64,000 bases of DNA from contig NZ_CP061038.1 of NCBI RefSeq assembly GCF_014490665.1, forward strand, positions 3,658,001 through 3,722,000. Direction: 5' to 3'. This document shows, one piece after another, positions 1 through 64,000 of the stretch. The first letter of the stretch is position 1, and every line of letters begins with the position of its first letter. A program made the translations under genes and the position numbers. The notes below the pieces were generated by a model. The model saw only the letters and a list, made by a program, of their open reading frames with translations. It did no database searches and was not told where the DNA came from. The stretch comes from Sphingomonas alpina (GTDB lineage: Bacteria > Pseudomonadota > Alphaproteobacteria > Sphingomonadales > Sphingomonadaceae).

Positions 1-240
1 GTGATCGCGGCGCATATCGCGGCCTATTCCGAACATCTCTTCCCGATCCTGCTGGTGCTCGGCCTGTTCACTCGCCCCGCCGCCGCAGCTCTGCTCGGCA
101 TGACTCTGGTGATCGAGATCTTCGTCTATCCCGATGCCTGGTCGACGCATCTCGGCTGGGCGGCGATCCTGTTGCCGCTGATTGCGCGCGGCGGAGGCGC
201 CTGGTCGCTCGACCGTGTATTCGGGCTCGAAAAGGCCTAA
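1..240 (+). CDS. DoxX-family membrane protein, C-terminal part
   Basis: The reading frame is open at the window edge, so this is the C-terminal end of a longer gene. The first GTG is probably internal. The 79 residues contain two or three hydrophobic segments, and the stretch [19 protein letters not shown] followed by a final helix and a short charged tail is typical of DoxX/DoxD quinone-linked membrane proteins. It is followed 30 bp downstream by another small membrane protein on the same strand, so the two may be co-transcribed. The family is assigned from the C-terminal pattern only. Confidence 0.6.
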
Positions 241-270
241 CATCGCCCGCGTAAAACGGGGAGCAAAGGC

Positions 271-696
271 ATGGACAGGATCAACTGGTTGGTCGCGGCG
301 GGGATGCTCAACGCCATCGCCGCGCTACTTCATCTCGGTTGCGTGTTCGGCGGCCCGTCCTGGTATCGCTTCTTCGGCGCGGGCGAGGGCATGGCGCGCC
401 TCGCCGAGCAGGGATCATGGCGGCCCGTCGTCGTTACGCTTGGCATCACCGCAATCCTGGCCGGCTGGGCCGCCTATGCCTTTTCCGGTGCCGGGCTGTT
501 GCCGCGCCTGCCGCTGCTCCGCCCCGCGCTGATCCTGATCTGCGCGATCTATTTCGCGCGCGCCGCCGCCTACCCCGTCATGCTCGCGCGCATGCCGGGC
601 CACAGCACGACCTTCCTGCAGATCAGCTCGGCGATCGTGCTCGTCTTCGCCATCGTCCATGCCATCGGCATCTGGACCAGCTGGGACCGGCTCTAA
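271..696 (+). CDS. Small four-helix membrane protein of unknown function
   Basis: A 141-residue protein with four predicted membrane helices (about residues 8-27, 49-70, 78-100 and 115-135) and no obvious soluble domain. The start ATG follows GGGAGCAAAGGC, which contains a usable ribosome binding site. It lies 30 bp after the DoxX-type gene. The overall plan resembles small uncharacterised inner-membrane proteins of sphingomonads. I do not recognise a function. Confidence 0.7.
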   Translation: MDRINWLVAAGMLNAIAALLHLGCVFGGPSWYRFFGAGEGMARLAEQGSWRPVVVTLGITAILAGWAAYAFSGAGLLPRLPLLRPALILICAIYFARAAAYPVMLARMPGHSTTFLQISSAIVLVFAIVHAIGIWTSWDRL

Positions 697-757
697 GCGG
701 CGGCCCAGATCAGCTATGTCCTCTTGGAGCGGGATGACATCTGATCGAGCCATCTCT

Positions 758-840
758 GTCATACTCGGGAAAGCGAGTATCCCGCTTCTTCTTCTAAGCG
801 CAGGGCAAGGCAGCGGAATCCCCGCCTTCGCGGGGATGAC
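758..840. repeat. Short dispersed repeat with inverted ends, copy A
   Basis: An 83-bp intergenic unit that begins with GTCATACTCGGGAAAGCGAG and ends with CCGCCTTCGCGGGGATGAC, so its ends are imperfect inverted repeats. Its interior (CTTCTTCTTCT followed by a GC-rich GGGCAAGGCAGCG segment) matches, in reverse complement, the interior of the unit at 39406-39494. Two separated intergenic copies with terminal inverted repeats point to a small non-autonomous mobile or REP-like element. It lies in the 347-bp gap between a membrane protein gene and the 3' end of a HAD gene. Confidence 0.7.
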
Positions 841-916
841 GGTGTGAGTCCTTCTATGGTGTGTAAATATAACTCACTGATATATAAGAATATTATTTCA
901 ATTTCCAGCCGAAGCC

Positions 917-961
917 GCGGCGGGAGATATGCAACGACCGGTGTCCCATATCTCCCGCCGC
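917..961. other. Perfect 15-bp inverted repeat with 15-nt loop
   Basis: The arms GCGGCGGGAGATATG (917-931) and CATATCTCCCGCCGC (947-961) are exact complements separated by 15 nt. The hairpin sits just after an AT-rich stretch (about 855-905) and upstream of the 3' end of the HAD gene on the opposite strand. There is no T-run, so a simple intrinsic terminator is unlikely. It could be a protein-binding site, a REP-type sequence or an RNA stem. The rest of 697-1043 holds only repeat copy A and nothing else I can support. Confidence 0.6.
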
Positions 962-1043
962 TCGCCCGGCCATGCAAGCGCTGCCCTCCAGGACGGAGAC
1001 TCCAGTGCCTCGCTGATCCAGGCCGTGGTCGCGATGAACCCGG

Positions 1044-1787
1044 CTATTTCTGGCAGGCGACGATCGTTGCGATCACCGACAGCGTGTCGAGCGGATCGCG
1101 CACCCGCACCGTGTCGAGCCCAAGCTCCTTCGCCGGATAATCATTGCCGCCGGGGAAGATCGCGTCGCCGATGAACATCATCGCGTCGAGCGCGATGCCG
1201 CTCGCATCGCGCAGCTTCTTCAATCCATAGGCCTTGTCCACGCCCTCGCGCGTGATGTCGATCGAGGTCGCCCCGCCGATATTGATCGACAGGCCGGGCA
1301 GGCGCGTGCGCAAATCCGCCTGGATCACCTTGCGCTTGGCGAAGTCCGGATCCCAATGCTCCTTGGCGTCGAGCGGTGCCTGCTGGCCGAGTGCGGAAAA
1401 GGTGATCTGGCTGCCGCGATCCTCGATCCGCTCGCCCCAGACCTGCTCGGGCACGAAACCGGTCGCGGTCAGCGCGGCATCGAACGCGGCGAAGATTGCC
1501 TGTTTCTGCGCATCGTCGAACAACTCGGCATAGACCGGCGCCCAGGCGCCGTCATAGCGATACAGCTTGGTTCCGGTGGTCGGCATCAGCCACAAACGGC
1601 TGCGATCGGCGCGCGCCGGCAAGCGGCTGGCAACCTGCTTTTCGAATTGCGGCCAGTCCCCGCCTGAAATCACCGCGACCTGCGCCACGGCGAGCAGATC
1701 GGCCAGCGCTTCGCCCATCGCCTCCTGCAGCGGCTGCTTGCTCTCAGCGAGCGTGCCATCGAGATCGAAGGCGACGAGATGTTTCAT
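1044..1787 (-). CDS. HAD-IIB phosphatase, phosphomannomutase-like
   Basis: A 247-residue HAD-superfamily protein. Motif I is FDLDGTLAES near the N-terminus (nucleophile Asp in DxDGT) and the C-terminal motif IV reads FIGDAIFPGGNDYP. The arrangement GDxxFPGGND, with a preceding SIDITREGVDKAYGL, resembles the eukaryotic-type phosphomannomutase/sucrose-phosphatase branch of HAD-IIB. The substrate is most likely a sugar phosphate, but hydrolase and mutase activity cannot be told apart here. The start is set at the ATG giving MKHLVAFDLDG, because the HAD fold begins at once. An upstream extension of the frame overlaps the MerR gene and is not expected to be coding. Confidence 0.75.
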   Translation of the reverse strand: MKHLVAFDLDGTLAESKQPLQEAMGEALADLLAVAQVAVISGGDWPQFEKQVASRLPARADRSRLWLMPTTGTKLYRYDGAWAPVYAELFDDAQKQAIFAAFDAALTATGFVPEQVWGERIEDRGSQITFSALGQQAPLDAKEHWDPDFAKRKVIQADLRTRLPGLSINIGGATSIDITREGVDKAYGLKKLRDASGIALDAMMFIGDAIFPGGNDYPAKELGLDTVRVRDPLDTLSVIATIVACQK

Positions 1788-1885
1788 GTAGGGCTCCGGA
1801 TGAGATGGTAACGGGTCTTGCGGCGGATGAACGTATCGGCTGCCTGCACGGGTCCGTGACCGTGCCAGAAATCGCCGCCGCTCGG

Positions 1886-2344
1886 CTAGGCCATGCCCTT
1901 CGCATGCGCGCGACGACGGCGGCCCCGGACCATGACCGACTCCACCCGCTCCGGATGCGCACTGGCAACCGTCAGCAAGCGGCGAAAGGTCGGGCATTCC
2001 ATATGGCTCGGCGCCGGGCAGGCGGCCGCATGGCGAAGTCCGTCGCGCAGCGCCGCCATCCGCCCGATCGTCCGGTCCAGCTCGTCTGCCTTCCCGCTCA
2101 GCATCGCCCGATCGATTTGAGGCCGGCCGCCGCCGCCGAACATGCCGCCGATCTCGTCGAGCGAGAAACCCGCCATCCGCCCCAGCGCGATGAGCGACAG
2201 CCGCTCCAGCACATCGCTGCCGAAGATCCGCCGCAACCCGCGCCGCCCGAGCGACTCGACCAGCCCCTTTTCCTCGTAGAAGCGCAGCGTGGAGGCCGGC
2301 ATGCCCGAGCGTTTCGCGACCTCGGCGATATCGAGAAGTTTCAC
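1886..2344 (-). CDS. MerR-family transcriptional regulator
   Basis: A 152-residue regulator with an N-terminal winged helix (KLLDIAEVAKRSGMPASTL, then RFYEEKGL), a helical dimerisation region and a basic tail. It has a GTG start at 2344. Two cysteines spaced C-x6-C lie in the effector region (ACPAPSHMEC). This does not match the SoxR iron-sulfur motif C-x2-C-x-C-x5-C. It is transcribed divergently from a methyltransferase gene, and the 68-bp spacer holds a SoxR-like operator inside a promoter with a long spacer. It therefore probably controls the methyltransferase and perhaps itself. Its inducer is unknown. Confidence 0.8.
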   Translation of the reverse strand: MKLLDIAEVAKRSGMPASTLRFYEEKGLVESLGRRGLRRIFGSDVLERLSLIALGRMAGFSLDEIGGMFGGGGRPQIDRAMLSGKADELDRTIGRMAALRDGLRHAAACPAPSHMECPTFRRLLTVASAHPERVESVMVRGRRRRAHAKGMA

Positions 2345-2346
2345 TG

Positions 2347-2377
2347 TTGACCTCAAGTCGGCTTGAAGTGGCATGGT
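2347..2377 (+). promoter_or_regulatory. MerR-type promoter with SoxR-like operator
   Basis: TTGACC (2347-2352) and CATGGT (2372-2377) are separated by 19 bp, the overlong spacing typical of MerR-activated promoters. The spacer holds the dyad CTCAAGTCGGCTTGAAG, whose TCAAG/CTTGA half-sites match the known SoxR/MerR-class operator layout. It reads toward the methyltransferase at 2413. Confidence 0.65.
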
Positions 2378-2412
2378 GCTGCCGGGACTCGATAAGCACA
2401 AGGAAAATCGCC

Positions 2413-3288
2413 ATGACGCCGCCATCCGCCCGGACCGACCAGGCTCCGCGCAACCAGGCCCCATCCAACCAGGCTCAGGCCGAGCTATGGAACGCCCGTG
2501 CCGGAGAGACATGGGTAGCGCAGCAGGCGATGCTCGACCGCCTGTTCCTGCCCCTGGAGGAATTACTGGCGGACTCCGTCCGGCCAACCGGCGCGCGCGA
2601 CGTCCTGGATATCGGCTGCGGTGCCGGCGCGACCACGCTTGCGGTGGCACAGGCGCTTGCGCCGGATGGCCAGTGTACCGGCCTCGATATCTCGGTACCG
2701 CTGATCGAGGCGGCACGTCGTCGCGCAGCGGAGACGGGCGTCGCGACGCAATTCCTCGCTGGCGACGCGCAGAATTACAGCTTCGCACGCGGCAGTTTCG
2801 ACTGGATCGTCTCCCGCTTCGGCGTGATGTTCTTCGACCAGCCGGAATGGGCCTTCGCCAACCTTCGCGGCGCTGTGCGCGACGGCGCCGGCCTGACCAT
2901 GATCACCTGGCGCGATCCGGCGGAGAATCCCTTCATGACAGCGGGAGAGCGCGCGGCGGCCCCGCTACTACCGCAATTGACACCATCCGATCCGGACGCG
3001 CCGGGCCAGTTCGCCTTTGCCGATCCGGATAAGGTCCGCCGCATCCTGGCGAACGGATGGCGCGAGACCGGCATCAAGCCGGTCGATATCGCCTGCGCGC
3101 TCCCCGCGGGGGACTTGCGGACCTATATCATGAACATGGGCCGGGTCGGCGTGCTGCTTCCCGATCTCGACGATCGTACGCGGGCGTCAGTGTCCGCGGC
3201 TCTGACCGCCGCATTCGATCCGTTCATATCGAACGGCGTCGCGCGGTTCAGCCTCGCCTGCTGGCTGGTCACTGCTCGGGCAGCATGA
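2413..3288 (+). CDS. Class I SAM-dependent methyltransferase (UbiE-like)
   Basis: A 291-residue methyltransferase. Motif I, VLDIGCGAGATTLAVAQAL, binds S-adenosylmethionine and is followed by an acidic loop (CTGLDISVPLIEAARRRA) and a post-motif region FDWIVSRFGVMFFDQPEWAF, which is the usual UbiE/COQ5-like pattern. The start ATG at 2413 follows AAGGAAAATCGCC, a good ribosome binding site, and the preceding MerR-type promoter also fits this start. The substrate is unknown. Regulation by the divergent MerR protein is inferred from the operator. Confidence 0.8.
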   Translation: MTPPSARTDQAPRNQAPSNQAQAELWNARAGETWVAQQAMLDRLFLPLEELLADSVRPTGARDVLDIGCGAGATTLAVAQALAPDGQCTGLDISVPLIEAARRRAAETGVATQFLAGDAQNYSFARGSFDWIVSRFGVMFFDQPEWAFANLRGAVRDGAGLTMITWRDPAENPFMTAGERAAAPLLPQLTPSDPDAPGQFAFADPDKVRRILANGWRETGIKPVDIACALPAGDLRTYIMNMGRVGVLLPDLDDRTRASVSAALTAAFDPFISNGVARFSLACWLVTARAA

Positions 3289-3296
3289 ATGAGCAA

Positions 3297-3325
3297 GGGC
3301 ACCGGGCGCTGAACGCCCGATGCCC
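3297..3325. terminator. Hairpin after the methyltransferase gene
   Basis: Nested stems GGGCA/TGCCC (3297-3301 with 3321-3325) and CGGGCG/CGCCCG (3303-3308 with 3314-3319) enclose the loop CTGAA. It sits between two convergent genes. There is no clear T-tract, so the terminator call is moderate. Confidence 0.45.
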
Positions 3326-3344
3326 ATACCCCTCCCGGTACCGC

Positions 3345-3632
3345 TCAATGCGGCTTTTTATGCTTCTTCTTTGACGTTGCTTCTTCGGTCGCTTGCGGAG
3401 CGGATGCATCCGCCGTGGTGTCCGTTGCGCTAGGCTGCGTGCTCGATGGATCGGACGCGGCCGGCGTCGCGGTGTCTACCGGCGCCGAGGAATTGGTCGT
3501 GTCGGGCGCTGGCGCCGGCGTTTCCGTCGGGCTGGTGCTCTGAGTCGATGGCGATGAAGACGGCGCCGTCTGGGCGAAGGTCGCGGCCGGCAGCATCGCC
3601 GCTGCCGCCACCAGAATGGCTATGGCTTTCAT
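3345..3632 (-). CDS. Secreted Ser/Thr/Pro-rich low-complexity protein
   Basis: A 95-residue protein with a clear signal peptide (MKAIAILVAAAAMLPAATFA, likely cleavage after TFA). The mature part is almost entirely Ser, Thr, Pro, Ala and Asp and ends in a lysine-rich tail (SKKKHKKPH). No globular domain is visible. Such proteins are common, poorly conserved periplasmic products in sphingomonads. It stands alone between convergent and same-strand neighbours. The 216 bp between it and the AraC gene show nothing further. Confidence 0.7.
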   Translation of the reverse strand: MKAIAILVAAAAMLPAATFAQTAPSSSPSTQSTSPTETPAPAPDTTNSSAPVDTATPAASDPSSTQPSATDTTADASAPQATEEATSKKKHKKPH

Positions 3633-3848
3633 TGAAAAGATACTCCCGATCTTGGTCCGGCTGATACACGCCGGCCCCCTTTTGATAGGCGGCTGGAGCA
3701 GGGCAAGGCCAGACTTGCGCGGCTCGGCTCGTCACGTTTTGGGCTCGGGACGATGCTCAGCCGTGGCAGGCAAGCGTTGACCGTTTGCGCGATATTCGAA
3801 GGTTTGCGCTGCTCGACCCGGCCATCCGGCGTTCGCGAATCGGGATCC

Positions 3849-4634
3849 TCAGGCTGCGCCGGTTGCTCCGCCGGGGCGATAATGGCTTGGCGCCACCCCC
3901 GCGAGCCGCTTGAACATCGTGGTGAAGGCGGCAGGGCTTTCATACCCCAGGTCGAGCGCAATGGTCGTCACCGCCTCTCCCGCCGCCAACCGCGGCAATG
4001 CGATGAGCAGGCAAGCCTGTTGCCGCCAGGCGCCGAAGCTGAGCCCCGTTTCCCGGCGGAACGCGCGGGTAAAGGCACGCCGCCCCATGCCGAGATCGGC
4101 GCTCCACAGATCGATCGTGTCATGCGGCGTGGGCCGTTCCAGAAACGCCTGGCATTTGCGCGCCATCTCCACCGTCTTGGGGAAGGGCACTGCGAGCGGC
4201 ACGGTCGGCGCGCGCGCCAGTTCCTCAAGCAGCAGTGCCATGACCATGCCGTCGCGCCCGTCGACATCATATTCCGGCACGATCTCGCACGAGGCCTGCA
4301 ACAGGCTGCGAAGCAAGGGCGAGACCTGGATCACCTTGTTGCGATCGCCCAGCGAGCCATGGGCATCGGGTTCGATCAGGACACTGCGGGTGCTGACCGC
4401 ACCGACCATCCGGACCGCATGGCTGCAGCCGCCCGGCGTCCAGATCGCACGTTCGGGCGGCGCCACCCAGGCGCCGTGCCGCGTGCTGACGACCACCACG
4501 CCGCGCGCGGCATAGAGCAGCTGGCCGCGGCGATGCTGATGCCAGTCGAGCTCGAACGCCGGCGGATATTCATTGCCCACCGCGACAATCGGCCGCGCGA
4601 TATCCTCGACCAGTGCCGGATTGCTCCACGGCAT
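3849..4634 (-). CDS. AraC-family transcriptional regulator
   Basis: A 261-residue regulator. The N-terminal half is a cupin-like sensor (WHQHRRGQLLYAARGVV, then WTPGGCSHAV). The C-terminal roughly 100 residues hold two helix-turn-helix units, with the second reading TTIALDLGYESPAAFTTMFK. It is divergent from an Fsr-type efflux gene across a 114-bp spacer that contains two short palindromes. Control of the pump is the likely role. Similar AraC-plus-MFS pairs are common in alphaproteobacteria. The ligand is not predictable. Confidence 0.85.
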   Translation of the reverse strand: MPWSNPALVEDIARPIVAVGNEYPPAFELDWHQHRRGQLLYAARGVVVVSTRHGAWVAPPERAIWTPGGCSHAVRMVGAVSTRSVLIEPDAHGSLGDRNKVIQVSPLLRSLLQASCEIVPEYDVDGRDGMVMALLLEELARAPTVPLAVPFPKTVEMARKCQAFLERPTPHDTIDLWSADLGMGRRAFTRAFRRETGLSFGAWRQQACLLIALPRLAAGEAVTTIALDLGYESPAAFTTMFKRLAGVAPSHYRPGGATGAA

Positions 4635-4644
4635 GACTCTGTCC

Positions 4645-4658
4645 CACTTGCAAAAGTG
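4645..4658. promoter_or_regulatory. Palindrome upstream of the AraC gene, candidate operator
   Basis: CACTTGCAAAAGTG has perfect CACTT/AAGTG arms and lies 11 bp from the start codon of the AraC gene. A second palindrome, GGCTTT-N3-AAAGCC, lies at 4712-4726 nearer the MFS gene. Either could be the AraC binding site. Confidence 0.4.
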
Positions 4659-4748
4659 AAAGACCCATACAGGAATGCGGGCAAGACCGGGAGGGGGTAC
4701 GGGACCGCTCCGGCTTTGCCAAAGCCAGCTTCACGAAGAGATGCCCGG

Positions 4749-5954
4749 ATGAACGCCACAAAAGCCGCAGCGCCAACGCTTCCCGCGACCGAAACGACTG
4801 TGTTCGGCGTGATCCTGGCGATCAGCTTCTGTCATCTCCTCAACGACATGATGCAGTCGCTGCTGCCGGCCATCTATCCCAACCTGAAGACCGAACTGGG
4901 CCTGTCGTTCAGCCAGATCGGGCTGGTGACTCTGGTCTATCAGCTCACCGCATCGATCCTGCAGCCGCTGATCGGCCTGTATGCCGACAGGAAGCCGACG
5001 CCGCTGGCGCTGCCGGGCGGGACGCTCTTCTCGCTGGCGGGACTGCTCGTCCTGTCGGCGGCGCACAGCTATTGGCTGTTGCTGGTCGGCGCGGCGATGC
5101 TCGGTATGGGATCGTCGGTGTTCCATCCCGAATCCTCGCGCGTCGCGCGCATGGCGGCGGGTCGGCGGCATGGCCTCGCCCAGTCGATGTTTCAGGTCGG
5201 CGGCAATGCCGGGTCAGCGCTGGGCCCGCTTGCCGCTGCGATCGTGGTGGTCCGCTGGGGTCAGTCCAGCCTGGCCTTTTTCGCAATGCTCGCATTGCTG
5301 TCCTGCGCGATCCTGTGGAATGTCGGGCAATGGTACCGGCATCACGGCCTTGCCCGCCTGACTCGCGGCCGGGCCGGCGGCCAGCCCGTGGTCACGCTGC
5401 CGCGCGGCAAGGTGCTGACCGGCATCGCCATCCTGCTCGCGCTGATCTTCTCGAAATATGTCTATCTCGCCAGCCTCACCAGCTATTTCACCTTCTATCT
5501 GATTCACCGCTTCGGCGTCAGCGTGGAGGTCGCGCAGCTCCATCTGTTCGTCTTTCTCGGCGCAGTGGCGGTCGGTACGATCGCCGGCGGCCCGATCGGC
5601 GATCGGTTCGGGCGCAAATATGTGATCTGGTTCTCGATCCTCGGCGCACTGCCCTTCACGCTGCTGCTACCGCATGCCAGCCTGTTCTGGACCGGCCCGC
5701 TGACGGTAGTGATCGGCCTGATCCTCGCATCGGCTTTTCCGGCAATCGTCGTCCTCGCTCAGGAGTTCGTACCCGGCAAGATCGGCATGATCTCCGGCCT
5801 GTTCTTCGGCTTCTCGTTCGGTATGGGCGGGATCGGCGCCGCCGTGCTCGGCGAAGTCGCCGACCGCGGCGGGATCGAGCTGGTCTATATGATCTGCGCG
5901 TTCCTGCCCGCGATCGGCCTGCTCGCGGCCTTCCTGCCCGATCCGGAACGCTGA
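4749..5954 (+). CDS. fsr: MFS efflux transporter, fosmidomycin-resistance (Fsr) type
   Basis: A 401-residue inner-membrane protein with twelve predicted helices. Helix 1 carries ISFCHLLNDMMQSLLPAIYP, the N-terminal signature of the Fsr family. The MFS A-motif-like loop GLYADRKPTP follows helix 2, and a second copy GDRFGRK lies in the C-terminal half. The family exports fosmidomycin and related compounds, but the native substrate is unknown. The start at 4749 removes a long non-coding upstream frame extension. It is divergent from an AraC regulator. Confidence 0.85.
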   Translation: MNATKAAAPTLPATETTVFGVILAISFCHLLNDMMQSLLPAIYPNLKTELGLSFSQIGLVTLVYQLTASILQPLIGLYADRKPTPLALPGGTLFSLAGLLVLSAAHSYWLLLVGAAMLGMGSSVFHPESSRVARMAAGRRHGLAQSMFQVGGNAGSALGPLAAAIVVVRWGQSSLAFFAMLALLSCAILWNVGQWYRHHGLARLTRGRAGGQPVVTLPRGKVLTGIAILLALIFSKYVYLASLTSYFTFYLIHRFGVSVEVAQLHLFVFLGAVAVGTIAGGPIGDRFGRKYVIWFSILGALPFTLLLPHASLFWTGPLTVVIGLILASAFPAIVVLAQEFVPGKIGMISGLFFGFSFGMGGIGAAVLGEVADRGGIELVYMICAFLPAIGLLAAFLPDPER

Positions 5955-5998
5955 TTCCGCCGTACTCCCGCGAATTTCAACCAGGCTCGATCAGATCA

Positions 5999-8884
5999 TC
6001 ATCCCGCCGCACCCAGTGTCGGCGATTCCAGATCCACCTTGTTCGCGGGAATCACCACCACATCGGGCCGCAGGACGCGCAGCTTGTCGATGAACTTGGC
6101 GGAATCACCGACAATCACCAGCCAGGCATTTTCGGGCGTGACCAGCCGCGCGGCGGCGGCATTGGCGGCCTCGGGCTTCACCGCGTCGAGCCGCCCGGCC
6201 AGAGCGAACGCCTCGCTGGGGTCCAATCCTTGCTGGATCAGCCCGGCGATGATTGCATTGAAGCCCCCGCCCGTCTCCATTTGGCGAACATAGCTCCCCT
6301 TTATATAGGCCTTGCGCTTGTCGAGCGCATCGCCGTCGATCGGTTCCTTACCGAGCCGCTTGAACTCATTGAGGAAGATCTCAGCGACGTCGGTCGCGGT
6401 TTCATTCTTGGTCTGCGCGCTCGCCGAGAGCATGGCGGTGTCGGCACGCGCGGGGAGCACGCTATAGGCACCATAGCTCAGCGCACGCTTGCTGCGTACT
6501 TCAGTGAACAGGCGGCCATTGGAGCCGACGCCGAGCACCGCATTGGCGAGCAGCAGACTGGGATACTCCGCATCCGATCGGCTCACCCCGCGCACCGCAG
6601 CGATCACCGCCGCCTGTCCGGCACCGGGCAAGTCGATGACGACGGTGCGCATCGCTTTCCCTTGCCCTGCGCGCACCTTGGGAATTTCCGGCGTCGCACC
6701 CACCGCTTGCCAATCCCCGAACAGCTTTTTGACGAGCGCCGTTCCCGTCCCCGGATCGACCCCGCCGGTGACGATGACCGAGCTGTTGGCGGGATGCCAC
6801 CAGCGCTGGCGATACGCGACCAGATCAGCACGACTGAGCGTATTCAGGCTTCTGGCCGTCCCGCCGCTCTGCCGGCCATAAGGGGCCGCGCCGTACAGCA
6901 TGGGTAGCATGGCCATGTTGGCCAGTGGTCCGGGGTCCTTCATCGTCACCTGGATCTGGTCGACCGCGCGCTTGCGCTCCAGGTCGAACTCGGCCGGGGG
7001 ATAGCTTGCATTGCGGATCACGTCGCTCAGCACTTCAGCCGCCTGGGCCAGATTGACGGTCGGGACAGTGATCGAGAAGGTGGTACCGTCGGGCCCGGCT
7101 CCACCGGCAATCGATCCGCCCAGCCGCTCCATGATCGCCGCGATCTGTTCGGCGGTGCGTGTCGCAGTGCCCTTGGTCGCGAGATTGGCGGCGAAGCGCG
7201 CCGTCCCCGCCTTGCCCTCCGGATCGGCCGAAGCTCCGCCGGCAATCACCACGCTCATCGTCGCCAACGGTACCGGCCCGGTCTTGATCGCCACGACCCG
7301 GACACCATTGCCAAGCCGCGTTTCCGCGATTTTCGGCACGGCCACCACCGGGGCTGGACCCGGCCCCGGCGGGGCCTGCCGCGCGCCTTCCGCTGCGAGC
7401 TGATTGGCGATGCCCTGCGCTGCGGGGACGATGGCGAAGGTCGGCATTGGCACGGGATTGGCCCAACTCGCGGGATTGCCGTCGCCATTGGTATAGCGAA
7501 CTTCGACCCGCGCCGCGGGGTCGAGATAGCGCTTTGCCACGCGCAAAACATCGGCCTTGGTCACCTTGGCAATCGCCGCCAGCCGTTTGTCGGCCGCTTT
7601 GGGATCGCCCGTAAGCACCAGTGCCTCGCCCAGTTCGAACGCGCGCCCGGAGAAAGTCTCGCGCTCCTCAAGTGCATCGGACAGCAATTGGCTTCGCGCC
7701 TCGCCCAGTTCTGCATTGGACACCTCGACCGTGGCAATGGTCTTCAGCTCGGCATCCAGCGCGCCGGCCACCGTTTCGATATCCTGTCCGTCACTCAGGA
7801 CCACAATTGGCGCGAGCACTCCGGCCTCTTCGGTGACGTCCAGATCCGCATCGATCCGGCTGGCTTTGCCGGTGCGCACCAAGGTCCGGTACAAGCGCGA
7901 CGTCTCGCCCCTACCCAGTATTGCGGCCATCACCTCGAGCGCTTCGCGATCGGGATGACTCGCGCCCGGCACCTTGTAGATCGCGCCGACCAGCGGCAGC
8001 GGCAGATTGGGTCCGGTGGCGTTGATCCGCCGCGGGGCCATGGGCGGCTCGCTGCCGTTAATGGCCAGTGAAATAGGCTTTGCGCGCTTCGGAATGGCGG
8101 CGAAATAGCGATCGACAAAAGCCTGCAGCCGCGCTTCATCGAAATTGCCCGACACGATCAGCGTCGCGGTATCCGGCCCGTAATAGGCCTCATGAAAGGC
8201 GCGGGCATCCTCCAGCGTCGCCGCATCGAGATCGGCGATGTTGCCAATGACCGGGCGGCGATGCGGCAGCACGTCGAAGCCATTCTCGGTCATCGCGAAG
8301 TTATACAAGCGACCATAAGGCGGCGCGAGCACGCGCTGGCGCAATTCCTCCTTCACCACATTGCGCTCGGTCTCGAACACTTCCTTGTCGATTACCGGAC
8401 GCGCCATGCGTTCGGCATGAGTCCAGAGCATGGTTTCGAGATATTGCGCCGGCACCGTCTCGTAATAATTGGTCCGGTCGAAACTGGTCGAGGCATTGCG
8501 CACTCCGCCGACATCCTCGGTCAGCCGGTTGATCATGTTATAGGGCATGTTCACCGTCTTGCGGCTCAGGATATGCTCGAACAGATGCGCGAAACCCGAA
8601 CGTTTATCCGGATCGTGCTTCGACCCCACTTCGTACCACATCGACACCGAGACATTGGGCGTTGTCACGTCCCGCAGCGACAGCACCCGCAGGCCGTTCT
8701 TCAGGATACGTTCCTGATACTGGATCGGCGGCACTTCCGAGGCCGCCGGAAGGGCAGCTTTAACGGCTGACGTCGTCGGGGTAGAAGGCGCGGACTTTTC
8801 ACCATTCGACGCCTGCCCCGCACCACCGGATGCCAGCGCAATCGCGGCGACGCCTGCGCGGATCAAAAAGCATACCGGTTTCAT
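5999..8884 (-). CDS. Periplasmic M16 zinc metallopeptidase, two-module
   Basis: A 961-residue secreted protein. A signal-like N-terminus (MKPVCFLIRAGVAAIALASG) is followed by a Thr/Ser/Pro linker and two M16 repeats. The first repeat has the inverted zinc motif His100-Leu-Phe-Glu103-His104, with the third ligand near Glu179/180 (RNVVKEELRQ). The equivalent site in the second repeat (RFAANLATKGTA) lacks the histidines, so it is structural, as in other PqqL/YmxG-like peptidases. The start MKPV at 8884 is preferred because AAGGGGGAATT precedes it. The gene is convergent with the MFS gene, 44 bp apart. Confidence 0.85.
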   Translation of the reverse strand: MKPVCFLIRAGVAAIALASGGAGQASNGEKSAPSTPTTSAVKAALPAASEVPPIQYQERILKNGLRVLSLRDVTTPNVSVSMWYEVGSKHDPDKRSGFAHLFEHILSRKTVNMPYNMINRLTEDVGGVRNASTSFDRTNYYETVPAQYLETMLWTHAERMARPVIDKEVFETERNVVKEELRQRVLAPPYGRLYNFAMTENGFDVLPHRRPVIGNIADLDAATLEDARAFHEAYYGPDTATLIVSGNFDEARLQAFVDRYFAAIPKRAKPISLAINGSEPPMAPRRINATGPNLPLPLVGAIYKVPGASHPDREALEVMAAILGRGETSRLYRTLVRTGKASRIDADLDVTEEAGVLAPIVVLSDGQDIETVAGALDAELKTIATVEVSNAELGEARSQLLSDALEERETFSGRAFELGEALVLTGDPKAADKRLAAIAKVTKADVLRVAKRYLDPAARVEVRYTNGDGNPASWANPVPMPTFAIVPAAQGIANQLAAEGARQAPPGPGPAPVVAVPKIAETRLGNGVRVVAIKTGPVPLATMSVVIAGGASADPEGKAGTARFAANLATKGTATRTAEQIAAIMERLGGSIAGGAGPDGTTFSITVPTVNLAQAAEVLSDVIRNASYPPAEFDLERKRAVDQIQVTMKDPGPLANMAMLPMLYGAAPYGRQSGGTARSLNTLSRADLVAYRQRWWHPANSSVIVTGGVDPGTGTALVKKLFGDWQAVGATPEIPKVRAGQGKAMRTVVIDLPGAGQAAVIAAVRGVSRSDAEYPSLLLANAVLGVGSNGRLFTEVRSKRALSYGAYSVLPARADTAMLSASAQTKNETATDVAEIFLNEFKRLGKEPIDGDALDKRKAYIKGSYVRQMETGGGFNAIIAGLIQQGLDPSEAFALAGRLDAVKPEAANAAAARLVTPENAWLVIVGDSAKFIDKLRVLRPDVVVIPANKVDLESPTLGAAG

Positions 8885-9131
8885 AATTCCCCCTTCACGA
8901 GCCAATCTCCGATTGCTGGAAATCAGCCGTCAGAAGCGAAGCGGGTGCACCATTGTCAATGGCCGACAGCGGCGATGGCGCATTATACGCAACCAATGAC
9001 CTGGCAAGCACGGCGTCCGGCAGCAACCGGCACACCGTGGTCGGGGATATCGCGCCGTTGATATGCGGCGGGCTGGACCAAGTCTGCCGCGATTATCGCC
9101 TCCGAGGAAGCGATACCGGGCTTTAGGCGAC

Positions 9132-9461
9132 TCAGGTCTTGGTTTTATTCGCACTCGACTTGTTCGCGGCCGCCGGCTTACGGCCCACAGCCTTGAACCT
9201 GGCGCGCGATTCCGGCTTGGCCACAGCACCGCTGCTGCGTGCATAGAGCAATCCTGCGACGATCGCCGCGGACCCGATCCCGACCGCCGCGCCGATACCG
9301 AGCGTCTTGTTGCTGATCCCGGGCACCAGCCCCTCTTCACGGCTCTCGTCGTCATCATCATAGGCGACCGCCTCCGGCGGTGGCGAAGGATGATCGTGCG
9401 GCGGCTCCTGCAGCGGATAGGGCGACTGGTTTCCGGCGGGAATCGGGGGACTATGAGTCAT
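9132..9461 (-). CDS. Small single-helix membrane protein with Lys-rich tail
   Basis: A 109-residue protein with a Pro/His-rich N-terminus, an acidic patch (YDDDDESREE), one hydrophobic segment (LGIGAAVGIGSAAIVAGLLYA) and a basic Lys/Ala-rich C-terminus. The start at 9461 follows GAGGTGCGTC, a good ribosome binding site, and is preferred to a longer upstream frame. It would be a single-pass membrane protein with one charged tail on each side. No family is recognised. Confidence 0.6.
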   Translation of the reverse strand: MTHSPPIPAGNQSPYPLQEPPHDHPSPPPEAVAYDDDDESREEGLVPGISNKTLGIGAAVGIGSAAIVAGLLYARSSGAVAKPESRARFKAVGRKPAAANKSSANKTKT

Positions 9462-9782
9462 GACGCACCTCGATGAAATGATGGAAGATGAAGCAGATAA
9501 CGAGCCGGAGCCGCGCGAGTTGCCTGCCGGCGGACGATACGTCCCTGCAGGCGGGCTCATACGACGCTCTTCGTCAATATTCTTGCGGTCGCAGGATCAA
9601 TCAGCACCTGACTACTGCCAGCCACCTTCTCTTTGGTCAGGTCGGGAAAGGCGGGAACGATCCACCCCGGCCGGCGATTCAACCCGCCCGCCAGTCCTGA
9701 CAACGTCACGCACGACAGACCTCCATGTCCGTCGCGCTCTTTCTCATGGCGATTGATGCACCAGCGGCTGCGGAACCGGGGT

Positions 9783-9954
9783 CACCCCTGTTCCGTGGCA
9801 ATAACAGGGGTCGTCCACCCCTGTTATTGGCCGTTCCACCGCTGTTATCGACAACAGCGGTAAATGGCATCAAGCCCCTGATAAACAGTCATGAATTTAG
9901 GCCCAAAATCCAACTTAACAGGGGTGGGCTTTTTTTTCGCGAAATAACAGCGGT
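9783..9954 (+). repeat. Multi-hairpin intergenic element, copy 1
   Basis: Arms built on CTGTTA/TAACAG form a local stem ACCCCTGTT/AACAGGGGT (9784-9792 with 9803-9811), a hairpin ACCGCTGTT-ATCGAC-AACAGCGGT (9838-9861), and a long-range 12-bp match between CCACCCCTGTTA (9815-9826) and TAACAGGGGTGG (9916-9927). The last arm is followed by GC and eight T residues, like a terminator. A further arm ATAACAGCGGT lies at 9944-9954. The core AATCCAACTTAACAGGGG is repeated exactly in copy 4. The element fills most of the second half of the 539-bp gap 9462-10000. I see nothing in 9462-9782. Confidence 0.8.
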
Positions 9955-10000
9955 CGCGCCCCGATGATCCGACTGGGCTGCCTGTCCCGCCGCTATCCGA

Positions 10001-12889
10001 TCAGCTCGCGGATTCGCCCCCCAGCGCGTCCATCGCAAACGGCTTGGTCAGGATATGCATGCCGGGGTCGAGATGCCCGTTGCCGACTACCGCATTCTCG
10101 GCATAGCCGGTGATGAACAGGATCTTGAGGTCGGGCCGCTTGATCCGCGCGGCATCGGCGAGCTGGCGGCCATTCATCCCCTTGGGCAGGCCGACATCGG
10201 TGATCAGCAGATCGACCCGCGCGGAGGAATCGAGGATGGCGAGGCCGGCGGGGCCATCGCTCGCTTCGATCGTCTTCAGGCCCATCTCGTCAAGTACCTC
10301 GGCCACCAGCATGCGGACCGCCGCCTCGTCATCGACCACCAGCACCGTCTCCCCGCTGGTGACGGGCCGCACCACTTCGCGTGAGGTCTCGACGGCGACG
10401 GCATCGGCCTGTTCGTGGACGCGCGGGAAATAGAGGCACATCGTCGTGCCTTGCCCCAGTTCGGAATAGATCCGCACCTGCCCGCCCGATTGCCGCACGA
10501 ACCCGTAGATCATCGAGAGGCCGAGCCCAGTCCCCTCGCCCATCGGCTTGGTGGTGAAGAACGGGTCGAACGCGCGCGCGATCGTCTCCGCGTCCATACC
10601 CTCGCCGGTGTCGGTGACGCACAGCGAGACATATTGCCCGGCCGGCAGATCGCGCTCCTCGGCGCTCTTGCGGTCGAGCCATTTGTTCGCGGTCTCGATC
10701 GTGATGCGCCCCCCTTTAGGCATCGCATCGCGCGCATTGATGCACAGGTTGAGCAAAGCGTTCTCGAGCTGGTTGGGGTCGATCAGCGTGGTCCACAATC
10801 CGCCCGCGCCGACCATCTCGAGCTCGATCGTCGGCCCGACCGAGCGGCGCAGCAGCTCGTCCAGGCTCGCGATCAGCCGGTTGATGTCGGTCGGGCGCGG
10901 GTCGAGCGTCTGGCGCCGCGAAAAGGCAAGCAACCGGTGAGTGAGCGCGGCGGCACGTTTCGACGCTTGCTGCGCTGCCTCGACATAGCGCGTGACATCG
11001 CCCGACCGGCCCTGCGCAATGCGGATCTGCATCAGCTCCAGGCTGCCCGAAATGGCAGTGAGCAGATTGTTGAAGTCATGCGCGATGCCGCCGGTCAGCT
11101 GGCCGACCGCCTCCATCTTCTGCGCCTGGCGCAACTGTTCCTGCGCTGCGTCGAGCTGATCGCGCGCTTCCTTTTCCGCGGTGATGTCACGGCCGCTGGC
11201 ATAGACCTTGTCGCCCTCGGGCGAGGCGACCCATGAGAACCAGCGATAGCCGCCATCCTTGTGGCGCACGCGATTCTCATAGTGACGGAGCGTCCCGACC
11301 TGAGCGCGGACCAGCGCATCGTCACTGCCCGACTGATCCTCGTCATGGCTGAAGGTGACATGGTCACGCCCGATCACCTCATGCGGCTGCCAGCCGAGCA
11401 CCGCAGTCCAGGCCGGATTGACCGCGATGAAGCGGCCATCGGCGCCCACCACGGCGAGCAGGTCCTGCGAATTCTGCCAGGTGCGATCACGCTCGCGGGT
11501 GCGTTCCTCGACCTTGCGCTCCAGCGTCTGCGCCAGCTCGGCGAGCTCCGCCTCGGCACGACGGCGCTCGATCGCCGCCTGGGTGCGATCGGCCACGTCG
11601 CGCACGAACGCCAGTTCGTCGGCCGGCCAGTCGCGCGGATGGGCATGGTTGAGGAACAGCAAGGCGACGAACTCGCCGTCATCGACGATCGGCATGTTGA
11701 TGAAGGCGCGGGCGGATATCGCTTCCAGCGCCGATGCAGTGGCAGCGGTGCGCGGATCGGTCCGCGCATCGGCGATCGCAACCACCGCGCCGCGTTTCAG
11801 GTCGTCGATATATGAACCGTGATCGCGGAACGACAACGTCCCGGCGATGCTTGCGATGCCGGGCATGTTCCAGTCGCGTTCGACCAGGATCGTCTCGCGC
11901 AACGGATCGATCACGCCATAGCCTGCACGACTCACCCCCAGAGTCTCACCCAGCACGCGTGCGGCAAGAAATGACATGTCGGCCGCGTCGGTCATCTGGC
12001 GCAGACCGTCGCCCAGGCTCAACAATGCGCTCTGGCGTGCCTCGCGCCGGCGGCGTTCGGTGATGTCGCGGGAGACGCCGACTACGCGGGCAATCGCGCC
12101 CGCCGCGTTGCGCTCGACCTGACCGTTGATCTGCACCCAGTGCAGCGATCCGTCCGGCCACAGGCAGCGATATTCGACATCATAGTCGGCACCGCTATCG
12201 AGCGAGTCCTGCACCGCCGCCTGCATGCGCGGACGGTCGTCGGAATGGATTGCGGCAAGCAGGTCGTCATAGCTCATCGCGTCGGCCTCAGCCCGGCCGA
12301 AATGCGCTTTGCTTCGCGCATCGGTCCTGAGCGTGGCGCCGGGCACGTCGATTGCCCAGGCGCCAAGACCGCCCGCCGCGAGCGCAAGCCTCAACCCTTC
12401 GCGCCCCTCGCGAATCTCCTCAAGCCGCCGCCGCGCTTCATATTGGCGCAGCCGTGCGCGGCGCGCGGACTGCGCCAGGCTGATCAATGTGGTCGGATGG
12501 AAGGGCCGCTCGAGAAAGGTAACGTTGCCCAGTGTTTCAAGGAAACGCACCGCGTCGGGATTGCGCTCCAGCCCGCCGCCGCGCTGGGTCAGCAGAATGA
12601 AGGGAAAGTCGGACCAGTCCGCCTGGTCCTTGAGAAAGGCAACGAGCCCATGCAGGTCGGCACCGCGGAACGCTTCTTCCGTGACAATCGCGAAGCCGGC
12701 GCCGCCGCGAAGCGCGGCGACCAGCGCCGGAACATCCGGCACGGCCCGCGCACTCAGCCCGGCCTCAACCAGCATCGACCGGGCCACCACCCCGTCGCGA
12801 CCTCGTGGCGCAAGGATGACCGCGCCTTCGGCAAATGTCCGGTTCAAGAAACGATCACGCCTTTTTCTGCTCCAGCAATCCTTCGCCAT
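10001..12889 (-). CDS. Hybrid sensor histidine kinase (REC-like, PAS, GAF, PAS, HisKA, HATPase, REC)
   Basis: A 962-residue signalling protein without membrane helices. Residues 22-140 form a receiver-like fold, 160-280 a PAS domain, 285-440 a GAF domain and 465-575 a second PAS. The kinase core has phospho-acceptor His604 in [11 protein letters not shown], then ATP-binding boxes and a C-terminal receiver with [18 protein letters not shown]. The ATG at 12889 overlaps the upstream KaiC-like gene by 35 bp, and a TTG further in (before NRTFAEG) could be the true start. The overlap suggests translational coupling and a shared pathway with the KaiC-like ATPase. Confidence 0.85.
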
Positions 12890-14333
12890 CGCCCATAAGG
12901 GACGGAACGCCCCGCAACACGCCCTGGAACTGCGTCAGCGGCTCACCCAGGGTGATGCCGTCGGCGCCGATCATGAACTCGCGGATCGTATCCTCATGGG
13001 ATCCGGTCCGTTTCTTAACGACCGAAATCGCTCTTCGGACCCGCCCCAATGCCTCGAAATATCTGAGCAGGATCACGGTGTCGGCGAGATAGGTGACATC
13101 GACCGGCGATTTCATGTCGCCGACCAACCCATGCTGCGCGACGGTCAGGAAGGTCATCACGCCCTGGCGGTTCAGATATTGCAGCAACTCATGCATGTGC
13201 AGGATCAGCGCCTGCTCCTCCGGCATCGCCGCCTGATAGCCGTTGAGGCTGTCGATCACCACGGTGCGCGCTTCATATTTCTCGACGCAGGTGCGGACGC
13301 GTTCGGAGAATTCGCCCGGGGTCAGCTCGGCCGCGTCGATTTGTTCGATTACCAGCCTTCCACTGTCGACCATCCCTTGCAGATCGACGCCCAACCCCTT
13401 GGCGCGTTCGAACAACAGCCCCAGCTCCTCGTCGAAGATGAACATTGCGGCGTGCTCGCCGCGTCGGACCGCCGACTGCACGAAGCTCAGCGTAAGCAGC
13501 GACTTGCCGGTACCGGCCGGACCGAGGATCAGCGTGCTCGCGCCGCGTTCGAACCCGCCGCCGATCAGCGTGTTGAGTTCGGGATTGTCGATCGCCACTG
13601 TCTCGCGTTCGAAACCCGATTTATGCTCGGCCGAGACGAGCCGCGGAAAGATGCGCACCCCGCCAGTGTCGATGACGAAGTCGTGATAGCCGCCGCGATA
13701 GCGCCGGCCACGATATTTCAGCACCCGCATCCGCCGCCGTTCCGCACCGTAATTGGGCGACAATTCCTCCAGCCGGATCACCGCATGTGCGACGCTGTGC
13801 ACGGTCTTGTCCATCACATCGGCGGTGAGGTCGTCGAGCATCAGCACGGTCGCCTCGTGGCGCGAGAAATAATGCTTCAAGGCAAGAATCTGGCGGCGAT
13901 AGCGTAGCGAACTTTGCGCAAGCAGGCGGATTTCCGACAGGCTGTCGAGCACCACGCGCGACGGCTTGATCCGCTCGAACGCCTCGAAGATGCGCTTGGT
14001 GGTCTCGCCCAGTTCGAGATCGGAGGAATAGAGCAGGCTCTGCTGCTGGTCCTCGTCGAGCAGGCTTTCGGGCGGAACCAGCTCGAATACCTCGAAATTC
14101 TTGCCAAAGGTCCAGCCATGCGAGGCCGCACCATTGCGCAGTTCCTCATCGGTCTCCGACAGGGTGATGTAGAGCACCGGCTCGCCCGCCGCGGCACCGG
14201 CCATCAGGAACTGGCTGGCGATGGTGGTCTTGCCGGTGCCCGGACTGCCCTCGAGCAGGAACAGCCGCCCGCGGGCCAGACCGCCGGCGAGGATTTCATC
14301 AAGGCCGGAAACGCCGGTCGCACAATTGCTCAT
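12855..14333 (-). CDS. KaiC-like circadian-clock-family ATPase, double domain
   Basis: A 492-residue protein with two RecA-type ATPase domains. The first has Walker A GSPGTGKT at residues 29-36, the second GPAGTGKS at about 264-271. The N-terminal signature TGVSGLDEILAGGLARG is the KaiC/RadA-type entry. In cyanobacteria KaiC autophosphorylates in the clock. Non-cyanobacterial homologues next to histidine kinases are thought to act in stress or light signalling, and that is the inference here. No KaiA or KaiB gene is in the window. The start MSNCATG at 14333 is preceded by GGCGAGGATCG. Confidence 0.85.
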   Translation of the reverse strand: MSNCATGVSGLDEILAGGLARGRLFLLEGSPGTGKTTIASQFLMAGAAAGEPVLYITLSETDEELRNGAASHGWTFGKNFEVFELVPPESLLDEDQQQSLLYSSDLELGETTKRIFEAFERIKPSRVVLDSLSEIRLLAQSSLRYRRQILALKHYFSRHEATVLMLDDLTADVMDKTVHSVAHAVIRLEELSPNYGAERRRMRVLKYRGRRYRGGYHDFVIDTGGVRIFPRLVSAEHKSGFERETVAIDNPELNTLIGGGFERGASTLILGPAGTGKSLLTLSFVQSAVRRGEHAAMFIFDEELGLLFERAKGLGVDLQGMVDSGRLVIEQIDAAELTPGEFSERVRTCVEKYEARTVVIDSLNGYQAAMPEEQALILHMHELLQYLNRQGVMTFLTVAQHGLVGDMKSPVDVTYLADTVILLRYFEALGRVRRAISVVKKRTGSHEDTIREFMIGADGITLGEPLTQFQGVLRGVPSLMGDGEGLLEQKKA

Positions 14334-14427
14334 CGATCCTCGCCTGCCGATTGTTACGGGGACAAAGACTATCAGTGCGGCGAGTGGTTCCCATTGATGC
14401 ATATCAAAGGGTGGTCGATACCCCGGA

Positions 14428-15129
14428 TTACACCCGGACCCCGAACCGGTTGTCCAGCCCGGCCACGCCGGCCGGAGTGACTGTCACCGCCCGGCTTCCC
14501 TCGACCCGGCGCAGCCAATGGCGGTCGAGCAACGAGCGGTACAGCGCGCTCCCCACCGCACCGGCGATGTGCGGACGGCGCTCGCTCCAGTCGAGGCACG
14601 GGCGGCAGAATACCGGGCCCGGCGCCGAGGCCTCGAGCTTCACCCCGACCGAAGCGAGGAATGCCAGCCCCTCGCCGGTCACCGCCGCTCCGTCGCGCGA
14701 CAGATCGATCCGTCCGGCCTCGATCAGCGCATCGGCAATGGCGACTGCGACCTCGCCCGCGAGATGGTCGTAACAGACTCGCGCATGGCGCAGCGCCTGG
14801 TCGCGCGGACCGGTGACGATGCGGCAGCGCGCGATCAGCCCGGCATCGCCGATCGTCGCCGCCACGCCCATCATATGTTCGAGCATCGCGCCGACTGCGG
14901 GTGAGGACAGGCGGTAATAGCGGTGTCGCCCCTGTGCCTCGACCGCGATCAGGCTCGCCTCGAGCATCCGCGCCAGATGCCCGCTCGCGGTCGGCGCGGT
15001 CACGCCCGCCGCGCGCGCCAGCTCGCCCGCGGTCAGCGCGCGGCCGTCCAGCAACGTCACCAGCATCGCGGTACGTGCCGGTTCGCCGATCAGCGATGCG
15101 ATCTCGGCCAGGGAGGAAATGCTCGTCAT
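14428..15129 (-). CDS. ArsR-family winged-helix regulator with C-terminal extension
   Basis: A 233-residue regulator. The N-terminal 90 residues are an ArsR winged helix (GEPARTAMLVTLLDGRALTA, then TAPTASGHLARMLEA). The remainder is an extension with cysteines in VFCRPCLDW that could bind a metal or sense redox state. It is divergent from a NIPSNAP/ABM gene pair across a 107-bp spacer and probably represses it. The extended type is common in alphaproteobacteria and its ligands are largely unknown. Confidence 0.8.
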   Translation of the reverse strand: MTSISSLAEIASLIGEPARTAMLVTLLDGRALTAGELARAAGVTAPTASGHLARMLEASLIAVEAQGRHRYYRLSSPAVGAMLEHMMGVAATIGDAGLIARCRIVTGPRDQALRHARVCYDHLAGEVAVAIADALIEAGRIDLSRDGAAVTGEGLAFLASVGVKLEASAPGPVFCRPCLDWSERRPHIAGAVGSALYRSLLDRHWLRRVEGSRAVTVTPAGVAGLDNRFGVRV

Positions 15130-15236
15130 GATGTTCTGATCTCTACCTCAATGCCGACGGCAATGCTTCGGCCCCGGCCGAACCATCACCTTGCCCGAAG
15201 CTGTACTGACTGTCCCGGCATCAACGGAGACACGAC

Positions 15237-15566
15237 ATGATCACCTGCTTCATCCGCTACGAGCTCGATCCCTATAAAATCCGCCAGTTCGAAGACTATG
15301 CGCGCAACTGGGGCGAGGCGATCCCGCGCTGCGGCGCCGACCTGATCGGCTATTACGCACCCCATGAAGGCTCGGCGACCACCGCCTATGGCATCTACAA
15401 TATCGAGGATCTGGCCGCATACGAAGCGTATCGCGCCCGGTTGCGCGACGATCCGCGCGGCCGCGAGAATTACGCGTTCAGCCAGCGCGAGCAATTCATC
15501 CGGCGCGAGGACCGGCTGTTCCTGCGCCTCGCTTCCGCCCCGCACGCGCCTTTGGTGCGGCCATGA
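15237..15566 (+). CDS. NIPSNAP-family dimeric alpha-beta barrel protein
   Basis: A 109-residue protein that begins MITCFIRYELDPYKIRQFED and continues with WGEAIPRCGADLIGYYAPHEG, the NIPSNAP ferredoxin-like fold. It overlaps the next gene by ATGA, so the two are translationally coupled. A divergent ArsR-type gene is its likely regulator. The molecular activity of bacterial NIPSNAP proteins is not well defined. Pairing with an ABM-fold protein suggests a common small-molecule oxidation or detoxification step. Confidence 0.8.
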   Translation: MITCFIRYELDPYKIRQFEDYARNWGEAIPRCGADLIGYYAPHEGSATTAYGIYNIEDLAAYEAYRARLRDDPRGRENYAFSQREQFIRREDRLFLRLASAPHAPLVRP

Positions 15567-15913
15567 TCGCGGTAATCTTCGAAGTATGGCCGGCACCGCA
15601 CGAGCGCGACCATTATCTCGACCTCGCCGCCCGGCTTCGGCCACAGCTCGACCGGATCGACGGCTTCCTTTCGATCGAGCGGTTCGAAAGCCTGGCCGAA
15701 CCGGGCAAATTGCTCTCGCTGTCCTTCTGGCGCGACGAAGCGGCGGTCGCGGCGTGGCGCAACACTCCCGACCACCGCGCCACTCAGGCGAAGGGCCGTT
15801 CCGGCGTGTTCACCGATTATCGCCTGCGCATCGCCGGTGTGTCGCGCGACTATGGCCTGACCGACCGGGCACAGGCACCGCGCGACAGCCGCGCCGCGCA
15901 TGATACCCAATGA
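15563..15913 (+). CDS. Antibiotic-biosynthesis-monooxygenase (ABM) fold protein
   Basis: A 116-residue protein with the ABM pattern: IAVIFEVWPAPHERDHYLDL, then IDGFLSIERFES and LLSLSFWRDEAAVAAWRN. ABM proteins are cofactorless monooxygenases or heme oxygenase-like dimers. Here the fold is clear but the substrate is not. The start ATG overlaps the stop of the NIPSNAP gene. An alpha/beta hydrolase follows 65 bp later on the same strand. Confidence 0.8.
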   Translation: MIAVIFEVWPAPHERDHYLDLAARLRPQLDRIDGFLSIERFESLAEPGKLLSLSFWRDEAAVAAWRNTPDHRATQAKGRSGVFTDYRLRIAGVSRDYGLTDRAQAPRDSRAAHDTQ

Positions 15914-15978
15914 GGTGACGCGACGGCTTGCCTCGGTTCCTTGCGGCTGCGATGGGCGCAACCGCAAGGAGTGCACGC

Positions 15979-16869
15979 ATGAAGATCCAGGCCAATGGCA
16001 TCGAACTCGAATATGAAAGCCATGGCCCCGATGGCGCCCCGGTCGTCCTGCTGATCATGGGACTCGGCGCGCAGCTCACTTTATGGCCGATCCAGTTCGT
16101 CGAGGATCTGGTCGCGCGCGGCTATCGCGCGATCCGCTTCGACAATCGCGATGTCGGCCTGTCGGCCAAGTTCGACGCGGCGGGCATCCCCAATCTGATG
16201 CAGATCGCCGCAACCCTGTTCGCCGGGCTGAAGCCGTCGGTGCCCTACACGCTCGACGACATGGCGGCGGATGCGAAGGGCCTGCTCGATGCGCTGGGCA
16301 TCGAGCGCGCGCATATCCTTGGCGGGTCGATGGGTGGGATGATCGCGCAGATCTTCGCCGCCACCTATCCGGAGCGCACCTTGTCGCTGACCTCGATCAT
16401 GTCGACCACCGGTAACCCCGCCGTGCCGCAAGCCAGCGCCGCGGCCATGGCGGCACTGACCACGCGGCCGACCAGCACTGACCTCGACGCGATCCTCGCC
16501 CATGGCATCAACGTCGCGCGGGTGATCGGCAGCCCGGCCTATCCCGCCGATGCCGAGCTGCTGCGCCAACGTATCCAGCGCGATTTCGAGCGCAGTTTCC
16601 ATCCCGCCGGCTTCACCCGGCAAATGGCGGCGATCTATGCCGGCGGCGACCGGCGCAAGCTGATCGCGACGATCGCCGCGCCGACCATGGTGATCCACGG
16701 CGTCGACGATCCCCTGGTCCCGGTCGAGGGCGGCCGCGATACCGCGGCGGCGATCCCGGGCGCGAAGCTGCGCGAGATCCCCGGCATGGGCCATGACATA
16801 CCGGTCGCGCTGATCCCGACGATCCTCGACGCGTTCGAGGAAGTCGCACGAGAACCGGCCGCCGCTTAA
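15979..16869 (+). CDS. Alpha/beta hydrolase
   Basis: A 296-residue cytoplasmic hydrolase. The oxyanion/strand pattern VVLLIMGLG is followed by the nucleophile elbow GGSMGG with Ser117. The acid is probably Asp in HGVDDPLVP, and the His in GMGHDIP completes the triad. It starts with MKIQANGIELEYE, typical of the esterase/haloperoxidase branch. It follows the NIPSNAP/ABM pair and may share transcription. The substrate is unknown. Confidence 0.85.
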   Translation: MKIQANGIELEYESHGPDGAPVVLLIMGLGAQLTLWPIQFVEDLVARGYRAIRFDNRDVGLSAKFDAAGIPNLMQIAATLFAGLKPSVPYTLDDMAADAKGLLDALGIERAHILGGSMGGMIAQIFAATYPERTLSLTSIMSTTGNPAVPQASAAAMAALTTRPTSTDLDAILAHGINVARVIGSPAYPADAELLRQRIQRDFERSFHPAGFTRQMAAIYAGGDRRKLIATIAAPTMVIHGVDDPLVPVEGGRDTAAAIPGAKLREIPGMGHDIPVALIPTILDAFEEVAREPAAA

Positions 16870-16932
16870 GCCTCGGGCGCATCGTTCGGCGGCCTCATCC
16901 GCGCATCGCTTCCGGAATCGATCTCGACTTTC

Positions 16933-16950
16933 ATTATGCATGTGCATAAT
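16933..16950. promoter_or_regulatory. Perfect 8-bp-arm palindrome, candidate operator
   Basis: ATTATGCATGTGCATAAT has perfect 8-bp arms around a 2-bp centre and lies 25 bp upstream of the carboxylesterase start at 16976. The size and position fit a MarR, GntR or TetR-type operator. The TetR gene two genes downstream is a candidate binder, but this is inference. Confidence 0.6.
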
Positions 16951-16975
16951 GTGTAGGCGAGCGAGGGAGAGGCGG

Positions 16976-18517
16976 ATGCAGGGCACTGGGCTTTTGGTGG
17001 GACTGATCGCGCTGGCTGCAGCACATGCCACAGCCACGCCGGCCCTGGCGCAAGCAAAAGCCGACGCCCCGGAGGTCCGTATCGACAGCGGTATGCTGCG
17101 CGGCGAGCGCAGCGGCGATCTGACCGTCTTCAAGGGCATTCCTTACGCCGCCCCGCCAGTTGGCGACCGCCGCTGGCGCACACCGGCACCCGCCGCCGCC
17201 TGGCCGGGGATGCGCGAGGCGGACAAGTTCGGCACCGATTGCGAGCAGACGCGGCGCGACTGGGACGCGGCGCGGGCGAAGGAGCCAAAGGGGGAGGATT
17301 GCCTGTTCCTCAACGTCTGGGCGCCGGCCGGAGCGAAGCGCGCGCCGGTGATGGTATGGATCCATGGCGGCAGCTTCACTGCGGGCTCCGCTGCGCAAAG
17401 CGTCTATGACGGGCGACATCTTGCCGAACGCGGGGTGGTGATCGTCACCTTCAATTACCGGCTTGGCCGCTTCGGCTTCTTCGCCCATCCCGCGCTCACT
17501 GCGGAGGCGGGCACTGGCCCGACCGGCAATTGGGGCCTGATGGACCAGATCGCCGCCCTCAACTGGGTCAAACGCAACATCACCGCCTTTGGTGGCGATC
17601 CATCCAACGTCACGATCTTCGGCGAATCCGCCGGCGGCGGATCGGTCAACCAGCTGATGGTCACGCCAGCAGCACGCGGCCTGTTCCACCGCGCGATCGC
17701 GCAATCGGGCGGCGGGCGCGACCACCCGCCGACGCTCGCCGAAGCCGAGGCAAAGGGTACGGCATTCGCCACCGGCGCCGGCGCCACGGCTCAGGACGTT
17801 GCCGCGCTGCGCGCCATTCCGGTCGACACGGTGCGTGGCAATATGTCGCTGCTGAATACCGAAGCGGCGACCTATTCCGGGCCGCTGGTCGACGGCAGGA
17901 TCGTGACCGGCAATCCGGATGCGATCTTCCTCGCCGGCCGGCAGGCGGCGGTGCCCTATCTGGTCGGCGCGAACAGCGATGAGGTCGCCTTCGCCCCCGC
18001 CGCGATGCGCGCGCCGATCACGGCGATGTTCAGCGCCCAGCTCGGCCCCGACCTGGCTGCGGTCAAGGCCGCTTATGGCACGCCCGAGGCATTCGATCGC
18101 AATGTGGTGGGCGATGCGATGTTCACTGAGCCGGCGCGCTACATGGCCGGGCTGACCGCGCGCAACCGCAGCTATCTCTATAATTTCGACTATGTGCCGG
18201 AAGGCAAGCGCGCGACAGTCAAAGGCGCGGCGCATGCCTCCGAACTGCCCTTTGTGTTCGGCACGCTCGATGAGCTCGGCGTGGCCGTTACCGACGCCGA
18301 TCGCAAAACGGCCAAGGCAATGGGCGATTATTGGGTCGCCTTTGCGCGCGGCGGCACCCCGAATGCGCCGGGCCTGCCGGCCTGGAGCCGCTTCGCGCCC
18401 GGTACGGGGCCGATCATGGTGTTCGCTGCCGAAGGTCCGGTGTCGCGCAGTTCGGCCTCCCCCGCGCTCGATGCACTGGCAAAGGTCGCCGACGCGAAAC
18501 GCGACAAGGGCAAATAG
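16976..18517 (+). CDS. Secreted type-B carboxylesterase
   Basis: A 513-residue protein. A signal peptide (MQGTGLLVGLIALAAAHATA, cleavage after ALAQ) leads into a carboxylesterase type B domain. The signature EDCLFLNVWAP precedes the oxyanion hole HGGSF. The nucleophile is Ser218 in TIFGESAGGGSVN, and the His lies in AAHASELPFVFG. The start at 16976 is chosen because GAGGGAGAGGCGG precedes it and the signal peptide begins there. A second secreted esterase follows 27 bp after its stop, so the two form an operon. Confidence 0.85.
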   Translation: MQGTGLLVGLIALAAAHATATPALAQAKADAPEVRIDSGMLRGERSGDLTVFKGIPYAAPPVGDRRWRTPAPAAAWPGMREADKFGTDCEQTRRDWDAARAKEPKGEDCLFLNVWAPAGAKRAPVMVWIHGGSFTAGSAAQSVYDGRHLAERGVVIVTFNYRLGRFGFFAHPALTAEAGTGPTGNWGLMDQIAALNWVKRNITAFGGDPSNVTIFGESAGGGSVNQLMVTPAARGLFHRAIAQSGGGRDHPPTLAEAEAKGTAFATGAGATAQDVAALRAIPVDTVRGNMSLLNTEAATYSGPLVDGRIVTGNPDAIFLAGRQAAVPYLVGANSDEVAFAPAAMRAPITAMFSAQLGPDLAAVKAAYGTPEAFDRNVVGDAMFTEPARYMAGLTARNRSYLYNFDYVPEGKRATVKGAAHASELPFVFGTLDELGVAVTDADRKTAKAMGDYWVAFARGGTPNAPGLPAWSRFAPGTGPIMVFAAEGPVSRSSASPALDALAKVADAKRDKGK

Positions 18518-18544
18518 CGCACGTCCGCCGGGAAAGGATCGATC

Positions 18545-19633
18545 ATGAAGACTCTGTCGATGCCGGCGCTGGTCGCCGCCCTGTTGTTGCCGCTCGTGGC
18601 GCTGGCGCAGATTCCAGCGCCAATCCCGACCCCGACATCGGCCGTCCCGACACCCGCCGCCGACGATCCGCGCTATGCGCTGCCCGCCGCCGTCTCGCCC
18701 GAGGCCAAGGCGATCATGACGCCACTGCTGGCCGCACAGCGTGCTTCCTATCCGGCACGCGCCGCGATCGCGACCGACTTCGCGGCGCAATATGCGCGCT
18801 CGGTCAAGGATGCCGATGCGAAGATGGCCGATGCGATCAAACGTACCGGCGTGACCATCACGCCCGATACGATCGGCGGCGTGCCGGTGCTGCGTATCGT
18901 GCCCGTCGGCGCGGCAAGGGACGGGAGGCTGCTCGTCTATGTCCATGGCGGCGGCTGGGTGCAGGGATCGGCGGCCTCCACCGCCAGCGGCGCGGCGATG
19001 TTCGCGGTGGCGACCGGACTGCCGGTCATCTCGGTCGATTACACGCTCGCCCCGGCGCAGGACTTCCGCGGCGTCACCGCACAGCTCGTCGCCTTCTATC
19101 GTGCTCTGCTCGCCCAGGGGCACAGGCCACGCCAGATCGGCCTGTTCGGCGACAGCGCGGGCGGTAACATCGTCGCAGGCGGGACGCTGCGCCTGCGCGA
19201 CGAGGGCCTGCCGATCCCGGGCGCACTGGTCCTGCTCTCGCCCTGCACCGATCTGGGCACTGGCGGCGACACGCGCACAACGCTCGCGGGCTTCGAACCG
19301 GCGCTCGACGTGGCCGCTACGCTCGACGGCATCTTCACCCTCTATGCCGGCAAGACGCCCGGCGCGCTGACCAATCCTTGGGCGTCGCCAGTCTATGGCG
19401 ATTTCAGCAAACCCTATCCGCCGACCCTGATCCAGGGCGGCACCCGCGAAGTCCTGCTGAGCGATTTCGTGCGGCAATATCAGGCAATCCGGGCAGGCGG
19501 AGGCTCGGCGGTGCTTGATCTCTATGAGGGCATGCCACACGTCTTCCAGACGTATCTGAAGGACACACCCGAAGGGAAACAGGCGATCGCCACCTTCCGC
19601 GATTTCTTTCTATTGCATCTCGCCAAGCGCTGA
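18545..19633 (+). CDS. Secreted HSL-type alpha/beta hydrolase
   Basis: A 362-residue exported esterase. The signal peptide MKTLSMPALVAALLLPLVAL is followed by a Pro/Thr-rich linker and a hormone-sensitive-lipase-type fold. The oxyanion motif HGGGW is at residues 134-138, and the nucleophile is Ser204 in GDSAGG. The C-terminal His lies in GMPHVFQ. It is co-directional with the type-B esterase upstream and a TetR gene downstream, which suggests a regulated ester-scavenging operon. Confidence 0.85.
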   Translation: MKTLSMPALVAALLLPLVALAQIPAPIPTPTSAVPTPAADDPRYALPAAVSPEAKAIMTPLLAAQRASYPARAAIATDFAAQYARSVKDADAKMADAIKRTGVTITPDTIGGVPVLRIVPVGAARDGRLLVYVHGGGWVQGSAASTASGAAMFAVATGLPVISVDYTLAPAQDFRGVTAQLVAFYRALLAQGHRPRQIGLFGDSAGGNIVAGGTLRLRDEGLPIPGALVLLSPCTDLGTGGDTRTTLAGFEPALDVAATLDGIFTLYAGKTPGALTNPWASPVYGDFSKPYPPTLIQGGTREVLLSDFVRQYQAIRAGGGSAVLDLYEGMPHVFQTYLKDTPEGKQAIATFRDFFLLHLAKR

Positions 19634-19698
19634 ACCGGCGTTGATTTCGTTCGCCAGATTGGCGAATGTAACGCGGACACACGCTGGAGGATCAGCCA

Positions 19699-20307
19699 TT
19701 GAACGTGCGCGCGCGCCAGAAGGAAGCGACCCGGGCCACGATCCTGGAAGCGGCGCTGCACGAATTTTCGACCCATGGGTTCGAGGGCACTTCGACCCGC
19801 GCGATCGCCGAGCGAGCGAATGTGCATCACGCGCTGATCAAATATCATTTCCAGAGCAAGGATGCACTGTGGCGCGCCGCGGTGACCTTTTTGTTCGAAC
19901 GCCAGTTCGAACAGATCAAACTCTCGCCCCGGCTGGAGGATTACGAAGACAAGAAGGATTATGCCCGCGCGATGCTGCGTCAGCGCGTCTATTACTGGGC
20001 GGAGCATCCCGAGCATGCCCGGCTGATGGTGCAGGAAAGCTGTCGCGACACCGAACGCTTCCGCTGGATGGTCGATACCTTCATCGTCCGGACCAGCCAG
20101 TCATCGGGCGCCTTTGTGCAGTGGCTGCAGGACGAAGGGTTGATCCCGCTCGCCTCGCTGCCCGCTTTGGTTTATATCCTGGTCGGCGCGGCACAGCTTT
20201 TCTACACGCTCGCGCCCGAGGTACAGCGCGCCTGGGGCATCGACCCGACCAATCCGGCGGCGATCGAGGCACATGTCGATGCGCTGGTCCGACTGGTCAT
20301 TCGCTGA
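19699..20307 (+). CDS. TetR-family transcriptional regulator
   Basis: A 202-residue regulator that starts at TTG, preceded by GGAGG at eight-base spacing, which supports this unusual start. The N-terminal helix-turn-helix reads RATILEAALHEFSTHGFEG, then TSTRAIAERANVHHALIKYH. The C-terminal ligand domain has the usual all-helical pattern. It follows two secreted esterase genes and probably regulates them through the palindrome at 16933-16950, which is inferred. Confidence 0.85.
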   Translation: MNVRARQKEATRATILEAALHEFSTHGFEGTSTRAIAERANVHHALIKYHFQSKDALWRAAVTFLFERQFEQIKLSPRLEDYEDKKDYARAMLRQRVYYWAEHPEHARLMVQESCRDTERFRWMVDTFIVRTSQSSGAFVQWLQDEGLIPLASLPALVYILVGAAQLFYTLAPEVQRAWGIDPTNPAAIEAHVDALVRLVIR

Positions 20308-20338
20308 TCCACCGGCGCTGATCCACCGGCATCGGAAA

Positions 20339-20365
20339 GCCGCCCTGGAATTGATCCGGGACGGC
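20339..20365. terminator. Hairpin between convergent genes
   Basis: GCCGCCCTGGA (20339-20349) and TCCGGGACGGC (20355-20365) pair with one mismatch and one wobble around a short loop. It lies between the convergent TetR and SDR genes and may terminate both. No long T-run follows. Confidence 0.4.
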
Positions 20366-20388
20366 CTTCCAAGTCGGACGCTCAGCTC

Positions 20389-21180
20389 TCAGGCGGCGTA
20401 GCGCGGGGCGGGTTGGGCATGCGACAGGTTCGGCAGCAGCACCTGGCGCGCCGCCTCATACGCATTCCAGTCGGCGGCATCGGGCAGCGCCGGGATGGTC
20501 ACCAACTCACCCTGGTCGAGCCCGGCCAGCGCCGCATCGACCATGTCGGTCGCCCGCATCACGATCTCGCCGGGCAGATGCGCGATCGAAATGCCGGCCA
20601 AATCCCAGAAATCGGTCGCGGTCGCGCCGGGCAGGACCGCTTGGACGCGGATGCCCTTGTCGGCCAGTTCATGGTGCAGCGACTGGCTGAGTGCCAGCAC
20701 GAACGCCTTCGAACCGCCATAGACTCCATTGAGTACTTCCGGCCCAATCGCGACGATCGAGGCGATGTTGACGATCGTGCCGCCGCCGCGCGTCACCAGT
20801 CCGGGCGTGACCGCATAGGTCAGCCGGGTCAGCGCGGTGACGTTGAGCGTAATCATTTCCTCCATCTTGTCGGCATTCGCCTCAAGCAAAGGCGCGGTCG
20901 AACCGATCCCGGCATTATTGACCAGCAGTGTGATGCTGGCGTCATTGCGCAGGATAGTCTCGACCCGGGCGAGATCGGCCCTGTCGCCGAGGTCTGCGGC
21001 AACCACCTCGACCGAGCGCCCCGTCTCGCTGGTGATCCGCGCGGCAAGCGCATCGAGCTTGTCGCGGCTACGCGCCACGACGATCAGGTCATAACCGCGC
21101 CGGGCAAGGCGATCGGCATAGATCGCGCCGATTCCGGTAGAGGCGCCGGTAATCACGGCGGTACCCTTGTTGCTGGTCAT
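20389..21180 (-). CDS. Short-chain dehydrogenase/reductase
   Basis: A 263-residue classical SDR. The cofactor motif TGASTGIG lies near the N-terminus, NNAG follows, and the catalytic set is Ser in IVNIASIVAI with the YGGSK Tyr-x3-Lys. The start at 21180 (MTSNKGTAVITG) follows AAGGAG at good spacing. It is divergent from a GlxA-type regulator across 119 bp, which may control it. The substrate is unknown. Confidence 0.85.
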   Translation of the reverse strand: MTSNKGTAVITGASTGIGAIYADRLARRGYDLIVVARSRDKLDALAARITSETGRSVEVVAADLGDRADLARVETILRNDASITLLVNNAGIGSTAPLLEANADKMEEMITLNVTALTRLTYAVTPGLVTRGGGTIVNIASIVAIGPEVLNGVYGGSKAFVLALSQSLHHELADKGIRVQAVLPGATATDFWDLAGISIAHLPGEIVMRATDMVDAALAGLDQGELVTIPALPDAADWNAYEAARQVLLPNLSHAQPAPRYAA

Positions 21181-21299
21181 TTCGAAACTCCTTGAGCGGC
21201 CGGCGACGGCGCCGGCCTTGTGGAGTGGAGATAGGACCACTAGCTCATGTCTTGAATGTCATATATACCACCTTTTAGGACATAGACGGATTCATCGCC

Positions 21300-22250
21300 A
21301 TGCAACGCATCGCCTTTGTCATTTTCCCCGGCTTCCAGATGATGAGCCTCGCCGCCCTGTCGGTGTTCGAATTCGCCAACATCACTACCGGCGAGCCGCT
21401 CTACGATGTCAGCATCGTCTCCGAACATGGCGGTCAGGTGCCGAGCTCGATCGGCCCGGGCATGGACAGCGCAGCGTTCGACGCATCGCATTTCGACACG
21501 GTGCTGGTCTGCGGCGGCGTCGACGTGCCCGATACGTCGCCGGGACTGCTCGCTTATGTCCGCTCGGCGGCCAGTTCAACGCCGGGCGCGGCGCGGCGTG
21601 TCGCGGCGATCTGCACCGGCGCGTTCATCCTTGCCGAGGCCGGACTACTCGACGGGCGGCGCGCGACCACGCACTGGCTGCTCGCGCGTGAATTCGAGGC
21701 GGCGTTCCCCAAGGTGAAGCTGGAGGAAGACCGCATCTTCATCATCGATGATCATATCTGGACCTCGGCGGGGATGACCGCGGGCGTCGATCTGGCACTG
21801 GCGATGGTCGAAAAAGATCTTGGCGGCGATATCGCGCGATCGGTGGCGAAGAAGCTGGTCGTCTATCATCGCCGCGCGGGCGGCCAGTCGCAATATTCCG
21901 CGCTGCTTGAACTCGAACCGAAATCCGACCGAATCCAGAGCGCACTCGATTATGCGCGACGTAACCTGGCCGCGCCCTTGCCGGTCGAGACGCTGGCCGA
22001 GGCAGCACATCTCAGCCCGCGCCAGTTCAGCCGCACCTTTCGCGCCGAAACCGGCCAGTCCCCGGCCAAGGCAGTGGAGAATCTGCGGCTCGAAGCGGCT
22101 CGGCTGATGATGGAGCAGGGCCGCCATCCGGTCGATATCGTCGCGCGCGAAACCGGCTTTGCCGATCGCGAGCGAATGCGGCGCGCCTTTCTGCGCGCCT
22201 TTGGCCAGCCGCCTTTGGCCATCCGCCGCAACGCGCGCGCCGATGCCTGA
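21300..22250 (+). CDS. GlxA-type regulator (DJ-1/PfpI domain plus AraC HTH)
   Basis: A 316-residue protein. Residues 1-170 form a DJ-1/PfpI (class I amidotransferase-like) domain starting MQRIAFVIFPGFQ, with the nucleophile-elbow cysteine in AAICTGAFILAEAG. The C-terminal roughly 100 residues are an AraC helix-turn-helix pair (LPVETLAEAAHLSPRQFSRT). It is divergent from the SDR gene. The intergenic region has repeated TGTC/GACA elements that could be its site. Confidence 0.85.
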   Translation: MQRIAFVIFPGFQMMSLAALSVFEFANITTGEPLYDVSIVSEHGGQVPSSIGPGMDSAAFDASHFDTVLVCGGVDVPDTSPGLLAYVRSAASSTPGAARRVAAICTGAFILAEAGLLDGRRATTHWLLAREFEAAFPKVKLEEDRIFIIDDHIWTSAGMTAGVDLALAMVEKDLGGDIARSVAKKLVVYHRRAGGQSQYSALLELEPKSDRIQSALDYARRNLAAPLPVETLAEAAHLSPRQFSRTFRAETGQSPAKAVENLRLEAARLMMEQGRHPVDIVARETGFADRERMRRAFLRAFGQPPLAIRRNARADA

Positions 22251-22354
22251 TCTTAGGTCGCAGCGCGGCGAAGGGTTGGTTCGGGCGCAAGCGGCGGGAC
22301 GCGCCCGGCCGTCGGAACTGTCAGAAGGAACGACACATAGTCGAGGAACTTCCA

Positions 22355-22882
22355 ATGACACGGACGACACCAAACGCCACCGCCGAAACGATCCGCTATG
22401 GCCTTGCCCCGACCAGCCTCGGCATCATGCTGGTCGCGGCCAGCACGCGCGGTATCGCCGCGATCCTGATTGGCGACGATTCCGCTACCCTTGGGCGTGA
22501 GTTGCGCCGCAGCCTGCCTGACACGGCATTGGTCGAGGACAGTGGCGCGGTCGCCGAAGCGATCGGCACGATCACTGCCTGGCTCACCGCGCCATGCCGG
22601 CCGCTCGACCTGCCGCTCGACCTTCGCGGAAGCGATCAGGAACTGGCGGTGTGGCAGGCCCTGCGCGCAATTCCGGCCGGTGAGACGCGCAGCTATGGCG
22701 CACTCGCCAGGACGCTCGCCGTTCCCGCCACCGCGCAAGAAGTCGGCGCGGCCTGCGCCGCCAACCGCATCGCGGTTGCCATTCCCTGCCACCGCGTGAT
22801 CAAGGCAGACGGTGGCATTTCCGGCTATCGCTGGGGCGTGCAGCGCAAGCGCCGCCTGCTGGCGCTGGAGGCAGCGGCTTGA
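22355..22882 (+). CDS. ogt: Methylated-DNA--protein-cysteine methyltransferase
   Basis: A 175-residue DNA repair protein that transfers O6-alkyl groups from guanine to its own cysteine. The active-site motif IPCHRV places the acceptor at Cys145. The region SYGALARTLAVPATAQEVG is the DNA-binding helix pair, and GYRWGVQRKRRLL is the conserved C-terminal segment. The length fits a single-function Ogt-type protein without the Ada regulatory domain. Its gene ends upstream of a strong palindrome. Confidence 0.85.
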   Translation: MTRTTPNATAETIRYGLAPTSLGIMLVAASTRGIAAILIGDDSATLGRELRRSLPDTALVEDSGAVAEAIGTITAWLTAPCRPLDLPLDLRGSDQELAVWQALRAIPAGETRSYGALARTLAVPATAQEVGAACAANRIAVAIPCHRVIKADGGISGYRWGVQRKRRLLALEAAA

Positions 22883-22953
22883 CCGAACCTCTCTGTTCGC
22901 TCTTGCAGGATGGAGGGATCGGAACGTTGGAACGTTGTTGAAGCGTTGATCCT

Positions 22954-22983
22954 GTTGGGGTCGGGTCATGACCCGACGCCAAC
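22954..22983. terminator. Long palindrome after the alkyltransferase gene
   Basis: GTCGGGTCATGACCCGAC (22960-22977) is an 18-bp perfect palindrome. Its flanks GTTGG and CCAAC extend it to 30 bp with a single mismatched pair. It is placed downstream of ogt, where it could act as a terminator or REP-like site, but no T-run follows. Confidence 0.45.
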
Positions 22984-23110
22984 GGGGCAGATAACCGGCT
23001 TGAAACCGGCGATTCAATTGTGGCCGCGATCATGGGACAGAAACCGGACGGAGCGCTTGATGGTGCCCCATCCTGCTCTTTCTCATCGTCGCAAAAACCA
23101 ATGTCACAGG

Positions 23111-23293
23111 CTGGCTGTTATCGCCGGTTAGGCTGGCTGATACCTGGCTGTTATGCTGGCTGTTACCTGGCTGTTCTCGATAATCGCCAATTCCTCCACA
23201 AGTTCATGAAAACAAGCAGAAATATTGGGCCCAGCGTCCAACATAACAGCCAGCAAAAATAGTTTTCCGGAATTAACAGCCAGGAACAGCCAG
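23111..23293 (+). repeat. Multi-hairpin intergenic element, copy 2
   Basis: Four left arms CTGGCTGTT(A) (23111, 23144, 23156 and 23167), plus a degenerate CTGGCTGA (23133), face three right arms (T)AACAGCCAG (23244, 23274 and 23285). The conserved core appears as TCCAACATAACAGCCAG at 23237-23253. All arms use CTGG outside the invariant CTGTTA, unlike copies 1, 3 and 4, and the partners change to match. It lies in the 473-bp gap between the convergent ogt and Lrp-type genes. Confidence 0.75.
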
Positions 23294-23355
23294 CAATGCC
23301 GGCCCGCAACAGCATTTCACTGGGGCGACGCGATCGAAAACCAGGCTGCCCAGCC

Positions 23356-23832
23356 CTAGCCCCTGGGCGACCGTGCGCGTGACAACGCCGCCTGAGTAAC
23401 ACGCCCGCCGCGCTTGACCGTCTTCAGGCAGATCATGGTCGAGGATCGCTGCACGCCGGGCAGGACGACAATATCGAAGCGCAGCAGATGGTCGAGATCG
23501 TCGACATCACGGCACGCCACGCGGAGCACATAATCCGCCTCCCCCGCGATGGTGTGGCACTCCAGGATGGCAGGCGCCGCCAGCACCGCCGCCTCGAACG
23601 CCTCGCGACAGGCGGAATCGATCATCACCTGGACGAATGCGGTGACGCCGAGGTCGAGTCGGCCGGGTTCGATGTCGGCGCGGTAGCCGGTGATGATCCC
23701 CGCTTCCTCCAATGCCTGCACCCGGTTCCAGCACGGCGTCTTGGACAGGCCGACGCTCTCCGCTAGCGTTGCATAGGATTGCCGACCGTCAGTCTCCAGC
23801 GCGCCCAATATCGCGTGATCGATGCGGTCCAT
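23356..23832 (-). CDS. Lrp/AsnC-family regulator, KynR-like
   Basis: A 158-residue Lrp-family protein. The N-terminal helix-turn-helix reads YATLAESVGLSKTPCWNRVQ, and the C-terminal part is a RAM (alpha-beta sandwich) ligand domain. The start at 23832 (MDRIDHAILG) follows GGAGGG. It is divergent from kynA. Lrp-type KynR regulators that respond to kynurenine are known in this setting, so this is probably KynR, although the sequence alone cannot prove its ligand. Confidence 0.8.
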   Translation of the reverse strand: MDRIDHAILGALETDGRQSYATLAESVGLSKTPCWNRVQALEEAGIITGYRADIEPGRLDLGVTAFVQVMIDSACREAFEAAVLAAPAILECHTIAGEADYVLRVACRDVDDLDHLLRFDIVVLPGVQRSSTMICLKTVKRGGRVTQAALSRARSPRG

Positions 23833-23858
23833 GACCAACCCTCCAAATGTGCTCGGTG

Positions 23859-23873
23859 CAGAATGATATTCTG
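23859..23873. promoter_or_regulatory. Lrp-type operator upstream of kynA
   Basis: CAGAATGATATTCTG is a perfect 15-bp palindrome (CAGAAT, GAT, ATTCTG), followed by another half-site CAGAAT at 23875. It lies in the spacer between the Lrp-type gene and kynA. Confidence 0.6.
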
Positions 23874-23985
23874 TCAGAATCAACTTTAACGAGCATTTGT
23901 TTTGCACGCATAGCATCTGACAGGCAATCGGTGGAACAATGGTTGCCGTGATCCGCGCTAGCCTGCATCCGAACAGGGAGCCCGG

Positions 23986-24777
23986 ATGAGCAACACCATC
24001 ACCTATCGCAGCTATCTGCGCCTGCCCGAATTGCTCGCCTGCCAGTCACCCTTGTCCGAGGCGCATGACGAGCTGCTGTTCATCTCGATCCACCAGGCAT
24101 CCGAGATCTGGCTCAAGCTGGCGCTGCACGAACTGCGCGCGGCGCGCGAGCATGTCGTTGTCGACGATCTGCGCCCCGCCTTCAAGATGATGTCGCGCGT
24201 CGCGCGCATTCAGGCGCAGATGATCCAGAGCTGGGAAGTGCTCGCGACCATGACCCCGGCCGATTACACCCGGATGCGCGACCGGCTCGGCACCAGTTCG
24301 GGTTTCCAGTCCGATCAATATCGCGAGATGGAATTCATCCTCGGCAACAAGGATGCCGACATGGTCGCACTTCATGTCGATGAGCCTGTAGTGCACGCGA
24401 CGTTGCAGGCCGCGCTGGAAGCGCCGAGCCTGTACGATGAGGCGCTGCGCCTGCTCGCCCGGCGCGGCTTCGCGATCCCCGCTGACCAGCTGAACCGCGA
24501 CTTCACCAAAACCTACACCGCCTCGGCCGAAGTCGAGCGCGCCTGGGCGCAGGTCTATGCCAGCCCGGAAGAATATTGGGACTTGTACGAGCTCGCCGAA
24601 AAGCTCGTCGATATCGAATATCACGTCCAGCTCTGGCGCTTCGGCCATCTCAAGACGGTCGAGCGGGTGATCGGCTTCAAGACCGGCACCGGCGGCACCG
24701 CGGGCGTGCATTACCTCGCCAAGGTGCTGGAGAAGACCTTCTTCCCCGAACTGCTCACCGTCAGGACGCGCCTGTGA
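23986..24777 (+). CDS. kynA: Tryptophan 2,3-dioxygenase
   Basis: A 263-residue heme enzyme that opens the indole ring of L-tryptophan to N-formylkynurenine. The signature HDELLFISIHQASEIWLKL near the N-terminus and the later REMEFILGNKDADM match the TDO family. The length is typical of bacterial forms. It overlaps kynU by GTGA. A kynurenine formamidase (kynB) gene is not present in this operon and must be supplied elsewhere or by spontaneous hydrolysis. Confidence 0.9.
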   Translation: MSNTITYRSYLRLPELLACQSPLSEAHDELLFISIHQASEIWLKLALHELRAAREHVVVDDLRPAFKMMSRVARIQAQMIQSWEVLATMTPADYTRMRDRLGTSSGFQSDQYREMEFILGNKDADMVALHVDEPVVHATLQAALEAPSLYDEALRLLARRGFAIPADQLNRDFTKTYTASAEVERAWAQVYASPEEYWDLYELAEKLVDIEYHVQLWRFGHLKTVERVIGFKTGTGGTAGVHYLAKVLEKTFFPELLTVRTRL

Positions 24778-26009
24778 GCCTCACCCTGGCGGAGATGGAG
24801 CGGCGCGACGCGGCCGACCCCTTGCGCGCCTGCCGCGACGCGTTCGACCTGCCGCCGGGCGAGATCTATCTCGACGGCAATTCGCTCGGCGCACTGCCCC
24901 ATGCGGCCGTTGCGCGCGTCGCCGCGACGGTACGTGACGAATGGGGCAAGGGCCTGATCCGCAGCTGGAACACAGCGGACTGGATCGGTGCGCCGGCCCG
25001 GCTCGGCGGCAAGATCGCCAGGATCATCGGCGCCGCACCGCACGAAGTGCAGGTCGCGGACTCGACTTCGGTCAATCTCTACAAGCTGCTCGTCGCCGCG
25101 GTACAGGCGCAGCCGGGCCGGCGCGTGATCCTGTCCGAGCCGGGCAATTTCCCGACCGACCTCTATGTCGCGCAAGGCGTCGCCGCGACCCTGCCGGATT
25201 GCGAACTGCGCACCGTGTCGCGCGACGAGATCGTCGATGCGATCGACGAGAGCGTCGCGGTCGTCATGCTGACTCATGTCCATTACCAGAGCGGCGCGCG
25301 CTTCGACATGGACGACATCACCCGCGCAGCGCAGGCGAAGGGCGCGCTGATGCTGTGGGACCTGAGCCACAGCGTCGGCGCCGTCCCGGTCGACCTCAAC
25401 GCTGCGAATGCCGATCTCGCGGTCGGTTGCGGTTACAAGTACCTCAACGGCGGCCCCGGCGCGCCCGCCTTTCTCTATGTCGCGGAGCGGCATCAAGCCG
25501 CGCTGCGATCGCCGCTGTCGGGCTGGATGGGCCATGCCGCGCCGTTCGACTTCACCGACGATTATGCCCCCGGCCAGGGCATCGCCCGCTTCCTGTGCGG
25601 CACGCCGCCGATCCTCGGCATGGCCGCGTTGGAGGAAGGGGTCGACCTGTTTCTCGCGGTCGATCGCCCGGCCCTGTTCGCCAAGGGCCAGGCGCTTTGC
25701 TCAACCTTTATAGAGCTGGTCGAGACGCGCTGCACCGGGCTCGGCCTGACTCTTGCGACGCCGCGTGATCCGGCCGCACGCGGCAGCCATGTGTCGCTGC
25801 GTCACGCCAGTGCATGGCCCGTGATGCAGGCGCTGATCGCACGCGGCGTGATCGGTGACTTCCGCGCGCCCGATGCGCTGCGCTTCGGCTTCACCCCGCT
25901 CTACACTGCCCATGCCGATGTATGGCACGCGGTCGAGGCATTGCGTGATATCCTCGCCAGCGGCAGCTGGGACCAGCCCGCCTTCCATGTCCGCGCGGCG
26001 GTGACATGA
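24774..26009 (+). CDS. kynU: Kynureninase
   Basis: A 411-residue PLP enzyme that cleaves kynurenine to anthranilate and alanine. It starts at GTG overlapping the kynA stop. Motifs include YLDGNSLGALP near residue 32, the Asp in MLWDLSHSVG and the Schiff-base Lys222 in GCGYKYLNGGPG. Full length and an intact frame suggest an active enzyme. The anthranilate it makes is the expected substrate of the following CoA ligase. Confidence 0.9.
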   Translation: MSLTLAEMERRDAADPLRACRDAFDLPPGEIYLDGNSLGALPHAAVARVAATVRDEWGKGLIRSWNTADWIGAPARLGGKIARIIGAAPHEVQVADSTSVNLYKLLVAAVQAQPGRRVILSEPGNFPTDLYVAQGVAATLPDCELRTVSRDEIVDAIDESVAVVMLTHVHYQSGARFDMDDITRAAQAKGALMLWDLSHSVGAVPVDLNAANADLAVGCGYKYLNGGPGAPAFLYVAERHQAALRSPLSGWMGHAAPFDFTDDYAPGQGIARFLCGTPPILGMAALEEGVDLFLAVDRPALFAKGQALCSTFIELVETRCTGLGLTLATPRDPAARGSHVSLRHASAWPVMQALIARGVIGDFRAPDALRFGFTPLYTAHADVWHAVEALRDILASGSWDQPAFHVRAAVT

Positions 26010-27478
26010 TCGTCAACGCCGCCGCCGCCTTGCTCGAACGCAACCGCGACCGGCCCGACGCCATCGCGCTGATCGACGATCGCGGCACGTGCAGCCATGC
26101 CGGGCTTATCCACCGCGTCCATAGCTTCGCCGGCGTGCTGCGCGCACGCGGCGTCGCACCGGGTACACGCATGATGCTCTGCGCGGAGGACAGTATCGAC
26201 TTTGTCGTCGCCTGCCTCGGCGCGATCTGGGCTGGGGTGGTGCCGGTGATGGTCAATCCACAGCTCAGCGCCGCCGAGTATCGCTACCTGCTCGACGATA
26301 GCGGCGCGGGCCTGCTGCTCGTCTCACCGGCCGCCCTGCCGCGCTTCGAGGGGCTGATCGTGCCCGATACGATGATCATCGACGACTTGCCCGATGTGAC
26401 GCCGATCGACCTGCCCGCGCCGGCCACGCCGGACGATGTGTGCATCTGGCAATATTCCTCCGGCACTACCGGCCAGCCCAAGGGCACGATGCATGCGCAC
26501 GCCGCGATGATCGCCGCGCCCGGCTTGTTCGCGCAGGAGGTGCTGGCACTGTCGCCCGGAGACGTGACCTTCTCGGTGTCGAAGATGTTCTTCGGTTACG
26601 GCTTCGGCAATTCGGTGCTGTTCGCGCTGTGGCATGGTGCGACCGCGATTCTCATGGCGGAGCGGCCAACCCCGGCGGCGGTGCTCGCGCGCATGGCGGC
26701 GCACCGTCCGACCGTCCTCTACAGCGTGCCGGGCTTCTATGCCGCGCTGCTTGCCCTGCCGGACGTCCCACCCCAGGCCATGGATCGGCTGCGGCTGTGC
26801 GTCTCGGCCGGCGAGGCGCTCCCCGCCGAGCTGTGCCGCCGCTGGCAGGCGCGCTTCGGCGTGCCGATCGTCGACGGCATGGGATCGACCGAGATGCTGC
26901 ACATCTTCCTCGCCAATCGCCCGGGCGAGATCGAACCCGGCACCACCGGCCGCCCGGTCGCCGGCTACACGCTTGAACTGCGCGCCGAAGACGGCACGGC
27001 CGTCGCGATGGGCGAAGTCGGCGAGTTGTTCGTGCGCGGCCCGACCCGCGCGCTCGGTTACTGGAACAAGCCGGACAAGACCGACGCGGTGTTCGTGGAC
27101 GGCTGGGTCAGGACCGGCGACCGGTTTCACCGCGATGAAGCCGGGCGCTTCGTCTATCATGGCCGCGGCGACGACATGCTCAAGGTCAACGGCATCTATG
27201 TCTCGCCATTCGAGATCGAAGCCGCGCTCGCTTGCCACGATGCGGTCGGCGAAGTCGCGGTGGTCGGCGCACCCGACGCGGACGGGCTGACCAAGCCGGT
27301 CGCCTTTGTCGTCGCCGCGCCCGGCGCGGCGTGCGACTGCGAGGCGCTCAAAGCGCACGCCAAAGCGCTGCTCGCGCCGTACAAATATCCCCGCCGCATC
27401 CTGCTGGTCGATGCCCTGCCCAAGACTGCGACCGGCAAGATCGAGCGCTTCAGATTAAGAGAGTGGGCGCGAGCATGA
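26006..27478 (+). CDS. Anthranilate/benzoate-type CoA ligase
   Basis: A 490-residue AMP-forming acyl-CoA synthetase of the benzoate-CoA ligase type. The P-loop-like motif YSSGTTGQPKGTMH, the VDGMGSTEML segment and the C-terminal LPKTATGKIERFRLREW are intact. It overlaps kynU by ATGA. In known pathways anthranilate is activated to 2-aminobenzoyl-CoA and then handled by a dedicated flavin monooxygenase/reductase. The remnant of exactly such an enzyme follows directly, which supports anthranilate as the substrate. Confidence 0.85.
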   Translation: MIVNAAAALLERNRDRPDAIALIDDRGTCSHAGLIHRVHSFAGVLRARGVAPGTRMMLCAEDSIDFVVACLGAIWAGVVPVMVNPQLSAAEYRYLLDDSGAGLLLVSPAALPRFEGLIVPDTMIIDDLPDVTPIDLPAPATPDDVCIWQYSSGTTGQPKGTMHAHAAMIAAPGLFAQEVLALSPGDVTFSVSKMFFGYGFGNSVLFALWHGATAILMAERPTPAAVLARMAAHRPTVLYSVPGFYAALLALPDVPPQAMDRLRLCVSAGEALPAELCRRWQARFGVPIVDGMGSTEMLHIFLANRPGEIEPGTTGRPVAGYTLELRAEDGTAVAMGEVGELFVRGPTRALGYWNKPDKTDAVFVDGWVRTGDRFHRDEAGRFVYHGRGDDMLKVNGIYVSPFEIEAALACHDAVGEVAVVGAPDADGLTKPVAFVVAAPGAACDCEALKAHAKALLAPYKYPRRILLVDALPKTATGKIERFRLREWARA

Positions 27479-27650
27479 AGGCCGCATGCCTCGGCGGCGG
27501 CCCCTCTGACCTGTATTTCGCGATCTCGATGAAGCTGCGCGCCCCGGCATGCGAGATCGACCTGTTCGAACGCAAACCGCGCTGATCAGCGACGCCTTCG
27601 CACATTGGGACGATATCGCGGTCCATATCAATGGCGAGACGATCCGCTCC
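27475..27650 (+). pseudogene. Remnant of 2-aminobenzoyl-CoA monooxygenase/reductase
   Basis: The frame opens at an ATG overlapping the ligase stop and encodes a FAD-binding Rossmann start (MKAACLGGGPSDLYFAISMK), then ends at TGA at 27583. From about 27585 the next frame carries ISDAFAHWDDIAVHINGETI, which resembles the segment about 60-80 residues into intact flavin monooxygenases of this family. The intervening part and all of the enzyme beyond it, several hundred residues, are gone. Family identity is from memory of salicylyl/aminobenzoyl-CoA hydroxylase N-termini. Confidence 0.75.
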
Positions 27651-27941
27651 TACCAGAAACGAATCGCCACCAACGATCTGCCCGGCCAGTTCCGCCAGAT
27701 GCTCATCAACATCCGCGCGATCCTTGCGGTTGCCGATGCGGGCCCCGAGCACATCGTTCGCCTCACCTGGTACATCACCGACCGCGACGCCTATCTCGCT
27801 GCGCAAGCGGAGATCGGGGCAATCTGGCGCGAGCAGATGGGGCGCAACTATCCGGCGATGGCGGTGGTCACCGTGACTGCGCTCATGGAAGCCGCGGCGA
27901 AGATCGAGATCGAGGCGACCGCGGTACTGCCAGCAGGCTGA
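27651..27941 (+). pseudogene. RidA-family protein, C-terminal remnant
   Basis: An in-frame block of about 96 residues with the RidA/YjgF signature (QFRQMLINIRAILAVADAGP, then HIVRLTWYITD and a final KIEIEATAVLPAG). The N-terminal third, normally with the first strand and start codon, is missing, and the frame is joined to the monooxygenase fragment. RidA proteins often accompany aminobenzoyl-CoA pathways. A short expressed fusion from an internal start is possible, but I expect no normal RidA function. Confidence 0.7.
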
Positions 27942-27952
27942 GCGCTGCCTGC

Positions 27953-30910
27953 TCAAAGTATCGTGACGCGCTTCGCCGCGACGTCGACTCGCAACAGGCG
28001 GCCATGCGGATCGGCGAGCAGGACCCGTGCCGACTGGTCCACCGCTTCGCCAGTGTTGCCGGACCGCCCGATCGTCATGCCGCGCGCAATCAGTGTCAGC
28101 TGCATCTCGACATCATGTTCGATCGTCATCCGTGCCGACTTGCTCGCCGCGCCCTGCACCTGGATCGTAGCGGACGCGGAACCATCGACGGCAGTGAAGG
28201 TGACCCGGGCACGGTGGAAATCAACGCTCTGGAACGTATCGAACCCGGGCAGCACCTCGTGCCGGTCGGCCATCACTGCGGCGATCTGCCGTTCGACCAG
28301 CTCGCTCCATGCAACGCTTGGCATCACGGTATTCGGCGCATCGGCCGCCTCGATCCGGTTGTTGCCATGCTGCGCGGACCAGAACCAGTCGCGCGGCGCC
28401 AGATAGGGTGCGCGCATCGACCCCGGCGCCGGATTGCACAATTGCGTGGTCAAGTCCCCGCCATGCCGCAGCGACCAGAGTTCGAGCAGCCCCGTCCGGC
28501 CGCGCTGAGCGCTGCGGGTGATCCAGGCGGGCGCGGCCGGATCGTGGAAAAAGGCAATCGCCCGCAACCGATCGGTCAACGCACAGGACCAGAGCCATTC
28601 GACCCCGGGCACGTCGGCGCACAAACCGGACAGATCGATCGCACCGATCTCGCCGCCGATCTGCACCATCCATTGTCCCTCCGACGTTACATCGTGATGC
28701 GCGACCAGATCTACGCGGCCGATCGCATGGAAACTGCGCCGGTGGCTGGCGAAGCGAGTTAGCAGGCTGGCTCCGTCGTCCGGACGCTGCACGATGATGA
28801 CATTGGGACTGGAGCCGACCGCAACCAGCGCGACGATATCGCTGACATTGTCCTGCCACAGCGATCGTCCCTCGGGATCGAGCAGCTGCAGCAGCGTATT
28901 TTCCCGCCATACGACCATCGTGCCATTATGCAGCAGGCAGCCGTGCGCGATCGGCGAAGCAGTCGATGTCGCCGGCGGCAAACGCCAGCTTTCATAGCCA
29001 AGCGACACAGCGACATGCAGCTTGGCAAGTTTGCCGAGATCGGTGGCGAACACATGCAGATCGGCCATGCCCAGCAGTCCACGCAACGCCTCCATATCAC
29101 GCGGGGTCAGGGCATCGGACGCGGCCTCCAGCAGCGATCGGGCGAAAACCTCGACGATGATCGCCGCCGGCCCGCCCCAGAATCCTGCCTGTTCCTCGCG
29201 CTCGGGCTTGGCAAAACGAGTCAAGGCGTGGAGCAGGTCGAGCATTTTCCCGCGCGCATCCGCCGCGTCGAGCCGTACCAGATCCTGGACTTGCTGCAGC
29301 ACGGACGGGAACGCCCCGGTGCCGGCGATCGCGCTCATGAACGGGAAATCAGTCAGGCCATGCGGTGCAAAATCCTCCCCGTTCCAGCGCGCCGTGACAA
29401 GCGCCCGGGCAATCGTCTCGCTGTCGAAGCCGTGCGTTGCCTCAAGTGCCAGCGTCGCGCCAAGCCAGCGCCGCCGCGCCGCGACCAGTTCGGGATCGGG
29501 CGCTGCGACATCGGCAATCGCGTCAGTCACCTGCAAGGCACGCAGCGGCTGGTCGGTCGCGACGAGCATATCGGTCCAGGCACGGATCACATAAGCGTGG
29601 AAATCCGGATGACCGGTCCGGCTGGTCTCGGCAAGCTGATCGAAGCAGCCGGTGCGCCGCGCCAGCGCCAATGCCGTATCCAGCTCACCTGCCTTGTAGA
29701 ACATCCTGATCGCAAGCGCCGGTTCGAGCTTCGCATCGAGCGCGAGCCGGGCCGCATCGCGGTACAATTCACCCTTTTCGAGCGTCAGCACCGCAGTGCG
29801 GTGATCCTCCAGCAGCTGCGAATGAACATAGGCGGCGCGACGGAAATCGCCGTCGCGCTCAAGCTTCTTGGCCAGCTCGGCATAGCGCGTGCGCAGGGCA
29901 TGATAGCTGTCGCCGCCAAGGATCGGCATGGCATAGCCGCCACCGCCGAACGAAAAGTCGAGCCTGGCGCGGATGTCAGGTAGACGATTGGGAAACAGGC
30001 TGCGCGATTTTCCGGCATTTTCCTTGCCGAGCTTCAGTGCGAGACGCAGCGCGCTGTCGATATCGCCGGAGGCAAGCAGCTTCTCGACCATGCCGAGCCG
30101 GTTACCGAACTGAGCGATCAGCGATTTGCTCAACGGACTGTGCCAGCGCATCCAGCCGACGAGATTTTCGAACACACCCGGTCCGCGTTCCCGCGGTGCA
30201 GCGCCTCCTGGCCCGCCCCCCTGTCCCTTGCCGACCGCGCGCCGGCCGAACAGACCGGCCAGCGCCTGCTTGAAGATCGCCCCGAGCCGAGTGCGCTCTT
30301 CCAGGTCACGCAGCGCAGCGGTGGTTTCATCGAATGCGGCAATGCCATCGCCGGTCGGGAGGATCTGCGTGCGCGACACCGGCGCTGCGCCGTCCTGGGC
30401 AATTGCCTGACCGGCCGCCACCGCCACGGTGCGCAGGGTCGAGCGGTGCACGGTGATGCGCGGCGCATCCCATAACATGTCGATCGGTACCGCCATCAGC
30501 GTGCCGAGCGCGATCAGATGCTGACGCCCGCCCCACCATATATCGACCCGGCGCAATGCCGCGCCATCGCGTGTGCCGGCCGAGACGGCGAGATCGGCAC
30601 CATTGGCATAGCTGGTCAGGGTGTCGGCCCGGCCGACGATCAGCGGCAGCGCCGAGGGCCATGTATCCGGGTCGATCGGAATTGCATAATCAAAGGCGAT
30701 GACCACGATCTGCGTGCCATCGCCAAGCGCACCGTACCAGATCGCGGTGACCGCATCGCGCAACGGCCGCAGTCGCGTCGCGTCGGGCGTTCCGTGTCCG
30801 ATCAGCATCAGCCCGTCGCACAATCGGGTGTGCAACAAGGTCGGGCTGGCCGGGAAAGCCGTATCGATTGCGGCACGGCTGCGATCGGCGACGAAGCTGC
30901 GGTCAGCCAC
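27953..30910 (-). CDS. Large propeller-type protein of a MoxR-linked operon
   Basis: A 985-residue protein without signal peptide or membrane helices. The N-terminal 200 residues are of mixed character. A basic Gly-rich hinge (GQGGGPGGAAPRERGP) follows, then a helical solenoid-like middle (about 270-560) with repeated Leu/Ala-rich helices. The C-terminal 400 residues are strand-rich with repeated W/G patterns (DWFWSAQHGNNRIEA), consistent with a degenerate beta-propeller. It overlaps the upstream gene by 8 bp. It fits the propeller component of MoxR-vWA-propeller ternary systems, but the exact bpX class is not assigned. Confidence 0.65.
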   Translation of the reverse strand: MADRSFVADRSRAAIDTAFPASPTLLHTRLCDGLMLIGHGTPDATRLRPLRDAVTAIWYGALGDGTQIVVIAFDYAIPIDPDTWPSALPLIVGRADTLTSYANGADLAVSAGTRDGAALRRVDIWWGGRQHLIALGTLMAVPIDMLWDAPRITVHRSTLRTVAVAAGQAIAQDGAAPVSRTQILPTGDGIAAFDETTAALRDLEERTRLGAIFKQALAGLFGRRAVGKGQGGGPGGAAPRERGPGVFENLVGWMRWHSPLSKSLIAQFGNRLGMVEKLLASGDIDSALRLALKLGKENAGKSRSLFPNRLPDIRARLDFSFGGGGYAMPILGGDSYHALRTRYAELAKKLERDGDFRRAAYVHSQLLEDHRTAVLTLEKGELYRDAARLALDAKLEPALAIRMFYKAGELDTALALARRTGCFDQLAETSRTGHPDFHAYVIRAWTDMLVATDQPLRALQVTDAIADVAAPDPELVAARRRWLGATLALEATHGFDSETIARALVTARWNGEDFAPHGLTDFPFMSAIAGTGAFPSVLQQVQDLVRLDAADARGKMLDLLHALTRFAKPEREEQAGFWGGPAAIIVEVFARSLLEAASDALTPRDMEALRGLLGMADLHVFATDLGKLAKLHVAVSLGYESWRLPPATSTASPIAHGCLLHNGTMVVWRENTLLQLLDPEGRSLWQDNVSDIVALVAVGSSPNVIIVQRPDDGASLLTRFASHRRSFHAIGRVDLVAHHDVTSEGQWMVQIGGEIGAIDLSGLCADVPGVEWLWSCALTDRLRAIAFFHDPAAPAWITRSAQRGRTGLLELWSLRHGGDLTTQLCNPAPGSMRAPYLAPRDWFWSAQHGNNRIEAADAPNTVMPSVAWSELVERQIAAVMADRHEVLPGFDTFQSVDFHRARVTFTAVDGSASATIQVQGAASKSARMTIEHDVEMQLTLIARGMTIGRSGNTGEAVDQSARVLLADPHGRLLRVDVAAKRVTIL

Positions 30911-32903
30911 GAATCACCTCGCCAAGGTCAATCGACATTGCCTTGTCGATCAGCGCATCGAGTTCGAAACGCCTGCACAAATGTTTCCCGCCACGCTTGT
31001 CGCGATAATAGCAGAGCAGGGCTTGCGGATCGCCGGCATCGTCGACTGTCATCGCCCAGATACCGTCATGCGTGATGCGGATATCGACGATGTTCGCTGC
31101 ATCCGCACCGGTACGCAGGACCGTTTCATACGACGTGCGCTGCCCATTCGACAGGTGAAGCGTGCGAACATGACCATCGCCACCCGCCCGCGCATCCGAC
31201 CAGATCGTCGCGACGACGCCGTCGCCGTCCGTCTTGGCCATCAGCGGTACCTCATAAGGCGCGGTGTCGAACTGCAGGCTGCCATGCTCACCCACCGCGC
31301 TCGCCCAGCCGCGCTGGTGCAGCGGAATGGTCCAGATATTTGGCGTCACGCTATAGGCAAGGCCGCGATGTGAATCCGAATAGATCAGGCCGCGGAGTCG
31401 ATCGGGAGAGATCGGTGCATCACTTTCGCGATAATCTGCCAGCTGGCCGCCATTATCCCTGAGCACGTTCAAATAGGCGTCATCGCCTTCGACCGATCGC
31501 ATCACGCGATGCGTGCCGGTCGCACACAGGATGAGCGGTCGGTTGTGCAGAACGCGAAACGCCGCTTCCTTGTTGTGGTCATTGAATTCGAAGCCGAACT
31601 CCCGGCGATGGGTCGAATAGAATTTGACGCCATGCCCGGGGAACAGCAGCGGCAGGGCAAAGCGGTGCTGGCCCTTGAACAAATGCGCCGCGACCGACTC
31701 CTTTCTGCGCACCTGACGAGCCTGAGCAGGGTCCGATCTTCCGGACAGATCGAATTCGGCATGGATCAGCACGTCCTTGCCCGTCACATCGGCCTGGACC
31801 AGAATCGACAGCTTTCTGTCCTTCAACCGAATTCCGGCCAGTTGGATATCGCTCGGCAGCGGCACGAAGAAGGGCGAGGGGAAGTCGAACCGCTTTTCTG
31901 CGAGCAGGACCAGAATGCCGTCCCGCATGCGCACCAGCTTCGCCCCGGCATGGACCGCGATGAAATAGCGCGGCTCCCAACCATGATCGGCGGGCCCCGT
32001 CGTGCCCGGGCCGATGGCGGCGGCCGCCCTGGCCGGCTTGAGCGGTGCGAACGGCGTGTTGAGTGCCGACACGCAGACCGTGTCGGACGGGAAATCGATC
32101 AGCGCGCGCTTGCCGTTCTGGCCCTTGCGGCGGACGGTCAGTTCGGCGACGCGCGTTTCTCCTGCAATCGGCGGGCGCAGCGCAATGGCCAGCGAATGAT
32201 GCGCCGTGTCCACCGCGCGAGCCGATACCCCGCGCGATCCGCGCACGCCAACCACCCAGTCGATCGGCCGCGCCCCCGCGCCGGTCCGATCCACCGCAGT
32301 CAGACGCTCCCACATTTGGTGCGCTTCCGCCACATCCTCAGTCGTGGCTTCGCGATAGCTCGCTGCACGCAGGAAGCGCTTGATCGTGTTGACCGAGATT
32401 TCCTCGAACCATACCGCACCGTCCGCACGCGGTACGAAACACCAGTGCAGCGTGCCGCCGCGGATCGCCGCGACCCGCGCCATGAAGAAGATCGCGGCGA
32501 GCGCGAGGACACGGCCATGACCGAGCAGCGCCGGCCCGACCGAGACGGTCAGCCGATAGACCGGCTTCGCGCCCGGATCGGCATAATCCTTTTCATGATA
32601 GAGCGTTTCCCCCTCCGCCAACCGGCGCAGGAATTCGAGCGGCGCTTCGGTCCGCAGCAGCAGCTCGCTCTGCACGATATGCGCGATGTCGCCGCGCGTG
32701 GTCAGGCTACCCAACCCCTCGAACTCACCAGTGTCGCGGCGGTCGCGGTCATCGACACTGCCGATCAGCCGCTCGAACTGCGCCAGCTGGCCGCGCAGCA
32801 GCCGTTGCAGCGGCACCGACAATTGCTCGAGCACCGGCAGGAACGCCGCATAGGCGGCCGGTACCGGTGGTGCGGCATCGCTCTCCCGTGGCACGGCAGT
32901 CAT
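30903..32903 (-). CDS. vWA-like/propeller protein of a MoxR-linked operon
   Basis: A 666-residue soluble protein. Around residues 110-190 is a Rossmann-like region (YRLTVSVGPALLGHGRVLAL, then FFMARVAAIRGGTLHWCFV) that looks like a von Willebrand A fold with a degenerate metal site, because the usual DxSxS is not present. The last 350 residues are strand-rich and propeller-like. It overlaps genes on both sides (ATGA upstream, 8 bp downstream). This makes it the likely partner of the MoxR ATPase. The vWA call is by pattern only. Confidence 0.6.
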   Translation of the reverse strand: MTAVPRESDAAPPVPAAYAAFLPVLEQLSVPLQRLLRGQLAQFERLIGSVDDRDRRDTGEFEGLGSLTTRGDIAHIVQSELLLRTEAPLEFLRRLAEGETLYHEKDYADPGAKPVYRLTVSVGPALLGHGRVLALAAIFFMARVAAIRGGTLHWCFVPRADGAVWFEEISVNTIKRFLRAASYREATTEDVAEAHQMWERLTAVDRTGAGARPIDWVVGVRGSRGVSARAVDTAHHSLAIALRPPIAGETRVAELTVRRKGQNGKRALIDFPSDTVCVSALNTPFAPLKPARAAAAIGPGTTGPADHGWEPRYFIAVHAGAKLVRMRDGILVLLAEKRFDFPSPFFVPLPSDIQLAGIRLKDRKLSILVQADVTGKDVLIHAEFDLSGRSDPAQARQVRRKESVAAHLFKGQHRFALPLLFPGHGVKFYSTHRREFGFEFNDHNKEAAFRVLHNRPLILCATGTHRVMRSVEGDDAYLNVLRDNGGQLADYRESDAPISPDRLRGLIYSDSHRGLAYSVTPNIWTIPLHQRGWASAVGEHGSLQFDTAPYEVPLMAKTDGDGVVATIWSDARAGGDGHVRTLHLSNGQRTSYETVLRTGADAANIVDIRITHDGIWAMTVDDAGDPQALLCYYRDKRGGKHLCRRFELDALIDKAMSIDLGEVIRG

Positions 32904-33370
32904 GCCGGTACCGCCCCGCGGCGGCCAAGCGTAGGCGCATCGAACGAGGAGAAGGGCCGCGGATCGCGCACGACATAGATGTCCGCCTGATCGGCGCGTG
33001 TCGCAGTTCCGGTGAAGCGCGGCACGACGATCGCCGGCGGGTCCAGATCATGGGCATCACACAGCGCCTGGCGCAGCGCCGACCGGACATGCGCAGGCTC
33101 GCCGATCTCGGTTCCGACCGGCAACCACCAGCCCGGCGCCTCCTCATACAAGGCGATCGCATCCGTCAGGCGGGGCAGCATCCGCTCCGGTCCGGGACCG
33201 GCCAGCGGCGCGGCGAATATCGCGATCCAGTCCGCGCCGTGATCGACCTGCAGCGCGGCGAACAGCGCGGATTTGAACGCCAGCGTATCGAGCACGCGAT
33301 CGACCGCGTCGGCGCCGATCACGATCAGCGCGCCGACCTCCTGCACCGGTGCGGTCCGGCACCAGTGCAT
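32900..33370 (-). CDS. Small MoxR-operon protein of unknown function
   Basis: A 156-residue protein encoded one base after the MoxR stop (TGA-C-ATG) and overlapping the next gene by ATGA. It has alternating strands and helices (VGALIVIGADAVDRVLDTLA, then DWIAIFAAPL) and a C-terminal segment RADQADIYVVRDPRPFSSFD. No known motif is recognised. Tight coupling on both sides says it is a stoichiometric part of the operon. The longer upstream start at 33442 would overlap MoxR and is less likely. Confidence 0.65.
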   Translation of the reverse strand: MHWCRTAPVQEVGALIVIGADAVDRVLDTLAFKSALFAALQVDHGADWIAIFAAPLAGPGPERMLPRLTDAIALYEEAPGWWLPVGTEIGEPAHVRSALRQALCDAHDLDPPAIVVPRFTGTATRADQADIYVVRDPRPFSSFDAPTLGRRGAVPA

Positions 33371-33371
33371 G

Positions 33372-34595
33372 TCAGGCAGGCTCAGCCACGGTACTGCCCG
33401 GGATGGGATTGTCCGCCGGGCCATTATGCTGCGGCGTTTCAAGTACGGCCTGAAGGCTCGCGCGGAGCACCCGCAACTGCTGCGGCAAGGTCTCGCTGTC
33501 GAACGCCGCGTCGATCCGTATCAGCATCGTCTCCAGCCGTACCAGCCAGATCTCGTACAGCCGGTCAGTGGTCAGCGCCGGCCGCGTCTCGAGCAGATGC
33601 GTCGCCTGTTCGGTCAGATACGCGGCGTGCGCAGTCGGGCCATAGGTCGCTTTCGCCACGCTATCGGTCAGCACGGGATTGAAGCTGTCCTTCAGCTCGG
33701 CATGGAGCAGTTCACTCGCCTCGGCCTGCTGCGCCTTGTCCTGGACGAGATAGGTGATCGGCCACAGGTCCTGCGGCCCCGCCACCGTCTCGCCGCGAAG
33801 CAGCGCCGCGGCGGCAATCAGCTTCTGCGCCTTGACGATCTTGCGATCCGACATGGTCACCCCGACCAGCCTGAGCTTGCGCACGATATGCGCATAGGTC
33901 TCACCGATCGGCCCCATATCGACCTGCAACGCGGCGCGGTGAAGATCGGCGATGACCGACTTGTCGACCGGCGGGATCGGATCGGGGTCGCCCGCGCTGA
34001 GCCGCCAGCCGGTGCGCAGCAGTTCGGGCAGTTCATTCTCCCCGACCGGATCGACGAACATGGTGATCAGGAAGCGGTCGGCGAATGCCGCGAGCAGCGG
34101 ATCGTCGGGCAATGCGTTCGATGCCGCAACGCACGAGATCAGCGGCGTGACCATGCTGTACTGGCCACGGCGATAGGTGCGCTCGTTGAGGATCTTGAGC
34201 AGCGAGTTGAGGATCGCGGTCGAGCCGAGAAAGATCTCATCGAGGAACGCGACGTCGGCCTGGGGCAGCATGCCGCTGGTCACCGGCTCGACCCGCCCTT
34301 CCTTCAGCGCGTTGAGATCGAGCGCACCGAACAGTTCGGACGGCTCAGTGAAGCGGCCGAGCAGATATTCGAAGGTGGTCGCGTCGATCGCCCCGGCGAC
34401 CGCCTGCACCGCAGCCGATTTGCCGGTGCCGGGCGGGCCGATCAGCAGCACATGCTCGCGCGAGATCAACCCGAGCATGATCAGTTCGAGCAGTGCGCGG
34501 CGCGCGACGAAGCGCTCGCTCAGCCGGTCGATATGCGCGTTGAGGATCGCGATCGCGGGTGCGGTCCCGCTCGCGGGGATGGTCGACAGAGGCAT
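33372..34595 (-). CDS. MoxR-family AAA+ ATPase
   Basis: A 407-residue AAA+ ATPase. Walker A is GPPGTGKS at residues 53-60, Walker B ADVAFLDEIF at about 113-122, sensor 1 VAASNALPDDP and the later helical lid. The region YLLGRFTEPSELFGALD is typical of the MoxR/RavA branch, which remodels partner proteins together with vWA subunits. The start at 34595 (MPLSTIPASG) is chosen over an upstream ATG that lacks a ribosome binding site. It is the first gene of the four-gene operon. Confidence 0.8.
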   Translation of the reverse strand: MPLSTIPASGTAPAIAILNAHIDRLSERFVARRALLELIMLGLISREHVLLIGPPGTGKSAAVQAVAGAIDATTFEYLLGRFTEPSELFGALDLNALKEGRVEPVTSGMLPQADVAFLDEIFLGSTAILNSLLKILNERTYRRGQYSMVTPLISCVAASNALPDDPLLAAFADRFLITMFVDPVGENELPELLRTGWRLSAGDPDPIPPVDKSVIADLHRAALQVDMGPIGETYAHIVRKLRLVGVTMSDRKIVKAQKLIAAAALLRGETVAGPQDLWPITYLVQDKAQQAEASELLHAELKDSFNPVLTDSVAKATYGPTAHAAYLTEQATHLLETRPALTTDRLYEIWLVRLETMLIRIDAAFDSETLPQQLRVLRASLQAVLETPQHNGPADNPIPGSTVAEPA

Positions 34596-34682
34596 TGGAG
34601 TCCGATCGGATTCTTCTGATATCGGGGCAATTGTCGCCGACATCGCCATGCGAGGCAATCGGAATGGTGCACCGCCGCAAAA

Positions 34683-35351
34683 TCAATCGTCGCCGATCGC
34701 CGCCAGGCCCTTGCGGTCGCGCAGTGTGATGCGGGCATAGGCGAGCTCGATCAGCCCGGCGCGGCACAGCCGCTGCAGCTCCTTGTTGAGCGTCTGGCGC
34801 GACACACCGATCGTGCCGGCGAGATCGGACTGGCGTATGTTGAGCACATCGCTGCCCGACACCTCCGCCCCCTGCAGCAAGGTTCGCGCGAGCCGGGTGG
34901 TGACCGACTGCGACAGGCCCTGCGCGATGAAGGCGAGCGCGGTACGCTGATGCGCGCAGACCAGCAGGCCGATGTCGCGGTACAGGCCTGGCTCGTCCGC
35001 CGCCAGCCGGTTGAACACCGGTTGCGAGAGATGCAGCAGCCGCGTCGCGCCATAGGCGATCGCGTCGTGCGGGCGGGGCCGGCCATCCATGGTGGAGAGC
35101 TCGCCGAACCAGGTACCGGGCCGGAGGATCAGCGCGAGCAGGTCGACGCCGCTCGCCAGATGCCCGATCAGCCGCACCTGCCCCTCAAGCACCGCCCACA
35201 GGCCATTAGGCGGATCGTCCGCGGCATAGACCAGTTCCCCGGTCGCGACGCTTCGCACCCGTGCCTGATCCACGATCAGCCGTCGCCGCGCGGCCGGCAG
35301 TGCACCGAACCAGTCGTCACTCTCCAGCAAGGGCAGTTCGGCAATCGTCAT
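34683..35351 (-). CDS. Crp/Fnr-family transcriptional regulator
   Basis: A 222-residue regulator. An N-terminal cyclic-nucleotide-binding-type beta barrel (LWAVLEGQVRLIGHLASGVD, then TWFGELSTMDG) leads to a C-terminal winged helix (QSDLAGTIGVSRQTLNKELQ). It lacks the clustered cysteines of Fnr, so it is not an iron-sulfur sensor. It lies 87 bp upstream of the MoxR operon on the same strand and may be co-transcribed with it or control it. ATGs at 35351 and 35363 are both possible starts. Confidence 0.8.
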   Translation of the reverse strand: MTIAELPLLESDDWFGALPAARRRLIVDQARVRSVATGELVYAADDPPNGLWAVLEGQVRLIGHLASGVDLLALILRPGTWFGELSTMDGRPRPHDAIAYGATRLLHLSQPVFNRLAADEPGLYRDIGLLVCAHQRTALAFIAQGLSQSVTTRLARTLLQGAEVSGSDVLNIRQSDLAGTIGVSRQTLNKELQRLCRAGLIELAYARITLRDRKGLAAIGDD

Positions 35352-35493
35352 GCCCGGCAGCATTGCCGATCGTCAAAGATTGTCAAGCAGGCGACACTCT
35401 ATTCCGGCGAGCCATGCTAGACTCGGTTTCAACGAGACGATGCCGGTGCACCCGGCATGCCGGACAGACGCAACGATACGAAGGAGAGAGACG

Positions 35494-36267
35494 ATGGCGA
35501 CCGCACAGATGATCACCCCCCGCGAGCAGATCAGCGATGCGGAATGGGCATTGCGGGTCGATCTCGCCGCCGCGTACCGGCTGGTCGCGATGTTCGGCTG
35601 GGACGACCTGATCTTCACCCATTTGTCGGCGCGCGTGCCCGGACCCGAGCATCATTTCCTGATCAATCCCTATTCGCACATGTTCGAGGAAATGACTGCG
35701 TCGGCGCTGGTCAAGATCGACCTGAACGGCAACAAGGTCGGCGACTCGCTCGCGCCGGTGAACCAGGCCGGCTTCGTCATCCACTCCGCGATCCATGCCG
35801 CGCGCGAGGATGCGACCGCAGTGCTCCATCTCCACACCCCGCACGGCCAGGCGGTGTCGGCAATGGCGTTCGGCCTGTTGCCGCACACCCAGACCGCGAT
35901 GATCGCGCAGCACGACGTCGCCTATCACGACTTCGAAGGCATCGCGACCGACCTGGAGGAACGCGAGCGGCTGGTCGCCGATCTGGGCACCAAGAATGCG
36001 ATGATCCTGCGCAACCACGGCACGCTGACGGTCGGCGAGTCGATCCCGCAGGCTTTTATCCGAATGTATTTCCTCGAGCGCGCCTGCGAAGCGCAGATCC
36101 TGATGCTCAGCGCGGGGCGCGACAATCTCAACAATCCGGAACAGGGCGTGGCGGAGAAGGTCAAGGACCAGTCCACCGGCCCCGGCATGCGCATGCTGTC
36201 CGACCTGCTCGCCTGGCCGGCGCTGCTGCGCAAGCTCGACCGGGTCAATCCGGGCTATCGCGACTGA
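35494..36267 (+). CDS. Class II aldolase/adducin-family protein
   Basis: A 257-residue protein with the class II aldolase/adducin fold. The zinc-binding histidines are visible in AVLHLHTPHG and in RNHGTLTVGES, with a further His in THLSARVPG. The start ATG follows AAGGAGAGAGACG, a strong ribosome binding site. Family members act on sugar phosphates or on hydroxy acids. No neighbour suggests a pathway, since the Crp gene is divergent and the hemocyanin-like gene is convergent. Confidence 0.8.
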   Translation: MATAQMITPREQISDAEWALRVDLAAAYRLVAMFGWDDLIFTHLSARVPGPEHHFLINPYSHMFEEMTASALVKIDLNGNKVGDSLAPVNQAGFVIHSAIHAAREDATAVLHLHTPHGQAVSAMAFGLLPHTQTAMIAQHDVAYHDFEGIATDLEERERLVADLGTKNAMILRNHGTLTVGESIPQAFIRMYFLERACEAQILMLSAGRDNLNNPEQGVAEKVKDQSTGPGMRMLSDLLAWPALLRKLDRVNPGYRD

Positions 36268-36293
36268 GGCCTGGCACCAACGCTGCTTGCCCG

Positions 36294-36386
36294 ACGCAGG
36301 CCGGGGTCCAGTTGAGAAACAGACGATCACTGCGGCTGCGCTTCGTTACTCCGGCCTGTTCGACTGGGCCCCGGCCTGCGCCGGGG
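36294..36386. repeat. Intergenic inverted repeat with internal hairpin
   Basis: A left arm ACGCAGGCCGGGGTCCAGTT and a right arm with the reverse complement (CCGGCCTGCG within 36354-36382) match with few differences across about 30 bp. The hairpin CCCCGGC-CTGC-GCCGGGG lies at 36369-36386. It sits between convergent genes and could terminate both. The same kind of sequence is widespread in related genomes as a short dispersed repeat, which is my recollection and not checked here. Confidence 0.6.
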
Positions 36387-36404
36387 AAGCACTTTCTTGG
36401 GTTC

Positions 36405-38437
36405 TCACCGCTCCTTGATGGTGATGAAGCGCAGCGCCAGTGATGGATTCTGCGCGACCAGGTCGGCGAGCGGCGCGGCCAGCGGGCGATCGAAGGGATA
36501 GCCCATCGGCTTGGCGTCGGGATATTCGTCGGTCACCGCGCAGAAGCTCATCGAGCCGCATTGCCCCTGCTTGATCAGCGCGTCGTCCTTGGTCACCACC
36601 GCAAGCAGCGCGAAGCGCATCCCCGATTTGGTGCCCCGCGGATAGAGCAGGTGATAGGGCCAGCCGCATTCGCATGCCGCCGCGTCGGGATGGTCGTCGC
36701 CCTGCTGCTCGAAATGCAGGTCGCGCACGACATCGGGATTGGCGTGGAGCGCGGTGACCGGGCGGCGTACGAGGGTCGAATCGGTATCGGCGCGGGTCAG
36801 CACCTTCTCCTCGCCCGGCGCGATCGGCGCAGCGAACTTGTCGAGTTCGATCCACAGCCGGCGATCGTTGAGCGAGCCGTCCGCCACCCCGCCGACCGCA
36901 TGGGCCGGGCAAAGGAACAGCCGTACCGTCACCAGTTGTTCCACCGCCGCGGTCGAGCGCAGCCGGACCGCGAAGTGATAGGAGGGGTGCCACAGATAGG
37001 GATAGGTGAAGCGCGGCTGATCCTCGACCTGCTGGTCGGTGTTGAGCTGGAAGATGCCGTGACGCAGCTCGGTCTCGATCGTGTCGTGCAGCGTGACCTG
37101 GAGCGGCTGGCCATTGACCTGGCCGACCGTTTCGACACCTTGTGCCGCGTTGCGCGTAAAGCGTGAACCGCCGAGCAATGCGCCGGCAAGCTGGTCCACC
37201 GTCTCGCCACGGGCGGCCGCGGCATTGCGGAACCGCGCGCTGTCGAGGATCACCAGCCCGGCATCGTTGCCGCCGCCGAATACCACGTCCGGCGCGGCAG
37301 CGAAGTCGTTGGCCGGCAATTTTTCCTGATAGGCGAAGTTGATGTCGTCGACATGGCGATGCCAGCGCCAGAAGAACGGATCGCGGATCGCCGAGGCTGG
37401 ATTGTACATCACGCCGCCTTCGTAGCTCGCCAGGTCGGACAGAGCGGCGGTGAAGACATGGCCGAAGCCGTGATGGTTGCCGTAAAAGCTGTTGTACCCC
37501 GCGCCGCTGATGCTCTTGCCGCTGCTTTCATCGGCATGGCCAAGCGCGTCGCTGCCCGGCGCGCCGTCCAGCACCAGCGATGCGCCGCCCGGCACCGCCA
37601 GCTTGAGGTTGGCCGCGGCATCGCGCAGCCGGTCGCGGCGCTGTGCATGATCGGCCGGAGCATAATTGTTGATCAGGGCAAGCTGCGCCCATTTGCCGTT
37701 GGCGGGGCGCGGCAGATAGGTCACCCCGCCGATCGCCAGCCCGCCCGGATCATACCCGACGCCGATGCTCGCGGTATAATCATCGAACGCCTCGACCGGG
37801 TCGAGGCCGGCACCGAGCCGTTCGGCATCGTAACGCGCGAGCATCTGCTGATGCATGTAGAAGAACAGCTCGCCGTGGCGCGGTCGGATCGAGAAGCCCG
37901 GGCTGTCGAAGCGGACATAGACCAGATGCCAATGTTCATGATGTTCGTTCGCGAGCGGGTCTTCGCGGAACCAGTTGACCTTGTCCTCGTCCGCCGACCC
38001 GGTGGTGCCGCCAAGCGCAGGCAGCGTCCCGGTCCCCGTTCCCGCCAGCGGGCTGGTGGCATTGACCGTCATGCGCGACATGAGATTGGGAATGCGCACA
38101 TTGCGCGCGGCATGGTCATGGGTGAGGAACAGCTTGGCGGCGTGATCGACCAGCCCGTCGGGATAATTGCCGCGCAGCTCTGCGGCCAGCGCGAACGCCG
38201 CCGCCACCGCGTCATTGTCGCTGCCGTCGCCGGCAAGCGCCTCGGTCGCGGCCTGCGCCATACGGTCGGCGACCGCGATCGCGGCCTCCATATCCTCGGC
38301 GACAAAGACGGAGAAGGCGCGGCCGGTGGGCGGCGGCACGCCATCCCCGGCAGCGCCGCGAAGATCGAGTCCTGCGCGCTGCGCACGACCGGTGACGTGA
38401 AGAAGGCGTCTACGCCCCTCTGGATCGGTTCGCTCAT
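36405..38437 (-). CDS. Arthropod-hemocyanin/phenoloxidase-like type-3 copper protein (frameshifted)
   Basis: A protein of about 678 residues whose N-terminal 34 residues (MSEPIQRGVDAFFTSPVVRS...) lie in one frame and the rest in another. A single extra base in the CCCC run at 38345-38348 (plus strand) would join them as LPGDGVPPPTGRAF. The strong ribosome binding site AAGGGGG precedes the first frame. Numbered from the downstream GTG at 38339, CuA ligands would be His134, His138 and His163 (GELFFYMHQQMLARYD) and CuB His290, His294 and His327 (FWRWHRHVDD). This is the prophenoloxidase/hemocyanin pattern and not the ordinary bacterial tyrosinase one. Oxygen binding or phenol oxidation is inferred. 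Confidence 0.75.
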
Positions 38438-38471
38438 CATTTCCCCCTTTTACGGACCGGTACGCGCCCCC

Positions 38472-38789
38472 TCAGGACAACACACGCTCGACCGGAACGC
38501 TGGCCTGGCCAACGATATCGACCGTGACATATTCTCCCGCCGAGACCGGCTGCGACCAGGTGGCCGGCGTCCATTTGGTCGCGCCGCCACCAGCATCACC
38601 GGTGGTCTGGGTCGACAGGTCGAGGAGTAGAATCTCCGGGTTGATGCCCTGCGGCACGGCCGGTTTCAGTACCGGCGTCTCGTTGATCTGCGACACTTCG
38701 ACCTCACCCAGAACGGTGAGCAGATACGCCGACCCGACCAGATCGCTGCTTTCGATCGCTTTCCAGTTCCTGCTGTTCAAGACGGACAT
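38472..38789 (-). CDS. Companion protein of the hemocyanin-like gene
   Basis: A 105-residue protein with no signal peptide and mostly strand propensity (VGSAYLLTVLGEVEVSQINE). Its start is preceded by GGGGAG. It lies 31 bp upstream of the copper protein gene on the same strand, so the two form an operon. I recognise no family. A maturation factor, regulator or small subunit of the copper protein are possibilities without evidence. It contains no Cys or Met-rich motif that would mark it as a copper chaperone. Confidence 0.65.
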   Translation of the reverse strand: MSVLNSRNWKAIESSDLVGSAYLLTVLGEVEVSQINETPVLKPAVPQGINPEILLLDLSTQTTGDAGGGATKWTPATWSQPVSAGEYVTVDIVGQASVPVERVLS

Positions 38790-39003
38790 GACTTTCTCCC
38801 CTGTCGCCGCTCATCCTCGATAACGCTTCGCAGGCTGCCGGCCGTTACAGGCGGAGCCCAGACAGGAAGCGACGGCGACTCCGGCATACGTCCGTTTCCG
38901 GATCGGAGGATGCGTCCCGCATGACGCCGAGTAAAGCGATGTTGGCCAACAAGATCGGATCCGGATGCAATTGCCGGACAGGAACACAGAATGTCTGATC
39001 CGC

Positions 39004-39180
39004 CATGCTGTTTCATGCTGTTATTCGGCGGAATTTTTTCACTGCTGTTAAGTTGGATTTTCGGCGGAAAATTCCTGTTTTTGTTCAATGGATTGATACC
39101 CGCCGCTGCTGTTATTGAATAACAGCAGCGGAACAGCAGATAACAGCATGGGAAACAGCGCTGTTCGCGGCGGAACAGCA
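39004..39180 (-). repeat. Multi-hairpin intergenic element, copy 3 (inverted)
   Basis: Read on the minus strand, it has the same order as the other copies. A 29-bp palindrome (arms CCGCTGCTGTTATT, 39103-39131) precedes the AT-rich spacer and the core AAAATCCAACTTAACAGCAG (reverse complement of 39042-39061). CATGCTGTTA (39014-39023) pairs perfectly with TAACAGCATG (39141-39150). AACAGCGCTGTT at 39154-39165 is a perfect 12-bp palindrome. It lies in the 732-bp gap 38790-39521, which also holds repeat copy B and otherwise nothing I can support. Confidence 0.75.
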
Positions 39181-39405
39181 ACGGGTTTTTGGACATTGAG
39201 AGTGATCGTCGACGGGCGAGTTCACCCGTTTCCGGCGAGCAGATCGCCGGTGGTTCAGTTGTTTCCACGGTGGAAAGAGCGCGAGCGCGGCCGATCAGGG
39301 TCGCACTCGCACGTGGTGATGGCATGACCCCGCGTAACATTGAATCGGTGGCGAACGAAAATGGCATCCCTGCAGAGTTGGGTTACAGCGGGACAAGCCC
39401 TTCCC

Positions 39406-39494
39406 GTCATTCCCGCGAAAGCAGGAATAGCGCTGCCTTTGCCCACGCTCAGAAAAAGAAGAAGAAGCGGGATTCCCGCTTTCGCGGGAATGAC
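39406..39494. repeat. Short dispersed repeat with inverted ends, copy B
   Basis: The unit begins GTCATTCCCGCGAAAGCAGG and ends CCCGCTTTCGCGGGAATGAC, so its roughly 23-bp ends are near-perfect inverted repeats. The interior GCGCTGCCTTTGCCC...AAGAAGAAG matches copy A (758-840) in reverse complement. This supports a small mobile or REP-type family. Confidence 0.75.
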
Positions 39495-39521
39495 AAGGGG
39501 TCTGCCTGAAGCCGTTCGACT

Positions 39522-40244
39522 TCAGCCGCCCTCCTTCAACCGCTCTGCCACGATCGGCGCCAGCCGGTCGGCGATGCGGGTAACGCCGGTGACATTGGGG
39601 TGGATGCTGTCGGCCTGCATCAGGCTGCGATTGCCGATCACCCCGTCGAGAATGAAGGGGTAAAGCGTCGCGCCATATTCCTTCGCCAGATCGGGGTAGA
39701 TGCGGTCGAACGCCGCGACATAATCAGGGCCGAGATTGGGCGGCGCACGCATACCGGTGAGGATCACCGGGATCTTGCGGTCTCGCAGTTCGCCCAGCAT
39801 CGCGGCGAGATTGGCGCGGGTTTCGGTCGGAGGAATCTGGCGCAGCACATCATTGCCGCCAAGGCCAAGCAGGACCAGATCTGGTTTGCGCTTGAGATTG
39901 TCGAGCGCGAAGGACAGGCGCTGGCGGCCCGCCGCGCTGGTGTCGCCGGAGACACCGGCATTGACGATCAATGCGTTCAGCCCCTGCGCGCGCAACCGCG
40001 CCTGGATCGCATCGGGCAAGCTCTGGCCCCGCGCCAGGCCGTAGCCGGCATAAAGGCTGTCGCCGAATGCCAGCACGCTGCGTTCGGGGCCGGCGACCGG
40101 CGTTATGGCCGGAGGTGCGGGCACGTCCGGCGTCGCAGCGGCGGCGGTGTTGGTCACCGCGGTCGGCTGCGGGCCGCAGCTTGTCAGCAGCAGTGCTTGG
40201 AGAAGCAGCAACCCCGCCCCATATGCGCGTCTTCCTATCGTCAT
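39522..40244 (-). CDS. tesA: SGNH/GDSL arylesterase/thioesterase lipoprotein (TesA-like)
   Basis: A 240-residue protein. The N-terminus has a hydrophobic signal ending in a lipobox LLLTSCG, so it is probably a lipoprotein. SGNH block I is VLAFGDSLYAGYGL with the nucleophile Ser, block III is GGNDVLR, and the C-terminal DSIHPN provides Asp and His. The start at 40244 (MTIGRRAYG) is preferred, although ATGs up to 40265 are possible. It is divergent from a YbbA/YbbP-type ABC system, the same neighbours as tesA in other proteobacteria. Confidence 0.8.
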   Translation of the reverse strand: MTIGRRAYGAGLLLLQALLLTSCGPQPTAVTNTAAAATPDVPAPPAITPVAGPERSVLAFGDSLYAGYGLARGQSLPDAIQARLRAQGLNALIVNAGVSGDTSAAGRQRLSFALDNLKRKPDLVLLGLGGNDVLRQIPPTETRANLAAMLGELRDRKIPVILTGMRAPPNLGPDYVAAFDRIYPDLAKEYGATLYPFILDGVIGNRSLMQADSIHPNVTGVTRIADRLAPIVAERLKEGG

Positions 40245-40288
40245 GCTTCCCGCCTTCATCATCAACTTCCCAGCCAGGCTTCCCTGAC

Positions 40289-40987
40289 ATGCCGAACCTT
40301 ACCCCCGACGATATGGTGATCGCCGCGCGCGGAGTCACGCTGACACTGGGGGCCGCCGCTGCGCCGACCGTGATCCTGCGCGGCATCGATCTGGACGTGG
40401 CGCGCGGCACCAGCCTTGCGCTGCTTGGGCCGTCGGGATCGGGCAAATCATCGCTGATGGCGATCCTGTCGGGGCTCGAACGCGCCAGTTCGGGCAGCGT
40501 CGCGGTGGCGGGGCTGGAATTCGGCACGCTCGACGAGGATGCGCTGGCACGGGCGCGGCGCGGGCGGATCGGCATCGTGCTGCAGGCCTTTCACTTGCTG
40601 CCGACCATGACCGCGCGCGAGAATGTCGCGGTGCCGATGGAGCTGGCCGGAATGACCGACGCGTTTGCGCGCGCCGATGCCGAGTTGGAAGCGGTCGGGC
40701 TCGGCCACCGGCTCGACCATTATCCGGCGCAATTGTCGGGCGGCGAGCAACAGCGCGTGGCGATCGCCCGTGCGCTCGGGCCGCGTCCCGACCTGGTGTT
40801 TGCCGATGAGCCGACCGGTAATCTCGACACCGCCACCGGTGTTGCGGTGATGGATCTGCTGTTCGAGCGCCAGGCGGCGGCCGGCGTGACGCTGGTGGTG
40901 ATCACGCATGACGCGACGCTGGCGGCGCGGTGCGACCGGATCGTCGAGCTGGCCGATGGGCGGATCGTCGCGGACCGCGTGCGATGA
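40289..40987 (+). CDS. ybbA: ABC transporter ATPase, YbbA/LolD-type
   Basis: A 232-residue ATPase. Walker A GPSGSGKSS, ABC signature LSGGEQQRVAIARAL and Walker B LVFADEPTGNLD are intact, with the H-loop in VITHDA. The sequence belongs to the LolD/MacB group, whose partners are large FtsX-type permeases, and such a permease overlaps its stop by ATGA. It lies 44 bp from the divergent tesA gene. The role is probably in envelope lipid or hydrophobic-compound export. Confidence 0.85.
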   Translation: MPNLTPDDMVIAARGVTLTLGAAAAPTVILRGIDLDVARGTSLALLGPSGSGKSSLMAILSGLERASSGSVAVAGLEFGTLDEDALARARRGRIGIVLQAFHLLPTMTARENVAVPMELAGMTDAFARADAELEAVGLGHRLDHYPAQLSGGEQQRVAIARALGPRPDLVFADEPTGNLDTATGVAVMDLLFERQAAAGVTLVVITHDATLAARCDRIVELADGRIVADRVR

Positions 40988-43506
40988 GCGACTCCGGGAA
41001 CGACTGGCGGACGGCGTGGCGGCTGGCGCGGCGCGAGATCGACCTGAAGTTTCGCGGGCTGCGGCTGTTGCTTGCCTGTCTGTTCCTTGGCGTCGGCGCG
41101 CTGGCGGCGATCGGCAGCCTGACCCAGGCAATCGACCGCGAACTGGCGACGCGCGGCGCCGTGATCCTGGGCGGTGACGTCGAATTCGCCATTTCGCAGC
41201 GCGGGGCCGACCCGGCCGAGCGTGCGGCGATGGCGGCGATCGGCATCGTGTCGGAGACCGCGCGGATGCAGGCGACGGCGGTTGGCGGGAACGAGGCCAA
41301 GCCGCTGATCGTGCCGGTCGAGCTGAAATCGGTCGATGCCGCCTATCCGTTGTACGGACAATTGACCTTGCAGGGCGGGCGCGTGGTTCGCGCGCCCGGG
41401 GCGGACATGGTGTGGATCGCGCCGGCTTTGGCCGACCGGCTCGGCGCGAAGGCCGGCGATACATTCAAGCTGGGCTCGGCGCGCTTCACGGTCGGCGGAA
41501 TCATTACCGATGAGCCCGACCGGCTCGGCGAGGGATTCACCCTGGGCCCGGTCGCAATCGTCTCACAGGCGGGCATGACGCGTGCCGGGCTGATCCAGCC
41601 GGGCAGCATGTATGAGAGCAAATACCGCGTGAAGATGCGCAATGGCGCGCGGGCGGCGGATGCGGTGAGCGGGTTCAAGGCGAAATTCCCCGTCGCCGGC
41701 TGGGAAGCCAAGACTCGCGACCGCGCCGCGCCGGGCGCCGCGCGCTTCGTCGAGCGGATGGGCCAGTTCCTGATGCTGGTCGCGCTCTCCGCGCTGGTGA
41801 TTGCCGGGATCGGTGTCGGCAATGGCGTATCCTCCTACCTCGCCGCGCGGCGCGGAGGCATTGCCGCGCTGAAAGTGCTGGGCGCGACATCGGGCATGAT
41901 CGCACGCGTCTATGTGCTGCAGATCGGCGTGGTCGCGGCGGTCGGAATCCTCGCCGGGCTGGTGGTCGGCGTTGGCGCGGTGCCGCTGATCGTGGCGCTG
42001 GCGGGCGATGTCCTGCCGGTCGCGCCAAGCTTCTCGATCGAGTGGCTGCCGCTTTTGCTGGCCGCGGCGTATGGCATGCTGATCGCGCTCGCCTTTACCG
42101 CGCCGCCGCTCGTCGCGGCAGGCAGCGTGCCCGCGGCGGGGCTGTTGCGCGGCGTATTCGATGAGCGCCGCGCACCGCTGCGCCGGACCCTGCCCTGGAT
42201 GACCGGCGCGGGCGCGGCGATCGTTGCGCTGGCCTTGGGGTCGGCGGAGCAGCCCTGGCTGACCGCCGGGTTCCTCGCCGCGATGGCCGGTGTGCTGCTG
42301 ATGCTGGCCGGCTTCGGCTGGGTGGTGCGCCGGGGTGCGGCGGCAGTGCCGCGCGCGCGGCGCCCCCTGTTGCGGCTCGCGATCGCCGCGCTGCACCGGC
42401 CGGGGGCGCGGACCGGGGCGCTGGTCGTCGCGCTTGGGCTGGGGCTGACGCTGTTCGTGCTGCTCGCAGCGATCCGCACCAGCATCGACGCCAATATCGC
42501 GCAGACCGTGCCGAAGCGCGCACCGGCGCTGTTCGCGCTGGATGTACCGCGCGACCGCGAGGCCGAGTTCCGCCGCATCGTCACCGCGATCGAGCCGCGC
42601 GCGGGAATCGCCACCGTGCCGGCGCTGCGCGGGACGATCACCGGCTATGGCACGACCCGTGTTGCCGATCTCAAGACCATTCCCGACGGTGCCTGGGCAC
42701 TGCGCGGCGAGCGCGGGCTGACTTATGCCGCGACCCTGCCCGAGGGTAGCATTCTGACCGCGGGGCGCTGGTGGCCGGCGCACTATGCCGGGCCGCCTCT
42801 GGTGTCTGTCGACGAGCGGTTGGCACAGGCGCTGGCCCTGAAGATCGGCGATCCGATCCACTACAGTCTGCTTGGAGTCGAGCGCAGTGCGCGGATCGCG
42901 TCGTTCCGGCGGATCAACTGGGATACGCTTGGCTTCAATTATGTGATGGTGTTTTCGCCCAATGCGATTGCCGATGCGCCGCACAATCTTGCCGCGACGA
43001 TCGACTTGCCGGCAGGACGGGAGAGCGCGGTGATGCGTGCGTTGCTGACGCCCTTTCCGTCAGTGTCAGTGATCGAGGTCGGCGCGGTGCTCACTCAGGT
43101 GCGCGATCTGGTGACTCAAATGGCCGCCGCAATCACCGCGGCGACATCGGTCGCGGTGCTCGCCGGGATCGCGGTACTGGTGGGCGCGATCGCTGCTGCA
43201 CGCGAAGTCAGGACCTATGACAGCGTCATCCTGCGCACGCTTGGCGCGACAAGAGCGCAGGTGCTCGCGAGCCAGGCGATCGAATATGCCTTTCTCGGCG
43301 CGGCGCTGGCGCTGCTGGCGCTCCTGCTTGGGCTGGGCGGCGCCTGGTATGTGGTGGTCGAGCTGTTCGAGTTCGACTGGCTGCCCGATTATAGCGCAGT
43401 CGCCGCGACGCTGGTTGCCGGGGTGGCGAGCGTGATGGCGCTCGGGCTGGCGGGTGCGTGGCCGATCCTTGGCGTGCGGCCGGCGCAGGCGTTGCGGGAA
43501 CTTTAG
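40984..43506 (+). CDS. ybbP: FtsX-type permease, YbbP-like
   Basis: An 840-residue membrane protein with an N-terminal helix (LRLLLACLFLGVGALAAIGS), a periplasmic domain, two blocks of FtsX-type helices (about 270-450 and 720-840) and a second periplasmic domain between them. This double FtsX arrangement is the YbbP type. It overlaps ybbA, so the two form one transporter. Substrate is not known; the tesA linkage suggests fatty acid or lysophospholipid handling. Confidence 0.85.
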   Translation: MSDSGNDWRTAWRLARREIDLKFRGLRLLLACLFLGVGALAAIGSLTQAIDRELATRGAVILGGDVEFAISQRGADPAERAAMAAIGIVSETARMQATAVGGNEAKPLIVPVELKSVDAAYPLYGQLTLQGGRVVRAPGADMVWIAPALADRLGAKAGDTFKLGSARFTVGGIITDEPDRLGEGFTLGPVAIVSQAGMTRAGLIQPGSMYESKYRVKMRNGARAADAVSGFKAKFPVAGWEAKTRDRAAPGAARFVERMGQFLMLVALSALVIAGIGVGNGVSSYLAARRGGIAALKVLGATSGMIARVYVLQIGVVAAVGILAGLVVGVGAVPLIVALAGDVLPVAPSFSIEWLPLLLAAAYGMLIALAFTAPPLVAAGSVPAAGLLRGVFDERRAPLRRTLPWMTGAGAAIVALALGSAEQPWLTAGFLAAMAGVLLMLAGFGWVVRRGAAAVPRARRPLLRLAIAALHRPGARTGALVVALGLGLTLFVLLAAIRTSIDANIAQTVPKRAPALFALDVPRDREAEFRRIVTAIEPRAGIATVPALRGTITGYGTTRVADLKTIPDGAWALRGERGLTYAATLPEGSILTAGRWWPAHYAGPPLVSVDERLAQALALKIGDPIHYSLLGVERSARIASFRRINWDTLGFNYVMVFSPNAIADAPHNLAATIDLPAGRESAVMRALLTPFPSVSVIEVGAVLTQVRDLVTQMAAAITAATSVAVLAGIAVLVGAIAAAREVRTYDSVILRTLGATRAQVLASQAIEYAFLGAALALLALLLGLGGAWYVVVELFEFDWLPDYSAVAATLVAGVASVMALGLAGAWPILGVRPAQALREL

Positions 43507-43531
43507 CGGGATCTGGAGACTGTCCCCTCCC

Positions 43532-43619
43532 CGTTCGTGCTGAGCTTGTCGAAGCACCGTTCTCCTTCTCCAATGCTGAGAAGAGAAGAACGGCCCTTCG
43601 ACAAGCTCAGGGCGAACGG
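43532..43619. repeat. Inverted repeat GAGCTTGTCGAAG type
   Basis: CGTTCGTGCTGAGCTTGTCG at the left and CGACAAGCTCAGGGCGAACG at the right are near-perfect reverse complements, with further pairing (ACCGTTCT with AGAACGG) around a 20-nt centre. It follows ybbP and faces the convergent nitroreductase gene, so it may terminate transcription. This unit resembles a very common sphingomonad intergenic repeat (recollection). Confidence 0.65.
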
Positions 43620-43642
43620 AGAGAGGGAGTTCTGTTTATTGC

Positions 43643-44464
43643 CTAGCGAAGCTGAAACCCCAGCTCGCCCAGCACGTCGCGCAACACATGCCGGCCAGCC
43701 ATCGACCAGGGGCCGCGCGTGCGTTCGCTGGCCTGGTCGCTCCAGTCGCGTTCGATCAGGCCCTGTTCGCGCTGGAAGCCGCGCAACCGCTCGTCATAAT
43801 GCCGCGCCGCTTCGACCTGCGCCTCGGTCCAGGCATAATGCTCGTGGAACAGCACTGATGCCTGGGGCAGGCGCGGCTTGATCGAGGCCGGGCGCGCCGG
43901 ATCGGGCCTGCCGACGACCAGCCCGAACAAGGGAAAGACGCGCGGCGGCAGGTTGAGTTCGGCGGCGACCTCGACCGGCTTGTTGCGGATGCCGCCGATA
44001 TAGACCGAGCCAAGCCCAAGCGATTCAAGCGCGACCACCGCATTCTGCGCGGCAAGCGACGCGTCGACCGCGCCGAGCAGGAAGCTTTCGGTATAGTCGA
44101 GCGCCTCGGGCCGGGTACCGAGCGCTTCGCCGATCTGCGTCAGCCGGTCGAAGTCGATCAGCCAGACCAGCAGCAAAGGCGCCTCGACGATATGCTTCTG
44201 GTTGCCCGCCAGCGCCGCCAGTCGTCCCTTGCGCTCGGGATCCTGCACCGCGACCACGCTCCACACCTGCAAGTTGGACGAAGACGCGGCGGATTGCGCG
44301 GCGGCGACCAAAGTCTCGATCGTACCGGGATCGAGCGCATCGGGCAGATAGGCGCGGATCGAGCGATGATCGAACAGCGTGTGCAGCGTGGCATTGTCGG
44401 TTATCGGCAGCGGCGCGTCATCATGGCGGTAGCGCGCGCGGATGGCGCTGTGCGCCTCGTTCAT
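43643..44464 (-). CDS. NfsA/FRP-type nitroreductase (FMN-dependent)
   Basis: A 273-residue flavoprotein with the nitroreductase pattern: FDHRSIRAYLPDALDPGTIE near residue 30, the FMN-site segment ALESLGLGSVYIGGIRN and VFPLFGLVVGRPD. It is the last gene of the seven-gene organosulfur-type operon and overlaps the LLM monooxygenase gene by ATGA. The most likely role is to supply reduced FMN to that monooxygenase or to reduce a product, which is inferred from position. Confidence 0.8.
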   Translation of the reverse strand: MNEAHSAIRARYRHDDAPLPITDNATLHTLFDHRSIRAYLPDALDPGTIETLVAAAQSAASSSNLQVWSVVAVQDPERKGRLAALAGNQKHIVEAPLLLVWLIDFDRLTQIGEALGTRPEALDYTESFLLGAVDASLAAQNAVVALESLGLGSVYIGGIRNKPVEVAAELNLPPRVFPLFGLVVGRPDPARPASIKPRLPQASVLFHEHYAWTEAQVEAARHYDERLRGFQREQGLIERDWSDQASERTRGPWSMAGRHVLRDVLGELGFQLR

Positions 44465-45843
44465 GCGTGTTCCAGCCTTGGCGTTACGGCGCGGTTGGTC
44501 AGGCCGTTCACCGGCCGCTGCAGCCCGAGATTCTCGCGCAGGGTGCGGCCTTCATACTCCTCGCGGAACAGCCCGCGCCGCTGCAGGATCGGCACGACCT
44601 GATCGACGAAATCGGTCAGACCGGTGGGCAGGATCGGCGGCATGATGTTGAAGCCGTCCGCCGCTTCGCCCTCGAACCAGGACTGGATCACATCGGCGAT
44701 CTGTTCGGGCGTGCCGACGCTGGTCAGATGCCCGCGCGCGGTCGAGACCTGGCGGTAGAGCTGGCGCAAGGTCGGCCGCTCGCGCTCGACCAGGTCGGAC
44801 ACGAGTTTCAGGCGGCTCTTGCTGCCATTGGTGTCGCTCGGCAACGGCGGGGCGATATCGTCGAGCGAATAGCCCGACAGGTCGGCCCCCTGATAATGCC
44901 GCCGCAGGATGCCCCAGGCGACCGCCGGATGGACCAGTGATTGCAGTTCCTCATAATTGGCCTGCGCTTCCGCCTCGGTCCCGCCGAGTACCGGGAAGAT
45001 TCCCGGCATGACCAGCAGATCCTCGCCGCGGCGGCCATAGCGCGGCAGGCGTGCCTTCACGTCGCGGTAGAAATCCTGCGCATCGGCGAGGATCAGATTG
45101 GCGGTGAAGATCACCTCCGCGGTGCGCGCGGCAAGCTCGCGGCCCGGTTCCGACGCGCCGGCCTGCACGATCACCGGATAGCCTTGCGGCGGTCGGCCGA
45201 TATTGAGCGGGCCGCGCACCTGGAAATGCTCGCCTTCATGGCCGAGGACATGGAATTTATCGGTGTCGAGATACACGCCGGCATCCCGGTCGCGCACGAA
45301 CGCGTCGTCTTCGTAACTGTCCCACAGCCCCTTCACGACATCGATATATTCCTCCGCGCGTTCGTAGCGGCGCGAATGTTCGAGATGCGCGGGTTTGCTG
45401 AAATTGGCCGACACGTCCGCACCGGTGGTGACGACGTTCCACGCCGCGCGGCCGCCCGAAATCCAGTCGAGCGAGGCGAATTTGCGCGCCGTGGTGTAGG
45501 GGTCCTCATAGGTGGTGGTCGAGGTGGCGACGAAGCCGATCCGCTCGGTCACCTGCGACAATGCCGACCACAAAGTGACCGGCTCGAAATGCGCCGCCTT
45601 GGCATTCTGGCGGAACGTCGCCTCGTCCGTGAAATCGGCATAGCCGCCAGGGCTGTCGGCGACGAACACCAGGTCGAACTTGCCGCGCTCGGCAGTCTGC
45701 GCGATCTGTTTGTAATGGTCGAGATTATGGCCGGCATCGGCCTGCGTCGCGGGGTGTAGCCAGGCCGAAACATGATGGCCGGTCGCCTGGAGAAAGGCGC
45801 CGAGGCGCAGTTTGCGGTTGGGCTTGCGATCCGTCTGGCTCAT
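44461..45843 (-). CDS. LLM-class FMN-dependent monooxygenase (NtaA/SnaA/DszA type)
   Basis: A 460-residue bacterial-luciferase-like monooxygenase of the NtaA/SnaA/DszA/SoxA group. It has the N-terminal RKLRLGAFLQATGHHVSAWL, the segment DYIxGGR-like SLDWISGGRAAWNVVTT and the conserved PVIVQAGASEPGRELAA. Members oxidise nitrilotriacetate, dibenzothiophene sulfone or alkylsulfonates with reduced FMN. The flanking sulfonate-type ABC importer and TauD-like dioxygenase point to an organosulfur substrate. It overlaps neighbours on both sides. Confidence 0.8.
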   Translation of the reverse strand: MSQTDRKPNRKLRLGAFLQATGHHVSAWLHPATQADAGHNLDHYKQIAQTAERGKFDLVFVADSPGGYADFTDEATFRQNAKAAHFEPVTLWSALSQVTERIGFVATSTTTYEDPYTTARKFASLDWISGGRAAWNVVTTGADVSANFSKPAHLEHSRRYERAEEYIDVVKGLWDSYEDDAFVRDRDAGVYLDTDKFHVLGHEGEHFQVRGPLNIGRPPQGYPVIVQAGASEPGRELAARTAEVIFTANLILADAQDFYRDVKARLPRYGRRGEDLLVMPGIFPVLGGTEAEAQANYEELQSLVHPAVAWGILRRHYQGADLSGYSLDDIAPPLPSDTNGSKSRLKLVSDLVERERPTLRQLYRQVSTARGHLTSVGTPEQIADVIQSWFEGEAADGFNIMPPILPTGLTDFVDQVVPILQRRGLFREEYEGRTLRENLGLQRPVNGLTNRAVTPRLEHA

Positions 45844-46595
45844 GCGGTGATCCTTGCTCTGTCTGGAGGGGAAGCAGCGTAGGGGGAGGCGCCGGACTGG
45901 GTCTCGACGCCGAGCAGGCCGAGCAGCTCATGCTGGAGCGCGGCGAAGCGCTCGCGCCGCGCGGCGCCGGGCGGCGGCAGTGCGACCCGGATGTCGGCGA
46001 CGATGCGGCCCTGGTCGAGCACCACCACGCGGTCGGCGAGCTCGATCGCCTCATCAACGTCATGCGTGACGAGCAGCACCGCCGGATTATGCGTCGCGGA
46101 CAGGCGGCGCAGCAGGACATGCATGCGGATGCGGGTGAGCGCATCGAGCGCGCCGAACGGCTCGTCCGCCAGCAGCAATTCGGGCCGGCGCACCAGCGAG
46201 CGGGCGAGCGCGACGCGCTGCTGCTCGCCGCCGGATAATTCATAAGGCCAGGAGCGTTCGCGCCCGTCGAGCTCGACTTCAGCCAGCGCCTCCAGCCCGC
46301 GCTGCCGCGCATGGGCGCCGTCGAGCCCGAGAATGACATTGTCGAGCACGCGCTTCCACGGCAATAGCCGCGCGTCCTGGAACACCACCGACAGCCGCTC
46401 GGGCACGATCAGGTCGCCCGATCCTTCCGCTTCATGGTCGAGATCGGCGAGCGCGCGCAGCAAGGTACTCTTGCCCGATCCGCTGCGGCCGAGCAAAGCG
46501 ACGAACTCTCCCGCGCCGATGTCGAGGTCGATGCCGTCGAGCACGCCCTTTTTGGTGAAGCGGCGGACCAGGCCGCGGATGCGGACGACGCTCAT
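45840..46595 (-). CDS. ssuB: Sulfonate-type ABC importer ATPase
   Basis: A 251-residue ATPase of the nitrate/sulfonate/taurine group. Walker A is GRSGSGKST, signature LSGGEQQRVALARSL, Walker B LLLADEPFGALD and the H-loop LVTHDVDEAI. The start at 46595 overlaps the permease stop by ATGA. Together with the permease and binding protein it forms one importer. The substrate is probably an aliphatic sulfonate or another organosulfur compound. Confidence 0.8.
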   Translation of the reverse strand: MSVVRIRGLVRRFTKKGVLDGIDLDIGAGEFVALLGRSGSGKSTLLRALADLDHEAEGSGDLIVPERLSVVFQDARLLPWKRVLDNVILGLDGAHARQRGLEALAEVELDGRERSWPYELSGGEQQRVALARSLVRRPELLLADEPFGALDALTRIRMHVLLRRLSATHNPAVLLVTHDVDEAIELADRVVVLDQGRIVADIRVALPPPGAARRERFAALQHELLGLLGVETQSGASPYAASPPDRARITA

Positions 46596-47461
46596 GCGCC
46601 GAGCGTCCGGCGCCACGCCAGCGCGCGCCGCTGGATCACGCGCACCACCGCGTCGGAGCCGAGCCCGAGCAAAGCATAGACCACCAGGCCGACCAGCATG
46701 ACGTCGGTCTGCGCATAGTTGCGCGCGAGCGTGATCATGTAACCGATGCCGCTGGTCGCATTAAGCTGCTCGACCACCACCAGCGCGAGCCAGGCCGCGG
46801 TCACGCCGAAGCGCAGGCCAAGCAGCATGCCGGGCAATGCACCGGGCAGTACGACATGGCGGATAAAGGCGAAGCGCCCGAGGCCCAGTGTCTCGGCCAG
46901 TTCGACCTGCTTGAGATCGATCGCACGGAGCGCGCTATGGGTGTGGATATAGATCGGCGCGAACACGGTGACGGCGATGACCGTGACTTTCATCGCTTCG
47001 CCCACGCCGAACCACAGGATCATGAACGGGATCAGCGCAAGCACCGGAATGCCGCGCTTCAGCTGCACCAGCCCATCGATGACATAGCCGCCGAGCAGGC
47101 TCAGCCCCGAAATCAGTGCGAGCAGCACGCCGACCAGCGTGCCGAACGCCAGCCCTTGCGCGGCGCGCCAGGCGGAGACGGCGAGATTTTCCTGCAGCCG
47201 CCCGTCGCGGATCAGCTCGATCCCGGCGGTGACCGCTGTCCAGGGTGCTGGCAGGATGCGCGTGTCGAGAAAGCCGGTGAGCGAGAAGACCGACCAATAG
47301 ACCAGTAGCAGCACCGGCCCGAGCACCCAGCCCCAGGCGAGCGGGGCGTCGAGTCCGAGCCGGCGATTGCGGCGCTGGACGGGTGTTCCCGGCGCGACCC
47401 CGGGGAATGTCACTTCCGCGATGGCCGGGAGAGTCGCGATGTTGGGGAAGGGCGCGTTCAT
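46592..47461 (-). CDS. ssuC: Sulfonate-type ABC importer permease
   Basis: A 289-residue inner-membrane permease with about six helices. The coupling-loop EAA-type motif reads ELAETLGLGRFAFIRHVVLPGALPG, as in SsuC/TauC. The start at 47461 (MNAPFPNIA) follows AAGGAGCAGTC. It lies 11 bp after the binding-protein gene. The N-terminal 35 residues are a cytoplasmic extension. Confidence 0.8.
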   Translation of the reverse strand: MNAPFPNIATLPAIAEVTFPGVAPGTPVQRRNRRLGLDAPLAWGWVLGPVLLLVYWSVFSLTGFLDTRILPAPWTAVTAGIELIRDGRLQENLAVSAWRAAQGLAFGTLVGVLLALISGLSLLGGYVIDGLVQLKRGIPVLALIPFMILWFGVGEAMKVTVIAVTVFAPIYIHTHSALRAIDLKQVELAETLGLGRFAFIRHVVLPGALPGMLLGLRFGVTAAWLALVVVEQLNATSGIGYMITLARNYAQTDVMLVGLVVYALLGLGSDAVVRVIQRRALAWRRTLGA

Positions 47462-47472
47462 GACTGCTCCTT

Positions 47473-48576
47473 TCAATGGTCGGCGGCCAGGCCGGTGGCG
47501 AAGCCGTTGGCGGCGATCTCTTCGAAGCGGCGATCGAACAGGGTGGCAGCATCAAGGCGCGGCTTGTTCATTTCCGGGGCCAGCAGGTCGATCGCGGCTT
47601 GCTGATAGGCGATCGGCTGATCCCAGCCTCGCGCCACGTCGATGTCACCGAGCGCGGCGAGGATCAGTTTCGCGTCGGCCAGCGGCAGGCCCTGATGCTC
47701 GACATAATAGCCGCGTGCGAGTTCATCACGGTGAGTCTGTTGCCAGGCCTGGGCGCGGCCCCACCATTGGACGAACTGCTTGAGCGCCGCGGCCTTGGCC
47801 GGGTCATGCAGCACCTCCGCCGGGACATAGGCGAGCACCGCATCGTCGCGGAATTCGGGATGCGGAATGACCTTTGCGCCATCCTTCGCGAACTTGCGCA
47901 GATAGCGTTCGGCGACGATGCCGCTGCCGATCGGCGCGACATCGACGAGATTGCTGGCGAGTGCGCTGGTATAGACATCGCCGCCGATACTTGACGGCAG
48001 CTCGACCAGTTTCACGTCGTTTTTGGTCAGGCCGAGCGCCTTCAGCGTCTGCAGCACGACTTGGCTCTGCACCTGGCTCGGGCTGAACGCGATGCGCTTG
48101 CCGCGCAGATCGGCGAGCGTCCGGATCCCGGCCTTGGGTGCAATGGCGAGCACGAAAGCGGGGTGCTTGAGCGGGTCAAGCCGCTGGCGAAAGGCGATGA
48201 TCCGCACCGGCAGGCCGACCCATGTGGCATGGATCGGCGGTACGTTCGCGCCAAGCCCGACATCGAGCGCCTTGGCGTGGAACGCCTCGGTCACATCGGG
48301 CCCGCCGGTGATCTGCGCCCATTTCACGGTGAAGGGCAGCTGCTTGTCCCAGCCGAGATGCTCGAACACCCATTGCGTCACCGGGTCGCCGACCACCAGC
48401 ACAGTGTCTTTGGTCACGGTGTCGGGCAGCGGCGCCGTCTCCGCCAGGTCACCACTTGCGTCGCGCGGCGGCTGGCGGTTGGGGGCGAAGGCAAAGAGCA
48501 GGCCAATGCTGACCACAACGAACGCAGCCAGGCCGATAAAGCCCCAGGGCCGGGTCGCCGTCGTCGCGCGCGGCAT
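47473..48576 (-). CDS. Sulfonate-type ABC substrate-binding protein
   Basis: A 367-residue protein with an uncleaved or signal-type N-terminal helix (GFIGLAAFVVVSIGLLFAF) and a periplasmic binding fold of the SsuA/TauA group (VGDPVTQWVFEHLGWDKQLP, then LADLRGKRIAFSPSQVQSQV). Its start overlaps the stop of the TauD-like gene. It is longer than typical SsuA because of a linker after the helix. The ligand is probably an organosulfonate. Confidence 0.75.
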   Translation of the reverse strand: MPRATTATRPWGFIGLAAFVVVSIGLLFAFAPNRQPPRDASGDLAETAPLPDTVTKDTVLVVGDPVTQWVFEHLGWDKQLPFTVKWAQITGGPDVTEAFHAKALDVGLGANVPPIHATWVGLPVRIIAFRQRLDPLKHPAFVLAIAPKAGIRTLADLRGKRIAFSPSQVQSQVVLQTLKALGLTKNDVKLVELPSSIGGDVYTSALASNLVDVAPIGSGIVAERYLRKFAKDGAKVIPHPEFRDDAVLAYVPAEVLHDPAKAAALKQFVQWWGRAQAWQQTHRDELARGYYVEHQGLPLADAKLILAALGDIDVARGWDQPIAYQQAAIDLLAPEMNKPRLDAATLFDRRFEEIAANGFATGLAADH

Positions 48577-49550
48577 CAGTCGAGCACGTTGAACAGCTCG
48601 CCTTCCAGCGGCTGCGAGACAAAGCCATCGGGTCCACGCGTCAGATCGCCGGCAATGGTGATGCGGCGCACCGCGCGCGGCAGATCGAAGTTGGAATAGT
48701 CGATCGGCCCGGCATGAGCGACCGCCTGATTGTCCCACACCACCAGTGATTTGGGCCGCCAATGGAAGCGCACCTGATATTCCGGCCGGGTCGCTTCATA
48801 GAACAGCAGGTCGAGCAGCGCCTTGCTCTCCGGTTCCTTCAACCCGACGATATGACTGATCGTGCCGGGGTTGAGGAACAGCAGTTTCTCGCCGGTTTCG
48901 GGGTGGATGCGGACCAGCGGATGGAGCGACACGAATGGGCCGGTCGAACGCCCGTCGCGGCGTGGCTTGCTGCCGGCGGAATCATAGCCGCTGGTGCGGT
49001 GAACCGCCTGCAGCCCATCGATCAGCGAGCGGATCGGCGCGGACAGGCCTTCATAGGCGGCGATGAGATTGGCGAATAATGTGTCGCCGCCATAGGGCGG
49101 GATCTCCACGCCGTGCAGGATCGAATAGCGGTTGGGATTGGCGACGAAGGTAATGTCGATATGCCAGCCCTTATAGTCGCGCGGCGGCTCGCGTCCGGGC
49201 GGGGCGGTGTCGTTACGGGTGCGGCGCTGGCGATATTCCTCGACGCTGCGCTCCCAGATCTCGGGATGATCCTCCAGCCCCTCGGCGATCGGGTGCGCCG
49301 GAGTGAGTGGCCCGAAGGCGCGGCCGAACGCCTTGAGCTGGTCATTGTCGATATGCTGGTCGCGAAAGAAGACGACGCGCCAGTCGTGCAGCGCCTTCTG
49401 GATCTCGGCGGCGGTCTCGGGATCGATCGGCTGGCGCAAATCGACGCCTGAAATCTCCGCGCCGATCACCGGGGTGACGGGATCGACGGTGATGCGGCTA
49501 TAGCTGAAACGATCGGCGGCGTCGGGGCGGATGGCGGTGGCGATGTTCAT
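48576..49550 (-). CDS. TauD/TfdA-type Fe(II)/2-oxoglutarate dioxygenase
   Basis: A 324-residue dioxygenase. The facial triad is His and Asp in KGWHIDITF and a distal His in DNQAVAHAGPIDY, with the 2-oxoglutarate Arg in RAVRRITIAGD. Family members release sulfite from taurine or cleave aryl ethers and alkyl sulfates. The adjoining sulfonate-type importer favours an alkyl sulfonate or sulfate ester. The start at 49550 follows AAAGGACC. It is the second gene of the operon. Confidence 0.85.
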   Translation of the reverse strand: MNIATAIRPDAADRFSYSRITVDPVTPVIGAEISGVDLRQPIDPETAAEIQKALHDWRVVFFRDQHIDNDQLKAFGRAFGPLTPAHPIAEGLEDHPEIWERSVEEYRQRRTRNDTAPPGREPPRDYKGWHIDITFVANPNRYSILHGVEIPPYGGDTLFANLIAAYEGLSAPIRSLIDGLQAVHRTSGYDSAGSKPRRDGRSTGPFVSLHPLVRIHPETGEKLLFLNPGTISHIVGLKEPESKALLDLLFYEATRPEYQVRFHWRPKSLVVWDNQAVAHAGPIDYSNFDLPRAVRRITIAGDLTRGPDGFVSQPLEGELFNVLD

Positions 49551-49593
49551 GGCGGGTCCTTTCGGAAAAAGCGATGGGTCGAAAAGCAGGAGA

Positions 49594-50553
49594 TCAGGCC
49601 GGAACGGGCTCGGGCGGAACCAGCCTGAGACTCTCGGCCGGGTAACGCGCGCCGGCGGTGGCGCCGCGCGGGAAGGCGGCCTCGAGTGCGACCAGCGCAT
49701 CGGCATCGAGCACCAGATCATTCGCCGCCCAGTTCGCCTCGAGATGCGCGATGTGGCGCGTGCCCGGGATCGGCACGACGCCGCGCGACAGCACCCAGGC
49801 GAGACTGACCTGCGCGGCAGTCGCGCCGATCCGCGTGGCGACCTGGTCGATCACGTCGCGCCGGCGGCTGTTGGCGGCGATCGCCTCGGGCTGGAAGCGC
49901 GGATGCAGGCGGCGGCGGTCGTCGGGATCGGTCACTTCGGCCCCGGCGAGAAAGCCCCGGCCGAGCGGGCTATAGGCGACGAAGCCAATGCCCAGTTCGC
50001 GCACGGTCGGCAGAATCTCGACCTCCACGTCACGGGTCCACAGCGAATATTCGCTCTGCAGCGCCGTCAGCGGATAGGTGGCATGGCCGCGGCGAATGCC
50101 GTCCGCGCCTGCCTCCGACACGCCGACGCCGCCGATCTTGCCCTCATCGACCAGCCGGCCGAGTTCGCCGATCGACTCCTCGATCGCGATGTCGGGATCG
50201 ACGCGGTGGAGATAATAAAGATCGATGCGCTCGACGCCGAGGCGCTTCAGGCTCGCTTCGACCGCGTCGCGCGGCCGCACCGCTTCGACCGCCGCGCCGC
50301 CGCCATTGGGGCGGTGGACGAACTTGCTGGCCAGGATGAGTTCGTCGCGCCGCGCGGCGATCGCCTGGCCGAGCAATTCCTCATTATGGCCGTTACCGTA
50401 ACCAGTCGCGGTATCGAAAAAAGTGACCCCGAGATCGATCGCGCGGTGAATCGTGCGGATCGACGCGGCATCGTCAGCCTGCCCATAACTGTGTGACAGT
50501 CCCATCGCGCCAAAGCCCTGACGGCTGACGTTGATCTTTCCGATTTCCGGCAT
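49594..50553 (-). CDS. Aldo/keto reductase
   Basis: A 319-residue AKR barrel. The catalytic Asp lies in FFDTATGYGNGHNEELLG with Tyr in TGYG, Lys in LASKFVHRP and His in DLYYLHRVD. It is the first gene of the seven-gene operon, with 43 bp before the TauD-like gene. It could reduce the aldehyde released when a sulfonate is oxidised, which is inferred from context. The start follows GGAGTAAGCC. Confidence 0.85.
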   Translation of the reverse strand: MPEIGKINVSRQGFGAMGLSHSYGQADDAASIRTIHRAIDLGVTFFDTATGYGNGHNEELLGQAIAARRDELILASKFVHRPNGGGAAVEAVRPRDAVEASLKRLGVERIDLYYLHRVDPDIAIEESIGELGRLVDEGKIGGVGVSEAGADGIRRGHATYPLTALQSEYSLWTRDVEVEILPTVRELGIGFVAYSPLGRGFLAGAEVTDPDDRRRLHPRFQPEAIAANSRRRDVIDQVATRIGATAAQVSLAWVLSRGVVPIPGTRHIAHLEANWAANDLVLDADALVALEAAFPRGATAGARYPAESLRLVPPEPVPA

Positions 50554-50662
50554 GGCTTACTCCATCGCTGCGGCGACCTGCCGCTGTTCGAACCTTCAGG
50601 GTGCGCGCGTCGGGCTGGTTGGCGAACGTAGAAAATCTTTCCCGATCCACAGAATCCATACT

Positions 50663-50684
50663 GATCTTATAGGAATTAAAGATC
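50663..50684. promoter_or_regulatory. Palindromic site with ATAGGAATTAA, copy 1
   Basis: The arms GATCTT (50663-50668) and AAGATC (50679-50684) are perfect complements and enclose ATAGGAATTA. The 11-mer ATAGGAATTAA recurs at 50861-50871. This site is 110 bp upstream of the aldo/keto reductase start and could control the organosulfur operon. Confidence 0.5.
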
Positions 50685-50860
50685 AAGACCGGCGCGGCGC
50701 CATGCAAGGCGGCCGCGTATCGCGCATGGCCTGAAAATTGCATTTAATATCTGTATCATCGGTCATAGCGGAGTGCAGAAATATACCGCCACAATGGATG
50801 CGACCGGAGAAAATCTATTGTCGGGACAAGAGGAAAAGCGACTCAATTCCGATTGACTAG

Positions 50861-50871
50861 ATAGGAATTAA
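50861..50871. promoter_or_regulatory. ATAGGAATTAA, copy 2
   Basis: The same 11-mer as in 50669-50679, with an AATTCC half at 50845-50850 forming an inverted repeat with GGAATT. It lies 92 bp upstream of the TonB-dependent receptor start. A shared regulator (for example CysB-like) for operon and receptor is a plausible reading. Apart from these sites the 409-bp gap 50554-50962 shows nothing else. Confidence 0.45.
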
Positions 50872-50962
50872 GACGGCACCAGTCCGGCGCTGACCGGGCC
50901 GCCGCGACGAGCGGATGTCAGCCACCCCACCGGAGCGGATCATTCGAAGTCGAGGTATCATC

Positions 50963-53284
50963 ATGCACATCTCCCGTCGCCGCGCGCTGCTCCTGTCCTG
51001 TGTTGCCGGCATGGCGATGCTTGCCCCACCGGCCTTTGCCAGCGATCCCCTGCGCGATGCGGACGCGGGATCGGCGGCGGCGGCCGACGCCGAAGCGGCG
51101 GAGGGCGGCGAGATCATCGTCACCGCGCGCCGCCAGTCGGAGCGCGCGCAGGATGTGCCGATTGCACTGTCCGTGCTGACCGGCGCGTCGCTGGAGCGGA
51201 CCGGCGGCTATACGCTGACCGATGTGCAGTTCCAGACGCCGAGCCTGACCGCATATAATTCCAACCCGCGCAACAGCTCGATCGGCATTCGCGGCATCGG
51301 CGTCTCCTCCGCGTCCGATGGTCTCGACACTTCGGTCGGCGTCTATATCGACAATGTCTATCTCGGCCGCCCCGGCATGGCGCTGTCCGACCTGATCGAT
51401 GTCGACCGGGTCGAAGTGCTGCGCGGCCCGCAGGGCACCCTGTTCGGACGCAACAATTCGGCCGGCGTGCTCAACATCACCACGCGCAAGCCCGAATTCA
51501 GCTTTGGCGGCACCGCCGAATTCTCGGCGGGCAATTACGGCTATAATCAGGAGCGCATCAGCGTGACCGGGCCGCTGATCGACGGGTTGCTGGCCTTTCG
51601 CGCCACCGGGTTCAACACACACCGCAACGGCGTGCTCGACAATATCAAGACCGGGCTCGACGCCAACAGCGTGGGCCGCGCCGGCGGCCGCATCCAGTTG
51701 CTGGCGACCCCGGCGAGCAACCTGACGCTGCGCCTGATCGCGGATTATTCGATGGAGGACGACAGTTGCTGCGTCAGCGCGACCAAGCTGGTGCTGCCCG
51801 CCAACCTCAGCGCGACCACCGGCCGCACGCTGCAGGCGCTTGCCGCGCTGGGCTACACCCCCGCACGCAGCCTCGATTTCACGCGCAACAACTCGCCGCA
51901 GAACATGAAGACCGACCAGAAGGGCGTGTCCTTCCAGGCCGATTGGGATCTCGGCTTCGCCAGCCTGACCTCGATCTCGGCCTGGCGCTACTGGCATTTC
52001 AGCCCGTTGCAGGACAGCGACGGCACGCCGCTCGACGTGATCCAGGTCAATGTGGCGCAAACCAAGGACGATCAATATTCGCAGGAGGTCCGGCTGGCGT
52101 CACGCCCCGGCCGCTTCACCTGGCAGGTCGGCGCCTATCTGTTCCACCAGCGGCTGAAGGATCATTTCATCCTCAACCAGTTCGGCACCGATGCGAGCAA
52201 TTTCTATACGACCTATGCGCGGCTCGCCAACCCCGCCGCGCCGGCGGTGGTGATCGCGCCGGGCTCGCAATATCTCGACGATGTCGACACGACGGTCGAT
52301 AGCGTCGCAGCGTTCGCCCAGGCCAATTTCGCGATCACCGACCGCCTCACCGTGACCGGCGGCATCCGCTACACGCATGACAAGCGATCCGGCACATCGG
52401 ATACCTCGACCGTCGGTACGCCCTATGTCCCGACCTCGATCCCGTTCCACTATGACGTCTCGGTCACTGACGACAATGTGTCGTACCTCGCCAGCATCTC
52501 GTACAAGCTGGCCGCGGATGTCCTCGCCTATGCCTCCTATTCGACCGGTTACAAGGGATCGGGCCTCAACCTGAATTCGGCGGTGTCGGCGGGCACGCCG
52601 CTCGTGCTGGCGCCGGAAAAGGTCAGGAACTGGGAGCTCGGGCTGAAAAGCCAGTTGTTCGATCGGCGCCTGACGCTCAACCTCAGCGCCTTTTCGACCG
52701 ACTTGTCGGGATTGCAGGCCAATATCGTCCCGACCAGCGGCAACCGCTCCTATCTCGCCAATGTCGGCGATGTGCGCTCGCGCGGGGTGGAGGTCGATGC
52801 GTCGTTGCTCGCTACCGACAATCTGACGCTGAGCGCCAACGGGTCGTACAACCGCGCGATCTATAAAAGCTATGCCAATGCGCCCTGCCCGGTCGGCGTG
52901 ACCGGCGTGTGCGATCTGACCGGCAAGCCATTGTTCCAGGCACCCAAATGGGTCGGCAACGCGACGATCGACTATCATGTCGAACTGGCGAATGGCCTCC
53001 GTCCCTATGCCCTGGCGCAGATCAGCTATCGTTCCGGCACCTTCGGCACCGCCGACGCGGGTCCCTACAGCCGCATCGATGGCTATGCGCTGGCCAATTT
53101 CCGCATCGGCACGACGTTCGCCAAGGGCCGCTACGATCTGTCGGCGTGGATCAACAATACGTTCGACAAGAAATATTTCCAGAACCTGACGACCACCGCG
53201 ATCGTCGGTACGTCACCCTTCGCCTATGCCGGACAATTGGGCACGCCACGCACCATCGGCGCGACATTACGGGCCAGTTTCTAG
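50963..53284 (+). CDS. TonB-dependent outer-membrane receptor
   Basis: A 773-residue outer-membrane receptor. The signal peptide MHISRRRALLLSCVAGMAML is followed by a TonB-box-like EIIVTARRQSERAQDVP, the plug (VDRVEVLRGPQGTLFGRNNS) and a 22-strand barrel ending in GTPRTIGATLRASF with C-terminal Phe. It is the type common in sphingomonads for carbohydrates, aromatics or organosulfur compounds. Divergence from the sulfonate-type operon and the shared ATAGGAATTAA motif suggest it imports the same class of substrate. The start at 50963 has GAGG upstream. Confidence 0.85.
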   Translation: MHISRRRALLLSCVAGMAMLAPPAFASDPLRDADAGSAAAADAEAAEGGEIIVTARRQSERAQDVPIALSVLTGASLERTGGYTLTDVQFQTPSLTAYNSNPRNSSIGIRGIGVSSASDGLDTSVGVYIDNVYLGRPGMALSDLIDVDRVEVLRGPQGTLFGRNNSAGVLNITTRKPEFSFGGTAEFSAGNYGYNQERISVTGPLIDGLLAFRATGFNTHRNGVLDNIKTGLDANSVGRAGGRIQLLATPASNLTLRLIADYSMEDDSCCVSATKLVLPANLSATTGRTLQALAALGYTPARSLDFTRNNSPQNMKTDQKGVSFQADWDLGFASLTSISAWRYWHFSPLQDSDGTPLDVIQVNVAQTKDDQYSQEVRLASRPGRFTWQVGAYLFHQRLKDHFILNQFGTDASNFYTTYARLANPAAPAVVIAPGSQYLDDVDTTVDSVAAFAQANFAITDRLTVTGGIRYTHDKRSGTSDTSTVGTPYVPTSIPFHYDVSVTDDNVSYLASISYKLAADVLAYASYSTGYKGSGLNLNSAVSAGTPLVLAPEKVRNWELGLKSQLFDRRLTLNLSAFSTDLSGLQANIVPTSGNRSYLANVGDVRSRGVEVDASLLATDNLTLSANGSYNRAIYKSYANAPCPVGVTGVCDLTGKPLFQAPKWVGNATIDYHVELANGLRPYALAQISYRSGTFGTADAGPYSRIDGYALANFRIGTTFAKGRYDLSAWINNTFDKKYFQNLTTTAIVGTSPFAYAGQLGTPRTIGATLRASF

Positions 53285-53352
53285 GCTGGTCCGAGCCGCA
53301 TCTTCCCCGTTCGCCGCATATCGGTTCCGGGCGAACGGAGGAAGACAGCGCC

Positions 53353-53475
53353 ATGATGACCATGCCACCCCAAGACTCCGACCAATTACGCAAAACAGTA
53401 TCTATTATGGTTCCAAAAGAATTGGACCCGGGTGATCAGGCCATCTTATTCTTCGATTCAGTACAAGTTTCGTGA
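53353..53475 (+). CDS. Very small protein (40 aa) at the head of the FGE/propeller genes
   Basis: A 40-residue frame, MMTMPPQDSDQLRKTVSIMV then PKELDPGDQAILFFDSVQVS, with the strong ribosome binding site GGAGGAAG before ATG. It lies 68 bp after the TonB receptor and 29 bp before the FGE-fold gene. It has no signal peptide and no Cys. It could be a small subunit, an antitoxin-like protein or a peptide precursor. Its local DNA is more AT-rich than its surroundings. Confidence 0.5.
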   Translation: MMTMPPQDSDQLRKTVSIMVPKELDPGDQAILFFDSVQVS

Positions 53476-53504
53476 CGCCAAGTTGCTGAACAGGATCGGG
53501 GGCA

Positions 53505-54296
53505 GTGTTGAAACCGAACAAGCGCGGAATATCATCGTACAGGGAACTGGACCTTGTCGCGATTCCCGGCGGCGAGGTCGAAATCGGATCCACGCTTGAC
53601 GAAGTCCAGGCCTGTATCGCGATCTGGCAGGACCGGCTGGTCGATCCCGCCTATCGGCCCGCCTTTGGCGACTGGATCCGCAAGGAATATCCCCGGCATC
53701 GCGTCCGGATCGCCGCATTCCATATCGGTCGCTTCCCGGTCACCAATCAGGATTATATCGACTTCGCCGCCACGACCGGCCACCCGATCCCCGAATCGAT
53801 CGTCATCGGCAGCCCGGCCCGGCACCCCGTCTGGGGCGTCGATTATGACGATGCGCTGGCCTATGCGCTCTGGCTGGGTGACGAGATGGGCATCCATTGC
53901 CGCCTGCCGAGCGAGGCTGAATGGGAATGCGCCGCACGCGGCCCCGATCATGCCGAATATCCATTCGGCAACAGCTTCGATCCGGCCAGATGCAACACGA
54001 TGGAGGGCGGGGTCGGCACCACCACCCCGGTCGACCATTATCCCCAGGGGGCGTCGGGTTACGGCGTGCTGGATATGGGCGGCAATGTCGAAGAATGGAC
54101 CTCCAGCTTCTACCTTCCCTATCCCGGTGGCGACCGGATCGACGACGATATCAGCAGTGCCGTGGGCGCGCGCTACCGCACGCTGCGCGGTGGATCCTTC
54201 GCGCTCGGAGGAGACCTGGCGCGGAGCGCGCGCCGTCACGGGCCGCATCCGGCACCGCAGTTCCGCTATCGCGGCTTCCGGGTGGTGGTGGCATGA
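53505..54296 (+). CDS. FGE-sulfatase-fold protein lacking the catalytic Cys pair
   Basis: A 263-residue protein with the formylglycine-generating-enzyme fold: VAIPGGEVEIGSTLDE, FPVTNQDYIDFAATTGHPIP, CRLPSEAEWECAARG, DMGGNVEEWTSS and RTLRGGSFALGG. True FGE has two cysteines shortly after RGGSW, and none are present in RGGSFALGGDLARSARRH. So it is not an ordinary FGE and may be a non-catalytic or differently acting member. It starts at GTG (TTG three bases later is also possible) and overlaps the next gene by ATGA. Confidence 0.75.
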   Translation: MLKPNKRGISSYRELDLVAIPGGEVEIGSTLDEVQACIAIWQDRLVDPAYRPAFGDWIRKEYPRHRVRIAAFHIGRFPVTNQDYIDFAATTGHPIPESIVIGSPARHPVWGVDYDDALAYALWLGDEMGIHCRLPSEAEWECAARGPDHAEYPFGNSFDPARCNTMEGGVGTTTPVDHYPQGASGYGVLDMGGNVEEWTSSFYLPYPGGDRIDDDISSAVGARYRTLRGGSFALGGDLARSARRHGPHPAPQFRYRGFRVVVA

Positions 54297-56017
54297 GCGA
54301 ACGCGAAGCCCCGTCGTCCGCGACCTTCGATATCGCGCATCGCTCGCCGATCAGCGGGATCGACGCCTATCGCGACCGGTATGTCGCCACCGCCGGCTAT
54401 GACAGCCAAGTGATCCTGTGGGACGGCGCCGACGGCCTGCCGCTCGCCAATGCGTGGCACGACCATCTGGTCAACCAGTGTCGCTTCAGCCCGGATGGCC
54501 GCCTTCTGCTCACCGCAAGCAGCGATTACACCGCCCGCACCTGGTCGGTCGGCGGTCTGACGCCGGTCGCGGTGCTGCGCGGGCATGAAGACGATGTGGA
54601 AATGGCCAGCTGGAGCCCGGACGGACAGCATGTCGCAACCGCGTCGCGCGATCATCGCATCCGCATCTTCGACCTGGCCGGCACATTGGTGCGCAGCATC
54701 GCCGGGCATGAGGCCGATGTACTGTCGGTCGAATGGCGCAGCGATGGAGAGGCACTGGTGTCGAGCAGCGACGACGGCACGGTACGCCGTTGGGAGGTCG
54801 CCAGCGGGACCGAGCAGGAACGCTTCTCGCTCGGCGGGGAAACCGACACGGTGGTGATCACGCGGTCGGGCACCCTGTTCGCGGGCAATGATCGCGGCGA
54901 GATCATCACGCTCCGCAACGGGCTGGCGTCGATCACGCCGGGCCATGGCGCCGGGATCAAGCGGCTGGTCTTTGACGAAGCGACGCAGCGGCTGATGAGC
55001 GCAAGCTATGACCGCACCGTCAAGTTGTGGGCCACCAATGACAGTGGCGACCTGCGCCTGGCGCAGCAGTCCGACGTACCGGCGACGATCTGGCTGCGCG
55101 CCGCCACCTTCGCATCGCGCGACCGGCTGTTGTTCGGCAGCTTCGGCAGCAGCTATGCCGAATATTCCCCTTCGTCCGACACATGGCGGGTCGACCGGAT
55201 CGAGGACACGCCCGGCATCAACGCAGGCACTGTCCATGATGGCGCGGTCTATTCGGTCGGCGACGCAGGCGTGGTGCGCCGCGACGGCGCGGTCGTCGCG
55301 CGGCTCGGCAGCCTGTGCAATTTCATCCATGGCTGGGCCGGGCGGCTGGTTACCGGCGGGCAGCTCGGCATATTGTTCGATGCGGTTTCCGGCGAGATAC
55401 TGCACCGGCACCATTCGCCGCTCAATTGCGCGGCGTCCTGGGCGATGGCGGGCGGTGAGCGGCTGGTGGTCGGCGCCTATACCGGGGAAGGCCTGGTGTT
55501 CGCACAAGACGGGGATGGGGTGGTTCGTTTCGAAGGCGAGATCATGCTGCACGACAATGCGGTCAAGGGCGTGGCATGTGACGGCCACACCCTGTTCAGC
55601 GTCTGCGCGACCGCCGCGATGGCGCGGCACGATGCTGTCAGCCTCGACCTGATCGAACGCCTGTCCGATGCGCATGACAAGATCGCCAACGGTGCCGCCC
55701 GCCTGCCCGGCGGCGGCTTCGTCAGCGTCAGCCGCGACCGCAAGCTGCGGCTCTGGACCGACAGCGGCTGTCGCGCGATTCCAACGCCGCACGACCATTC
55801 GATCAAATGCGTCGCGGCGCTCGATGGCGCCCGCAGGATCGCCACCGGCTCCTATGACGGCAAGGTCGCGATCTATGATCTGGCGGCGGACGACTGGCCG
55901 ATCGTGCGACAGATCAGCCGCTTCGGCATTTCTTCGCTGATGGCGGACGACGCCGCGAACGCGTTCATCGCGACATCCTATGACGGGCAATTCTACCGCA
56001 TCCCGATGGCGGAGTGA
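54293..56017 (+). CDS. WD40-repeat protein (about 574 aa)
   Basis: A 574-residue soluble protein. The first 200 residues carry clear WD40 units (GHEDDVEMASWSPDGQHVAT, then ASRDHRIRIFDLAG and GHEADVLSVEW). Later blades are degenerate, but the length suits two seven-blade propellers. No enzyme domain is fused. It overlaps the FGE-fold gene by ATGA, so the pair is probably a complex. Its gene ends 10 bp from the convergent FMN reductase. Confidence 0.75.
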   Translation: MSEREAPSSATFDIAHRSPISGIDAYRDRYVATAGYDSQVILWDGADGLPLANAWHDHLVNQCRFSPDGRLLLTASSDYTARTWSVGGLTPVAVLRGHEDDVEMASWSPDGQHVATASRDHRIRIFDLAGTLVRSIAGHEADVLSVEWRSDGEALVSSSDDGTVRRWEVASGTEQERFSLGGETDTVVITRSGTLFAGNDRGEIITLRNGLASITPGHGAGIKRLVFDEATQRLMSASYDRTVKLWATNDSGDLRLAQQSDVPATIWLRAATFASRDRLLFGSFGSSYAEYSPSSDTWRVDRIEDTPGINAGTVHDGAVYSVGDAGVVRRDGAVVARLGSLCNFIHGWAGRLVTGGQLGILFDAVSGEILHRHHSPLNCAASWAMAGGERLVVGAYTGEGLVFAQDGDGVVRFEGEIMLHDNAVKGVACDGHTLFSVCATAAMARHDAVSLDLIERLSDAHDKIANGAARLPGGGFVSVSRDRKLRLWTDSGCRAIPTPHDHSIKCVAALDGARRIATGSYDGKVAIYDLAADDWPIVRQISRFGISSLMADDAANAFIATSYDGQFYRIPMAE

Positions 56018-56027
56018 TCGCGGATAT

Positions 56028-56624
56028 CTACATCCCGTAGGGGATCAGCTCGAAATTGCGCGCGCCGCTGCTTCGCACCTGCGCCAGCGCAGCGCCATAT
56101 TCGATCAGGATACCGAGCGCATAATCCAGCCGGAAGCGGATATAGGCATCGTCCTCCGATACCGGTTCGGGTTCGTTGAGCACCTCTGTCACCCGCCGCA
56201 CGATCACCTGCTCCGGGATGTAGCAGATCTGTGTGTCGCGATAGCTGCTCAGCCGCAGCTCGGACGCCGGCGCCGACCCGCCATGGCCCGACGACAGGCC
56301 GACGATCAGCGCCGGGCGGTCGGCCAATTCGTGGCTGGTGCAATAGAGGAAGAAATTCTTCAGCGCCGGCGGCGCCATGCCATTCCATTCCGGTGCGACC
56401 AGCACCAGCGCGTCGGACGCGCGGATCATCGTCGCGACCGGCGCCCAGGCCTCGACCTGCGCCGCCTGCGCCTCGGGATCGTCGGTCCATAGCGGCAACA
56501 GGCCGGTTTCGAGCGTGACCGCATGCGCCCCGACGGTACGGCGATCGAGCAGCATCTGGACAAAGGCGGCGACCTTGGCGGATTGCGATCGAGGTCGCTG
56601 GCTGCCGGTGATGATGGTGATCAT
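56028..56624 (-). CDS. NADPH-dependent FMN reductase-type flavoprotein
   Basis: A 198-residue flavodoxin-like protein. The N-terminus MITIITGSQRPRSQSAKVAA is the FMN phosphate-binding loop, and VLVAPEWNGMAPPALKNFF is the second conserved segment. The stop lies 10 bp from the convergent WD40 gene. It is the third gene of a small-protein, propeller and flavoprotein operon. Its electron acceptor may be a partner in this cluster or a methyltransferase-linked product. Confidence 0.75.
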   Translation of the reverse strand: MITIITGSQRPRSQSAKVAAFVQMLLDRRTVGAHAVTLETGLLPLWTDDPEAQAAQVEAWAPVATMIRASDALVLVAPEWNGMAPPALKNFFLYCTSHELADRPALIVGLSSGHGGSAPASELRLSSYRDTQICYIPEQVIVRRVTEVLNEPEPVSEDDAYIRFRLDYALGILIEYGAALAQVRSSGARNFELIPYGM

Positions 56625-56635
56625 GGATATGAGAC

Positions 56636-58546
56636 TCAGATAAGCGCGGGGATAAGCGCGGGCGCGATCGGCCCCATTGCCATGCACCGTTCATTGTGAA
56701 TGCGAAACTGGTGCCCGGTACCGGACCGCCCGAAGGTCGCCAGGTCGAAGGGATAGCCGTCAGGCCGCGTCATCCACACCAGCCCCTTGGAGAAATCGGG
56801 CTGGTCGGGAACCACCGACAGCTTCACGCCAGTGGCGAAATCGCACAGCACCAGCTCGGTACGGTAATTGACCAGCGCGAGATAGCGGCGCGACTCGTCC
56901 CAGATGAAATCCTCGATCGTGTTGCCGCAATTGTCGACATAGTCGCTGACATTCTGGGTCAGCAGGTCGAACCGGCGCAGTTCGCAGGTATCGACATAGA
57001 TCAGCGTGTCGCCGCACCATTTCATGCGCTTGGGCCGCGAGGTCGGACCGAAGGAAAGCAGCGGCTTGAGGTTGCCGTCGCACAGCATGATGTCGCCGCG
57101 CCGCTCGGCAAAGGCGATGATGTCGCGCAACGGATGATAGGCCAGCGACCAGATCGGCTCGCGCAGCCGGTTCTGATAGGCCTTGACGATGTCGCCGCTC
57201 GCCGTGTCGACCCTGAAGACGGCACCGCGTTCGGTGCAGACATAGGCGACGGGCTGGCCCGGTACCGCGGCAAGGTCCCGCACCTCCTCGCCCACATCGC
57301 ATATCTGCCGCGCGCCATCCTGGCCCATTTCGATCAGCTGCCCGTTCTTCTGCGCCAGCAACAGGCCGGCCACGCCCATCGCCATGCGCTTGGTATAGGT
57401 GCTGCCGTTCGACGGGGGCTTGGCGATCGGCGTGCCGGGCGTGACCGTGATCCGCCCGGTGACCGGATCCGGTTCGCCCAGCTCGACCCGGCCGACTGTA
57501 TCGCCCTCGCCCGCGAAATACAGCGTGTCGCCGTCACGCAGGCAGGTCCAGACGGCGTTGGGCGTATCCTTGATCGTGGCGATCACGCTCTGGGTGGCGA
57601 GGTCGACCTTGTACAGGCCGCCATTGAAGCAGTGCGCGATCAGCGTGTCGGGCGCGCGCTCCAGCGTCTTGATCCAGCGCATCTTGTAGGGCGCGAGCCA
57701 GGCGATACGCCGATAGTCGCAGGTCTTGGGATCGATCTCATAGACCGTCCCGTCGAATCCGCCGGCAAAGGCCCGCTGCGACGTCGAATTATACGTGACA
57801 TGCTCCAGATCGTCGCGCGTCAGGTGGTGGCCGCGCAGCGGCTCGGTCCGGTCGCGGATATCCAGCCGGATAACGTACAGCTCGTCACAGGCGATCAGAT
57901 ATTCGTCGTCGCCGAGCGGCTCGAACCAATGCAGGTTGAAATTGCCGAGATCCCATGAGCGCAGCTCGATGCCATCGCGTGACAGCACCGCATGGCCGCC
58001 TGCCGCACTGATCAGCGATCCGTCGGCATCGGCATAGCGCAATGTCACCAGGTCGAGGTCATGATGGAACCGGGTGCAATGCCGGATGGTCAGACGATCG
58101 TCGGGAAAGTCGAGTTCCAGCACGCCGGCATTGCCGCTGCGCACCGCGAGCCGTTTCTCGCTCGGGTGAAAGGTCAGCGCCTGGCTGAGCGAGTGAGCGG
58201 ACGGCACGACAGTCGCATCGTTGCGGCATGGCACGTCGCGGAATATGAATCGGTCCAGCAGCCGGAGCGACGGCCCCTGACGCTCGAAGACGCTGACGCT
58301 GCGATCCATCGACATGGCCGCGACATAGGGAAGCGTCGGATGCGCCGCGACGGCCTCGATCGCGCCGCTATGCACGCGTTGCCGTTCGAGCACGGTGAAA
58401 TCATCGACATGGACGACGAGGACCTCGCCACCCAGGGTACCGGCAATGAGAATCTCTTCGTCCGGCGCAAGCGCGAACGACCCGATCTTGCGCGAAGACT
58501 GCATCTGCCAAAAAGCCCTTCGGAGGTCGTTGCGGCTCGCCGCCAT
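56636..58546 (-). CDS. Second propeller protein (about 636 aa)
   Basis: A 636-residue soluble protein made almost entirely of short strand repeats (LAPDEEILIAGTLGGEVLVV, VAAMSMDRSVSVFERQG, RAFAGGFDGTVYEIDP and RGAVFRVDTASGDIVKAYQN). This is a WD40/PQQ-like propeller series, again long enough for two propellers. It follows the 86-aa gene by 31 bp and precedes the FMN reductase by 11 bp. Two propeller genes of similar size in facing operons suggest that they act together or duplicated. Confidence 0.7.
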   Translation of the reverse strand: MAASRNDLRRAFWQMQSSRKIGSFALAPDEEILIAGTLGGEVLVVHVDDFTVLERQRVHSGAIEAVAAHPTLPYVAAMSMDRSVSVFERQGPSLRLLDRFIFRDVPCRNDATVVPSAHSLSQALTFHPSEKRLAVRSGNAGVLELDFPDDRLTIRHCTRFHHDLDLVTLRYADADGSLISAAGGHAVLSRDGIELRSWDLGNFNLHWFEPLGDDEYLIACDELYVIRLDIRDRTEPLRGHHLTRDDLEHVTYNSTSQRAFAGGFDGTVYEIDPKTCDYRRIAWLAPYKMRWIKTLERAPDTLIAHCFNGGLYKVDLATQSVIATIKDTPNAVWTCLRDGDTLYFAGEGDTVGRVELGEPDPVTGRITVTPGTPIAKPPSNGSTYTKRMAMGVAGLLLAQKNGQLIEMGQDGARQICDVGEEVRDLAAVPGQPVAYVCTERGAVFRVDTASGDIVKAYQNRLREPIWSLAYHPLRDIIAFAERRGDIMLCDGNLKPLLSFGPTSRPKRMKWCGDTLIYVDTCELRRFDLLTQNVSDYVDNCGNTIEDFIWDESRRYLALVNYRTELVLCDFATGVKLSVVPDQPDFSKGLVWMTRPDGYPFDLATFGRSGTGHQFRIHNERCMAMGPIAPALIPALI

Positions 58547-58577
58547 CGCAGGCGGCGAGCCATCACGGATCCGCTGG

Positions 58578-58838
58578 CTAGATCACCTGGCGGATGGAGA
58601 AACCGTGCGCCAGGACGGTGGCGGGCGGAATGTTGCGCGCTTCGGCCGCCGGCACGCTCAGTACCTGTTCGTTGAACAGCGTCTGCATCACATAGCGAAA
58701 TTCGGCATCATTGAGCTTTCCGTCCAGTTTACCGCGGAAACCCTCAAGATGTGCGTAGAGTTCTTCCAAGTTCTTCTGGCCGGCACTGGTCTTAATACCA
58801 CTCAGTGCGGCAGAAGCTTTAGCGAGATCGAGAATCAT
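58578..58838 (-). CDS. Small helical protein (86 aa) heading the propeller operon
   Basis: An 86-residue protein beginning MILDLAKASAALSGIKTSAG, predicted helical in the first two thirds, with a C-terminal ATVLAHGFSIRQVI. There is no signal peptide and no Cys. GGGGAGATAATC precedes the start. It is the first gene of the minus-strand operon, adjacent to an AT-rich divergent promoter region. A peptide precursor, adaptor or small subunit are all possible; I do not recognise it. Confidence 0.65.
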   Translation of the reverse strand: MILDLAKASAALSGIKTSAGQKNLEELYAHLEGFRGKLDGKLNDAEFRYVMQTLFNEQVLSVPAAEARNIPPATVLAHGFSIRQVI

Positions 58839-59184
58839 GATTATCTCCCCTTCCTAAAAAACATCTAGAATGGTTGTATTCCGAGATGACTTCCATGATT
58901 ATCTATCGAATCTTTTTCCAGTCAAGAATACATATCCGATTTGGAGCATAATCATTCGGATTCATGAAATAGACTATATGACAGACACTTGAAGTTAGAT
59001 ATCTGTAAACAACAGTCTATCCGACGTCGTTGAGAGGGGCGATCATGCATTCAATCGGCACTCAACTCGTGGCGGATCAGTCGATTGGTCGCCTCTGCGC
59101 TGGCTGGCCTGCGCTCAGTTTGCCGCGATTCGCGACAGGCGGCATTCGCGAACGAAGCGGGAGGCAGGAGCGGAGCCCGACCGG
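58839..59184. other. AT-rich divergent promoter region
   Basis: This 346-bp gap lies between the 86-aa gene and the fused methyltransferase gene. Its first half is notably AT-rich for this genome, with AATCATTCGGATTCATGAAA and a nearby TATATGA-type stretch. I see no gene or repeat. It probably holds the promoters of both divergent operons and may mark laterally acquired DNA. Confidence 0.5.
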
Positions 59185-61290
59185 ATGACCTACGCGGCCG
59201 CCATGACCAGGACGAAAGCGACGGTTCCCGCCGTCGGATACGCGCCGGCGTGGAATCCCGAACTCGACCCGCTGGCATCCGCGATCCGCGAGATGGCCTG
59301 CAGCTTCAGGCCATCCGGGGTGCTGTTTGCCGCTGCACAGACGGGCCTCTTCGCCGCGCTCATGCCGGACGGCTTGACCGCGGTCGAGGCCGGTCGCGCC
59401 ACTGGCATGGCCGAAACGTCCGCCAGATTGTTGCTGAATGGACTCGTCTCGCTCAACCTCGCCGTGCATGACGGCGTGCAGTATCGGCCACTGCCGGCAC
59501 TGAACGACGCGGTGCTCATGCGCGGATTCCTGGCCGAAGCCCGGGCGCATCACCGCGAGGCCGCCGCCTGGCTGCGGACTGCGGCATTTCTGCGTGGGCT
59601 GGAGGATGTGCCGATCGCGTATCGGCGCGAATTGCTCGACGGGCGGATGGCGGAACGCCCGGGAATCCGGGCGATGAATCGTCAGCTCGCGCAAGTCGTG
59701 CTCGATCGGATGGGCGCATTGGCGTCACAAGCGCGACGCGTGCTCGACATTGGCGGCGGCGATGGCGATTTCTGCGAGGCGCTGCTGGCGTGCAATGCCG
59801 ATGCCCGGGTCGAGATACTCGACCTGGCCGGCGGGATCGGCATGTGCCAGCGTTTCGCGACGGGTCCCGACGCCGACCGGGTGACGCTGCGCATCGACGA
59901 CGCGCGCACCGCGACGACCGACACGCGCTACGACCTGATCATCATCAACGAGCTGCTCGAACTGTTCCCTCAGGCCGAAAAGCGGGCGATCGTCGAGCGG
60001 GCGGTCGCCGCGCTGGCGCCTGGCGGGCGGGTGGCAATCGTCAAGTTCGCGCTCGACCGCGATGGCGTCCAACCCGCGGGCGCGGCGCTTTTCTCGGTGC
60101 GGATGACGCTCAAATCGGACGGTGCCTATCTGGAAAGCGACGACGAGGTCGCCGCGCTGCTGAGCGCGTGCGGCTGCGACGCGATCGAGCGGCTCGACAT
60201 CGCCGGGATCAAGTCGGTGATACTGGGCAGGCGGCCGGGCGCCGCGGGCATTTTGCGGGAGAGAGACGGCATGAGCGAGACACGGGCGACGGCGGGCGAG
60301 CTCGCGCTATGGCGTGAACTGATATCGGTGGCGACATCGTTCCGCCTTGCCGGGGTGTTGTTTGCCGCCGCCGAACTCGACCTGTTCAGCCATATCCCGC
60401 CACAGGGCGGCAGCGCGGCGGAGATCGCCGAACGGATCGGTACCAGCACGGTCGGCGCCGAGGTGCTGATGAATGCGCTCGCCGCGATCGGCATCATCCA
60501 CAAGGAGGCCGGCTGTTTCGCGATTCATGACGATGTCCGCGCGTTGCTCGCCCGCGGCCCGCGCTGCATCCTGCCCGAAATCCTGCAGTTCCGCGCCGAG
60601 AACGAAATCTGGCTCCAACTCGGCGACATAATGCGCTCGCCCGGCGCGCGGCCCGAGGCGGCACGGATCATGGAGAGCGCCCATCTGCCCGAATATCTGA
60701 CCTCGGTCGCGATGGCCAACCAGCCCGCCGCCGACCTGCTGGTGGAACGGATTGCTCCTTTGCTGGAACACGCGCGGCGCGTGCTCGATCTGGGCGGGGG
60801 AAGCGGCACCTTTTCGGATCGCCTGCTATCGGTGGCGCCGCAGCTCCAGGTCACCCTGTTCGACCGCCCCGAGGTGATCGGCCAGAATGGCCCGCGCTTC
60901 GTGGACCAGATTCGAGCGGGGCAGATCGTGCTGGAGAGCGGCGACGCGCTCGACTTCACGCTGCCGGAGCGCTTCGACCTGGTGCTGGTGAGCGACCTGC
61001 TGCACTATTTCTCGCGCGACGAGAAACGCCGCATCCTCGCCAATGCCCGTCAGGCGCTCGCCCCCGGCGGCACGCTGATCATCAGCAAGTTCCGGCTTGA
61101 CGAGTCGGGCGCATCCCCCCCTGCGGCCGCGCTGATTTCGCTCAAGGTGCATCTGCAGCGGCCCGAGGCCTATCTGGAAGAGGATCGCGAGGCTGCGGCG
61201 CTGCTGCGCGAGCTGGGTCTCGAGGCGGTGACAGTCGAGACGCTCGACGAAGCAAAGTCGGTGGTGCGCGGCCGGGCGGCGCTGTCATGA
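59185..61290 (+). CDS. Fused tandem SAM methyltransferase
   Basis: A 701-residue protein made of two O-methyltransferase modules of similar plan, each with an N-terminal helical/winged-helix dimerisation part and a SAM fold. SAM motif I is VLDIGGGDGDF (residues 186-196) in the first and VLDLGGGSGTF in the second. The linker contains an internal ATG at 60271 (Met363) preceded by GGGAGAGAG, so the second half may also be made separately. The gene looks like a fusion of two adjacent genes. The substrate is unknown. Confidence 0.75.
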   Translation: MTYAAAMTRTKATVPAVGYAPAWNPELDPLASAIREMACSFRPSGVLFAAAQTGLFAALMPDGLTAVEAGRATGMAETSARLLLNGLVSLNLAVHDGVQYRPLPALNDAVLMRGFLAEARAHHREAAAWLRTAAFLRGLEDVPIAYRRELLDGRMAERPGIRAMNRQLAQVVLDRMGALASQARRVLDIGGGDGDFCEALLACNADARVEILDLAGGIGMCQRFATGPDADRVTLRIDDARTATTDTRYDLIIINELLELFPQAEKRAIVERAVAALAPGGRVAIVKFALDRDGVQPAGAALFSVRMTLKSDGAYLESDDEVAALLSACGCDAIERLDIAGIKSVILGRRPGAAGILRERDGMSETRATAGELALWRELISVATSFRLAGVLFAAAELDLFSHIPPQGGSAAEIAERIGTSTVGAEVLMNALAAIGIIHKEAGCFAIHDDVRALLARGPRCILPEILQFRAENEIWLQLGDIMRSPGARPEAARIMESAHLPEYLTSVAMANQPAADLLVERIAPLLEHARRVLDLGGGSGTFSDRLLSVAPQLQVTLFDRPEVIGQNGPRFVDQIRAGQIVLESGDALDFTLPERFDLVLVSDLLHYFSRDEKRRILANARQALAPGGTLIISKFRLDESGASPPAAALISLKVHLQRPEAYLEEDREAAALLRELGLEAVTVETLDEAKSVVRGRAALS

Positions 61291-61736
61291 GCGCATATGT
61301 CGAGCATATCCAGTACATCACCCGCGACCTCGACCGGCTGATCGACTTCTATACCCGCGTGTTTGGCTGGCGGCTGCGCGGGCGCGGCCTGGAAGCAGCG
61401 GCGGACCGGTCCTATGACTGGGTGCATATCGGTACCGACGACAGCTATGTCGCCTTTCGCACGCCCTATCATGGCGGCGAGGAGGTCGACGGCGGCACGC
61501 TCAGTCACACGCATTTCGGCATCGTCGTGCCCGATATGGCGGACCTGATCGGCCGGCTCGACGCGCTGGGCTGCGCCTATCGCCGCAAGGGCAATCACCC
61601 GTTCCGCGAACGGCTCTATATCCGCGATCCCGACGGCAACGAGATCGAGATCATCCATTACCTCAGCGCCGACCCCGGCGAACGCAATGATTACGACATC
61701 GACGACGCGCTGGCCACGGGCCGGTCGGGCAACTGA
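61287..61736 (+). CDS. VOC (glyoxalase/dioxygenase-fold) protein
   Basis: A 149-residue protein of the vicinal-oxygen-chelate fold. The first module has VEHIQYITRDLDRLIDFYTR and the second SHTHFGIVVPD and RDPDGNEIEIIHY, whose His and Glu could bind a metal. Its start overlaps the methyltransferase stop by ATGA. VOC proteins serve as isomerases, dioxygenases or resistance proteins, and here a step on a methylated small molecule is plausible. Confidence 0.8.
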   Translation: MSAYVEHIQYITRDLDRLIDFYTRVFGWRLRGRGLEAAADRSYDWVHIGTDDSYVAFRTPYHGGEEVDGGTLSHTHFGIVVPDMADLIGRLDALGCAYRRKGNHPFRERLYIRDPDGNEIEIIHYLSADPGERNDYDIDDALATGRSGN

Positions 61737-61738
61737 GC

Positions 61739-62737
61739 GTGGCGGACCAGCCCGATGCGCAAGACCTGTCGGCCGCGCTCGACCGCCTGCTCGCCGATGC
61801 CGAGATCTGGCGACCGCGCATCCTGATGTCGGCGGTGCAGCTCGACATTTTTTCTGCGATCGAGGCCGGGCCGGCGCTCGCGGCCGATATCGCCGCGCGG
61901 CTGGGAACCGCGCCGGAAGCGACCGCCCGGCTGCTGAGCGCATTGCACGAGATGGGCTATCTCGAGCTGACCGGGACCGGATACCGCAACGCGCCGTCGG
62001 CCTCGGCCTTTCTGGTCGGCGGCTCGCCGCATTATATCGGCTCCTGGTTCAAGCTGCACGATAGCGACTGGCCCGCCTGGGGCGGACTGACCCAATCGAT
62101 CCGCGACGGGCACGGTCCGGCGATGGGGAGCCTCTTCCACGATGCCACGCGACTGCGCACCTTGTTGCTTGCCGCCCATGAGCGGGCGCTGCTGTTCCAT
62201 CTCGCGCCCACTGTCGCGACAGTCGACCTGAGGGATGCGCGCAGCCTGCTGGATCTCGGCGGCGGCGCGGGAAGCTATTCGCTCGGTTTCTGCGAGGCCA
62301 ATCCCGAACTTGTCTGCACGATCTTCGACCTGCCCGACGCGATCGGGATCGCTCGCGAGATCGTCTCGCCTTATCCGATGCGGGATCGGATCCGGCTGGC
62401 GTGCGGCGATTTCACTCGCGACGACCTGGGCGGCCCCTATGACGCGGTGTTCCTCAGCAACGTGCTCCACGGCGAGAGCCCCTCCGCCGCGCTTGCCCTG
62501 CTGCGCCGCATCCGCGCGGCGCTGGGCCCGGGCGGGCAGGTGATCATCCGCGACTCCTTCCTCGACGAGGACGGCACCAACAGCCGCGGAGGCGCGGTGT
62601 TCGGCATGACGCTGATGATCGAGACGCTCGAAGGCCGGACGCACCGGCTGATTGAGGTGCGGGATATGCTGGGCGAGGCTGGATTCGGGAGCATCGAACA
62701 GCCCAATGGGCAGTTCCTGATCGGGCGTGCGGGCTAG
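61739..62737 (+). CDS. O-methyltransferase, dimerising type
   Basis: A 332-residue methyltransferase that starts at GTG, two bases after the VOC stop. The N-terminal winged-helix dimerisation region (ILMSAVQLDIFSAIEAGPAL, then AADIAARLGTAPEATARLLS) precedes SAM motif I LLDLGGGAGSYSLGF. It is of the same branch as the fused pair upstream, so the operon encodes three related modules. The substrate is unknown. Confidence 0.8.
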   Translation: MADQPDAQDLSAALDRLLADAEIWRPRILMSAVQLDIFSAIEAGPALAADIAARLGTAPEATARLLSALHEMGYLELTGTGYRNAPSASAFLVGGSPHYIGSWFKLHDSDWPAWGGLTQSIRDGHGPAMGSLFHDATRLRTLLLAAHERALLFHLAPTVATVDLRDARSLLDLGGGAGSYSLGFCEANPELVCTIFDLPDAIGIAREIVSPYPMRDRIRLACGDFTRDDLGGPYDAVFLSNVLHGESPSAALALLRRIRAALGPGGQVIIRDSFLDEDGTNSRGGAVFGMTLMIETLEGRTHRLIEVRDMLGEAGFGSIEQPNGQFLIGRAG

Positions 62738-62875
62738 AGCGGATCGGCGCCGGGCACCGTGGTCGGCGGCACCGATTCAACCCTGCTGCCGGTCATGCCA
62801 GCGTGGCGGCGGACGGGAAGCCAGCCGGTGACCCGCCCCGCTCTTTGACATGACTGGAATATACAGGGCGTTTTG

Positions 62876-63042
62876 CGACCGCTGTTCGGCAGGAACAGCG
62901 GTGAGCCGACCGCTGTTCCTGCGCTTCCCACCGCTGTTATGGATAACAGCGGTGGCAGCACTCAACAAATTGAAAACAGGCAGAAAATCTACCGCCAAAA
63001 TCCAACTTAACAGGGGTGGCTTTTTTTATTCGTGGGAACAGC
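62876..63042 (+). repeat. Multi-hairpin intergenic element, copy 4
   Basis: Contains the hairpin ACCGCTGTTC-N5-GAACAGCGGT (62876-62900), a lone arm ACCGCTGTT (62907-62915) and a 28-bp palindrome with arms CCACCGCTGTTAT (62926-62953). The core AATCCAACTTAACAGGGG (within 62995-63017) is identical to copy 1 and is again followed by GTGGC and seven T residues. A final GAACAGCGG lies at 63034-63042. It occupies the 372-bp gap between a methyltransferase and a convergent VOC gene; I see nothing else in that gap. Confidence 0.8.
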
Positions 63043-63109
63043 GGAAAATCGCCCCCAAACGACCGCGACTCGCATCGCCACCGCTGGCCGGCCGGATGTC
63101 GATCGAGCC

Positions 63110-63544
63110 CTAGGCGATCTGCGCCGCATAGGCCGGGTCGACATAGCCGACATCGACGCCGATATGCGAATAGACCTCGATGATATGGCCGTCGGGATCG
63201 GCGAAGTAGAAGACGGTGCGCAGCCCGTCCGGCGTGACGTAGATTTCCGCGAGACCCGTCGGCTGCGGGCCGACCACTTGCGGGATGCCCTGACCCTCGA
63301 TCAGCCGGGCAAACTCGTGCACGCCCTCGGTCGTCGTCTCGAACCCGAAATGGAAGCGCGGATGGCCAAAACCCTCCCCGCCCTCTTCGAGGAAGAAGTC
63401 GAAGCCGCCCACTTCGAGGATCACCTTGCCCGGGCGCAAATGGCGGACATAGGTGAAGCCGAGCTTGCGCACGTAGAAATCCATCGACTTTTCAAGGTCG
63501 GTCACCGGCAGATTGAGGTGCGTCAAGGAAATCGCGTGGTTCAT
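63110..63544 (-). CDS. VOC/glyoxalase-type protein
   Basis: A 144-residue VOC-fold protein. The modules begin ISLTHLNLPVTDLEKSMDFY and PRFHFGFETTTEGVHEFARL, and the C-terminal FADPDGHIIEVYSHIG supplies the Glu. Metal ligands His and Glu are in the usual places. It lies 90 bp downstream of a NadR-like ATPase gene on the same strand. The substrate is unknown. Confidence 0.8.
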   Translation of the reverse strand: MNHAISLTHLNLPVTDLEKSMDFYVRKLGFTYVRHLRPGKVILEVGGFDFFLEEGGEGFGHPRFHFGFETTTEGVHEFARLIEGQGIPQVVGPQPTGLAEIYVTPDGLRTVFYFADPDGHIIEVYSHIGVDVGYVDPAYAAQIA

Positions 63545-63634
63545 GCTGATCGTCCCCGGACAATATCGCGCCGATTCTCTACCATCGCGATGCGGTCGAT
63601 GGTCAGGGAGATGGGTGCAAAATGGACGGATTCC

Positions 63635-64000
63635 TCATTTCCCGCCAAGCAGCCGCACGACCTGGTCGCAGCGCTGCTCGACCGACCCGGTGAGCAGCGC
63701 ATAGGGCCTGCCCGCCTCGGCCAGCCTTTCCCGGTACCAGTCATGCTGGCGCATGCGGAACTCGGCGTCGCGTCGGGTCCCGTCCTGCACGAACGCGAAG
63801 TCTGGCGCACAGAGGAGCAGGTGATCGTAGCGCCGCTGCGCCATGACCGCGACGCGGGGATCGGTCTCCCCGAACATCGCATCGCTGTAGAAGGCGGTGA
63901 CCAGCGGCGTGGTATCGCAGAACAGCCATTGCCCCGCAGCGCGCGTTGCAGCGTCCTCGCGCGCGATCTGCTCGGTCGCGATGGCGAGCATATCGCTCAG
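63635..64000 (-). CDS. NadR-like P-loop ATPase/kinase, C-terminal part
   Basis: The minus-strand frame runs past the window edge, so the N-terminal part with the P-loop is missing. The visible residues include WLFCDTTPLVTAFYSDAMFG, LLLCAPDFAFVQDGTRRD and RQHDWYRERLAEAGRPYALL, which match the C-terminal half of the AAA_28/NadR-type small-molecule kinase family. The stop is at 63635. The kinase substrate, possibly nicotinamide riboside, cannot be confirmed from this part. Confidence 0.7.
   Translation of the reverse strand: MSDMLAIATEQIAREDAATRAAGQWLFCDTTPLVTAFYSDAMFGETDPRVAVMAQRRYDHLLLCAPDFAFVQDGTRRDAEFRMRQHDWYRERLAEAGRPYALLTGSVEQRCDQVVRLLGGK

Follow-up and report, generated by a model that had tools for sequence, protein, structure and literature searches.

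Interspersed palindromic repeats have long been known; the upkeep of their structure while the sequence drifts is rarely visible. The described family most similar in outline to the one reported here appears to be the CIR of Caulobacter, on which Chen and Shapiro 2003 is said to be the paper. CIR elements (CcrM-associated, spelled "CerM" in PMC2229807; Caulobacter, Brucella) are alpha-proteobacterial and intergenic, measure about 110 bp, consist of several stem-loops with a linker, carry GANTC at the terminal loop and are described as highly conserved between alpha-proteobacteria (PMC2229807). The ERIC/IRU and NEMIS (Correia) elements are 100–200 bp long, mostly intergenic and strongly folding, possess terminal inverted repeats and target-site duplications, and are reported to be transcribed and to act on the mRNA of their neighbours (PMC2229807). 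REP/BIME/REPIN sequences are high-copy extragenic palindromes with regularly spaced hairpins and GTAG/CGTC tags (PMC3733652). A further system of relevance is the boxA site bound by NusB/NusE, with the published gamma-proteobacterial consensus GYTCTTTAANA, which leads rRNA and some mRNAs (PMC5725501).

The window, i.e., the whole stretch of DNA analysed here (64,000 nt of Sphingomonas alpina, NZ_CP061038.1, 3,658,001–3,722,000), contains four copies of an element family which, by the tests made, seems to be no member of CIR, ERIC or NEMIS. With CIR it shares the alpha-proteobacterial host, the intergenic position, the stem-loops with linker and a conserved GANTC, here the GATTC of a GATTCAA heptamer present in 70 of the 78 elements whose core is exact. 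In contrast to CIR, however, this GATTC lies in a hairpin loop in only 4 of 79 modules (minimum-energy folds), the unit is about 280 bp long, a boxA-like site and differing arm types are added, and the carriers are 9 of 295 genomes of one genus; by its description, the family is set apart from CIR. It resembles ERIC/IRU and NEMIS in being mostly intergenic and strongly folding, but neither terminal inverted repeats nor target-site duplications were seen in the alignments read, and the portion of PMC2229807 used describes neither boxA nor arm switching for those elements. The ERIC primers ERIC1R and ERIC2 were identical to the four copies at 12 and 13 of 22 positions, against 13.1 and 13.0 for shuffled primers. 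It is likewise a set of extragenic palindromes with spaced hairpins as in REP/BIME/REPIN, yet each member is a multi-module unit, and the GTAG/CGTC tags showed no enrichment next to terminal hairpins (4 of 73 against 9.9 expected). Membership in an Rfam family was rejected: Rfam 15 returned no match in the window and, for six loci, only six matches at E ≤ 1, none reaching its gathering threshold. No paper was recognised in the PMC literature as describing the family, by which absence from print is not shown. The earlier note on this DNA knew of no named family with such a structure and would have counted a match to Rfam or REP against its novelty; comparison with Rfam, the REP tags, the ERIC primers and the loop position in CIR brought none to light.

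The family of intergenic hairpin elements is certainly real, and it is larger than first noted. In the own genome (S. alpina, 5,197,460 bp), a covariance model returned 141 matches at E ≤ 0.1, and 114 of these had E ≤ 1e-4, a lower bound because 150 of 682 first-look candidates were scored. The model comprises the terminal hairpin, the spacer, the core and the following stretch, and was built on 47 rows (40 from the own genome, 7 from the relatives G033, G043 and G084; G-numbers denote genomes of the relatives set and L-numbers fetched loci). These rows were hand-picked to cover the types among 75 elements with a local hairpin (87 examined), so that pairing of the hexamers in the model is partly due to selection of rows, while the flanks were not selected. 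All four copies indicated by the earlier note were found at their places on inspection of the window sequence and recovered by the model, copy 2 (E 7.5e-16) without having been in the training set. Moreover, the own genome contains 83 cores of the AAATCCAACTTAACAG type (pattern AAAATCCAACTTAACAG with at most 3 mismatches), compared with 3 for the reversed pattern. The hexamer CTGTTA/TAACAG is present 19 times in the window against 4.29 ± 2.30 after shuffling (none of 100 shuffles reached 19), and 18 of the 19 fall inside the four copies. The hexamer had been called invariant in every arm, which proved too strong: its full form is found in 18 of the 34 CTGTT/AACAG words of the four copies, spacer words included, and across the genus it is changed on both sides in two genomes (G310 and G081). 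That the letters outside it are specific to the copy was borne out by the comparison of flank letters.

A typical unit of about 280 bp starts with a 5′ module, followed by the arm array, an A-rich spacer, the core AAATCCAACWTAACAG and usually further arms. The array and core delimited in the earlier note were thus only the 3′ part, from which each copy extends 100 to 166 nt further in the 5′ direction (Table 1). Sense arms have the pattern xxxxCTGTTA and antisense arms TAACAGyyyy; arrays in the own genome hold 2 to 12 sense arms xxxxCTGTT(A), usually with one or two local hairpins, and the terminal local hairpin is absent, by our pattern, in 12 of 87 parsed elements, copy 2 among them. By their flank letters, these 87 elements (79 from the own genome and 8 from G033, G043 and G084) were assigned to the types ACC (36), CTGG (20), CATG (14), GCCC (11) and CTCC (2), with 4 unassigned. 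The spacer between array and core carries CAAG, TGAAAA and AAATT, and the core is followed by an A or T tract and then by none to about four antisense arms. In the 47-row alignment, a T tract directly 3′ of the core is confined to ACC-type rows, the other types being A-rich there. Of the 36 ACC-type elements parsed, 34 have ACCC next to the core, irrespective of the partner arms. The 12-bp stem CCACCCCTGTTA/TAACAGGGGTGG before the T8 tract, previously pointed out for copy 1, is indeed present in that copy; as a family feature, the T8-closed stem was rejected, since the T tract belongs to the ACC type only and the core-side ACCC ignores its partners. A local expansion was observed at L066 (own genome 4399100-4401800), with at least twelve tandem units of the CTGGCTGTTAG type, mostly of 11 bp.

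Table 1. Window positions of the four copies and their parts.
Feature	Position	Strand	Remark
Copy 1, whole element (ACCC/ACCG arm type)	9676..9954	+	
Copy 1, GATTCAA, start of 5′ module	9676..9682	+	
Copy 1, boxA-like GCTCTTT	9736..9742	+	
Copy 1, first local hairpin	9784..9811	+	
Copy 1, terminal local hairpin	9838..9861	+	
Copy 1, core AAATCCAACTTAACAG	9906..9921	+	
Copy 1, T8 tract (ACC type)	9930..9937	+	
Copy 1, trailing arm	9945..9954	+	
Copy 2, whole element (CTGG arm type)	23011..23293	+	without local terminal hairpin
Copy 2, GATTCAA	23011..23017	+	
Copy 2, boxA-like GCTCTTT	23075..23081	+	
Copy 2, array of CTGGCTGTTA arms	23111..23175	+	
Copy 2, core TCCAACATAACAG	23237..23249	+	
Copy 2, trailing arms	23274..23293	+	
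Copy 3, whole element (CATG-like arm type)	39004..39346	-	
Copy 3, GATTCAA	39340..39346	-	begins at 39346
Copy 3, boxA-like GCTCTTT	39274..39280	-	begins at 39280
Copy 3, terminal local hairpin	39105..39129	-	
Copy 3, core TCCAACTTAACAG	39045..39057	-	
Copy 3, trailing arms	39004..39023	-	
Copy 4, whole element (ACCG arms)	62774..63045	+	ACCC at core
Copy 4, GATTCAA	62774..62780	+	
Copy 4, boxA-like GCTCTTT	62840..62846	+	
Copy 4, terminal local hairpin	62930..62953	+	
Copy 4, core TCCAACTTAACAG	63001..63013	+	
Copy 4, trailing arm	63037..63045	+	

The rRNA boxA of alpha-proteobacteria is probably similar to that of gamma-proteobacteria, and CRISPR arrays are also under Nus-factor antitermination. 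In the 5′ module of the family, GATTCAA-N15-TGNCA is followed, about 66 nt from GATTCAA, by a boxA-like GCTCTTTNNCAT, whose GCTCTTT is found in 68 of the 78 exact-core elements. The family's GCTCTTTSACA fits the gamma-proteobacterial GYTCTTTAANA (PMC5725501) at 10 of 11 positions and GCTCTTTCTCA at 9 of 11; neither is a full match. The ninth boxA-like position is an A in 37 of 67 anchored elements, and GCTCTTTSACAT occurs 56 times in the own genome. A search of the own genome for its SSU rRNA, meant as a yardstick for boxA, found none. Predicted folds often show a hairpin in the interval from GATTCAA to boxA; the leader alignment (48 of 64 elements) lends it no covariation support. GATTCAA-N15-TGNCA has 62 matches in the own genome and none with the reversed pattern; as a general promoter of the genome it was rejected, since 58 of them are located no more than about 500 nt from a model match, leaving 4 elsewhere. 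The module is also met on its own, without recognisable core behind it in 15 of 81 distinct modules read in the own genome and in 8 of 10 examined in G033. At L194 (own genome 3256500-3261500), two 5′ modules (GATTCA, about 63 nt, GCTCTTTGACAT) precede two similar hydrophobic small ORFs with no Pfam match. A second type of 5′ region was seen at L010, L073, L091 and L205, with a far-upstream GATTCTA or GATTCAA and a TTGAATC adjoining the arms, and without the boxA-like word.

The matching of sense and antisense flanks within an element amounts to 3.05 of 4 letters, compared with 1.61 ± 0.12 when the antisense sets were shuffled among elements, which by itself could reflect descent of subfamilies. 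A sharper test was made on the ACC type, a mix of ACCC and ACCG, by comparing the flank letter beside the CTGTT word. Of 48 partner pairs in local hairpins, 36 agreed (odds ratio 7.2, Fisher p = 0.004); with the test restricted to the terminal hairpin, agreement was 27 of 34 (p = 0.002). Between the remaining arms of these elements, by contrast, there was no association (odds ratio 0.86, p = 0.75). In the 47-row alignment of the terminal hairpin, three of five measures of covariation exceeded those of shuffled rows: paired cells (86.0% against 71.0 ± 1.2), cells changed on both sides (91 against 36.0 ± 4.4) and the covariation score (0.371 against 0.117 ± 0.015, a kind of score that relatedness of rows can inflate). 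The other two, double-change pairs (6 against 6.6) and further pair types (20 against 19.5), were not above the shuffles. Long-range partners had no partner-specific covariation, with 3.21 identical letters of 4 in nested and 3.26 in non-nested pairs; a nested long-range ladder backed by covariation is therefore without support, such a ladder being predicted by thermodynamics alone. As there is no long-range preference and the core-side ACCC is nearly constant, pair-level covariation is demonstrated only in the local hairpins. The earlier proposal that partner arms change together so as to stay complementary is thus supported for local hairpins and not for long-range pairs.

Concerted change in protein-binding sites might give arms of this kind as well, if they were half-sites of a DNA-binding (nucleoid- or chromosome-organising) protein and the array a multi-site platform. 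The repeat of about 10–12 bp, which in the tandem units of L066 comes near one helical turn, and the CTG word kept in arms of all types read are consistent with this. We nevertheless consider it improbable, since the loop between the putative half-sites varies from about 3 to 9, the co-variation is specific to local hairpin partners rather than common to all arms, and there are five arm types in the own genome and a CTGTT to CTGCT replacement in G310/G081 elements.

When the stretch between boxA and the point 62 nt beyond the start of the core was folded, z was < -2 against dinucleotide shuffles in 65 of 68 own-genome elements (mean z -5.0), and 193 of 281 CTGTT words were paired with an AACAG word in the minimum-energy folds. 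The minus strand folds slightly better, by a mean of 3.7 kcal/mol. In 107 hairpins, the five inner positions hold 17 G.T and 23 A.C mismatches; these show no RNA-strand signature, and there is hence no sign of which strand, if any, is under selection as RNA. Selection on pairing, as suggested earlier, is supported for the local hairpins by the flank-letter test, the covariation score of the terminal hairpin and the arm-type differences between orthologous loci (below), with RNA not favoured over single-stranded DNA.

Our preferred reading, held tentatively with a probability of roughly 0.45, is that of a transcribed, structure-selected, two-module interspersed element with a promoter-like, boxA-type leader, inherited mainly vertically. 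The 5′ module, with its rigid 15-base gap between GATTCAA and TGNCA, would most likely start transcription, and the boxA-like site would most likely load the NusB/NusE antitermination complex, so that RNA polymerase could cross a long untranslated region and escape termination by Rho. The arms of the array, complementary to one another, are predicted to fold into several hairpins around the A-rich spacer and the conserved core. Selection would keep the arms complementary while their letters drift, and it would thus be the structure, rather than a fixed DNA word, that is recognised. The element would probably act as a structured transcript lying between the ends of genes and influence how neighbouring transcripts are processed or how stable they are, as described for ERIC and NEMIS. 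What the analysis establishes is the family with its modules and distribution, the matching of arms, the covariation in local hairpins, the differing arms at fixed loci and a strong predicted fold; the promoter, the boxA function, transcription and an effect on neighbours are inferred. Should the 5′ module prove a promoter with a boxA leader, Nus-factor antitermination would extend from rRNA and some mRNAs, where PMC5725501 places it, to a dispersed non-coding family. Against this reading stand the absence of an RNA-strand signature, the slightly better fold of the minus strand, the two covariation measures at shuffle level, the leader hairpin unsupported by covariation, the incomplete match to a gamma-proteobacterial boxA consensus, the modules without core and the inverted cores described below. 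A more far-reaching variant, which we hold to be rather unlikely, sees in the elements about a hundred non-coding RNA genes with their own promoter GATTCAA-N15-TGNCA and a ribosomal-type antitermination leader, whose arms switch wholesale to a new complementary word and form several incompatible pairing "alphabets" on one chromosome. Pairing in trans would then be possible only between copies of the same arm type.

Change at fixed loci was followed at two depths. The sister-species set included 22 G211 loci (31 matches listed) and 26 G212 loci (35 listed). Each of the 22 G211 loci examined has, within the fetched set, a G212 ortholog that carries the element, and four G212 loci (L147, L168, L183, L184) have no G211 partner in the fetched set. 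Pairs were aligned at 80% identity or more, by which 1 of 22 was dropped (identity 0.73); in the remaining 21, motif words differ by 4.4% compared with 7.3% for the rest (p = 0.0009, neighbouring positions not being independent). In the deeper lineages, the address is kept and the arm types differ. Ten orthologous groups were present among the fetched loci, which are not a random sample (L013/L101 being matched on one flank only); nine were parsable in the own genome plus one or more of the others, and the arm type differs in eight of these. One group has CTGG in the own genome and CATG in G033 and G234, with a 5′ module that aligns across all three, and another has ACC in the own genome and CATG-like arms in the same two relatives. 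Further pairs are GCCC versus CATG-like, CTGG versus ACCG/TCCG, ACC versus TCCC, CTGG versus TCCG and CTGG versus TGCC/CGCC, and the group upstream of mutS has CATG-like arms in the own genome, CAC-ending arms in G234 and ACCG/TCCG in G211. The ninth group (L017/L187) has CATG in both. Moreover, the word that is constant in the own genome has itself been replaced in G310 and G081: four loci there (L406, L399, L408, L417) contain no CTGTT/AACAG but CTGCT together with AGCAG within 290 nt after the module, in hairpins such as CTCCCCTGCT/AGCAGGGGAG, and other elements of these genomes mix both words. The 21 modules read in G310/G081 are followed by an inverted core in 4 cases and by no recognisable core in 17.

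The replacement of whole arm sets at one address makes orthologous copies a natural experiment on structure selection versus concerted mutation. Template switching where there are palindromes, together with slippage or gene conversion among the repeats, might homogenise the arms and yield complementarity as a mutational by-product, in the absence of structure selection. The tandem expansion in L066, the uniform homogeneity within elements with no preference for nested partners and the mostly discrete arm types could be adduced for this. The explanation appears highly improbable given that, between G211 and G212, motif words diverge more slowly than the remaining sequence, and that the 5′ module and the array are confined, among the 295 genomes, to the 9 carriers, each of which has both.

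The search of relatives with a covariance model, as proposed in the earlier note, located the family in those 9 of 295 genus genomes (array model, strict filters), and the 5′ module, as a separate exact pattern, was found in the same 9, with none in any reversed control. Matches of the 5′ module number 91 in the own genome, 54 in G234, 25 in G033, 13 in G212, 11 in G310, 10 each in G211 and G081, 9 in G043 and 6 in G084; model matches at E ≤ 0.01 number 9 in G033, 31 in G211, 35 in G212 and 74 in G234. In a sample of the order (396 genomes), the array model matched the own genome only (strict filters). The exact core word TCCAACWTAACAG occurs in 11 of 150 relatives searched; seven core-word loci outside the carriers (L085–L089, L092, L096) were read and are not elements. 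A MutS tree of 30 fragments, the best 30 of 285 matched genomes, placed seven carriers in two supported clades, {G033,(G000,G234)} and {G043,G084,(G211,G212)}, with 2 changes of the carrier label (0 of 500 shuffles as low); G310 and G081 had no MutS match and are unplaced. Spread by plasmids or phages found no support: copy 4 had no match in plasmid and phage records, and among 24 viral contigs containing the core word the model had a single weak match (E 0.0024), taken as chance.

The main rival to the transcribed element, with which it is compatible, is a non-autonomous mobile or REPIN-like DNA whose hairpins, in single-stranded form, would be the target of a recombinase (HUH-type or other) supplied in trans, any transcription being incidental. 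The match number varies widely among carriers (from 9 in G033 to 74 in G234 at the above threshold, and at least 114 in the own genome at E ≤ 1e-4), cores are inverted relative to the 5′ module in the 4 G310/G081 cases, mismatches show no strand asymmetry, and close same-strand pairs exist in G234. At the AsnC locus of copy 2, furthermore, the own genome has the element, G234 a 142-bp intergenic stretch without it and G033 a 5′ module without arms. We judge such mobility unlikely on balance, given the full orthology of the fetched G211 loci in G212 (21 aligning at the required identity), the unenriched REP tags and the lack of plasmid or phage matches to copy 4. Terminal inverted repeats and target-site duplications, as in MITEs (NEMIS, RUP, ERIC), were not seen by eye in the alignments read, nor was a precise empty site, the flanks of the one element-less locus being too different for an exact one. 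In G234 (Sphingomonas sp. ERG5), seven pairs of same-strand model matches lie 187–252 bp apart (C22:142069-142410, C67:45900-46277, C60:259601-259933, C3:13340-13672, C69:39182-39502, C1:308414-308800, C84:60489-60865); at the loci read (L133, L405), the core of the upstream member is altered. Another intergenic inverted repeat, possibly of a different family, was observed at L388 (the AsnC locus of G234, GTTTCTCGACTTCG type) and L061 (TTCGACAAGCTCAGCACGAACGGG).

The elements are intergenic as judged with our own codon-score gene caller, and the neighbours of 82 of them form 36 convergent, 38 co-directional and 8 divergent gene pairs. The flanking gene points at the element on the left in 53 and on the right in 57 of the 82 cases. 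This excess of convergent flanks (p = 0.0002 against 25%; within the window, convergence is seen in 10 of the 54 pairs of adjacent genes) and the T tract of the ACC type would suit bidirectional transcription terminators or insulators between convergent genes. Such a function seems quite improbable for the family, as the other arm types have A-rich tracts after the core, Rho termination would be opposed by the boxA-like signal, and the divergent cases include one upstream of mutS.

A function shared by the neighbours found no support: among ten window proteins encoded at or close to the copies, 8 have Pfam matches, to unrelated functions, and 2 have none. The product of 36405-38339 (minus strand of the window) is a protein of 644 aa that matches the hemocyanin domains, both the middle (E 7.4e-32) and the C-terminal one (E 4.4e-27), which to our knowledge is unusual in a bacterium. 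A 701-aa protein with two methyltransferase stretches is encoded at 59185-61290 (plus strand), with a further O-methyltransferase nearby (61739-62737).
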